The notes beneath the pieces are model-generated. The model had not been told where the DNA came from and searched no databases. It worked only from the letters and a program-made list of their open reading frames with translations. This document shows, piece after piece, positions 1 through 37,054 of a stretch of 37,054 nt of DNA (the stretch's first letter is position 1; each line of letters opens with the position of its first letter). Origin of the DNA: an uncultured Eubacteriales bacterium (GTDB lineage: Bacteria > Bacillota > Clostridia > Christensenellales > Aristaeellaceae). The translations under genes were made by a program, and so were the position numbers. The stretch covers positions 1 through 37,054 of the forward strand of contig CADASI010000037.1 in the NCBI GenBank assembly GCA_902790525.1. The letters run 5' to 3'.

Positions 1-20
1 TGAAGCGCATTTTCGGCGTC

Positions 21-234
21 TTTGACTGCATTTCTGCGTTGCTTTCCCTTGACTTTTACGCACTGCCGCTACTGCCCGAAGGGCAAGCGGCAGCAGCGCT
101 GCGCGAATCCTGAACGCTTCGCTAAGCCTTCGGCAACGGATTCCAGCGCGGGCTGGTCGCGCCTGCCTTCGGCAGTGGCGCGACTGCTATTGTCCCACTA
201 AGCCTGCGGGAAATCGCCTTGAAATGCAGTCAAA
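21..234. repeat. Intergenic inverted-repeat element with stable hairpins
   Basis: Bases 21-34 (TTTGACTGCATTTC) are repeated as a perfect 14-bp inverted copy at 221-234. Between them are two strong hairpins: 63-93, with nested stems closed by a GAA loop, and 156-184, with a TTC loop, as well as GCTTCGC at 116-122. No open reading frame of convincing composition lies here. The layout resembles a small non-autonomous repeat element, but no flanking target duplication is visible. The right outer flank holds a 17-base string (257-273) that recurs almost exactly at 11118-11135. Confidence 0.5.
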
Positions 235-275
235 TCCACTCGAAACTGCATCTCCCGGCATTTAGAAACACACTC

Positions 276-340
276 TAGGAATTAGGAATTGAGTTACCGG
301 CATTCTATAATTCCTCACTCATCATTCCTAATTCCTAATT
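276..340. repeat. 7-bp tandem repeats (AATTCCT) in both orientations upstream of cobT
   Basis: Two AGGAATT units lie at 277-290 and units AATTCCT, CACTCAT, CATTCCT, AATTCCT plus AATT at 309-340. The two blocks are inverted relative to each other; 276-289 and 324-337 are perfectly complementary (14 bp), so the RNA could fold. The right block ends 25 bases before the cobT start and contains a TATAAT string at 306-311 without a good -35 box. The same 7-mer recurs at the end of cobS (2760-2791), so repeats bracket the cob genes. Confidence 0.75.
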
Positions 341-365
341 AATGACTGTTACGAGGGATGACACT

Positions 366-1463
366 ATGGAAAATGAAATCATTGCCCTGCTTGCCTCCAT
401 CGCTCCCGCCGATCAGGGGGCCATGGACGCCGCCCGCGCCCGCCAGGACAGCCTGGCCAAGCCGCCCCACAGCCTGGGCAAGCTGGAGGACATCAGCGTG
501 AAGCTCGCGGGCATCACCGGGCAGGTGTTCAACCGCATGGAGAAGCGCCGGGTGATCATATTCGCGTCGGACAACGGCATCGCCCACGAGGGCGTGGCCA
601 GCGCGCCGCAATCGGTCACGCTGGCGCAGACCATCAACTTCACCCGCGGGCTGACCGGCGTGGCGGTGCTGGCGAAGCACTTCGGCACGGAGCTGGACGT
701 GGTGGACGTGGGCATCGACGCCGACTTCATACAGCCCGGCGTGTGCGACCGCAAGCTGGCCCACGGCACGAGGAACTTCGCACGGGAGCCCGCCATGACG
801 CGGGCGGAGTGCGTGAAGGCCATGCTGGTGGGCGCGGAGCGCGCGGCGCTGGCGAAGCAGGCGGACATGGAGGTCGTCGGCATCGGGGAGATGGGCATCG
901 GCAACACCTCCACCTCCTCGGCGGTGCTCTCGGCGCTAATCAACCTGCCCGCGGCGGACACCGTCAGCCGGGGGGCCGGCATCAACGACGACGCCTACCT
1001 GCGCAAGGTGCGGCTGATCGACGAGGCCCTCGCCCGCTACGCGCTCGACCCCGCGGACCCGGTGGATGTGATCGCCAAGGTGGGGGGCTTCGACATCGCG
1101 GCCATGTGCGGCGCGTTCCTGGGCGCGGCGGCGCAGCGCCTGCCGGTGGTGATCGACGGCTTCATCTCCGCGGTGGCGGCGCTGTGCGCGTACAGGCTGT
1201 GCCCGACGGTCGCCGGCTACATGTTCCCCTCCCACGCCAGCCGCGAGAAGGGCTACATGTTGGCCATGGACGCCATGGGGCTTCAGCCCATGCTCAACCT
1301 CGACATGCGGCTGGGCGAGGGCAGCGGCTGCCCCATCGCGTTTGAGATCATGGCGGCGGCCCAGAGCGTCATACGCAACATGGCCACCTTCGAGGAGGCC
1401 GCCATCAACGACGACTACCTGGCCGAGATCCGCCCCAACAAGCGGTATCAGGGGGAGGCGTAG
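366..1463 (+). CDS. cobT: Nicotinate-nucleotide--dimethylbenzimidazole phosphoribosyltransferase (CobT)
   Basis: Cytoplasmic enzyme that transfers phosphoribose from nicotinate mononucleotide to a lower-ligand base such as 5,6-dimethylbenzimidazole, giving the alpha-riboside phosphate used to close the cobalamin nucleotide loop. The 365-residue product has the usual family length. It shows the N-terminal DSLAKPPHSLGKLE motif, the conserved GIGEMGIGNTSTSSAV segment and the C-terminal GEGSGC motif, whose glutamate (residue 318) matches the catalytic Glu317 known from Salmonella CobT. The ATG at 366 is preferred over the upstream ATG at 342 because GAGGG at 353-357 sits 8 bases ahead of it. It is the first gene of a cobT-cobU-cobS run. 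The stop codon abuts a hairpin repeat. No cobalamin riboswitch was recognised upstream. Confidence 0.96.
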   Translation: MENEIIALLASIAPADQGAMDAARARQDSLAKPPHSLGKLEDISVKLAGITGQVFNRMEKRRVIIFASDNGIAHEGVASAPQSVTLAQTINFTRGLTGVAVLAKHFGTELDVVDVGIDADFIQPGVCDRKLAHGTRNFAREPAMTRAECVKAMLVGAERAALAKQADMEVVGIGEMGIGNTSTSSAVLSALINLPAADTVSRGAGINDDAYLRKVRLIDEALARYALDPADPVDVIAKVGGFDIAAMCGAFLGAAAQRLPVVIDGFISAVAALCAYRLCPTVAGYMFPSHASREKGYMLAMDAMGLQPMLNLDMRLGEGSGCPIAFEIMAAAQSVIRNMATFEEAAINDDYLAEIRPNKRYQGEA

Positions 1464-1483
1464 GGACGCCATACCTGGCGTCC
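1464..1483. repeat. Short REP-like hairpin between cobT and cobU
   Basis: GGACGCCA, a TACC loop, then TGGCGTCC gives an 8-bp perfect stem directly after the cobT stop. The leading GTAGGGACG is shared with the double hairpin inside the element at 7445-7498, so this looks like a minimal copy of the same dispersed palindrome. It has no T-tract and probably does not terminate; it may stabilise the cobT end of the transcript. Confidence 0.5.
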
Positions 1484-1516
1484 GCATACTCTGACATCAG
1501 CAAAGGAACGCGACCT

Positions 1517-2050
1517 ATGAGCACCTTCATCTCCGGCGGCTGCAAGAACGGCAAGTCCTTCTACGCCCAGCGCATCGCCAAGGCGGCGGGAACGCCGCTT
1601 TACTACATCGCCACGATGATCCCCCGGGATCATGAGGACGAGGCCCGGATCGTCCGCCACCGAAGGGAGCGCGCGGGCTGGGGCTTTGAGACGCTGGAGT
1701 GCGGCGCGGACATACTCTCCTGCCTGGACCGGGCCGACCCCGCCGGGGCCTTCCTGCTGGACAGCGTGACCGCGCTGTTGTCCAACGAGATGTTCACCGA
1801 TGCGGGCATGAACCCCGGCGCGCCGGAGAAGCTCGCCCGGGAGCTTACTGAGTTCGTGCGCCGCGCGCCGAAGACGGTGCTGGTGTCGGACTACATCTAC
1901 TCCGACGCCAACCTCTACGACGACTGGACCGAGGCCTATCGCCGGGGGCTGGCGCGCATCGACCGGGCGCTCGCCGCGGCCTGCGACAACGTTCTGGAGG
2001 TCGTGCACGGCCTGGTGATCGTTCACAAGGGGGTTCTGCCATGCGTATGA
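1517..2050 (+). CDS. cobU: Bifunctional adenosylcobinamide kinase / adenosylcobinamide-phosphate guanylyltransferase (CobU)
   Basis: Phosphorylates adenosylcobinamide and then transfers GMP to give adenosylcobinamide-GDP, the substrate joined to alpha-ribazole by CobS. The 177-residue length fits the family. A P-loop of the CobU type (SGGCKNGKS, residues 6-14) opens the protein, and the RHRRERAGWGFETLE segment (about residues 47-61) holds the conserved histidine region where the guanylylated intermediate forms in studied CobU proteins. AAAGGA lies upstream of the ATG. Its last 10 bases overlap the cobS start, suggesting translational coupling. CobU, CobT and CobS together cover nucleotide-loop assembly; corrin-ring genes are not in this window, so the organism could be salvaging cobinamide. 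Confidence 0.95.
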   Translation: MSTFISGGCKNGKSFYAQRIAKAAGTPLYYIATMIPRDHEDEARIVRHRRERAGWGFETLECGADILSCLDRADPAGAFLLDSVTALLSNEMFTDAGMNPGAPEKLARELTEFVRRAPKTVLVSDYIYSDANLYDDWTEAYRRGLARIDRALAAACDNVLEVVHGLVIVHKGVLPCV

Positions 2051-2775
2051 TCCGCGCGTTTTTCATGGCCCTGGGGATGTTCACGGCGATCCCCTGCCCC
2101 TGGCGGCCCTGGGACGAGGACGCCCGGGACTGGATGCTGGCCGCGCTGCCCGCGGTGGGGCTGGTGATCGGGCTGTTGTGGGCCGGGCTTGCGTGGCTCG
2201 GAGCGCGGCTGCTGCCCGGCATCGCCGCGGCGCTGACGGTCGCGCTGCCCTGGCTGCTGACGGGGTTCATCCACCTGGACGGCTACATGGACACCTGCGA
2301 CGCCATGCTGTCCTGGCGGCCCCTGGAGAAGCGGCTGGAGATACTGAAGGACAGCCACACCGGGGCCTACGCCGTGGTGGGGGTCGTGGTGCTCGCGCTG
2401 TTTTGCTACGACGCCGCCCGGCACGGCATTCACGACCTGCGGGCGCTGGTCTTCGTGCCCGTGATCTCCCGCTGCGGCTCGGCGCTTGCGGTGCTGACGC
2501 TTCGGCCCATCGGCCACAGCCAGTACGCCGGCATGGCGGGCCATATGCCCCAGAGGATGGCGGTGGCCGGCATGTGGCTTATAGGCGTGATCATCTGCGC
2601 CCTGTGGCTCGGACGCCCCGCCCTGGCGCTGCTCGTCGAAACCGCCGCCTACGCCCTGGCCATGACCTGGGTCTATCGCACGTTGAAGGGCGTGTCCGGC
2701 GACGTCGCGGGATTCGCGCTGACCGTCTCGGAGTGCGCCGCGCTGGTTGCACTGACTATAATTCCTAATTCCTAA
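2041..2775 (+). CDS. cobS: Adenosylcobinamide-GDP ribazoletransferase (cobalamin synthase, CobS)
   Basis: Integral membrane enzyme that joins adenosylcobinamide-GDP and alpha-ribazole (or its phosphate) to make adenosylcobalamin. The 244-residue product is strongly hydrophobic, with about six or seven membrane segments. The metal-binding motif HLDGYMDTCDA (residues 78-88, with Asp80, Asp84 and Asp87) matches the family's HLDGLADTxDG signature, and DSHTGAY (104-110) and SGDVAGF near the C-terminus are also typical. The start overlaps cobU by 10 bases. The final codons and the stop are made of the AATTCCT tandem repeat, so the natural C-terminus (IIPNS) may have been replaced or trimmed by repeat expansion. 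Confidence 0.95.
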   Translation: MRMIRAFFMALGMFTAIPCPWRPWDEDARDWMLAALPAVGLVIGLLWAGLAWLGARLLPGIAAALTVALPWLLTGFIHLDGYMDTCDAMLSWRPLEKRLEILKDSHTGAYAVVGVVVLALFCYDAARHGIHDLRALVFVPVISRCGSALAVLTLRPIGHSQYAGMAGHMPQRMAVAGMWLIGVIICALWLGRPALALLVETAAYALAMTWVYRTLKGVSGDVAGFALTVSECAALVALTIIPNS

Positions 2776-2791
2776 TTCCTCATTCCTAATT
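2760..2791 (+). repeat. 7-bp tandem repeat (AATTCCT x3, CATTCCT, AATT) over the cobS stop
   Basis: Four consecutive 7-mers followed by a partial unit. The cobS stop codon (2773-2775) lies inside the second unit. The unit and its CATTCCT variant are the same as those upstream of cobT, so the two arrays bracket the cobTUS genes. Confidence 0.8.
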
Positions 2792-2804
2792 TTATACGCG
2801 GTAC

Positions 2805-2833
2805 TGGACATATCCCTCCCGAAATGTTAAAAT
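2805..2833 (+). promoter_or_regulatory. Possible sigma-A promoter for the Sir2 gene cluster
   Basis: TGGACA (2805-2810), a 17-base spacer, then TAAAAT (2828-2833). The predicted start near 2840 would leave a leader of only about 13 bases, which overlaps the ribosome binding site, so this call is weak. Confidence 0.35.
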
Positions 2834-2852
2834 AAGGTGAGGGAGTGATGTT

Positions 2853-3560
2853 ATGAACGAGCAGCTCAGGCAATGGGTCAGTGAATCGAAGCGCATCGTG
2901 TTTTTCGGCGGCGCGGGGGTGTCCACGGAGAGCGGCATTCCGGACTTCCGCTCGCAGGACGGCCTGTACAACATGAAGTACAAGTACCCCCCGGAGACCA
3001 TCATCAGCCGTCCCTTCTTCATGCGCAACCCCGAGGAGTTCTACCGCTTCTACCGCGACAAGATGATCTACCCCGACGCCCAGCCCAACGCGGCGCACAA
3101 AAAGCTCGCCCAGTGGGAGGAAGAGGGCAAACTGCTGGCGGTGGTTACCCAGAACATCGACGGGCTCCACCAGGCGGCGGGGTCGAAGAAGGTGTTCGAG
3201 CTCCACGGCAGCGTGCTGCGCAACTACTGCATGCGCTGCGGAAAGTTCTACGGGCTGGACGCCATCATGAACGCCGACGGCGTGCCCAAGTGCGAGTGCG
3301 GCGGCACCATCAAGCCGGACGTGGTGCTCTACGGCGAGAACTTGGACAACGACGTGATCAACGGCGCCTGCGCCGCCATCAGCCAGGCGGACATGCTGAT
3401 CATCGGCGGCACGTCGCTCAACGTCTACCCGGCGGCGGGCCTGGTGGACCTGTACCGGGGCAACCGGCTGGTGCTGGTGAACCTGTCCGCCACGCCCCAG
3501 GACAGCCGCGCCGATTTGGTGATCCACGAGAAGATCGGCAAGGTCTTCTCCGAGCTGTGA
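2853..3560 (+). CDS. cobB: NAD-dependent protein deacylase, Sir2 family (CobB-like)
   Basis: Removes acyl groups from protein lysines using NAD+, releasing nicotinamide and O-acyl-ADP-ribose. The 235-residue product has the complete sirtuin signature: GAGVSTESGIPDFRS (from residue 20), TQNIDGLH (99-106), catalytic His118 in FELHGS, a zinc site from Cys126, Cys129, Cys147 and Cys149, and GGTSLNVYPAA near the end of the Rossmann fold. It resembles single-domain bacterial sirtuins such as the Thermotoga enzyme. The ATG follows AGGTGAGGGA. The glycosylase gene overlaps its stop by 4 bases. Its position just behind cobTUS is notable because Salmonella CobB was first found as a substitute for CobT; whether that applies here is inference. 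Confidence 0.96.
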   Translation: MNEQLRQWVSESKRIVFFGGAGVSTESGIPDFRSQDGLYNMKYKYPPETIISRPFFMRNPEEFYRFYRDKMIYPDAQPNAAHKKLAQWEEEGKLLAVVTQNIDGLHQAAGSKKVFELHGSVLRNYCMRCGKFYGLDAIMNADGVPKCECGGTIKPDVVLYGENLDNDVINGACAAISQADMLIIGGTSLNVYPAAGLVDLYRGNRLVLVNLSATPQDSRADLVIHEKIGKVFSEL

Positions 3561-4045
3561 GCGGCCGGATCGTCGCCTTTCCCCCGGTGGCGCGCTCTGA
3601 TGCCCGCATACTGATCCTGGGCTCCATGCCCAGCGTGGCGTCGCTGGAGGCCGGATTCTACTACGGCCACCCGCGCAACGCCTTCTGGCGCATACTCTCG
3701 GAGGTGTTTGAGGCGCCGCTGCCGGAGAGTGTCGATGATAAGCGGGCGCTCATACTGGATCACCGGCTGGCGCTGTGGGACAGCCTCACCGCCTGCGAGC
3801 GCGAGGGCTCGCTGGACAGCGCCATACGACGACCGGAGCTCAACGACTTCGGCAGGCTGTTTTCGGAGTGCCCCGGCATCGAGCGGGTGCTGTTCAACGG
3901 CGGCACGGCCCACCGGCTGTTCGCGCGGACCGGCGCGGCCTATCTGGAGGGGTTGGACTGGCGGGTGATGCCGTCCACCAGCCCCGCATATACCCTATCC
4001 TATGAAAGGAAGCTGGCGCAGTGGCGCCAGGCATTGAAATTATGA
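3557..4045 (+). CDS. DNA-deoxyinosine (hypoxanthine) / uracil-DNA glycosylase family protein
   Basis: Base-excision repair enzyme of the uracil-DNA glycosylase superfamily, most like the family-6 hypoxanthine-DNA glycosylases that excise deaminated adenine. The 162-residue product has the short single-domain length of that family. GSMPSVASL (residues 22-30) is the active-site loop, GFYYGHPRNAFWRIL (33-47) supplies the usual asparagine (Asn41), and MPSTSPAYT near the C-terminus is the minor-groove-inserting motif. The start is a GTG at 3557 whose GTGA overlaps the Sir2 stop; an ATG is not available near the domain start. The last four bases overlap the phosphorylase start (ATGA at 4042-4045). 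Placement with a nucleoside phosphorylase suggests a nucleobase-damage and salvage theme, which is inference. Confidence 0.88.
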   Translation: MSGRIVAFPPVARSDARILILGSMPSVASLEAGFYYGHPRNAFWRILSEVFEAPLPESVDDKRALILDHRLALWDSLTACEREGSLDSAIRRPELNDFGRLFSECPGIERVLFNGGTAHRLFARTGAAYLEGLDWRVMPSTSPAYTLSYERKLAQWRQALKL

Positions 4046-5352
4046 ACATGAATCCCTGTGACATCATCCGCAAGAAGCGCTTCGGCGGCAGGCTGTCCGA
4101 GCAGGAGATCCGCGCCTTCGTGCAGGGCGTGGTGGACGGCGGCTTTGCCGACTATCAGACCTCGGCGCTGTTGATGGCCATCTGCATCAACGGCATGGAC
4201 GATCAGGAGACCTACGACCTCACCATGGCCATGGCCCATTCCGGCGACACGCTGGACCTCTCGGACATCGTGGGCGTGAAGGCCGACAAGCACTCCACCG
4301 GCGGCGTGGGCGACACCACGTCGCTGATCCTCGTACCCCTGGTGGCCTGCTGCGGCGTGAAGATGGCCAAGATGTCCGGCCGTGGGCTGGGCTTCACCGG
4401 CGGCACGCTGGACAAGCTGGAGTCGATACCGGGGCTGTCCATCGACCGGGACATCGACGCCTTCAAGGACCAGGTCAACCGGGTGGGGTGCGCCATCATC
4501 GGCCAGACCGCCGAGCTCGCCCCCGCCGACAAGGTGCTCTACGCCCTGCGGGACGTGACCGCCACGGTGGACTGCCTGCCGCTGGTGGTGTCCTCGATAC
4601 TCTCCAAGAAGCTGGCCGCGGGCTGCGACGTGGTGGTGCTGGACGTCAAGGCCGGCTCCGGGGCCATCATGGACACCGAGGAGAAGTCCCGCCAGCTCGC
4701 CGAGACCATGGTGCGCATCGGCAACATGAGCGGCAAGAAGTTCTCCGCGCTGATCACCGACATGGACCAGCCCCTGGGCAACTACATCGGCAACGCGCTG
4801 GAGGTCGAGGAGGCCATCGACGTGCTGGCCGGGCGCGTGCAGGGCGAGCTGAAGGCCGTGTCGCTGACCCTGGGGGCGCACATCCTGAGAAACGCAGGCG
4901 TGGTGAAGGACGTTCCCGAGGGCATCGCCATGCTGGAGGAGAAGATATCAAGCGGCGAGGGCCTCAAGAAGCTCTCCGAGATGATCGCGGCCCAGGGCGG
5001 CGATGCGCGGGTGGCGTTCGACACGTCGCTGCTGCCCAAGGCGAAGTACCTCGTGGACGTGGCGGCCGACCGGGACGGCTACGTGACCGGCATGACCACC
5101 AGCGACATCGGCAACGCCGCGCGGCTGCTGGGCGCGGGGAGGCTGCACAAGACCGACGTGCTGGACCTGTCCGTGGGCCTGGTGATGAAGGTGCGCGTGG
5201 GCGATAAGGTGAAGAAGGGCGAGGCGCTGTGTACGCTGCACGCCGGGGACGGCTCCGACCAGGCCGGGGCCGCCGAGTTGATCAAACGGTCCATCGTCAT
5301 CGGGGACGAAAAGCCGGAGGCGCGGCCGCTGATTCGCGCCGTCGTGGAGTAA
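4042..5352 (+). CDS. pdp: Pyrimidine-nucleoside phosphorylase (Pdp/DeoA family)
   Basis: Cleaves thymidine, deoxyuridine and probably uridine with phosphate to give the free base and (deoxy)ribose-1-phosphate, feeding pyrimidine salvage. The 436-residue product matches family length and order: an N-terminal alpha domain (DIIRKKRFGGRLS), the phosphate and nucleoside signature KHSTGGVGD (residues 83-91), the SGRGLGFTGGTLDKLE segment (family consensus has His where this has Phe), and a C-terminal alpha/beta domain with GDKVKKGEALCTLHA. The start at 4042 is chosen for its ATGA overlap with the preceding gene; an in-frame ATG at 4048 and a GTG at 4021 are alternatives. The next gene begins immediately after the stop. 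Confidence 0.95.
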   Translation: MNMNPCDIIRKKRFGGRLSEQEIRAFVQGVVDGGFADYQTSALLMAICINGMDDQETYDLTMAMAHSGDTLDLSDIVGVKADKHSTGGVGDTTSLILVPLVACCGVKMAKMSGRGLGFTGGTLDKLESIPGLSIDRDIDAFKDQVNRVGCAIIGQTAELAPADKVLYALRDVTATVDCLPLVVSSILSKKLAAGCDVVVLDVKAGSGAIMDTEEKSRQLAETMVRIGNMSGKKFSALITDMDQPLGNYIGNALEVEEAIDVLAGRVQGELKAVSLTLGAHILRNAGVVKDVPEGIAMLEEKISSGEGLKKLSEMIAAQGGDARVAFDTSLLPKAKYLVDVAADRDGYVTGMTTSDIGNAARLLGAGRLHKTDVLDLSVGLVMKVRVGDKVKKGEALCTLHAGDGSDQAGAAELIKRSIVIGDEKPEARPLIRAVVE

Positions 5353-6221
5353 ATGAGCAGGAGCAAGCGTATTCAACAGCATGTGCCGCCGAAGCCACGG
5401 CGGCACATACTGCGAAATGACATCTTCACGCTGGCGGCGGCGGTGGCGGGGTACTTCCTGCTGACAGTGGCCGTCCGGCTGGGGCTGGGAGCGCTGCTGA
5501 GGGCGCTGTTCGCGGCATGGAACCTGCGCCCCGACACCGTCGCCCGGGCCCCCGGCTGGGCGCGGGCGCTGTACGGCTGGCAGGGCAGTATCGTGACGCT
5601 GGTCGTGGACGTGGCGGCGGTGTTGTACGTCATGCGCGCCTGCCGGGTGAAGCTTTGCCGCCCCGGAGGGCGCGACCTGGGGCGCTGGTGGGCCGTCGGC
5701 ACGGGCGCGGCGCTCGTGTCCGCGGCGGTGTTCCTCGCGACGGACAGCCTGCGGCTTGTATGGCTGCTGGGCCGTCCCCGCCTCACCCCCGGGCTGTTGC
5801 CGCTGTGGGCGCTGACCCTGCTGACCGCGCTGGCCGAGGAGCTGTTCACCAAGGGCGTGGTGTACGACCGGGTGAAGCGCCGGTGGGGGAGGATATGGGC
5901 GGTCATGGCCTCGACGATATTGTTCTTTCTGATCAACGGCGGCTATTCGGGCACCTGGATCAGCGCGGTGAACGTGGCCCTCATGGGCGCGCTCTGCGCC
6001 CTGTGCCACGAGCGCTTCGGCCTGTGGGCCCCGGTGGGCTTTCGCTGGGGCTGGGGCTTTGCCACGGTGTTCCTGCTGGGCCAGGGCGGCGGCGACCGCG
6101 CGGTGTATCGGCTCTACCCGAGACGCTGCTTACCGGCGGCGACGCGGGACTGGTGTACGGGCTGTGGATGACCGGGGTGCTGGTGGTGCTTACAGGCATA
6201 ATGATGCGGAGGTCGCGCTGA
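5353..6221 (+). CDS. CPBP (CAAX-protease/bacteriocin-processing) family membrane protein, degenerate and frameshifted
   Basis: The first 250 or so residues, from the ATG abutting the pdp stop, have several membrane segments and the layout of CPBP/Abi intramembrane proteases. Motif 1 is AEELFTKGVVYDRVKRRWG (Glu162-Glu163, but Lys167 replaces the usual Arg). Motif 2 is FFLIN (191-195; Asn instead of the metal-binding His), and the last motif reads PVGFRWGWGF (Arg231 where His is expected). Loss of both histidines suggests no protease activity. Near 6117-6121 the frame breaks: the current frame stops at 6171 with an unnatural tail, while the next frame continues as a proper final membrane helix (LLTGGDAGLVYGLWMTG) to a stop at 6221 inside the terminator loop. 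A one-base deletion or sequencing error explains this. Confidence 0.8.
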
Positions 6222-6236
6222 CGCGACCTCCGCATC
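6203..6236. terminator. Strong terminator hairpin after the CPBP gene
   Basis: GATGCGGAGGTCGCG, a CTGA loop and CGCGACCTCCGCATC form a perfect 15-bp stem, with ATGTTTT shortly after on the plus strand. It ends the plus-strand run and separates it from the convergent lipid kinase gene. The restored CPBP stop codon (6219-6221) falls in its loop. Confidence 0.8.
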
Positions 6237-6244
6237 ACTATGTT

Positions 6245-7111
6245 TTATGGCCTGTAAAACCGGAGCTCTCCGTGGATCAGGCGGACGTCGAAGGGCAGAT
6301 TTTCGTAGATTTCCCCGTCGATCTGGAGGGGCATGGGGACATCGGCTCTCACGTTCAGCCGCGTCTGCTGTTTGAACACCGTCTGCCTGAGCTCCAGCAC
6401 CCGCCGCTTCATCAGCCTGACGAACGCGCCGGGGATGGCGATTTTTCTGATGCCGTCGATGATGACCACGTCCAGCAGCCCGTCGTCGATTACGGCCTTC
6501 GGGGCGATGGGGATGCCCCCGCCGAAGCTTTTACCGTTGGCGGCGCAGGCGATCAGCGCCTCGTGGGGTTCGGCGCCCTCCGCCGTGATCTCGCTGAACC
6601 GTTTGGGCGCGTAGTTCACGACGGTCAGTATCAGCGACGCCAGGTAGGCCGCGGAGCCCTTGAGCCGCTTCATGGCGGCGTAGCGGCGCAGTATGTCCAC
6701 GTCGATGCCGGTGCCGATGGCGTTGATGCCGCGCACCCCGGCGCACTCCAGGTAGTCGGTGGGCTTCGCCTCGCCGGACCGTATGATCCCGAGCGCCCGG
6801 GCCGGGTCCGCCGGGATGCCCGCCGCGGCGGCGAAGTCGTTGCCGCTGCCGCAGGGGATGAGCCCCAGCCGCGCGCGGAACGGGTCGCACAGGCCGTTGA
6901 GCACCTCGTGCAGCGTGCCGTCGCCGCCCATGGCGACGATGTCCGTTTCCTCGGGCCCCGACGTGAGCTGCCGCGCGATGGCCGTGGCGTCCCCCCGGTC
7001 GCGCGTAATGTGAAAGGCGTGGGGCACGTCCTGAAGCAGCGGCGCGATGATTTGCCGGGCCCGCTCGCCCCCATTGCCGCCCGAGGACGGATTGCAAATG
7101 AAGTGCAGCAT
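6245..7111 (-). CDS. Diacylglycerol kinase family lipid kinase
   Basis: Predicted ATP-dependent lipid kinase of the DgkB/YegS group, probably phosphorylating diacylglycerol or a related lipid at the membrane's inner face. The 288-residue product begins MLHFICNPSSGGNGG and has the nucleotide-binding GGDGT (residues 62-66) and GSGNDFAAAAGIP (88-100), then the C-terminal beta-sandwich with QIDGE. The start at 7111 is set by AGAGGGGG seven bases upstream and by homology; the frame stays open to 7330 but that extension has no domain character. The gene is convergent with the CPBP cluster and stands alone, with a long leader upstream. Without a functional test, the exact substrate is open. Confidence 0.92.
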   Translation of the reverse strand: MLHFICNPSSGGNGGERARQIIAPLLQDVPHAFHITRDRGDATAIARQLTSGPEETDIVAMGGDGTLHEVLNGLCDPFRARLGLIPCGSGNDFAAAAGIPADPARALGIIRSGEAKPTDYLECAGVRGINAIGTGIDVDILRRYAAMKRLKGSAAYLASLILTVVNYAPKRFSEITAEGAEPHEALIACAANGKSFGGGIPIAPKAVIDDGLLDVVIIDGIRKIAIPGAFVRLMKRRVLELRQTVFKQQTRLNVRADVPMPLQIDGEIYENLPFDVRLIHGELRFYRP

Positions 7112-7273
7112 GCTTTGTCCCCCTCTGATGTGTGATCTGCACGCAAAAAAGCAGGCTGTGCCCCCGCGGTTCGTCGTAGGGTAAGCGAATCCGATATCCG
7201 AAATTGAGGAAGGGGAGTAGGTTGAGGGGGATTCGGATCGAAGGCCAACCTGCCTTACGCGGACAGTATACCA
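7112..7273 (-). promoter_or_regulatory. Leader and extended -10 promoter of the lipid kinase gene
   Basis: On the minus strand TGGTATACT (7265-7273) is an extended -10 box; a TTTACA lies 20 bases further up, which is long for a -35. The resulting leader of about 145 bases contains a segment (plus-strand 7230-7240) that can pair either with 7196-7202 or with 7186-7192, and a T6 run (plus-strand A6, 7145-7150) before the ribosome binding site. The box is part of an 11-bp repeat, ACAGTATACCA, also found at 7354-7364. Together these hint at attenuation or repression, but nothing matches a known riboswitch. Confidence 0.4.
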
Positions 7274-7383
7274 GCCTTTTATCAACTCACTGTAAACAAA
7301 TCGCGGGGAACGCTTGACGGCGACGATCATTTTTTAAAGTATGATTATAGCATACAGTATACCACGCCGCCGACCCGATGTCC

Positions 7384-7560
7384 AGTGGGCGTCCAGGGCT
7401 CACGCATGAATGAAGAGATCATTTCAAAAAGGTGACATTCGTTCGTAGGGACGCGCCACGGCGCGTCCGCGGACGCCCCATGGGGCGTCCCTCCCTACGT
7501 TGGGTTCGTGGTATCGGGAACAGTGTTCTGTCATTCATGCGTGAGCCGCGAGTGGGCGTC
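7384..7560. mobile_element. MITE-like element with 17-bp inverted ends and 10-bp target duplication
   Basis: The element spans 7394-7550. GGCTCACGCATGAATGA at 7397-7413 is matched by a perfect inverted copy at 7531-7547, and exactly three bases separate each end from a perfect 10-bp direct repeat, AGTGGGCGTC (7384-7393 and 7551-7560). Inside, GTAGGGA/TCCCTAC (7445-7451, 7492-7498) encloses two 9-bp hairpins: 7449-7468 and 7471-7490. There is no coding capacity, so it would have to be moved by a transposase elsewhere. The right duplication ends one base before the -35 box of the next promoter. Confidence 0.75.
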
Positions 7561-7561
7561 A

Positions 7562-7591
7562 TTGACACGTCGTCGGGGGGTATGGTATAAT
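7562..7591 (+). promoter_or_regulatory. Consensus sigma-A promoter of the surface-glycan operon
   Basis: TTGACA (7562-7567), an 18-base spacer and TATAAT (7586-7591), both boxes perfect. Transcription should start near 7598, leaving a short leader with AAGGAG at 7611-7616. The MITE-like element lies immediately upstream. Confidence 0.88.
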
Positions 7592-7628
7592 CCACAATGG
7601 ATTAATGTATAAGGAGCCATGTAATCTC

Positions 7629-9302
7629 ATGCCGAATCGTATGGAAGCGAAGGGCTGGATGCGGGCGCGGACGCTCTGGCTGGTCCTCGCGGTGATGCTG
7701 TGCTGGGTGAGCTACGCAAACTGGGACGTGTTCCTCTACGGCACGGCGTTTGCGCTCGCGCCCTGGACGGTGCTGCTGGTCGCCGGGGCGCTGGCCCGCG
7801 GGCAGGTGCGCCCGAACGCGCGAAACGGCCTGCTCTTCGGCATGGCGGGGTTCTATGTCCTGGCGGCCCTGCGCAACGGGAACCTGTCCCCGAGGGGGCT
7901 TGCGGTGCTGGCGCTGGGGTTTGCGACGGTGTGGGCCGGGTGCAGGGCCTTCGGCGGGGACGCGCCGCGCCGGAGGGTCTGGCGGCTGTGCTTCGCGGTC
8001 CTGGCGGTGGCGCTGGCGGCGCTGGTCGCGACGGTCGTCACGGAGTTCATCGGCCATCCGGAGTGGCTGCCCTGGGGCGTCAAGCAGGCGGCGCGGCGCG
8101 GCGCGCGCAGCGGCGAGATGCTGCAAATCAACCGGAAGGGCACGCTCAGGGGGCTTTCGAGACTGACCCACGCCTGCGGCGCGATGCTGGTGGCGGGGAT
8201 CGTCCCCGAGGGCGCGAACGACGCGCGCCTGCGGCGGGAGGGCCGCCTGGTCTGCCTGCTGGTGGCCGGGCTGTGGCTGACGTACCTGGCCCCCGCGGTG
8301 GCGACGGTGTTCATGGGCCGGCCCATTGAGGTCGACTGGCTGCCCTCCAGGCTGGGCATACAGACGCCGGGGCTGGTCGCCGACCGGCTCTGGGCGCTGA
8401 TGCACCCCAACAGCACGGGCATCTGCGCCGCCACCGGCATACTGTGTACGCTCTACTGCCTGCACGCCCCGTGGCGACGGGGGATCAAGGTCCTGCTTGC
8501 GCTGATCATCGTGGCCGATGTGATGGCGCTGGCCCACAGCCAGTCCCGCACCGCCGGGATCGCCCTCGGGCTGGGCCTGGGCGCGGTGGCGTTTCGCGCC
8601 GTATGGCTTAAACGGGCAAACCGTCCCCGGCGCATGCTCCTGGGCCTGGCGACCTGGGGACTGACGCTTGTGATGACGCTGCTCCTCGTCACCGGCGTGT
8701 TCACGGTGGACGTGCTCGCGGCCAGCCGCCTGAGCGCCGCCGCCGAGCCCAACCTGCTGGAGAGCATGAAGCAGAACGCGGAGGAGAAGAAGTACGTCGA
8801 CCGGATCGAGGACGTGATCATCGACGGGGCCACGGAGATCGCCGACGGCGTGATGGTGCCCCGCACCATGTCCGCGGGATTTCTGGACGTGTTCAGCAAC
8901 GGCCGCGGCGCAATATGGTCAAACACCGTGGACTACCTGATCCACCACCCCGCGGACATGCTGCTGGGCATGGGTTCGGATGACATCATCGACCGCATGA
9001 AGGCGTACAACCCGGAGCGCTATCCCACGCAGTATTTGCACAACGGCTTCCTGGAGGCGCTGGCCCGGGGCGGCGTGTTCATGCTGATCTGCCTGCTGGG
9101 CACGCTGGCGCTGCTGGTCAAGCCCGCGGCGCGGGCGCTGACGGCCCCCGCCGGGGCGGACGCGGGCGGCTATATGTTCGCCGTGCTGGCAGGCACGATG
9201 CTGCTGCTGCCGCTGGTGGAGTCGCTGCTGTTCACGGACGCCACCGTGTACAACCTGCTGTTCTTCTATGCCGCCGGGCGGGTGACGCGCGACTTTGCGT
9301 GA
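7629..9302 (+). CDS. O-antigen ligase/polymerase-like (Wzy_C) membrane protein
   Basis: Polytopic protein of 557 residues with roughly ten to twelve membrane segments. Recognisable pieces of the O-antigen ligase/WaaL-Wzy family are MHPNSTG in a helix, AHSQSRTA, the large outside loop with GRGAIWSNTVDYLIHHP and LLGMGSDDI, and HNGFLEALARGG. Such proteins transfer or polymerise lipid-linked glycans on the outer face of the membrane; in a Gram-positive this would be a capsule or other wall polysaccharide. The start at 7629 sits 12 bases after AAGGAG; an in-frame ATG at 7641 is also possible, and the upstream one at 7605 precedes the binding site. It heads a run with two paralogous membrane proteins 30 and 69 bases apart. 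Substrate is unknown. Confidence 0.8.
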   Translation: MPNRMEAKGWMRARTLWLVLAVMLCWVSYANWDVFLYGTAFALAPWTVLLVAGALARGQVRPNARNGLLFGMAGFYVLAALRNGNLSPRGLAVLALGFATVWAGCRAFGGDAPRRRVWRLCFAVLAVALAALVATVVTEFIGHPEWLPWGVKQAARRGARSGEMLQINRKGTLRGLSRLTHACGAMLVAGIVPEGANDARLRREGRLVCLLVAGLWLTYLAPAVATVFMGRPIEVDWLPSRLGIQTPGLVADRLWALMHPNSTGICAATGILCTLYCLHAPWRRGIKVLLALIIVADVMALAHSQSRTAGIALGLGLGAVAFRAVWLKRANRPRRMLLGLATWGLTLVMTLLLVTGVFTVDVLAASRLSAAAEPNLLESMKQNAEEKKYVDRIEDVIIDGATEIADGVMVPRTMSAGFLDVFSNGRGAIWSNTVDYLIHHPADMLLGMGSDDIIDRMKAYNPERYPTQYLHNGFLEALARGGVFMLICLLGTLALLVKPAARALTAPAGADAGGYMFAVLAGTMLLLPLVESLLFTDATVYNLLFFYAAGRVTRDFA

Positions 9303-9332
9303 GCGCTTCGACAGAATCGGGAGAGATGGAAG

Positions 9333-11099
9333 ATGATCATCAAGGCAATCCGGCTGATCGCGCTGTGCGCGTCGATGTTCGGCTACATGCGGTTTATAAG
9401 CCGCAGGATCGCGCCGGAGCTGTCCATAGGCTTCACCTTCACGGCCATCGGCAGCGTGATGCTTGCCGCGGGCCTGTTGAACGCGCTCCCGGAGACGGCG
9501 ATACTGGTTTGCCTGGGCGGGCTGGCGTGCCTCGCGTGGACCTTCTTCAAGGAGAAGCGGAAGCTTACGCTGTCGCTGGGCGGCACGTTCTTCCTGGTGA
9601 TGTGCGCGGTGCTCGCGGCGCGGGTGTGGGGCCAGAAGATCAACGCCTACGACAGCTTTTCCCATTGGGGGCTGGTGGTCAAGCACATGCTGGCGAAGGA
9701 TCGCTTCCCCAATTTTATGGACGACTACGTGCACTTCCAGTCCTACCCGCTGGGCGCGGGGGCGTTGATCTACTACTGCGCGAAGGTCTCGGGCATCCAC
9801 TCGGAGTGGTTTCAGATGCTCGCGCACTGGGCGTGCGCGGCGGGCCTGCTCAGCGGCCTGTTCTGCCTGGCAAGGCGCTTGCCGGCGAAGCTCGCGTGCT
9901 TTGCGTCCGCCGTGCTGCTGCTGTGCTCGAACAACAACTTTGACATGCTGCAGGTGGACAGCGCGCTGGCCTTTGTGGCGCTGGGCGCGGTGGCGTTCTG
10001 CGTGTTTTACCGCAATGATCTCAGGCGCATGGGCTTTTATGTCCTTCCGTGGCTGACCTTCCTGATCACCGTGAAGAACAGCGGGGCGCTGTTTGTGCTG
10101 TACGTGGCGTTTCTGGTGTTCCTGTGGGGCGGCTGGCGGAAGGGCATTGCGTCGCTGGCGGCGCCGTTCGGATTGTTGCTGATCTGGAACCGGCACGTGG
10201 CCTATGTATTTGAATCGGGCCTGCTGTCACAGCATGCCATGTCGATCGACCACTTCCGGCGCATGCTCGACGCCAAGCGCGCGCGCAGCGTGCAGACCAT
10301 ACTCTCGAAGATGGCGCAGAAGGTGTTCATGCCCGACAATCCCTATCTGGCGATTTTCGCGGTTTCCGCAGCGGTGTTTGTGCTTAGCCTGCTGCTTATG
10401 AAGAAGGCGCGCGCCGAGCGCACGCTCGCGGTCTACGGCGTGGTGTGCTATCTGCTCTATCAGGCGGGCCTGACGGGCATGTATATCTTCAGCATGTCGG
10501 AGAAGGAGGCCGTGGTGCTGGCGACCTACTCCCGGTACAACGGCACGATACTGATCTTCTGCGCGGGCGTGATGCTGATGGCGATACTGCTGATGTCCGG
10601 GGATATGTGTGAAATGCGAAACGGCGGACGCCGGTCGGCGGCGCTGTGCGCGGCGTGCGTGCTGGCGATCGTGCTCTCGGGCATGCCGAACTACGGCCAC
10701 TACCTGCGCAGGCACGACGCGGACGCCGCGACGCGGGCTTCTTATCGCCAAACGATGGAGGAGCTGCTCGACGGGTACGGCGTGCCCGCCGAATCCAGCT
10801 ATTATGTGCTGGTGGACGAGGACTTTCCGCACACGAGCCTGCTTTCATACATGACCAGCTATCTGACGCTTTCGGACGCCGTCGAGATACGCAAGCCCGG
10901 CCAGATCCAGGGCGATGCGGAGATCCTGAAGAGCGATTACCTGCTCGCCTTCGGCGATTCTCCGGAGGTCATGGACGCGGTGGAGCGGGTCACCGGTCGG
11001 CGCGAGCGGGTGGTCAGCCTCGCGGAGGTCGAACCTTCCGCGGAGCGCGCGGAACCCGAAGCGCCGCTCAACCTGGCGGAGCTGATGAAGCGGTCATAG
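9333..11099 (+). CDS. Polytopic membrane protein, GT-C-glycosyltransferase-like (paralogue 1)
   Basis: 588 residues with about twelve hydrophobic segments, followed by a soluble C-terminal domain of roughly 140 residues. After the third segment comes a conserved loop, YDSFSHWGLVVKHMLAKDRF, then FQSYPLGAGALIYY; an acidic residue followed by His-Trp in the first outer loop is what one expects of GT-C fold glycosyltransferases that use lipid-linked sugars, but this is an inference. The C-terminal domain begins near YYVLVDEDFPHTS, and the protein ends PLNLAELMKRS after an acidic linker. A close paralogue follows. GGGAG nine bases upstream sets the ATG at 9333. Neighbours suggest surface-glycan synthesis. 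I do not recognise a named family. Confidence 0.75.
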   Translation: MIIKAIRLIALCASMFGYMRFISRRIAPELSIGFTFTAIGSVMLAAGLLNALPETAILVCLGGLACLAWTFFKEKRKLTLSLGGTFFLVMCAVLAARVWGQKINAYDSFSHWGLVVKHMLAKDRFPNFMDDYVHFQSYPLGAGALIYYCAKVSGIHSEWFQMLAHWACAAGLLSGLFCLARRLPAKLACFASAVLLLCSNNNFDMLQVDSALAFVALGAVAFCVFYRNDLRRMGFYVLPWLTFLITVKNSGALFVLYVAFLVFLWGGWRKGIASLAAPFGLLLIWNRHVAYVFESGLLSQHAMSIDHFRRMLDAKRARSVQTILSKMAQKVFMPDNPYLAIFAVSAAVFVLSLLLMKKARAERTLAVYGVVCYLLYQAGLTGMYIFSMSEKEAVVLATYSRYNGTILIFCAGVMLMAILLMSGDMCEMRNGGRRSAALCAACVLAIVLSGMPNYGHYLRRHDADAATRASYRQTMEELLDGYGVPAESSYYVLVDEDFPHTSLLSYMTSYLTLSDAVEIRKPGQIQGDAEILKSDYLLAFGDSPEVMDAVERVTGRRERVVSLAEVEPSAERAEPEAPLNLAELMKRS

Positions 11100-11168
11100 T
11101 CCGAAGGCCGCGCCCCGGGCATTTCAGAAACACACAATAAATCTGTATTATTACGGGAAGGATCGAAC

Positions 11169-12986
11169 ATGCCACTCAAAATCATACGGCTCATACTGCT
11201 CTGCGCGTCCATGTACGGCTACATCGGCTTTTTTGGTGAGAAGATCGCGCCGGAGCTGTCCATCGGCTTTACCTTTGCGGGCATCGGCAGCGTGATGTTC
11301 GCCGCGGGGCTTTTGAACCTGCTGCCCGAGGCGGCGCTTATCGTGTTTGTGCTCGGGCTGGCCTGCCTGGCCCGGAAGCTGGCGAAGCGGGAATGGAAAC
11401 CGCGGCTCACGCTGGGAGGGGTTTTCTTCCTGGCGGTCTGTGCGGTGCTGGCGGTCAGGCTGTACGGGGAAAAGCTGGTGTACATCGACAACTTCACACA
11501 TTGGGAGACGGCGGTGCTGCACCTGCTGACCAAGGACCGCTTCCCGAACTTCATGGATCCGTACATTCGCTTTCAGTCATACCCGCTGGGGACGGCGTCG
11601 CTGATCTACTATTTCGCGAAGGTGAGCGGGATTCGGGCCGAATGGTTCCAGATGCTGGTGCACTGGGCCTGCGCCGCGGCGATGCTCAGCGGCCTGTTCT
11701 GCCTGGCAAAAGACGTTCCGGCGAGGATCGCGTGCTGTGTCGCGGCGCTGTTGCTTCTGTGCGCGGACAATGAGTTCACACAGCTGCTCGTGGACAGCAC
11801 GCTGGGATATGTGGCGCTGTGCGCGGCGGCGTTCAGCATATACTACGGCAAGGCGCTGAGGCAGAAGGGGTATTATGTGATCCCCTGGCTGACATATCTG
11901 GTCGCCGTGAAAAACAACGGCGCGCTGCTTGCGCTCTACGTGGTGGCGCTGGTGCTGCTGTGGGGCGGCTGGCGCAAGGGACTCGCGGCGCTCGCGGCGA
12001 CGCTGGGCACGCTGTTCCTGTGGAACCGGCATGTGTCCTATGTGTTTGAACAGGGGATGATGGCCCAACACGCCATGTCTATAGAACACTTCCGACAGAT
12101 GCTGGCGGTCAAGAAGCCGGGCGCGGTGGAGAACATCCTCCATAAGATGACGGCCCAGGTGTTTTCGCTGAACAACGCCTATCTGCCGGTGCTCCTGCTG
12201 TCCGCGGCGCTGCTGGCTGTGGCGCTCGTCCGCGCAAAGGAGGACCGCGCGGTGCGCGGACTGCTGATCTACGGCGCGGTGTGCTACCTGATCTATCAGG
12301 CGGGCATGCTGGGCATGTACGTGTTTACGATGCAGGAAAAGGAAGCGCTGCGGCTGGCCAGCTACGACCGGTATCACGGCACGATATGGATTTTTGCGTC
12401 AGGGATCATGCTGATTGCGGCGATGCGCCTCGCCGGGAATCTCCGCGCGCATCGCGGAGGTCGGGCGTGGGCGGGCGCTTGCTGCGCGGCGTGCGTTGTG
12501 GCGATAGCCGTTTCGGGCATGTCCCATGTGTCGTACTATACGCGATACATGGACGAAGACGCCCGGAGCACGCTGGCGATCCGTGAGCGGGTGGACGATA
12601 TGGTCGCACAGTACGGGATCGTGGCGGGAAAGCGCTACTACGTGCTGGTGGACGAAGATTTCACCTCCGCGGAGACGGCCTACCTCTACAACATGGTCAA
12701 CTGCCTGATGCTGGCCGACGACGTGCAGGTGCGCAAGCTGGGCCAGATCTACAGCAACGAGGAGATCGACGCCTGCGACTACATGATCGGCTTCGGCGAG
12801 GATGAGGAGATCGGCGCGTACATCTACGATACCTACGGCACCCGCGACCGGGTGGTCGACCTGAGCAAGACGCCGAGGAAGCCGGAGGCGGCGACGTCCG
12901 ACGACAAGGCCGGCGCGAAGGACGACGACAAGGCCGAGGCGGGGCCGATCAACCTGCGGGAGGCGCTCATGGGGAACGGAAAGTGA
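11169..12986 (+). CDS. Polytopic membrane protein, GT-C-glycosyltransferase-like (paralogue 2)
   Basis: 605 residues, clearly a tandem duplicate of the preceding gene: the two align from the first residues (KIIRLILLCASMYGY versus KAIRLIALCASMFGY) through IDNFTHWETAVLHLLTKDRF, QSYPLGTASLIYYFAKVSG, EWFQMLVHWACAAAMLSGL and the C-terminal domain (YYVLVDEDFTSAE). Identity by eye is well above half. Divergence is concentrated in the outer loop (DSFSHWG becomes DNFTHWE) and in the linker near the end, which here is a run of Asp, Lys and Ala before PINLREALM. The preserved end motif P-[IL]-N-L-x-E after a variable linker suggests a partner-binding tail. GGGAAGGA precedes the ATG. No terminator is obvious downstream before the toxin-antitoxin locus. 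Confidence 0.75.
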   Translation: MPLKIIRLILLCASMYGYIGFFGEKIAPELSIGFTFAGIGSVMFAAGLLNLLPEAALIVFVLGLACLARKLAKREWKPRLTLGGVFFLAVCAVLAVRLYGEKLVYIDNFTHWETAVLHLLTKDRFPNFMDPYIRFQSYPLGTASLIYYFAKVSGIRAEWFQMLVHWACAAAMLSGLFCLAKDVPARIACCVAALLLLCADNEFTQLLVDSTLGYVALCAAAFSIYYGKALRQKGYYVIPWLTYLVAVKNNGALLALYVVALVLLWGGWRKGLAALAATLGTLFLWNRHVSYVFEQGMMAQHAMSIEHFRQMLAVKKPGAVENILHKMTAQVFSLNNAYLPVLLLSAALLAVALVRAKEDRAVRGLLIYGAVCYLIYQAGMLGMYVFTMQEKEALRLASYDRYHGTIWIFASGIMLIAAMRLAGNLRAHRGGRAWAGACCAACVVAIAVSGMSHVSYYTRYMDEDARSTLAIRERVDDMVAQYGIVAGKRYYVLVDEDFTSAETAYLYNMVNCLMLADDVQVRKLGQIYSNEEIDACDYMIGFGEDEEIGAYIYDTYGTRDRVVDLSKTPRKPEAATSDDKAGAKDDDKAEAGPINLREALMGNGK

Positions 12987-13048
12987 GCGGAGGGATTCCC
13001 TCAACTATCCGTGAAGCACCAAAATTTGCGTGGAAAAGGCGGCAGCGC

Positions 13049-13077
13049 TTGACACGCCGCCGCCAATGCTGTACAAT
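13049..13077 (+). promoter_or_regulatory. Promoter of the antitoxin RNA
   Basis: TTGACA (13049-13054), a 17-base spacer and TACAAT (13072-13077). It points into about 80 bases that end in a terminator and contain no plausible reading frame, so it most likely drives a small RNA. Confidence 0.8.
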
Positions 13078-13083
13078 GGAGTT

Positions 13084-13165
13084 GGATGAGGGAAGTGCTC
13101 CCGCCATAGAGGTCTATGGAAAAGCAGCCTCCGAGTAGATCGCAACTACCCGGAGGCATTTTTTA
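13084..13165 (+). ncRNA. Antisense antitoxin RNA of a par-like type I module
   Basis: Predicted RNA of about 80 bases, from the promoter at 13049-13077 to the T6 tract at 13159-13164. It has a short 5' hairpin (GGGA/TCCC, 13090-13102), a second hairpin (CCATAG/CTATGG, 13104-13119) and the terminator stem. CTCCCGCC at 13098-13105 is repeated directly at 13255-13262, where the minus-strand toxin mRNA reads GGCGGGAG next to its ribosome binding site. The RNA can therefore pair with the toxin mRNA both there and through the shared terminator. This is the arrangement known for RNA II of the pAD1 par system. Function is inferred from layout. Confidence 0.65.
13127..13164. terminator. Bidirectional terminator shared by antitoxin RNA and toxin mRNA
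   Basis: GCCTCCGAGTAG (13127-13138), a 7-base loop and CTACCCGGAGGC (13146-13157), with one internal mismatch, followed by T6 on the plus strand and by TGCTTTTCC on the minus strand. It lies 2 bases beyond the toxin stop codon and ends both convergent transcripts. Confidence 0.85.
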
Positions 13166-13166
13166 T

Positions 13167-13244
13167 CTAACGTGTAACAGAGTAAACCGCTATCACGAGA
13201 CTTGCGATAGAAATCAGAAGCGCCAATAACTCGACGTTCGTCAT
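13167..13244 (-). CDS. Small hydrophobic type I toxin peptide (holin-like/Fst-TxpA-like)
   Basis: A 25-residue peptide, starting MTNVELLALLIS and ending YSVTR, almost entirely one membrane helix with a polar N-terminal few residues and a basic C-terminus. This fits the Firmicute family of putative holin-like or Fst/TxpA-type toxins that damage the cell membrane. The ATG (13242-13244) is preceded by GGGAGGTGG with a 6-base gap. The binding site is sequestered: GGCGGGAG (plus 13255-13262) is complementary to CTCCCGCC in the same leader (plus 13277-13284). A consensus promoter, a structured leader, a shared terminator and a convergent antisense RNA all support a real gene despite its size. It is too short for normal gene callers. 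Confidence 0.75.
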   Translation of the reverse strand: MTNVELLALLISIASLVIAVYSVTR

Positions 13245-13312
13245 ATCCTACCACCTCCCGCCTTTTGTGTATCGTCGGCGGGAGTGCTTCCGGGCCATTG
13301 TCCAGCACAGGT

Positions 13313-13342
13313 ATTATAGCATTGAGCGACGACTGCTGTCAA
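13313..13342 (-). promoter_or_regulatory. Consensus promoter of the toxin gene
   Basis: On the minus strand TTGACA (plus 13337-13342), an 18-base spacer and TATAAT (plus 13313-13318), both perfect. Transcription from about 13306 gives a leader of roughly 60 bases containing the hairpin that hides the toxin ribosome binding site. Confidence 0.88.
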
Positions 13343-13499
13343 TCATGACGAAATGCGTTCCCGGCGCGGCGCTTCGACGGCGTGGCGATATGATTTCAAC
13401 AAGATTAACTAATGATTAAATAACGCGCCAATTTTGGCATTTCGTGGCCGGATGGGTGTAGTATATAGTCAGAAAACTGCGTCAGGGAGGTGTTCGACA

Positions 13500-14057
13500 A
13501 TGAGAATCGCGAGGAAGCTGATCGCCGCGCTGCTGGTGCTGGCCATGCTGCTGTCGGCCGCGGCGCTGGCGGAGACCTACGTCAAGTTCACCAACAACGC
13601 CCGGGGCTACAAGAAGGCGGGCAGCGGCAAGACGGACGTGGTCATCAAGAAGGGCTCCGTCTCCTGCGCCGAGGACGGCCTCGGCAGGAAATGGACCAAG
13701 GTCTACGTGGACGAGGAGAACGAACTGTGGTTCAGGACGAAGAACCTGAAAAAGACCAAGTCCGACGAGACGAAGATCATGTACTACGCCGGCGGCAGCG
13801 GGCGCTCCACCTACGACGACGACGAGGGCGTGCACCGCTACAAGACCGGCAAGAAGTACGTCTACGCCACCGGCAAGTGCAACATCCGCAAGTCCCCGGG
13901 GCTGGACGGCAAGTCGCTGGGCACCCTCAAGAAGGGGGCGAAGCTCAGGTACCTGGGCCGGCGCGCCGTGGACGACCGAGGCGTGCACTGGTACAAGGTC
14001 AAGACCGCAAACGGCAAGAAGGGCTGGGTGTCCGAGGCCTTTACCAAGCTGAAATAG
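13500..14057 (+). CDS. Secreted bacterial SH3-domain protein
   Basis: 185 residues with a clear signal peptide (MRIARKLIAALLVLAMLL, cleavage after about ALA at 23-25). The mature part is lysine-rich. Its second half (about residues 118-185) is a type-3 bacterial SH3 domain: YATGKCNIRKSPGLDGKSLG, a run of strands, and GVHWYKVKTANGKKGWVSE. Such domains bind cell-wall peptides. The first half (residues 26-85) looks like a diverged second SH3-like unit. The ATG at 13500 is fixed by GGGAGG 9 bases upstream and by the signal peptide; the open frame extends to 13434 but not meaningfully. The next gene, also an exported SH3 protein, starts 19 bases after the stop, so the two are probably co-transcribed. 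Confidence 0.85.
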   Translation: MRIARKLIAALLVLAMLLSAAALAETYVKFTNNARGYKKAGSGKTDVVIKKGSVSCAEDGLGRKWTKVYVDEENELWFRTKNLKKTKSDETKIMYYAGGSGRSTYDDDEGVHRYKTGKKYVYATGKCNIRKSPGLDGKSLGTLKKGAKLRYLGRRAVDDRGVHWYKVKTANGKKGWVSEAFTKLK

Positions 14058-14076
14058 CAAAAAGGAGAGCATTACC

Positions 14077-15402
14077 ATGAAAAAGCTGTTGACCGCGCTG
14101 GTGGCGCTTTTGCTGATCGCGGCCGTGGCGACGTCCGCCCTGGCGGTGAAGATGTACGTCACCACCGATCAGGCCAAGGTCCGCAAGAGCGGCAGCAAGA
14201 CCGCGGAGGTCATCAGCCGCCTGCCCGAGGGCGGCAGCGTCGAGGTCATCGAGACCGACGGCAACTGGTCCCACATCGAATACGTCAACAAAAAGGGCAA
14301 GAAGCGGTCCGGCTGGATCGCCACCAAGCACCTGAGCGCCAACGCGCCCCACAAGCACACCTGGTCGGACTGGCGCGTCACCCGGCAGCCGACCTGCGCC
14401 AAGGCGGGTCTCAAGGAGCACACCTGCACCACCTGCGGCGTGACGAAGACCAAGGAGATCGAAAAGGCCAAGCACCAGTGGGGACAGTGGACCGTCACCA
14501 AGAAGGCCACCTGCGCCGCCGCCGGTGAAAAGGTGGCCACCTGCAAGAAATGCGGCAAGAAGAGCAAGAAGAAGATCGACAAGACGGGCCACACCTACGG
14601 CGAGTGGGCCGTGGAGAAGCCGGCCACCTGCGCCGAAAAGGGCGTCCGCAGCCGCACCTGCAAGGTCTGCAACAACAAGGAGACCGAGGAGCTCGAGCAG
14701 CTGGCCCACACCCCCGGCCCCTGGACGACCCTGGTGCCGCTGACCCGCGAGGCGGACGGCGAGCGGGCCTACAAGTGCACCGTGTGCGGCATGGAGGTGC
14801 GCGAGACCGTCAAGGCCGAGCCCAGCCTGGCCAGGAAGGATAAGGGCGAGCTGGTCAAGACGGTGCAGACCATGCTCGGCGCGTTGGGCTACAACGTCGG
14901 CAAGCTGGACGGCATCTACGGCGGCAAGCTGGACGCCGCGTTCTCGCAGTTCGCCCGGGACAACGACCTGGTGTTCGCGGAGGGCTGGATCAAGCCCGCG
15001 CAGCTGGACGCGCTGGTCAGCGCCTGGGTCGCTTCCATCCCCGCGGAGAAGTGGATGGGCGTCAACGACAGCCTCGTGCTTACGGCGGACCCCGCCGGCA
15101 AGCCCGGGGACGTGCTGAGCTTCAACTGGATACTGACCAACGACGGCTTTGACGCCTGCACGCTGAAGGCCGTGCTGATGGGCAAGGGCGCCGACCACGA
15201 CTTCAGGGGCGACGACATCGTGGCGCTGATGGGGGACGAGCCGCTCAAGGCCGGCACCGCCAACAGCCTGGGCGGCGCGTTCAGCATCCCCGCCACCGCG
15301 GCGGAGGGCGCCGACGTGCTGAGCTTCCGCGCCGTCGTCGAAAACGACAAGACCGGCGAGATCTGGCTGTCCAACGCCGCCACCTATAAGATGGCGGGGT
15401 GA
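14077..15402 (+). CDS. Secreted SH3 / Cys-His-Trp repeat / peptidoglycan-binding protein
   Basis: 441 residues. Order: signal peptide (1-23); SH3 domain (about 25-86, ending RSGWIATKHL); four repeats that start at His94, His133, His172 and His211, exactly 39 residues apart, each with H-x-W...W, a TC...G turn and in most copies a CxxC pair; a PG_binding_1-like domain (about 255-300, LVKTVQTMLGALGYNVGKLDG); and a C-terminal beta-rich domain (about 310-441). The repeated CxxC pairs could bind metal or form disulfides. The fourth copy has lost the TC half. AAAGGAGA precedes the ATG. It probably sits in the wall or is released; its role is unknown. A strong terminator follows. Confidence 0.82.
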   Translation: MKKLLTALVALLLIAAVATSALAVKMYVTTDQAKVRKSGSKTAEVISRLPEGGSVEVIETDGNWSHIEYVNKKGKKRSGWIATKHLSANAPHKHTWSDWRVTRQPTCAKAGLKEHTCTTCGVTKTKEIEKAKHQWGQWTVTKKATCAAAGEKVATCKKCGKKSKKKIDKTGHTYGEWAVEKPATCAEKGVRSRTCKVCNNKETEELEQLAHTPGPWTTLVPLTREADGERAYKCTVCGMEVRETVKAEPSLARKDKGELVKTVQTMLGALGYNVGKLDGIYGGKLDAAFSQFARDNDLVFAEGWIKPAQLDALVSAWVASIPAEKWMGVNDSLVLTADPAGKPGDVLSFNWILTNDGFDACTLKAVLMGKGADHDFRGDDIVALMGDEPLKAGTANSLGGAFSIPATAAEGADVLSFRAVVENDKTGEIWLSNAATYKMAG

Positions 15403-15413
15403 GGATGCCTCAA

Positions 15414-15460
15414 CCGAGGGGCGCGTCCCATATGCGGGACGCGCCCCTCGGTATGTTTTT
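15414..15460 (+). terminator. Terminator of the secreted SH3 protein pair
   Basis: A perfect 16-bp GC-rich stem (15414-15429 with 15436-15451) and a 6-base loop, followed by TATGTTTTT. The stem holds GGGGCGCGTCCC, related to the GGACGCGCC hairpins elsewhere in the window. Confidence 0.9.
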
Positions 15461-15472
15461 ACCCGCTGATGC

Positions 15473-15501
15473 TGGACAAACGAAACGGCGTAATCTATAA
15501 T
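15473..15501 (+). promoter_or_regulatory. Promoter of the MBOAT-murB-whiA run
   Basis: TGGACA (15473-15478), a 17-base spacer and TATAAT (15496-15501). The predicted start near 15508 places the 7-bp repeat array inside the transcribed leader. Confidence 0.8.
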
Positions 15502-15520
15502 GGGAACGGTTGGGTCTCTG

Positions 15521-15576
15521 TACTCTGCACTCTGCACTCTGTACTCTGTACTCTGCACTCTGTACTCTGTACTCTG
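15521..15576 (+). repeat. 7-bp tandem repeat, eight units of [T/C]ACTCTG, in the MBOAT leader
   Basis: Eight uninterrupted units in the order T, C, C, T, T, C, T, T at the first base, preceded by a partial TCTCTG. The array lies between the promoter and the ribosome binding site of the acyltransferase gene. Change in copy number would alter leader length and folding but not the protein. Confidence 0.9.
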
Positions 15577-15604
15577 CCATTATTTCCCGAGGAGCATTGC
15601 ACAG

Positions 15605-17011
15605 ATGGTATTTTCGAGCATTGAGTTTCTGTTTTACTTTTTGCCGGTGACGCTGATCGGCTATTTCATATTGAAGCGCTGGCGCAGGGCGGCGAACGTG
15701 TTTCTGTCGGTGATGAGCCTGGGCTTCTACGCCTTCGGCGCGCCGAAGTTCTTCCCGATCATGATGGCCTCCATCGTCATGAACTGGCTGTTCGGGCTGT
15801 GGGTGGACCGGGCGCGGGACGACAAAAAGCAGGCGAAGCTGGCGATCACGCTGATGGTGGTGTTCAACCTCGGGCTGCTGGGCGTGTTCAAGTACCTGAT
15901 GTTCCTGCTGACCAGCTTAAACCAGTGGACGGGCCTCAAACTGCCCGTGCCGCAGATCACGCTGCCCATCGGCATATCGTTTTTCACCTTCCAGGCCATG
16001 AGCTACGTGATCGACGTCTATCGCGGCAAGGGCAGGGTGCAGAAAAACCTCATGAACGTGTGCCTGTACATCTCCTTCTTTCCCCAGCTCATCGCCGGCC
16101 CCATCGTGCGCTACCAGACCGTGGCGGACGAGATCCAGAACCGGCGGGAGAACTTCGACGACTTCATCGAGGGCACGGTGCGCTTCATGCGGGGCCTGTG
16201 CAAGAAGATGCTGCTGGCCAACAACCTGGGATTGCTGGTGGACACCGCCTTCGCGCTGGAGACCAGCCAGCTCTCGGTGGTCAGCGCGTGGCTGGCGGCC
16301 TGCGCGTACCTGATGCAGGTGTACTACGACTTCTCCGGCTATTCCGACATGGCCATCGGCCTGGGGCGGATGTTCGGCTTCCACTTCCTGGAGAACTTCA
16401 CCTATCCCTTCATCAGCCGGTCGGTGGCGGAGTTCTGGAGCCGCTGGCACATCTCCCTGGGCACCTGGTTCCGAGACTACCTGTACATCCCCCTGGGCGG
16501 CAGCCGGGTGAAGCTGCCCCGGCTGGTGTTCAACATGATGGTGGTCTGGACCCTCACCGGCCTGTGGCACGGCGCGGCGTGGACCTACTTCCTGTGGGGC
16601 TTCGGCTTTGGCGTGTTCCTGGTGATCGAGCGCCTGACCGGGCTGGGCAAGTGGATGTCCGAGCACAGGATCGGCCACTTCTACGCCATGTTCGTGGTGG
16701 TCACCATCACCGTGATGATCCGCTCGGATAATCTGCACGTCGCCCGCATATTCTATGGATCGATGTTCGGCTTGAGCGGCGCGCCGCTGTGGAACCCGCT
16801 GACCGGCGCGTTTCTGCGCGAATACGGGCCGTTCCTCGCCGCGGGCGTGCTGTTCAGCCTGCCCGTGCCCGAGCTTCTGCGGGACAGGCTGCACGTGAGC
16901 CCGAGCCTGATGAAGGTGGCGGGGTCGGCCTGCCTGCTGGCGCTGACCTTCGTCGCCGTCACCTACATCGCGGTGGGCAGCTACAACCCGTTCATCTACT
17001 TCAATTTCTAA
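15605..17011 (+). CDS. MBOAT family O-acyltransferase (AlgI/PatA-like)
   Basis: 468-residue polytopic enzyme that moves acyl groups, often acetyl, across or at the membrane onto extracellular polysaccharide or wall polymers. Family features are LPIGISFFTFQAMSYVIDVYRG, YISFFPQLIAGPIVRY, the YYDFSGYSDMAIGLGRMFGF segment, FWSRWHISLGTWFRDYLYIPLGG (with the conserved His), and GLWHGAAWTYFLWG, whose histidine is the usual catalytic residue. The ATG at 15605 has GAGGAG about 10 bases ahead. An SGNH-type partner (AlgX/DltD-like) often follows such genes, but here murB follows after 13 bases. The glycan operon at 7629-12986 is a possible source of substrate, by inference only. Confidence 0.93.
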   Translation: MVFSSIEFLFYFLPVTLIGYFILKRWRRAANVFLSVMSLGFYAFGAPKFFPIMMASIVMNWLFGLWVDRARDDKKQAKLAITLMVVFNLGLLGVFKYLMFLLTSLNQWTGLKLPVPQITLPIGISFFTFQAMSYVIDVYRGKGRVQKNLMNVCLYISFFPQLIAGPIVRYQTVADEIQNRRENFDDFIEGTVRFMRGLCKKMLLANNLGLLVDTAFALETSQLSVVSAWLAACAYLMQVYYDFSGYSDMAIGLGRMFGFHFLENFTYPFISRSVAEFWSRWHISLGTWFRDYLYIPLGGSRVKLPRLVFNMMVVWTLTGLWHGAAWTYFLWGFGFGVFLVIERLTGLGKWMSEHRIGHFYAMFVVVTITVMIRSDNLHVARIFYGSMFGLSGAPLWNPLTGAFLREYGPFLAAGVLFSLPVPELLRDRLHVSPSLMKVAGSACLLALTFVAVTYIAVGSYNPFIYFNF

Positions 17012-17024
17012 TCGGAGGTATCCC

Positions 17025-17933
17025 ATGACTTCCATTGTCGATACGTTGTATGCCATGGCCCGGAGCGATCAGATACTGATCGACGAGCCGATGTCAAAGC
17101 ACACCACCTTCCGCGTGGGCGGCCCGGCGGACGTGATGTTCCTGCCGGAGTCGCCGGAGCAGACCGTCAGGGCCATCGAGGCGGCGAAGACGGCGGGGGT
17201 GCCGGTCATGGTGATCGGCAACGGCTCCAACCTGCTGGTCAGGGACGGGGGCATCCGGGGCCTGGTGATCCTGCTGGGCGAGGGCATGGCCGCCGTCGCG
17301 CGGGCGGAGAACGTGATCACCGCGTGGGCGGGGGCGTCGCTCAAGCGGGTGGCGGCCTACGCCCAGGCCAGCGGACTGTCTGGGCTGGAGTTCGCCTCCG
17401 GCATCCCGGGCACGCTGGGCGGCGGCTGCGCCATGAACGCCGGGGCCTACGGCGGGCAGCTCTCGGACGTGCTCATCGACGCGCAGGTCTATCTGGACGG
17501 CGAACTCCGCACCCTCACGCGGGATGAGATGCAGATGGGCTACCGCACGACCCTCCCGCTGCGCAGGGGCGGCGTGGTGCTGTCCGCGCGGTTTGCGCTT
17601 CAGCCGGACGACCCCGAGGCCATCGCCGCGCGCATGTGGGAGCTGAACGCCCGCCGCCGGGACAAGCAGCCGCTGAACTACCCCAGCGCCGGCAGCACCT
17701 TCAAGCGGCCCGAAGGCCACTTCGCCGGGGCGCTGATCGAGGCCGCCGGGCTCAAGGGGCGGGCTGTCAACGGCGCGCGGGTCAGCGAAAAGCACGCCGG
17801 GTTCATCGTCAAGCCCGGCGAGGCCACCGCCGCGGACATCATCGCGCTGATCCGCATCGTGCAGGACGAGGTCCGGGCGCACTCCGGCGTCACGCTGGAG
17901 CCGGAGGTGCGGATCATCGGAGAGGATCAATAG
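17025..17933 (+). CDS. murB: UDP-N-acetylenolpyruvoylglucosamine reductase (MurB)
   Basis: FAD enzyme that reduces UDP-GlcNAc-enolpyruvate with NADPH to UDP-MurNAc, the second committed step of peptidoglycan precursor synthesis. The 302-residue length fits. Visible are the N-terminal FAD-binding part (HTTFRVGGPAD, VIGNGSNLLVRDGG), GLEFASGIPGTLGG, the catalytic-serine segment NYPSAGSTFKRP, IEAAGLKG, and the final LEPEVRIIGE with the conserved glutamate. ATCGGAGGT lies ahead of the ATG. whiA starts 2 bases after the stop. In many Firmicutes rapZ and yvcK lie between murB and whiA; both are missing here. Confidence 0.97.
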   Translation: MTSIVDTLYAMARSDQILIDEPMSKHTTFRVGGPADVMFLPESPEQTVRAIEAAKTAGVPVMVIGNGSNLLVRDGGIRGLVILLGEGMAAVARAENVITAWAGASLKRVAAYAQASGLSGLEFASGIPGTLGGGCAMNAGAYGGQLSDVLIDAQVYLDGELRTLTRDEMQMGYRTTLPLRRGGVVLSARFALQPDDPEAIAARMWELNARRRDKQPLNYPSAGSTFKRPEGHFAGALIEAAGLKGRAVNGARVSEKHAGFIVKPGEATAADIIALIRIVQDEVRAHSGVTLEPEVRIIGEDQ

Positions 17934-17935
17934 CC

Positions 17936-18919
17936 ATGTCGTTTACCACGGATGTGCGGGGCGAGCTGGCGCGGGTGAAGACGAACGACGTCTGCTGCGC
18001 CCGCAGCGAGCTGGCCTCGGCGCTGCTGGCCTCGGGAGGCATCACTTGGCGGGGGCAGGGGCGATATGCCTTGTGTATCACCACCTCGGACGCCGCCACC
18101 GTGCGTCGTTATTTCAGCATGCTTAAGCGCCACTGGGGAGTGGCGGGGGAGATCCAGGTGCTGACCGGCGACGCGCTGAACCACATGACACGCTACCGGC
18201 TGGTAGTGGACGAGACAGAGGCCGGAGCGCTGCTCCATTCCCTCCGGCTGACGGACAATCCCGGTTTCCTCGGCCTGAAGCAGGTCCCGGGCGAAGGCAT
18301 CACGCACTTCGCCTGCTGCAAAAAAGCATTTGTACGCGCCGCGTTTCTGATGTGTGGCGAGATCAACAGCCTTGAAAAGCACTATCACCTCGAAATCGCC
18401 GCGCCCAGCGAGCCGTTCGCCCACCGCGTGGCCGAGTGTCTGGCGTACTTTGAGCTCACACCCGGCATCGCCCGTCGCAAAAACAAGTGGGTGGTCTACT
18501 TCAAGCGGGCCGAAGCCATCTCCGACATGCTGTCGCTGCTGGGCGCGGGCGCGGCGGTGCTGGCGCTGGAGAACATACGGGTGCGCAAGGAGGTCTCGAA
18601 CCACGTCAACCGGCAGATGAACTTCGATCAGTCCAACATCAACCGCGTGGTGGACGCCGCGGAGACCATGATCGAGGACATCCGCTACATCGACAGCGAG
18701 CTGGGCCTGGAAAAGCTGCCCAAGTCCCTGCGGGAGATGGCCTACGCCCGGGCCAATAACCCCGAGACCTCCCTCTCCGGCCTGGGCGAGCTGCTCGACC
18801 CGCCCATCGGCAAGTCCGGCGTCAATGCCCGGCTGCGCAGGTTGACCGACATCGCAAACAAACTCCGCAGCGGCGAGGAGATCCGCCTGCGAGGCGAGCG
18901 GCGGGAGGAATTGCCGTGA
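17936..18919 (+). CDS. whiA: DNA-binding protein WhiA
   Basis: WhiA-family regulator (327 residues) that in Actinobacteria controls sporulation septation and in Bacillus affects growth and cell division. It shows the N-terminal degenerate LAGLIDADG-like domains (starting SFTTDVRGELARV, with the CC pair, and a central AFVRAAFLMCGEINSLEKHYHLEI) and the C-terminal helix-turn-helix: LREMAYARANNPETSLSGL followed by DPPIGKSGVNARLRRL. The central repeat is a little diverged from consensus. The ATG lies 2 bases after the murB stop, with GAGAGG upstream. The end of the gene is part of an 8-bp repeat that flanks the element downstream. Confidence 0.93.
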   Translation: MSFTTDVRGELARVKTNDVCCARSELASALLASGGITWRGQGRYALCITTSDAATVRRYFSMLKRHWGVAGEIQVLTGDALNHMTRYRLVVDETEAGALLHSLRLTDNPGFLGLKQVPGEGITHFACCKKAFVRAAFLMCGEINSLEKHYHLEIAAPSEPFAHRVAECLAYFELTPGIARRKNKWVVYFKRAEAISDMLSLLGAGAAVLALENIRVRKEVSNHVNRQMNFDQSNINRVVDAAETMIEDIRYIDSELGLEKLPKSLREMAYARANNPETSLSGLGELLDPPIGKSGVNARLRRLTDIANKLRSGEEIRLRGERREELP

Positions 18920-19101
18920 TGACTGTTCGGTCCGGCCGGGGTGGACTCCCTCAGTCAGCTTCGCTGACAGCTCCCTCGGAGAGGGAGCCTTTTGGAAACG
19001 AGAGCTTCCCTGTCAGTATCGAAAAAGCCTCCCTCTTAGAGGGAGGTGGCCCGCGAAGCGGGTCGGAAGGAGTCCGGGACTGAACAGTTACCCGCCGTGA
19101 T
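18913..19101. mobile_element. Inverted-repeat element with possible 8-bp target duplication at the whiA end
   Basis: ACTGTTCGGTCC (18922-18933) and GGACTGAACAGT (19077-19088) are inverted ends with one mismatch, and adjoining GGACTCC/GGAGTCC extends the similarity. Inside are paired CTCCCT/AGGGAG palindromes and two GAA/TTC-loop hairpins (18954-18968 and 19050-19062). GCCGTGAT is found on both sides (18913-18920, 19094-19101); the left copy contains the whiA stop. The spacing from end to duplication is unequal (1 versus 5 bases), which lowers certainty. This type of 'CTCCCTC...GAGGGAG' element is common in gut Clostridia. Confidence 0.6.
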
Positions 19102-19116
19102 TGGGGGCGTTCCACG

Positions 19117-19614
19117 ATGGAGATATCAAAGCTGAGCGATCGGTTCGACGTCCGCCGACTGACGGAGGCCGACGCGGGCGCGGTGCTGGCGCTGTGCCGG
19201 GAGAACGGGCAGTTCTATCAATACTGCAAGGCCCGGCCCACCATGGCGCAGGTGTTGAGCGACATGCGCGTCGCCCCGCCGGGGGTGGATCGTTCGCGCA
19301 AGCACTACGTGGGCTTCTATGATGGGCCGGAGCTGGTCGCGGTGATGGACATCGTCGACGGCTATCCCACCCCGGAGATCGCCTACATCGGCTTTTTCAT
19401 GATGAACCGGCGCTGGCAGGGCAGGCAGATCGGCAGCGGCATCGTCCGCGAGGTGGAGGCGTATCTGAAAAACATCGGAAAGCGCGCCGTCCGGCTGGCG
19501 ATCGACAGGGACAACCCCCAGTCCACCCACTTCTGGCGGAAGAACGGCTTTGAGGTCATCCGGGAGGTCGACCGGGAGGGATGGCCGGTGCTCGAGGCGG
19601 AGCGCGCGCTCTGA
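19117..19614 (+). CDS. GNAT family N-acetyltransferase
   Basis: 165-residue acetyl-CoA-dependent transferase of unknown acceptor. The N-terminal strand and helix (FDVRRLTEADAGAVLALC), the beta4 strand (AYIGFFMMNRRWQGR), a pyrophosphate-binding loop that reads RWQGRQIGSG (family Q/RxxGxG/A), and the C-terminal FWRKNGFEVIREV are all in place. It sits alone between the repeat element and the phosphatase gene; the ribosome binding site (GGGGGCG) is modest, and its leader is largely the repeat element, so expression may depend on it. Confidence 0.85.
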   Translation: MEISKLSDRFDVRRLTEADAGAVLALCRENGQFYQYCKARPTMAQVLSDMRVAPPGVDRSRKHYVGFYDGPELVAVMDIVDGYPTPEIAYIGFFMMNRRWQGRQIGSGIVREVEAYLKNIGKRAVRLAIDRDNPQSTHFWRKNGFEVIREVDREGWPVLEAERAL

Positions 19615-19641
19615 AATGATCAGATCATGGGAGAAGCATAG

Positions 19642-19707
19642 ATGGATGTAAATGCTTTTTGGCATGCCGTGCTGTCGCAGGACAGAGCGCTATTTTTGGG
19701 AGGCTGA
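19642..19707 (+). CDS. Short reading frame of 21 codons, possible gene remnant or leader peptide
   Basis: ATG at 19642 with GGGAGAA upstream, ending at 19707, seven bases before the phosphatase start. The beginning (MDVNAFWHAVLSQDR) resembles the first residues of small NTF2/SnoaL-like proteins, but the frame stops at once. It may be a broken remnant or a translationally coupled leader, since the ribosome binding site of the next gene lies at its end. Weak call. Confidence 0.25.
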   Translation: MDVNAFWHAVLSQDRALFLGG

Positions 19708-19713
19708 ACGCAT

Positions 19714-20178
19714 TTGATCAGGATACTGTTTGTGTGCCACGGGAACATCTGTCGTTCGCCGATGGCGGAGTATGTGATGAAGGACATGGTGAAGCGGGCG
19801 GGCCTGGCGGGGCGGTTTGAGATCGCCTCGGCGGCGACGAGCTACGAGGAGATCGGCAATCCGGTCTACCCTCCGGCGCGGCGGGAGCTTCAGAGGCACG
19901 GCATTGGGTGCGCGGGCCATGCGGCGCGGCACATGGAGCGGTCGGACTACGACGATTACGACTGGCTGGTGGGCATGGAGGAGGTCAACCTGCGCAACAT
20001 GCGGCGCATCTGCGGCGGCGACCCGGCGGGCAAGATCCGGCTTCTGCTGTCCTTCGCCGGGAAGCGGCAGGACATCGACGATCCCTGGTACACCGGGCGC
20101 TTTTCGGAGGTCTACGACCAGGTCGTCGAGGGCTGCGGGGCGATGCTGGCGGCGCTCACGGAACAGGGGAGGCCCTGA
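19714..20178 (+). CDS. Low molecular weight protein-tyrosine phosphatase
   Basis: 154-residue cytosolic phosphatase with the active-site loop CHGNICRS (Cys8 nucleophile, Arg14) and the general-acid segment DDPWYTG (Asp123), in the order expected of the family. In bacteria these enzymes often counter tyrosine kinases of capsule export, and also act in arsenate reduction or stress response. Start is TTG at 19714, supported by GGGAGG at 19698-19703 and by the family's short N-terminus before CxxxxxR; no ATG is suitably placed. The patatin gene follows after 14 bases and is probably co-transcribed. Confidence 0.93.
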   Translation: MIRILFVCHGNICRSPMAEYVMKDMVKRAGLAGRFEIASAATSYEEIGNPVYPPARRELQRHGIGCAGHAARHMERSDYDDYDWLVGMEEVNLRNMRRICGGDPAGKIRLLLSFAGKRQDIDDPWYTGRFSEVYDQVVEGCGAMLAALTEQGRP

Positions 20179-20192
20179 ATCGGAGGCGGCAT

Positions 20193-21059
20193 ATGTCAAA
20201 CATCGGATTGATCCTTGAGGGCGGCGGCATGCGCGGGGCGTTCACCGCCGGGGTGCTGGACTGCTGGATGGCGCACGGGGTGTGGTTTAAAGACGTCTAC
20301 GGCGTGTCCGCCGGGGCCTGCCAGGCGTGCAGCTACCTGTGCCGCCAGCCGGGACGGGGCATCCGGGTGTGGCTCAACTACCTGCGCGACCCCGGGTTCT
20401 GCTCGGTGAGATCCCTCGTCGCCACCGGGGACCTGTTCGGGGTGCGCATGAACTACGACCTGATCCCCCGGCAGCTGGACCCGCTGGACAACGACGCTTT
20501 TTTGAAAAGCGGCGCGCGGTTCACCGCCGTGGTCACCGACGTGGAGACCGGGCGGCCGTCCTACGTGCCCGTTAAGGACATGTTCGACGACATACAGGCC
20601 GTGCGGGCGTCGGCGTCGCTGCCGCTGATCTCCAACATGGTGGAATACCATGGGCGGCGATACCTGGACGGCGGCATCAGCGACGCCATCCCCGTGCGCC
20701 GGGCCATCGCCGACGGCTGCGACAGAAACGTGGTGGTGCTCACCCGGGCCCCGGGCTACCGCAAGTCGCCCAACAAGGCCCTGGCCGCCATGCGGCTGCG
20801 CTACGCCCGCTATCCCCGGCTGGTGGAGGCCGTCGCCCGCCGCCACGAGATGTACAACGACACGCTTCGGTTCATCGATGCGCAGGCCGCCGCGGGGCGG
20901 CTGTTCGTGCTGCGCCCGGACGTCGCGCCGGACGTGGGCCGGGTGGAGCGCGACCCCGAAAAGCTCAGGCGGCTGCACGCCGCGGGCTACGCGGCGGCGG
21001 AGCAAAGCCTCGACGCGCTCGGGCGGTTCATCGGCGGGGCAGGGGAGGCCCCAATATAG
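20193..21059 (+). CDS. Patatin-like phospholipase family protein
   Basis: 288-residue predicted serine lipid acyl-hydrolase. The oxyanion-hole motif GGGMRG (10-15), nucleophile elbow GVSAG (37-41, Ser39) and the dyad DGG (in YLDGGISDAIPVRRA) are intact, as is the preceding ASASLPL segment. The length and C-terminal part (LRYARYPRLVEAVARRHEMYN) match the YjjU/RssA-like bacterial group rather than the larger plant-type or exported toxins. No signal peptide, so it acts in the cytoplasm. ATCGGAGGC precedes the ATG. Downstream is the promoter of the translation operon. Confidence 0.93.
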   Translation: MSNIGLILEGGGMRGAFTAGVLDCWMAHGVWFKDVYGVSAGACQACSYLCRQPGRGIRVWLNYLRDPGFCSVRSLVATGDLFGVRMNYDLIPRQLDPLDNDAFLKSGARFTAVVTDVETGRPSYVPVKDMFDDIQAVRASASLPLISNMVEYHGRRYLDGGISDAIPVRRAIADGCDRNVVVLTRAPGYRKSPNKALAAMRLRYARYPRLVEAVARRHEMYNDTLRFIDAQAAAGRLFVLRPDVAPDVGRVERDPEKLRRLHAAGYAAAEQSLDALGRFIGGAGEAPI

Positions 21060-21109
21060 GCGCAAATGATCCATAACAGGTTAAAATTCTTGCAATAAGG
21101 CCGGTTTGC

Positions 21110-21138
21110 TTGACATTGACGGCACAAAATGGTATTAT
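21110..21138 (+). promoter_or_regulatory. Promoter of the L7Ae-rpsL-rpsG-fusA operon
   Basis: TTGACA (21110-21115), a 17-base spacer and TATTAT (21133-21138). Well placed 39 bases ahead of the L7Ae-family start. A second TTGACG follows at once (21116-21121), pairing less well. Confidence 0.85.
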
Positions 21139-21176
21139 TTATAAGTCTGGGTTTGCAGGAAAGGAGCGTGCGCGGC

Positions 21177-21419
21177 ATGCTGGACAAGCTGAAGAATGCC
21201 GAGAAGGTTGTCGGCACGCGCAGGCTCGTGCGCGCCATACTGGCCGGTGAGATCGCCGAGGCGTATGTGGCGCAGGACGCCGATCTGTTCATACTCCGCC
21301 AGGTGCGGGACGCCTGCAACAGGATGGGCGTGCGCATGGTGGAGGCCGAGAGCATGAAGGCCCTCGGCGAGGCCTGCGGCATCGAGGTCAGGACGGCCTC
21401 GGCAGGGATTAAAAAGTAA
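21177..21419 (+). CDS. rplGB: Ribosomal protein L7Ae family, YbxF-like K-turn-binding protein
   Basis: 80-residue L7Ae/L30e/S12e/Gadd45 fold protein. In Bacillus subtilis the equivalent (YbxF/RplGB) lies directly before rpsL, binds kink-turn RNA and associates with ribosomes. Features: LVRAILAGEIAEAYVAQDAD, an RNA-facing helix with basic residues, and the C-terminal GEACGIEVRTASA strand-helix typical of the family. The ATG at 21177 lies 10 bases after AAGGAG; a GTG at 21168 is less likely. It is the first gene of the translation operon here, whereas rpoC usually precedes it. Confidence 0.85.
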   Translation: MLDKLKNAEKVVGTRRLVRAILAGEIAEAYVAQDADLFILRQVRDACNRMGVRMVEAESMKALGEACGIEVRTASAGIKK

Positions 21420-21432
21420 ACCCGGCATAAGC

Positions 21433-21515
21433 GTCCGGCGAAGCCGGACTGAGGGCGCAAGCGCAGCGAAGCAAGACGCGCCCGAAACCCGCGCTTCCGC
21501 GAAGCGGAGTAGCGC
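21433..21515. repeat. GAA-loop hairpin repeat between the L7Ae gene and rpsL
   Basis: Two perfect hairpins closed by GAA, at 21433-21449 (GTCCGGC/GCCGGAC) and 21496-21508 (TCCGC/GCGGA, extended by GCGCT/AGCGC at 21491-21515), with another GCGAAGC at 21466-21472. No reading frame. It may reduce read-through from the L7Ae gene into rpsL or just be an inserted dispersed repeat. Confidence 0.55.
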
Positions 21516-21606
21516 GGGGCGACGAAACTCGTATCCTTCCAGGGTTGCGGAAGTGTATATAGAGGCTTTCAATCACTCATAATAGTTCAGGAGGTGCTTT
21601 TCTTCA

Positions 21607-21981
21607 ATGCCGACGATCAATCAGTTGATCCGCAAGGGTAGAGAAAAGGTAACCAGCAAGTCGAATTCCCCGATTCTGCAGTCCTGTCCGCAGAAGCGCG
21701 GCGTCTGCATGTCCGTCAAGACGCAGACCCCCAAGAAGCCGAATTCCGCTTTGCGTAAAATTGCGCGCGTTCGTCTGACGAACAACATCGAGGGTACCTG
21801 CTACATCCCCGGCATCGGCCACAACCTGCAGGAGCACTCGGTGGTGCTAATCCGCGGCGGCAAGGTCCGCGATCTCCCTGGCGTGCGTTACCACATCATC
21901 CGCGGCGCCCTCGATGCCGCTGGCGTTGCCAAGCGCATGCAGGGCCGCTCCCTCTACGGCGCGAAGCGTCCGAAGAAGTAA
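21607..21981 (+). CDS. rpsL: 30S ribosomal protein S12
   Basis: Component of the decoding centre of the 30S subunit. The 124-residue protein aligns throughout with bacterial S12: [33 protein letters not shown] (Lys43-Lys44), [13 protein letters not shown] and DLPGVRYH. Residue 88 is Arg (GKVRDLPG, codon CGC at 21868-21870), where nearly all bacteria have Lys; Lys88 to Arg is a known streptomycin-resistance change in Mycobacterium tuberculosis (Lys87 in E. coli numbering). AGGAGGTGC precedes the ATG. Codon choice is like the rest of the operon, so transfer is not suggested. Confidence 0.98.
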
Positions 21982-22171
21982 GGAAAACCGACAGGCTTTC
22001 CTATTGGCGAAAACGACCCAAGTGTTTTAAAGGCATGGTCCATTTGGAACGTGGGAATATGCCGGAGGGATACGGGGGTCGGGCAAGCGCGGCAGCGCCA
22101 AATGCCGCGGGCGCTTTTGCCTGTTTCTCGTTCACTTTAACACCGTCAGAATATATTGGGAGGGACTTAAA

Positions 22172-22642
22172 ATGCCCAGACGTGGATTTATCCCGAAGCG
22201 CGAAGTGCTTCCGGATCCGGTATACGGAACGACCATTATCACCAAGCTGATCAATCAGGTGATGTACGATGGCAAGCGCGGCGTCGCGCAGGCCGTCTGC
22301 TACGATGCTTTTGAAACTGTCGCCGCCAAGACCGGCAAGGAGGCCATGGAGGTTTTCAATCAGGCGATTGCGAACATCATGCCCGCCATGGAGGTCAAGG
22401 CCCGCCGCGTCGGCGGTTCCACCTATCAGGTGCCTATCGAGATTCGTCCCGAGCGCCGTCAGACCCTGGCCCTGCGCTGGCTGGTGATGTTCGCCCGCAA
22501 GCGCGGCGAGCGCAGCATGGCGGATCGCCTGGCCGGCGAGATCATGGACGCTGCCAACAACACCGGCAACGCCGTGAAGCGCCGCGAGGATATGCACAAG
22601 ATGGCCGAGGCCAACAAGGCTTTCGCCCATTACAGGTGGTAA
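22172..22642 (+). CDS. rpsG: 30S ribosomal protein S7
   Basis: Primary binder of the 3' major domain of 16S rRNA and organiser of the 30S head. It is 156 residues, the standard length, with [16 protein letters not shown] at the start, [12 protein letters not shown] in the beta hairpin and [20 protein letters not shown] at the end. GGGAGGGAC is 4-10 bases before the ATG. The 190 bases between rpsL and rpsG hold no gene; they include an imperfect hairpin around 22085-22112 followed by TTTT, possibly an attenuator or a regulatory site such as S7 feedback, though I could not match the known S7 target. Confidence 0.98.
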
Positions 22643-22671
22643 TCCCGACAGCACCCATAAAGCACACCGAT

Positions 22672-22696
22672 TTCAGCACGCATTATGCGTGCTGAA
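22672..22696. other. Palindromic hairpin between rpsG and fusA
   Basis: TTCAGCACGCA, a TTA loop and TGCGTGCTGAA give an 11-bp perfect stem in the 127-base spacer. No T-tract follows, so it is more likely an RNA processing or stability element than a terminator. Confidence 0.5.
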
Positions 22697-22769
22697 ATAA
22701 TTCATGAAACATCTGTAAAGTTTTCAACCTCCGCCCGCGGCGGAGACTTAAAGAAAGTAGGAACTGACT

Positions 22770-24842
<2,073 letters not shown>

Positions 24843-24860
24843 AAACACAAGAAACAACGC

Positions 24861-24903
24861 AATCCGGCGCGGGGGCGGCGATGTGCCGCCCCTGCGCCGG
24901 ATT
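24861..24903 (+). terminator. Hairpin terminator after fusA
   Basis: A perfect 19-bp stem (24861-24879 with 24885-24903) and a 5-base loop. The T-tract is poor, so termination may be partial, but it clearly marks the end of the translation operon. Confidence 0.65.
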
Positions 24904-24929
24904 GTATGGTCGAAAGGGGAGATGTGTCG

Positions 24930-25601
24930 ATGCGCAGGGAGCTGTTCGTAAACGCGATGCTGCGGTTCTGTTGCGGGGTGGTCCTGCTGGGGCTTTTGCT
25001 GTTTCTGCCGGCGGGGACGTTCGACTGGTGGCAGGGCTGGCTTTTGATGGGCGTGCTGTTCGCGCCCATGTTCTTCGCGGGGCTTATGATGCTGTGGAAA
25101 TCCCCGGAGCTTCTGCGCCGGCGGCTCAATGCCCGCGAGGCGGAGGGGGCGCAGCGCCGGGTGATCGCATCCAGTGGGCTCATGTTCCTCACCGCCTTCG
25201 TGCTGGCGGGGCTGAACCGGCGCTTTGGCTGGATCGTGCTGCCGGGCGCCGTCTCCTGGGTCGCCGCCGCGGTGTTTATGTTGGACTACCTGCTCTACGC
25301 CGAGGTGCTCCGGGAGAACGTGTGGCTGTCCAGGACGGTGGAGGTGCAGGACGGCCAGAAGGTGGTGGACACCGGGTTCTACGGCGTCGTCCGGCACCCG
25401 ATGTACCTGTCCACGCTGCTGCTGTTTTTGTCGATGCCGCTGATCCTGGGCTCGATACCCTCGTTGATCGTGATGCTCCTCTACCCGATCATCCTCCGCC
25501 GCAGGATCCTAAACGAGGAGGCGGTGCTCTTAAAGGGGCTTGAAGGCTACGCCGACTACATGAAGAAGGTGCGCTACCGGGTCATTCCCCGCATCTGGTG
25601 A
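24930..25601 (+). CDS. Isoprenylcysteine carboxyl methyltransferase (ICMT/PEMT) family membrane protein
   Basis: 223-residue protein with about five membrane helices. The family core is at the end: TGFYGVVRHPMYLSTLLL, then LNEEAVLLKGLEGYADYMKK and VRYRVIPRIW, which hold the SAM-binding RHP and the E...GY..Y pattern. Members methylate lipid-like or isoprenoid acceptors; the bacterial substrate is mostly unknown. The ATG at 24930 follows AAAGGGGAG by 8 bases; the ATG at 24906 lies before the binding site. It is convergent with mutS2, with only 7 bases between stops. Confidence 0.85.
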   Translation: MRRELFVNAMLRFCCGVVLLGLLLFLPAGTFDWWQGWLLMGVLFAPMFFAGLMMLWKSPELLRRRLNAREAEGAQRRVIASSGLMFLTAFVLAGLNRRFGWIVLPGAVSWVAAAVFMLDYLLYAEVLRENVWLSRTVEVQDGQKVVDTGFYGVVRHPMYLSTLLLFLSMPLILGSIPSLIVMLLYPIILRRRILNEEAVLLKGLEGYADYMKKVRYRVIPRIW

Positions 25602-25608
25602 GGCGCGG

Positions 25609-27940
25609 CTACTTCATGGTCACCACGGTCACGCCGTCTTCGCCCTCGCCGTAGCGGCCCAGCCGGAACTCCTTGACGGCGGGGTTCTTTTTGAGCGCGG
25701 TCTGTATGCCGCTTCGCAGGGTGCCGGTGCCCTTGCCGTGGATGATGTACACCTGCCGGAGCCGGTTGAGCATGGCCCCGTCGAGGAACATGTCCACGGC
25801 CAGCAGGGCCTCCTCCAGCGACATGCCGCGCACGTCGCACTCGGTCTCCACCGCGCGGGCGGACACGTTCACCCGCGCGCCGCTGCCGCTGCCCTTCCCG
25901 GCGGGCTGGCGGCCCTTTTTTTCGACCTTGTCGGGCTTGGCGACGCGCATGTCTGCGATGTTGGCCTTGAGCTTGAGCGCCCCCGCCTGCACGGTGCACT
26001 CGCCCTGGGCGTCCGGCGCGGTGAGCACCGTGGCCTTGGCGTTGAGGTTTACCAGCAGCACCGTGTCGCCGGGCTTGGCGGCGGTCACCGGGCTGCCCTC
26101 CTCGCCGGGGACGATGGCCTCGGTGTTGTCGTCGATGGCGTCCTGGAGTTTGGCGCGCAGGGCGTGAAGCTCGTGGTCCTTGACAGAGGCGTTGCGCTGC
26201 TTCTTTAAGTCGGCGATGATCTGCTCGGACTCCCGCTGGGCCTTCTGCAGCACCTTCCGGGCCTCGTCCTTCGCCTTGCGAAGCTCGGTCTCCCGCCGCG
26301 CGGCCAGCTCCCTTTGCAGCTTCTCGGCCTCGTCCCGGAGCTTCGTGGTCTCCCGGTGGGCCTCCTCGGCCAGCGCGCGCTCCTTTTCGGCGATCTGGCG
26401 GTGGTACTCGGCGTTGGCGATGCGAGGCGTCCTCGATCAGAAACTCCGGAAGCCCCAGCTTCCGCGAGATCTCGAAGGCGTTGGACTTGCCCGGCACGCC
26501 GATGGACAGCCGGTAGGTGGGCCGCAGGGTCTCCACGTTGAACTCCACCGAGGCGTTCTCCACCCCGGGGGTGCCCAGCGCGAAGGCCTTCAATTCGCTG
26601 TAGTGGGTGGTGGCCATGGTGGTGACCTTCATATTGAGCAGGTAGTTGAGTATCGCCATGGCAAGCGCCGCGCCCTCGGTGGGGTCGGTGCCCGCGCCCA
26701 GCTCGTCGAACAGCACCAGCGACTGCGGCGTGACGCTGTTCAATATCTCCACGATGTTGGTCATGTGGGAGGAGAAGGTGGACAGCGACTGCTCGATGGA
26801 CTGCTCGTCGCCGATATCGGCGAACACCTCGTCGAATATGGCCAGCTCCGAGCCGTAGGCGGCGGGGATCTGCAATCCCGCCTGGGCCATCAGGGACAGC
26901 AGGCCCACGGTCTTGAGGGTCACCGTCTTGCCGCCGGTGTTGGGGCCGGTAATCACCAGCGCGGTGAAGTCCTCGCCCAGCCACAGCGTGGAGGGCACGA
27001 CCTTCTGAGGGTCGATCAGCGGGTGCCGCGCCTGGATGAGCCGCACATGGCCTACGGTGTTCAGCTTCGGCGGCACGGCGTTCATCTGGCGGCCCAGCGC
27101 GGCCTTGGCGAAGATTACGTCCAGCGCCGAGAGCAGTTCGTGGTTGTGGGCGATCAGCTCGGCGTCCGGCGCGATGCGGTCGGAAAATTCGCCGAGGATG
27201 CGCTCGATCTCGTTGTGCTCCTTGACGGTCCACTGCTTCAATTCGTTGCCTGCCTCCACCACGGCCATGGGCTCGATGAACAGCGTGGAGCCGGTGCCGG
27301 ACTGGTCGTGCACGATGCCCGGCACGCTGGAGCGGCACTCCGCCTTCACCGGCACCACGTAGCGCCCGTTGCGCATGGTGACGATGGCGTCCATCAGGTA
27401 CTTCTGCATGGTGGAGGAACGTATGATGCCGTTGAGCTTCTCCCGCACGCGCTCGTTCAAGACCCGCATCTGGCGGCGGATGTTGGCGAGCTCGGGGCTG
27501 GCGTGGTCGCTGATCTCCTCCTCGGAGATGATGGCGTCGAAGATCTCCTCCTCGAGGCTGCGGTTGGTCATCAGCCGAGAGCCCATCTCCGTGAGGTTCG
27601 GGGTGTCCTCCCGGTCGGTGACCAGCGCGCTGCGCACGATCCGCGCCGCCTTCAGGGCGTCCGCCACCTGCAAAAGCGCCTTGGGCGACAGCGTGCCGCC
27701 CGCCTTCGCCAGCTTCAGGTACGGCCGCACGTCGGTGAAGTGGGCCATGGGGTTGCCGCCGCAGTAGGCGAATATCGAGGACGCCTCCTCGGTCTGCGCC
27801 TGGGCGCGGTACACCTCGCCCGGGTCGCCCGAGGGCGTCAGCGCCCGCGCCGCGATCTGGCCCGGCTCGGTGGTGCACAGCGCCGCGAGCATGTCCAGTA
27901 TCTTGTTAAACTCCAGTACGCGAAGGTTGCGTTCGTTCAT
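25609..27940 (-). CDS. mutS2: Endonuclease MutS2 (frameshifted)
   Basis: ATPase with a C-terminal Smr nuclease domain, implicated in suppressing recombination and, in Bacillus, in rescuing collided ribosomes. The first 505 codons (27940 to about 26426) contain the MutS core: Walker A TGPNTGGKT (331-339), LVLFDELGAGTDP (408-420) and THYSELKAF. At about 26425 the frame changes after IEDA. The continuation lies one base off: a coiled coil (RIANAEYHRQIAEKERAL and onward), a KOW-like part, and the Smr domain with CDVRGMSLEEAL, HGKGTGTLR and VTVVTMK at the end. Correcting one indel gives about 776 residues, the normal size. The ATG abuts the U32 stop and is read from a GAGGGGTGG inside that gene. 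Confidence 0.9.
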
Positions 27941-30256
27941 CTATTCCACCCCTCTGAAAAAATGTCCCGCGGTGGTGTCCATGGATTCCATGGCGGCCCA
28001 TTCCGGCAGCGATTTGAAGTCCGCGCCCTGAAGCGCCGCGTGGTAGACCTTGACGACGGCTTCCACCGGCTCCTCCGGCCGCAAAAGCAGCCGCCAGCCG
28101 GAGGTTTTGGGCAGTTTGTCCAGCTTCTTTAACGGCATCAGCGGCACGCAGTTCAATACCTGCACCACGCACCCGCCGGGCATCGCCAGCCGTTTAAGCG
28201 GAAACTCGGCGTTCTTCCGGTCGGTCAGCGCCCTGCCGTTCAACCGGTCCTCCGGCGCGCAGGCGTCGCAGTGCTTACAGTCCGCGTGCAGGCCCTTCAT
28301 GCCCCGCACCGCCCTAAGCGGACAGTGCCGCAGGTGCATCAGCGGCAGGCGGCCCCACACGATCAGGTTTGTGCGGCCCCGCATCCGCGCGATCTGCTGC
28401 GCCGTCAGCTCCACCGACGGCGTCACGGTCGAAATGCCCCAGTCCATGAGCTGACGGACCGTCAGGTCGTTTGCGACATTGAGCATGAAGTCCCCGGTCA
28501 GCGCCCCCGGCCATTTAAGGCCGAGCTGGCCGACGTTGGACAGGAAGGTCTCCGTGATCCGGCTCGCGTTTTCATGGGCCCAGGCGTTCAGTTGATCCAG
28601 CGCCGCCGCCGTCAGCACCGCGGGCACGGCCAGCGCGAAGGTCTCCGGCAGGTCGTCCGCGCACAGGTTGCGCAGGTCCTCCGGGGCGTACACCGCAACG
28701 TCCGCGCCGCATTCAAGCGCCTTTTGCAGCACCGCCGGGTCGCCGGACTGGGCGTACAGCCGAGGCTTTTCGCCGTTTTCGGAGGGAATGGCGACCGTCG
28801 GCGCGGGCAGGGTGTGACGATCCACCGTCGTGCGCAGGCCGGTCAGCGCGTCCAGCGCCGCGCGGCGCAGGGCGTTGAGCGCCGAGGCCGGGACGAAGGC
28901 ATCAGCGTCGGCATCGAAGTCGATTTGCCCCAGCATGTAGGGCGTGCCGCCGGTCTTCTGAAGCTGCCGCGCCGCGCGGTCGGGGTCGAAGGGCCCACCG
29001 GTGGCGGCCTGCACCGCGTCCCCCGCGACTTCCGCGGTGTGCGTGCCGTCGGAGACCGTGAGCCGCGCCGGCTGGCCGACCCTGAGCGTCGCCCGGGCAG
29101 TCAGCCTGACCTGCCGGTGCTCGCCCTCGAAGCTCTCACGGGCTTCGCGCATCTGCTCCGCGCTGACCAGCCGCACCAGCCGGTCGCCCCGCGCCGCCCT
29201 CGGGCAGGGCACGGCCTCGCCCGCCGCGCCGGACAGCTTCACGGGCACGTCCTCCCCGTCCCGCCGCAGCACCAGCGCGTCGGCGGTGCGGACGTCCGCC
29301 TCCAATGCCACGCTGCCGGGCTTCATACACGCGCCGACCGCCACGCCGATGTGGTTGGGCCGGGCGGGGTACATCAGCGCCCGCTCCGCCACGCCGGGGC
29401 CGTAGCCGCGGGTGAAGCCGCCGCGGTTGAACATCTGCTTCAGGGCGTCGCGGGCTTCGTCGGTATCGAAGGGCTTCCCTTCGTACAGCGCGTCCAGCGC
29501 CCGGCGGTAGGCCGCCACGGTGACGGCCACGTACTCCGCGCGCTTCATGCGGCCCTCGATCTTGAGGCTTGCGACGCCGATGTCACGAAGCCGCGGGAGG
29601 TCGTCGATGCCGCACAGGTCCCGGGTGGACAGCAGGTAGCCCTCCCGCCCGTCCAGCTTCCACGGCAGGCGGCAGGGCTGGGCGCACAGCCCGCGGTTGC
29701 CGCTGCGCCCGCCGACCAGCGAGGACATCAGGCACTGGCCCGAGCAGGCCACGCACAGCGCGCCGTGGACGAACACCTCCACCTCGACGCCGGTATCGAC
29801 GCACGCCGCCATGTCCTCAAAGGTGCACTCCCTGGCCAGCACCGCGCGGTCGAAGCCCTTGGCCTTCAAAAAGCGCGCGGCCTGGACGTTGTGGGCGGCC
29901 ATCTGGGTGCTGGCGTGAAGCGCCAGGCCCGGGGCCATCGCGCGCACGGCGCGGGCCACGCCGAAGTCCTGCACGATCACGGCGTCCGCGCCGCTTTCAT
30001 GGATCAGCCGGACGGTGTCATAGAGCGCCTCCAGCTCGTCCTGGCGCACCAGCGTGTTCAGCGTGACGTGGACGTTGACGCCGCGGGCATGACAGTAGTC
30101 GACGGCGGCTTTCAGACCGTCGCCGTCGAAGTTCCCCGCGTTGCGCCGGGCGTTGAAGCCGCCCGCGCCGAGGTAGACCGCGTCGGCGCCGCTCTGCACC
30201 GCGGCCCTGAGGGCATCCATGTCCCCGGCGGGGGCCAGCAGCTCAAGCCTGCGCAT
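27941..30256 (-). CDS. U32 family peptidase with DUF3656-type C-terminal part (RlhA-like)
   Basis: 771 residues. The N-terminal TIM-barrel part has LLAPAGDMDALRAAVQSGADAVYLG, and the U32 signature EVEVFVHGALCVACSGQCLMSS followed by GGRSGNRGLCAQPCR gives the cluster of cysteines. A long middle and C-terminal region follows, with a further CPLRAVRG and CKHCDAC set. The closest studied relative in E. coli, RlhA (YdcP), makes 5-hydroxycytidine in 23S rRNA, and many U32 proteins are RNA hydroxylases with an Fe-S cluster rather than peptidases, so an rRNA-modifying role is likely. The start overlaps the end of zapA by 14 bases, and mutS2 follows directly. Confidence 0.9.
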   Translation of the reverse strand: MRRLELLAPAGDMDALRAAVQSGADAVYLGAGGFNARRNAGNFDGDGLKAAVDYCHARGVNVHVTLNTLVRQDELEALYDTVRLIHESGADAVIVQDFGVARAVRAMAPGLALHASTQMAAHNVQAARFLKAKGFDRAVLARECTFEDMAACVDTGVEVEVFVHGALCVACSGQCLMSSLVGGRSGNRGLCAQPCRLPWKLDGREGYLLSTRDLCGIDDLPRLRDIGVASLKIEGRMKRAEYVAVTVAAYRRALDALYEGKPFDTDEARDALKQMFNRGGFTRGYGPGVAERALMYPARPNHIGVAVGACMKPGSVALEADVRTADALVLRRDGEDVPVKLSGAAGEAVPCPRAARGDRLVRLVSAEQMREARESFEGEHRQVRLTARATLRVGQPARLTVSDGTHTAEVAGDAVQAATGGPFDPDRAARQLQKTGGTPYMLGQIDFDADADAFVPASALNALRRAALDALTGLRTTVDRHTLPAPTVAIPSENGEKPRLYAQSGDPAVLQKALECGADVAVYAPEDLRNLCADDLPETFALAVPAVLTAAALDQLNAWAHENASRITETFLSNVGQLGLKWPGALTGDFMLNVANDLTVRQLMDWGISTVTPSVELTAQQIARMRGRTNLIVWGRLPLMHLRHCPLRAVRGMKGLHADCKHCDACAPEDRLNGRALTDRKNAEFPLKRLAMPGGCVVQVLNCVPLMPLKKLDKLPKTSGWRLLLRPEEPVEAVVKVYHAALQGADFKSLPEWAAMESMDTTAGHFFRGVE

Positions 30257-30581
30257 CGCCGCTGATAGCCTTCAGGCGCTCGATCTCCTGGTCGCGGGCC
30301 GAGAGCTCCAGCTTCATGCGCTCCGCGTCGTCCCGCAGGGCCTCGATCTCCCGGCGCAGGCGGTCGATCTCGTCCCGGGATTTCATCATGTCGTCGGTGG
30401 CGTTCACCGCCGCCAGCACCGCGAGCTGGCCCGCGGGCAGGCGCGTGGCCAGGCTCAGCTCGTTCATCTTGCGGTCCACGTAGGCCGCCACCCGCGACAC
30501 GTACTCCGGGCTGTCGTAGCTGGCGATGGTGTAGTCCCTGCCCGCGATGCGCACCGTGGCGCGGGTCTTTTCGTTCTGCAT
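30243..30581 (-). CDS. zapA: Cell division protein ZapA
   Basis: 112-residue ZapA-family protein that promotes bundling of FtsZ at midcell. It starts MQNEKTRATVRIAGRDYTIA and includes the characteristic SPEYVSRVAAYVDRKMNELS stretch, then a C-terminal coiled coil (DEIDRLRREIEALRDDAERM). The ATG at 30581 has AGGAGG just upstream; the frame extends to 30650 but without support. It is the first gene of zapA-U32-mutS2, a common Firmicute order. Confidence 0.9.
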   Translation of the reverse strand: MQNEKTRATVRIAGRDYTIASYDSPEYVSRVAAYVDRKMNELSLATRLPAGQLAVLAAVNATDDMMKSRDEIDRLRREIEALRDDAERMKLELSARDQEIERLKAISGDAQA

Positions 30582-30608
30582 GTCTGCCTCCTGGATGATC
30601 TTTTCTTC

Positions 30609-30638
30609 ATTATAGCACAACCCACGCGCATAAGTAAA
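30609..30638 (-). promoter_or_regulatory. Promoter of zapA-U32-mutS2
   Basis: On the minus strand TTTACT (plus 30633-30638), an 18-base spacer and a perfect TATAAT (plus 30609-30614). Transcription would begin around 30602, just before the AGGAGG of zapA. Confidence 0.7.
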
Positions 30639-30683
30639 GCGGCGGCGCACGCAAGGTTCAACCCCGATTTAGCGTTAAAGTGC

Positions 30684-30712
30684 TTTACGCGGCGGTCGGA
30701 TTTGTGTATAAT
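30684..30712 (+). promoter_or_regulatory. Promoter of ebfC-recR-GGDEF
   Basis: TTTACG (30684-30689), a 17-base spacer and TATAAT (30707-30712), divergent from the zapA promoter about 45 bases away. The usual dnaX gene does not precede ebfC here, so this promoter is needed. Confidence 0.75.
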
Positions 30713-30786
30713 ACATAATGGCCTGATATGATGGCAATTATTATGAAGAACGCGGCGCGGCGCGCCTGAGAAAGGATGGTAACACT

Positions 30787-31131
30787 ATGGCAAGAGGCGG
30801 ATTTCCCGGCATGATGGGCGGCGGCAACATGCAGCAGCTGGCGCGGCAGGCCCAGAAGCTCCAGCAGCAGATGGCCAAAATGCAGGAGGAGCTTGAGCAG
30901 CGCGAATACGAGGCCAGCGCGGGCGGCGGCATGGTGACGGTGAAGGTGACCGGCAAGAAGGAGCTGGTCTCGCTGGAGATCAAGCCCGAGGCCGTGGACC
31001 CGGACGACGTGGAGATGCTCCAGGACATGGTGATGGCGGCGGTCAACGAGGCCCTGCGCACCGCGGGCGACACCATGGAGCGCGAGATGGGCCGCCTGAC
31101 CGGCGGTCTGAACATGCCGGGGCTGTTCTGA
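30787..31131 (+). CDS. ebfC: Nucleoid-associated protein, YbaB/EbfC family
   Basis: 114-residue small DNA-binding protein that forms a dimer with a tweezer shape. The glycine/methionine-rich N-terminus ([12 protein letters not shown]), helix [20 protein letters not shown], strand [16 protein letters not shown] and helix [18 protein letters not shown] are standard. AAAGGATGG is upstream of the ATG. recR follows 22 bases downstream, the usual partner. Confidence 0.95.
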
Positions 31132-31153
31132 TCAATCGAAGGAGATGGCGTCA

Positions 31154-31750
31154 ATGGCCGAAATCGAGGCGATTGCCAGGCTGGTCAACCAGCTTTCCAA
31201 GCTGCCGGGGGTGGGCCGCAAGACGGCGCAGCGCCTGGCGTACCACATCATCGGCCTGCCGGAGGCGCAGGTGCGGGAGCTGGCGGCGGCCATCTTCAAC
31301 GGCAAAAAGCAGGTGCACTTCTGCCCGGTCTGCGGCAACTACACCGACGTGGACCCCTGCGCCATCTGCGCCGACCCCAGTCGCCGCCACGACATCGTGT
31401 GCGTGGTGCGCGACCCGCGGGACGTCAACGCCATGGAGCGCATGCGGGACTACAACGGGCTGTACCACGTGCTGCACGGGGTGATCTCCCCGATGGACGG
31501 CGTGGGGCCCGACGACATCCGCATCCGCGAGCTGATGAGCCGCCTGGCTGCCGGTGAGATCGAGGAGGTCGTGCTGGCCACCAACCCGGACGTGGAGGGG
31601 GAGGCCACCGCGGCCTACATCTCCCGGCTCATCAAGCCCATGGGCGTGAGGGTCACGCGCATCGCCCACGGCGTGCCCGTGGGGGGCGAACTGGAGTACA
31701 CCGACGAGGTCACGCTGATGCGGGCCTTCCAGGGCAGGACGGAAATATAG
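31154..31750 (+). CDS. recR: Recombination protein RecR
   Basis: Part of the RecFOR pathway that loads RecA at gaps. 198 residues with the N-terminal helix-hairpin-helix (LSKLPGVGRKTAQRLAYHII), the zinc finger Cys57, Cys60, Cys69 and Cys72 (CPVC..CAIC), a Toprim domain (IVCVVRDPRDVNAMER, ATNPDVEGEATA) and the C-terminal HGVPVGGELEYTDEVTL. The ATG at 31154 is chosen over 31145 because AAGGAG (31139-31144) touches the first but is 9 bases from the second. Confidence 0.97.
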   Translation: MAEIEAIARLVNQLSKLPGVGRKTAQRLAYHIIGLPEAQVRELAAAIFNGKKQVHFCPVCGNYTDVDPCAICADPSRRHDIVCVVRDPRDVNAMERMRDYNGLYHVLHGVISPMDGVGPDDIRIRELMSRLAAGEIEEVVLATNPDVEGEATAAYISRLIKPMGVRVTRIAHGVPVGGELEYTDEVTLMRAFQGRTEI

Positions 31751-31784
31751 CCTGCAGATACACTTTAGACGGGAGGAATGGGAA

Positions 31785-32771
31785 TTGAAGGTCGCCGGAA
31801 ATCCGGTCGGCGCGCGGGGGGAAGATCGCCTGACCCGGCGCGGCGAGATCGCGCACATGCTGATTGCCCTCGGGACGATGCTTGCCGTCTCGGTGGCCGT
31901 CTATCTCCTGCGCATCCCCAACCCCAACATCATACTGATGACGGGCCTGACGTTCTTCACCTCGATGTACGGCTTCGGCCCGGGCTTCGTGTGCGCCGTG
32001 GTGATGGTGGCGTACTCCATGTTCTTCTTCTCCGAGAACAACAGCTGGGTCGTGTTCAGCCCCGTCAACCTGCAAAAGATGAGCGTGATCGCCCTGGGCG
32101 CGCTGGTCAACACGCTGCTGATCGGCAACCTCAAGCGCAAGCAGGCCAACGCCACCCGCCGGCTCACCGAGATGAACCAGCTCCTGCGCAACGACAACCG
32201 CACGCTGGAGGAGGCCTCGCTGACCGACGCGCTCACCGGCGCGCGCAACCGCTTCGGCCTGAGGCGGGATTACAACCAGTACGAGAGCCGCTACGTCCAT
32301 GTGATGATGATGGACCTGGACAACTTCAAGCGGATCAACGACACCTACGGCCACGCCGTGGGCGATTACATCCTCAAAAAGGCGGGGCAGGCGCTCGCCC
32401 GGATCTTCGGCGCGAAGAGCTGCTACCGCTACGGCGGGGACGAGTTTCTGGTCATCTGCGTCGACATGGATAAGGACGTGTTCCCGGATAAGCTCAACAC
32501 CTTGAAGCAGAGCCTGAACGCCATCTACCTGGACGACAAGCACCTGCCGGCGCGCTTCTCGGCGGGCTACGTCTACGGCGACTGCGAGCTCTCCTATGAC
32601 CTGCGCCTGATGATCCACCAGGCCGACCACCACCTCTATGAGGCCAAGGCGCAGGGGCGGGACCGCTGGGTGGGCGGGGCCTTCTCCCGTGATGTCGCCG
32701 CCGACATCGAGCAGGATAACCGGGCGCGGGAGCATCGCGCCATGGATCTGGACGATCTGTTTCCCGCATAA
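31785..32771 (+). CDS. Membrane-bound GGDEF diguanylate cyclase
   Basis: 328 residues. The N-terminus has three or four membrane helices (about 25-45, 48-82 and 98-115) in a layout like the DUF4118 sensor of KdpD. A short coiled linker leads to a GGDEF domain: LTDALTGARNRFGL (147-160), MDLDNFKRINDTYGH and the intact catalytic YGGDEF (216-221). No RxxD inhibitory site is seen just upstream. It should make c-di-GMP from two GTP. Start is TTG at 31785, with GGGAGG 8 bases before; the ATG at 31778 is in another frame. It lies 34 bases after recR, followed by a strong terminator. Confidence 0.88.
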   Translation: MKVAGNPVGARGEDRLTRRGEIAHMLIALGTMLAVSVAVYLLRIPNPNIILMTGLTFFTSMYGFGPGFVCAVVMVAYSMFFFSENNSWVVFSPVNLQKMSVIALGALVNTLLIGNLKRKQANATRRLTEMNQLLRNDNRTLEEASLTDALTGARNRFGLRRDYNQYESRYVHVMMMDLDNFKRINDTYGHAVGDYILKKAGQALARIFGAKSCYRYGGDEFLVICVDMDKDVFPDKLNTLKQSLNAIYLDDKHLPARFSAGYVYGDCELSYDLRLMIHQADHHLYEAKAQGRDRWVGGAFSRDVAADIEQDNRAREHRAMDLDDLFPA

Positions 32772-32772
32772 T

Positions 32773-32813
32773 AAAAAGCGCCCCCCGATCCTTTGTGATC
32801 GGGGGCGCTTTTT
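32773..32813. terminator. Bidirectional terminator between the GGDEF and methyltransferase genes
   Basis: AAAAAGCGCC...GATC (32773-32790), a 6-base loop, and the complement (32797-32813) with a single bulged C, ending in T5. The A-run gives a T-tract on the minus strand as well, so it serves both convergent genes. The methyltransferase stop is at its edge. Confidence 0.92.
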
Positions 32814-33687
32814 ATCCGCGTATCGCGTCTCTGAGCGCGCGGATGTAGTCGGGATTGGTGCCGCAGCAGCCGCCGACGATGCCGGCCCCGGCCTCGACCA
32901 GATGGGTCATGCTGCGGGCGAAGACCTCGGGGGACATGCTGTAATGGGCGGTCCCGCGTTCGTCCATCACGGGCACCCCGGCGTTGGGCTTGGCGATGAC
33001 GGGCACCTCGGCCACGGCCTTCATGCCGCGCACCACGGCCTCGAGCTGGTCCGGCCCCACCGAGCAGTTCAGCCCCACGGCGCAGGCCCCGACGGTCTGC
33101 AGGGTCTCCACGGCCTCCACGGCGCTGCCGCCCAGCAGCAGGTGGCCGTCGGCCTCCATGGTCAGCGAGCACATGACGGGCAGGTCGCACACGCTTAAAG
33201 CCGCCTCCACGGCGCAGACGGTCTCGTCGACGGCCATCATGGTCTCCGCCACCAGCAGGTCCACCCCGGCCTCGGCCAGCGCCTCGATCTGCTCCCGGTA
33301 GACGTCGAACAGCGCCTGGTAGCTCATGGGCCCGACGGGCTCCAGCGGCTTGCCGGTGGTGGTGATGTCGCCCGCCACCAGCGCCCTGCCGTCCGCGGCC
33401 TCCTTCGAGAGCTTCACCAGCCCGGCGTTGAGCGTTTTGAGCCGGTCCTCGATGCCGTGCATGCCCAGCCCGACGCGGTTGGCCATGAAGGTGGGCGCGT
33501 AGATGATGTCGCTGCCCGCCTCGACATAGGCGCGTTGCAGCCTGAGTATCGCCTCCGGGTGGTCGTACACCCACTGCTCCGTGGACACGCCCACCGGCAT
33601 GCCCGCCAGCCGCAGGTTGGAGCCCGTGGCCCCGTCCAGCAGGATCACGCCCTCCGAGGCGCGCTTTTTGAACTCCTCGATGCGCAT
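32812..33687 (-). CDS. Homocysteine S-methyltransferase family protein
   Basis: 291-residue Zn-dependent TIM barrel, equivalent to the N-terminal homocysteine module of MetH or to MmuM/betaine-homocysteine methyltransferases. It begins RIEEFKKRASEGVILLDGATGSNL; the zinc ligands are the Cys in GLNCSVGP and the pair in GGCCGTNP. The methyl donor cannot be told from sequence. The start at 33687 is preferred because GGGGAG ends 9 bases ahead; the ATG at 33696 touches that site. It is the only gene of its unit, with its own promoter and terminator. No MetH cobalamin domain is nearby, although cobalamin genes occur elsewhere in the window. Confidence 0.9.
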   Translation of the reverse strand: MRIEEFKKRASEGVILLDGATGSNLRLAGMPVGVSTEQWVYDHPEAILRLQRAYVEAGSDIIYAPTFMANRVGLGMHGIEDRLKTLNAGLVKLSKEAADGRALVAGDITTTGKPLEPVGPMSYQALFDVYREQIEALAEAGVDLLVAETMMAVDETVCAVEAALSVCDLPVMCSLTMEADGHLLLGGSAVEAVETLQTVGACAVGLNCSVGPDQLEAVVRGMKAVAEVPVIAKPNAGVPVMDERGTAHYSMSPEVFARSMTHLVEAGAGIVGGCCGTNPDYIRALRDAIRG

Positions 33688-33719
33688 GCGCGTCATCTCC
33701 CCGTCGATTTGATGGTATG

Positions 33720-33749
33720 ATTATAGCCGCGAACCGCCCAAAATGTCAA
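33720..33749 (-). promoter_or_regulatory. Consensus promoter of the homocysteine methyltransferase gene
   Basis: On the minus strand TTGACA (plus 33744-33749), an 18-base spacer and TATAAT (plus 33720-33725), both perfect. The leader is very short (about 25 bases), so a riboswitch such as a SAM-I element is excluded. Confidence 0.88.
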
Positions 33750-33818
33750 GCGCGGACGCCCGATATTCTTGCTTCACAGCCGTCCTTGCCAATTCGCTTA
33801 CAGATGCACTTTTCGTTG

Positions 33819-33847
33819 TTGCGCGTCCTCCGAAACTGTGGTAGAAT
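33819..33847 (+). promoter_or_regulatory. Probable promoter of the vapBC pair
   Basis: TTGCGC (33819-33824), a 17-base spacer and TAGAAT (33842-33847), 12 bases ahead of the antitoxin ribosome binding site. Antitoxins of this type often repress their own promoter, but no clear operator was seen. Confidence 0.5.
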
Positions 33848-33872
33848 AGGACCAGCAGAGGAGGTGGCGCAC

Positions 33873-34088
33873 ATGGCGATGCCTGCGTGGATACCGGAAG
33901 CATGGGGGAAACTGACCGCGGACAACCAGAGACAGGCCGGTGATTTCCTTCAGTTCCTGCTGTCGCAGCAGGAGAAGGAGGCGCAGTCGAAGCCCGGGAA
34001 GCGTCGACTGGGCGTGCTGGCCGACCGCTTCATCTCCATGGCGGATGATTTTGACGAACCACTCGAGGACTTCAAGGAGTACATGTGA
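33873..34088 (+). CDS. VapB-type antitoxin (DUF2281-like)
   Basis: 71-residue small acidic protein. Its C-terminus, DDFDEPLEDFKEYM, is the conserved end of the DUF2281 antitoxin family and probably wraps around the PIN toxin; the N-terminal part (DNQRQAGDFLQFLLSQQEKE) is a helix seen in the same family. AGAGGAGG lies 7 bases before the ATG. The stop overlaps the toxin start by one base (TGATG), the usual coupling that keeps antitoxin production ahead. Confidence 0.85.
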   Translation: MAMPAWIPEAWGKLTADNQRQAGDFLQFLLSQQEKEAQSKPGKRRLGVLADRFISMADDFDEPLEDFKEYM

Positions 34089-34477
34089 TGAAGTACCTGC
34101 TGGATACCTGCGCGCTGATCATGCTGGTATTTGAACCGGGACGCCTCTCCGATAAGGCCCGCGAAATCATCGAGGGGGAAAATGCGCTGGTGGTGAGCAT
34201 CGCTTCCTTCTGGGAGATCATGATCAAGCAGCAGATCGGCAAACTGGAGATCAAGGAGACCAGCGCGCAGGAGCTGGAGGCCGTCTGCAAGGAGCTCGAC
34301 ATCGACATACTGCAAACCGAGATACCGCAGATCGATTTGATACGAAAACTACCGCGCTATAAAGATCACGGCGATCCGTTTGATCGGTTGATCATCTGTC
34401 AGGCGCAGTATGAAGGACTGCCGATCATCACGTCGGATCAGAAGATGGGTCGGTACGGTCCGGAAGTGGTTTGGTGA
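34088..34477 (+). CDS. PIN-domain toxin, VapC-type ribonuclease
   Basis: 129-residue PIN domain nuclease; most members cut tRNA or rRNA. The acidic metal-binding residues are present: Asp6 (YLLDTCAL), Glu43 (SFWEI), Asp96/Asp99 in HGDPFDRLI, and Asp117 (ITSDQKM). The length and HGDPFDR motif are typical of the VapC subgroup paired with DUF2281 antitoxins. A hairpin lies directly after the stop. The pair sits between two minus-strand units, a usual site for acquired modules, though base composition is only a little lower in GC than around it. Confidence 0.93.
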   Translation: MKYLLDTCALIMLVFEPGRLSDKAREIIEGENALVVSIASFWEIMIKQQIGKLEIKETSAQELEAVCKELDIDILQTEIPQIDLIRKLPRYKDHGDPFDRLIICQAQYEGLPIITSDQKMGRYGPEVVW

Positions 34478-34480
34478 CCG

Positions 34481-34539
34481 AAAAAAACAGCGGGGACGGG
34501 TCTTCCTGACATGTCAGTGTCAATGAAGACCGTCCCCGC
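34481..34539 (-). terminator. Terminator of hflX, long hairpin repeat
   Basis: GCGGGGACGG...TCTTC...TGACA arms (34490-34511 and 34518-34539) form an imperfect stem of about 20 bp, followed on the minus strand by CTGTTTTTTT (plus 34481-34490). GGGGACGGTCTTC-type palindromes are frequent in gut Firmicutes, so this terminator may be a dispersed repeat. On the plus strand it may also stop vapC transcripts. Confidence 0.8.
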
Positions 34540-34546
34540 CATTTTG

Positions 34547-36201
34547 TCACTTCAGCATCCCCATCACCCTCTGATACAGCGCGGCGTCCAGCAGGCAGGC
34601 GACGCGGGCGCCCTCGGCGGTGTACTCCTCGGAGAGCACCTGTCCCTTTTCGTGGATCAGGGAGAGCACATTGCCCTTGGCGTAGGGCACGGTGAGCTCG
34701 GCGGGATGGCGCAGCTCGGCGATGCGGCGGCTGATCTCGGCCTTGAGCGCGTCGAGGCCGTCGCCGTCTTTGGCGGAGATCAGTATGGCGTCGGCGGGCT
34801 CGATCATGCCGGTGACCTGCGCCGCGTCGGACTTGTTGAGCGCCTCGAGTATGGGCCGGTCGGCGGCCCCGAGGTCGTTCAACACCTCGAACACCGTGGC
34901 GCGCTGCTGGGCGTAGTGGGGGCTGGAGAGGTCCGAGACCACCACCAGCAGATCGGCGTAAAGCGCCTCCTCCAGCGTGGAGCGGAACGCCTGCACCAGC
35001 GGGTGGGGCAGCTTGCGGATGAAGCCCACCGTGTCCACCACCAGGCACTCCCGGTTCTCGGTCAGGGCCACCTTGCGCATCACGGGGTCCAGCGTGGCGA
35101 ACAGCTTGTCCTCCACGTACACGTCCGAGCCCGACAGCGCGTTCAGCAGCGTGGACTTGCCCGCGTTGGTGTAGCCCACCAGCGCCACGGTGACCTGGCC
35201 GGTCTTTTCCCGACGGGCGCGGCGCAGGTCGCGCTGCTTCTTGAGCGCCCTGAGCTGGGCCTCCAGGTCGTCGATGCGGCGGCGGATGCGGCGGCGGTCC
35301 ACCTCCAGCCGCGTCTCGCCGGGGCCGCGGGTGCCGATGCCGCCGCCCAGCCGCGAGAGCACCGTGCCCATGCCCGTGAGGCGGGGGAGGCGGTACTTCA
35401 TCTGCGCAAGCTCCACCTGCAGCTTGCCCTCGGCGGACTGGGCGCGCTGGGCGAATATGTCCAGTATCAGCGCCGTGCGGTCGATCACCCGCACCCCCAG
35501 CGCGTTTTCGAGGTTGCGCTGCTGCGCGCCGGTCAGCTCGTCGTCCAGTATGGCCAGGTCGATCTCCAGTGTCTGGCAGACCAGTGACAGCTCCTCCGCC
35601 TTGCCGGAGCCGATCCAGGTGGCGGGGTCCGGCTTCACGCGGTTTTGAAGCACCCGGGTGATCACCATCGCCCCGGCGGTCTCGGCCAGCGCGGCCAGCT
35701 CGTCCAGCGATTCGTCGGAGTCGGTGGAGATCAGCATGACCTTCTCGGCTTCCTCCACGATGCCACCCTTCTCGATGGCCTTTTTGACCCGCTCCTCCGC
35801 CAGTTCGATCTCCTTCATCCACAGGCTCTGGGGGATGCGGCCGGGCTTGACCGGGCCCCGGACGACCACGGAGAGGTTGTCGTACTCCACCTCGCCCAGG
35901 AAGGCCGCGCTGATGCCGGTGCAGCGGCCGTCCTCCACGCCCACGGCGCACATCGAATCGAACCGCAGAAGCCGAAGGGCCTGTAAATCCACGTCCGACA
36001 GCCGCGCGCCGCCGCCCGGGTGGGTGTGGATGCAGCGAAAGCCCGCCAGCCGGTCCAGGTTGCGCCGCAGGTGCAGCTCCGGCAGCGCGATGGAGCCGAT
36101 CGAGCCGACGGCGATCTCCAGCACCGTGCCGTCCCGGCCCAGATATTCTCCAACTCGTTCAATACGCTCTCGCGGATGCCGGTCAGGTTGCCGTGAATCA
36201 T
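34547..36201 (-). CDS. hflX: GTPase HflX, with an out-of-frame internal deletion near the N-terminus
   Basis: Ribosome-associated GTPase that splits stalled or hibernating ribosomes. The main body (frame open from 36124) has the long clostridial N-terminal part (LPELHLRRNLDRLAGFRCIHTHPGGG), the HflX domain (AILDDELTGAQQRNLE, GVRVIDRTALILDIF), the GGGIGTRGPGETRLE linker and the G domain (GYTNAGKSTLLNALS, DTVGFIRKLPH, LNKSD). The true start is ATG at 36201 (MIHGNLTGIRESVLNELEN), in another frame. Between them, at about 36140-36160, roughly 30 codons normal for this family are absent and the frame changes. The join is at a GTTGGAGAA string that would be expected on both sides, so a deletion between short repeats, or an assembly collapse, is likely. 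Confidence 0.85.
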
Positions 36202-36224
36202 GTGCTGTTTCCTCCGATATTATA

Positions 36225-36674
36225 TCAGGTGTCGATGCGTATCAGCTTCCTGAGCTCCCGGTTGCGGTAGGCCACGTCCTCGCGGACGGTGAAGCCCTGT
36301 TTTTCCCAGAAGGCGTTGCCCGCCGCATTGTACTTGAACACCAGCAGCGCGACCTTGTTGATGCCCGCGTTTTTCAGCGCGTCGAGGCAGCGGTCGAGGA
36401 GCGCGGCGCCGACGCCCTGCCTGCGGTGGGCCTCCGCCACGGCCATGTGGTAGATATACCCCCTGCGGCCGTCCTGCCCCGCCAGGATCACCCCGGCAAG
36501 GCCGTCGTCTCCGAGGGCGACGAAGCAGGTGTCCGGGTTGCGGCGCAGCAGGCGCTCAACGCCCTCGCGGGAGTCGTCCAGGTTGTTGAAGCCCATGTTG
36601 GGGCTGGTCATCCACAGCGCGTACACCGCGTCATAGTCCTCCGGGCGCATGGGGCGGATGTGCACGCCGCTCAT
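36225..36674 (-). CDS. GNAT family N-acetyltransferase
   Basis: 149-residue acetyltransferase with IRPMRPEDYDAVYALW at the start, the acetyl-CoA loop RRQGVGAAL after strand YIYHMAVAEAH, and C-terminal NAFWEKQGFTVREDVAYRNREL. This resembles the small family often annotated as putative acetyltransferase near division or Fe-S genes; the acceptor is not known. The start ATG overlaps the stop of the NifU-like gene by 3 bases, so it is translated from the same message; hflX begins 23 bases after its end. Confidence 0.9.
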   Translation of the reverse strand: MSGVHIRPMRPEDYDAVYALWMTSPNMGFNNLDDSREGVERLLRRNPDTCFVALGDDGLAGVILAGQDGRRGYIYHMAVAEAHRRQGVGAALLDRCLDALKNAGINKVALLVFKYNAAGNAFWEKQGFTVREDVAYRNRELRKLIRIDT

Positions 36675-37054
36675 ACGTATTTCACGTCCGCGTCGTCGGG
36701 CTCGGTCACCGGGGGCAGGCCCTTTTCGAGGCGCTCGCGGTAGTCCTGGATGGCGGCGTGCAGGGCCTCCTCGGCCAGCACGGAGCAGTGCACCTTGATC
36801 GGCGGCAGCCCGCCCAGCGCCTCCATGACCATCTTATTGGTGACCTTCTCGGCCTCCTCCAGCGTCATGCCCTTGACGATCTCGGTGGCCTTGCTGGAGG
36901 TGGCGATGGCCGCGCCGCAGCCGAAGGTCTTGAACTTCACGTCGGTGATGACGTCGTTCTCCACCTTGATGTAGATGCGCATGATGTCGCCGCACTTGGC
37001 GTTGCCCACGGTGCCCACGCCGCTGGGGTCTTCCATCTCGCCCATGTTGCGGGG
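36671..37054 (-). CDS. NifU/IscU-like Fe-S cluster scaffold protein (5' end beyond the window)
   Basis: The frame is open to the right edge: PRN precedes MGEMEDPSGVGTVGN, matching the family's FxNPRNVGE start, so about 12-15 residues are missing and the Met at 37045 is internal. Three cluster-ligand cysteines are visible, in NAKCGDIM, TFGCGAAI and KVHCSVLAEEA. Such proteins assemble Fe-S clusters with a NifS-like cysteine desulfurase, whose gene probably lies just beyond the edge. The C-terminal tail (PPVTEPDDADVKYV) is variable in the family. Confidence 0.93.
   Translation of the reverse strand, partial: PRNMGEMEDPSGVGTVGNAKCGDIMRIYIKVENDVITDVKFKTFGCGAAIATSSKATEIVKGMTLEEAEKVTNKMVMEALGGLPPIKVHCSVLAEEALHAAIQDYRERLEKGLPPVTEPDDADVKYV

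Follow-up and report, generated by a model that had tools for sequence, protein, structure and literature searches.

The 300-base cassette lying between a 605-codon ORF (11169-12986) and an SH3-domain gene (13500-14057) of the window, by which we mean the whole 37,054-nucleotide stretch of DNA analyzed here, is in our judgment probably a type I toxin-antitoxin cassette on the par plan of pAD1, with a peptide family of its own. Comparison of its sequence with those of its relatives indicates that it is a real type I-like module, family-wide yet patchy, and supports the toxin-antitoxin interpretation that a first-pass annotation had given the locus; the same annotation placed the locus on a chromosome, which is likely for the 37-kb contig. 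Three features go beyond that account: a second terminator-like hairpin (T2) around the antitoxin -35 element, an antitoxin start region that resembles an inverted toxin leader, and variation of the terminator loop and antitoxin body among tandem copies. The 605-codon ORF has no Pfam match (the Pfam input for gene neighborhoods comprised two window ORFs and, from the viral-collection contig L049, seven ORFs out of 31 frames).

Two convergent promoters, both described in the first-pass annotation and both borne out, define the cassette. On the minus strand (13342-13313), the toxin promoter consists of TTGACA (13337-13342), an 18-base spacer, and TATAAT (13313-13318), matching 12 of 12 consensus bases; its -35 element is kept in most aligned copies, and a -10-like hexamer is present in each cassette of subfamily A, the window's group. 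On the plus strand, the antitoxin promoter TTGACA-N17-TACAAT (13049-13077, with the -35 element at 13049-13054 and the -10 element at 13072-13077) matches the consensus at 11 of 12 bases, and its -35, spacer, and -10 are conserved across 21 aligned copies. Two such promoter sites in 1.2 kb compare with 0.4 +/- 0.6 in shuffles. The toxin mRNA is predicted to begin with GCTGGACAATGG (13295-13306, minus), about where conservation among copies restarts. Its leader, GGAAGCA followed by CTCCCGCC (13277-13291, minus; the CTCCCGCC part at 13284-13277), supplies an arm that hides the Shine-Dalgarno (SD) sequence, and the opposite strand of the leader hairpin, GGCGGGAG (13255-13262, minus), contains the SD and is the putative target of the antitoxin seed. 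In silico folding of the window toxin RNA gives the SD a probability of being unpaired of 0.002, in agreement with the earlier description of a ribosome binding site buried in a leader hairpin. The 25-residue frame reported on the minus strand does exist (13244-13167) and encodes the toxin-like peptide MTNVELLALLISIASLVIAVYSVTR. The antitoxin RNA, a conserved region with predicted ends at 13084 and 13166 (plus, about 83 nt), carries GGAAGTG plus the seed CTCCCGCC (13091-13105), followed in a single-RNA fold by a hairpin, CCATAG-AGGT-CTATGG (13104-13119), in the interval between seed and terminator. The repeat of CTCCCGCC that the annotation had noticed is confirmed at 13098-13105, which is the seed, and at 13255-13262; because the toxin leader also carries CTCCCGCC on its own strand, the relation is a three-way one, in which leader arm and antitoxin seed share the SD as a common target.

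Both transcription units point into T1, a shared bidirectional terminator (13127-13157, both strands) with a 12-pair stem, a variable loop, and compensatory changes among copies. It had been placed 2 bases past the stop codon, which is right for the A-tract preceding the stem, but the G+C stem itself lies nine bases from the stop codon. T2 (13032-13064, toxin strand, minus) surrounds the antitoxin -35 element, and a hairpin with this element in its loop or arm, followed by a T-run, was found in 40 of 47 representative cassettes whereas mononucleotide shuffles gave one in 22 of 235; in some of the seven cassettes that failed, the stem seems to have been drawn too far into the T-run. The T-run of T1 is longer on the antitoxin side in 35 of the 44 cassettes (of 47) that this count took in, equal in 6, and shorter in 3, so that the antitoxin should end at T1 and toxin transcripts may continue to T2. 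An apparent wobble asymmetry in T1, with G-U pairs on the toxin strand, is not pressed here: it is reversed in L049, and the automatic count is noisy. In most subfamily B cassettes, automated detection of T1 gave either no call or a wrong one. The script that collected cassettes required an ATGA or GTGA start and a strict antitoxin -10, and its misses include L012, L020, L082, L083, L084, four units of L118, and the insertion-bearing copies L124 and L127; removing four of its 60 rows (one alternative start each for L008 and L114, and two spurious frames) left 56 cassettes, with 47 representatives under 85% identity.

The peptides are 23-30 amino acids long, with a single hydrophobic stretch and a basic tail; lysine or arginine occurs within the last three residues of all 56, and residues 6-21 of the window peptide, the predicted membrane stretch, have a mean hydropathy of 2.71. 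They fall into subfamily A (consensus MTNxELxxxLIAVASLALTIYFGxKR), subfamily B (about 29 residues, for example MSNVELLNTLLAVAGLVLSAYAIGHQSRR, found in genome G075 and in genus g56), and subfamily C (MTDYELLM..., at L123 and L135), with L083 (MTTYERIM...) as a possible further member. Selection on the peptide is purifying: dN/dS is 0.21 across 31 subfamily A cassettes, 0.32 for the 18 of these from the window's genus group, and 0.33 across 14 subfamily B cassettes. Codons 14-16 of subfamily A (GCAAGTCTCG) are nearly invariant, with AGT in 29 of 31 sequences and CTC or CTT in 30 of 31. A candidate upstream leader peptide (ATGGCC...) was rejected by eye, as its frame and length vary among copies. 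Searches of Pfam and NCBIfam with the window and related peptides returned nothing above a curated cut-off, and PADLOC returned no match at all. A question of ancestry arises from L083, a cassette of similar layout whose peptide aligns with positions 1-33 of the 34 in Pfam Hol_Tox (E 0.065): the family could be a diverged Hol_Tox or TxpA-like branch, a reading that concerns where the peptide came from, is compatible with a type I cassette, and strikes us as possible though distinctly the less likely course. The MTDYE or MTTYE start of subfamily C peptides agrees with it. However, the L083 match scores 13.5 bits against a curated cut-off of 23.3, Hol_Tox matched neither the window peptide nor the 20 subfamily A and six subfamily B and C peptides searched, and TxpA/RatA have long 3' overlaps, whereas the cassettes have a short seed at the SD. 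What the family has in common with the Hol_Tox/TxpA-BsrG group is the short N-terminal similarity of L083.

The first-pass annotation had pointed to related genomes as a check on the layout, and the layout does recur in them. A blastn search with the window cassette gave matches in 11 of 60 genomes (its own included), all within the window's genus, and revealed a second copy in the window's own genome (C152:7463-7711). The peptide frame is intact in 22 of the 23 places examined in the genus, counting the window, the sole miss being L023, an antitoxin without a toxin; because frame and layout are kept in these 22 places and recur in other genera of the family, the arrangement goes beyond chance. 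Within the genus, a covariance model of the toxin half (R1) matched 11 of 28 genomes and left 17 without a match, and a model of the antitoxin half (R2) matched 13 of 28, although the matches in its two extra genomes, G010 and G018, when inspected by eye, resemble the relic of a promoter and an ordinary terminator. Across the family, R1 matched 16 of 200 genomes, and the toxin half was detected in 39 of 308 genomes, from 13 of 50 genera, by R3, a model based on diverse members; some of these matches are weak or degenerate copies. Beyond the family, R1 matched one of 396 genomes of the order and one of 391 of the class, in both cases the window's own genome only, and remote relatives may escape it since R1 is tuned to subfamily A and the order and class runs used stricter filters. 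A pattern search of genome contigs returned 23 stretches, of which 15 are homologous cassette loci by blastn and 8 are unrelated or match the short pattern only; the 15 come from Clostridia or Clostridiales metagenome assemblies, several of them from ruminant rumen or duodenum. Two pattern scans of a viral collection (IMG/VR) yielded one homologous contig, L049, with a full cassette. Genes near it (11.7 of 48 kb examined) include those for a ParA-type ATPase, a resolvase, and a protein that matches a ribbon-helix-helix profile below cut-off, a setting that suggests a plasmid-like element. The window cassette had no blastn match among plasmids and phages. Flanks are mostly unrelated between copies and are common only to the closest relatives, to tandem copies, and to the array in G075. 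At L120, some toxin-half matches stand beside large ORFs that we take, by eye, to resemble ADP-ribosyltransferase-like mobile-element proteins. Near one subfamily B cassette, at L121 (1-110, minus), there is a partial T-box leader (46.2 bits against a gathering score of 93). No publication on this cassette family was found in the literature by title or abstract start.

Genome G075 carries 11 R3 matches within 75 kb (L118, L119, and L120; G075:C3, 682-758 kb). Among the 10 of these copies with both halves, the per-site difference is 0.53 in the T1 loop, 0.00 and 0.03 in its arms, 0.15 in the ORF, 0.16 in the leader, and 0.33 in the antitoxin body. Four tandem units encode the same peptide with four different T1 loops, and their pairwise differences are 0.61 in the loop, 0.39 in the antitoxin body, and 0.20 in the spacer after T2, compared with 0.057 at third codon positions, 0.019 over the ORF, and 0.007 in the leader. 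Among these four units, with gaps scored as differences, 6 of the 7 columns of the T1 loop are variable, as are 38 of the 57 of the antitoxin body. By comparison, variable columns number 8 of 242 over the leader, ORF, and stem arms taken together with the antitoxin promoter and T2 (loop p 7e-8), and 15 of 74 over the flanks between units (loop p 0.001, body p 1e-7). Such variation in loop and body fits selection for orthogonal pairs. The fast change of the loop may alternatively reflect relaxed constraint, an explanation that must account for the loop changing more than the flanks do, although the flanks used as a yardstick could themselves be constrained or homogenized.

Broken and altered copies are mostly, though not always, of the kind expected for a toxin-antitoxin pair. 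The first-pass annotation had held that relatives with a disrupted peptide frame and a kept RNA, or the reverse, without compensation, would speak against it; such relatives do occur, mostly in the direction in which the antitoxin outlasts the toxin. An antitoxin without a toxin is found at L023, at L136 (with its own terminator), and at L138 (where it is seedless); at L085 the toxin frame is broken and the antitoxin kept, and at L126 the toxin is shortened and T1 lost. The reverse case occurs once in G075, in a copy at L119 (6165-6278, minus) whose toxin is kept; here inserted DNA, insertion-sequence-like by eye, interrupts T1 and has severed the antitoxin half. This copy alone of the 11 in G075 has the SD GGAGA rather than GGAGG, a single case that proves little. 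The remnant at L023 (G021:C97, about 1850-2107) adjoins what by eye appears to be a tRNA gene. The L136 orphan (about 592-701; G006:C54:40191-40300, minus) has a near-perfect terminator of its own, is located upstream of an equally oriented full cassette, about 130 bases from its toxin half, and is possibly an independent small RNA. Two copies, L124 (G1000:C100) and L127 (G195:C43), contain by eye a similar insert of about 110 nt between the SD and the start codon of the toxin, which looks structured and had no Rfam match at E<=1.

These habits bear on whether the peptide is a toxin at all. It might instead be a non-toxic membrane peptide under antisense control, one that regulates, say, a membrane enzyme, with the RNA pair acting as an ordinary expression switch. 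Such a peptide would equally be under purifying selection, as would any useful peptide, and the weak profile matches of the family, all below cut-off, include small membrane proteins (MgtS-like, E 0.17; KPN_two_small, best E 0.018 and 0.013). Against this, the cassettes are multi-copy, patchy, mostly at unrelated flanks, and tandemly duplicated, antitoxin-only copies exist, and the L049 copy neighbors ParA and resolvase genes; such behavior is that of an addiction module and not what a housekeeping regulator would show, and we consider a non-toxic role improbable.

That the predicted antitoxin acts as an RNA is consistent with both complementarity and covariation, which fit pairing with the toxin mRNA. 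Across 22 genus copies, 7 of 37 predicted pairs show changes on both sides: T1 pairs 170-196 and 171-195 do so in 9 and 11 of the 22 copies, and leader pair 36-66 in 3. We evaluated the duplex between the SD region and the antitoxin 5' end in 30 subfamily A representatives, excluding L019, whose antitoxin half contains an insertion. True partners have a mean of -20.3, permuted partners -19.1, and shuffled seeds -13.9, and 12 of 5000 permutations were as low as the true partners, a p value that, like the others from permutation given here, serves as a guide and overstates independence because the cassettes are related. Taken singly, 19 of the 30 cassettes reach p<=0.05 and 11 do not, 7 have a lower value than any of their 100 shuffles, and pairing is poor in L107 (-12.8). 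Individual cassettes illustrate the match of seed and SD: L077 combines the SD GACGGGG with the antitoxin CCCCGTT, L082 has CAGTGGGAG with CTCCCACTG, and L086 has AAAGCGGGG with CCCCGCTTT. The antitoxin seed thus tends, by these comparisons, to be complementary to the SD and to change along with it. The antitoxins of subfamily B have no clean SD complement, and interrupted matches were seen by eye only. The first-pass annotation had held that the two RNAs can pair at the ribosome binding region as well as at the terminator: the seed/SD duplex does favor true partners in subfamily A, but in a cofold of the window pair at minimum energy, with pseudoknots disallowed, the leader hairpin stays closed and pairing between the RNAs is confined to the 3' overlap.

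Further structure is predicted at the 5' end of the toxin mRNA. RNAalifold pairs this end with GTCTCGC in the subfamily A ORF (the block of codons 14-16), in columns that are invariant or change on one side only, bar one cell, and with long-leader rows out of register at the 5' side; the helix is absent when the short window RNA is folded on its own, and in the long toxin mRNA the 5' end is predicted to close on the 3' part. A long isoform that activates translation is unsupported, as single-strand folds give the SD a probability of being unpaired of 0.002 in the short and the long RNA. Rfam gave no matches in the window at gathering score; at relaxed thresholds, the window locus had nothing par-like or relevant, only matches that look like chance, and seven loci with relatives had nothing relevant.

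The toxin and antitoxin sides of the cassette are alike when each is read as its RNA. In the window, the leader GGAAGCACTCCCGCC and the antitoxin GGAAGTGCTCCCGCC are identical at 13 of 15 bases, and the toxin 5' end GCTGGACAATGG and the antitoxin promoter block GCTGTACAATGG (13068-13079, plus) at 11 of 12. Across subfamily A, similarity between leader arm and antitoxin is 19.6 for true and 16.2 for permuted partners (0 of 5000 permutations; 23 of 30 cassettes at p<=0.05), and similarity of the 5' end blocks is 16.5 compared with 14.5 (0 of 5000; 25 of 30 cassettes). The corresponding 5' block values in subfamily B are 22.9 and 21.3 (12 of 5000; 13 of 14 cassettes), the one miss being L120, which has a different toxin 5' region; here toxin and antitoxin RNAs both start with a GTAGGCAGG-like sequence, often co-varying, as in L129 with GTAGACAGG on both sides. 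The simplest reading of this likeness is that the antitoxin start region arose as an inverted duplication of the toxin leader, and the two may be kept in step by their common pairing to the SD or by gene conversion. An imperfect inverted repeat could also mark the ends of a miniature mobile element whose expression signals are incidental, as sides alike in inverted orientation and copies at mostly unrelated flanks might suggest, but the promoters lie outside or across the repeats, the frames are under selection, and T1 and T2 are held in place, all of which makes this highly unlikely.

If the cassette is a type I module, its working may be envisaged as follows. The toxin mRNA, transcribed from 13306 leftwards, would fold its SD into the leader hairpin and so be silent from the start. 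The antitoxin RNA (13084 to about 13166), transcribed from the opposite strand, would be fully complementary to the toxin mRNA across T1, and its seed CTCCCGCC would copy the leader's own anti-SD arm. First contact would be made through the T1 loop, after which the antitoxin would cover the SD in trans; once the antitoxin is exhausted, the mRNA would be translated, and the one-helix peptide would enter the membrane and stop growth. T2 would halt toxin-strand read-through at the antitoxin promoter, and the toxin mRNA extended to T2 would be complementary to the antitoxin over its full length. Differences in the T1 loop would prevent co-resident copies from neutralizing one another. The fuller scheme, in which the antitoxin gene is an inverted copy of the leader, leader, seed, and SD evolve as a triplet, the terminator and antitoxin loops serve as an address code that insulates co-resident toxins with the same peptide, and the T2 read-through mRNA forms a 5'-3' closure and can pair with all of the antitoxin, is tentative, and we would sooner doubt than affirm it as a whole.

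Among known systems, the cassette is most readily set beside par. According to the parts of a review of Fst drawn on here (PMC7472228), par of pAD1 has convergent promoters, a shared bidirectional terminator, a direct repeat at the SD, and a stem-loop that hides the SD, and the cassette shares these features with pAD1 par and chromosomal par; a par-like 5'-end pairing is predicted for it as well. The comparison with pAD1 par made in the first-pass annotation holds for most features. Par has DRa plus DRb, whereas the window has a single 8-bp unit at the SD, a DRb-type contact at the start codon was not seen in it, and a second block extending towards the start codon occurs only in some diverged members (for example L079 and L080). 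The cassette antitoxin is also longer, at about 83 nt (predicted) compared with about 40 for par, and the cassette adds T2 around the antitoxin -35 and an antitoxin start like the inverted toxin leader. The peptide, as the annotation had observed, is unlike Fst. Most of the RNA-level features that the consulted parts of the review describe as conserved are recognizable, and a [PDST]xxxG pattern occurs near the C-terminal end of 29 of 56 peptides (all in subfamily A), but we give almost no credence to a true Fst/Ldr member diverged in sequence, since the signature tryptophan of that superfamily and proline are each absent from 56 of 56 peptides, the window peptide lacks the xxxG motif, Pfam and NCBIfam gave no Fst-named match at E<=10 (HMMER filters discard weak matches), and no par-like Rfam match appeared even at a relaxed threshold. 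Fst of pAD1 itself has valine at the tryptophan position, according to the same parts of the review (PMC7472228). As its peptide fails the Fst/Ldr signature, the cassette is best described as par-like in its probable working rather than filed as Fst. Compared by description, it also resembles the type I modules of Clostridioides difficile (CD2517.1-RCd8 and others) in its convergent overlapping genes, basic-tailed membrane peptides, and multiple copies; in the sections of PMC6563280 used here, those modules lie partly in prophages and their peptides have 34-59 residues, compared with 23-30 in the cassettes. The predicted 5'-3' closure of the long toxin mRNA would be a point of likeness to hok/sok, whose peptide and layout differ from those of the cassette; no sign of 3' processing was seen in the cassettes.

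Genes as short as these are easily missed by annotation. The four tandem units, alike in peptide and different in terminator loop, make testable how specificity is achieved among many type I pairs in one cell, and the likeness of antitoxin and leader hints concretely at how a gene for an antisense antitoxin could originate. If the present reading is true, the par-type control plan would extend, in uncultured gut bacteria, to a family of peptides lacking the Fst signature.
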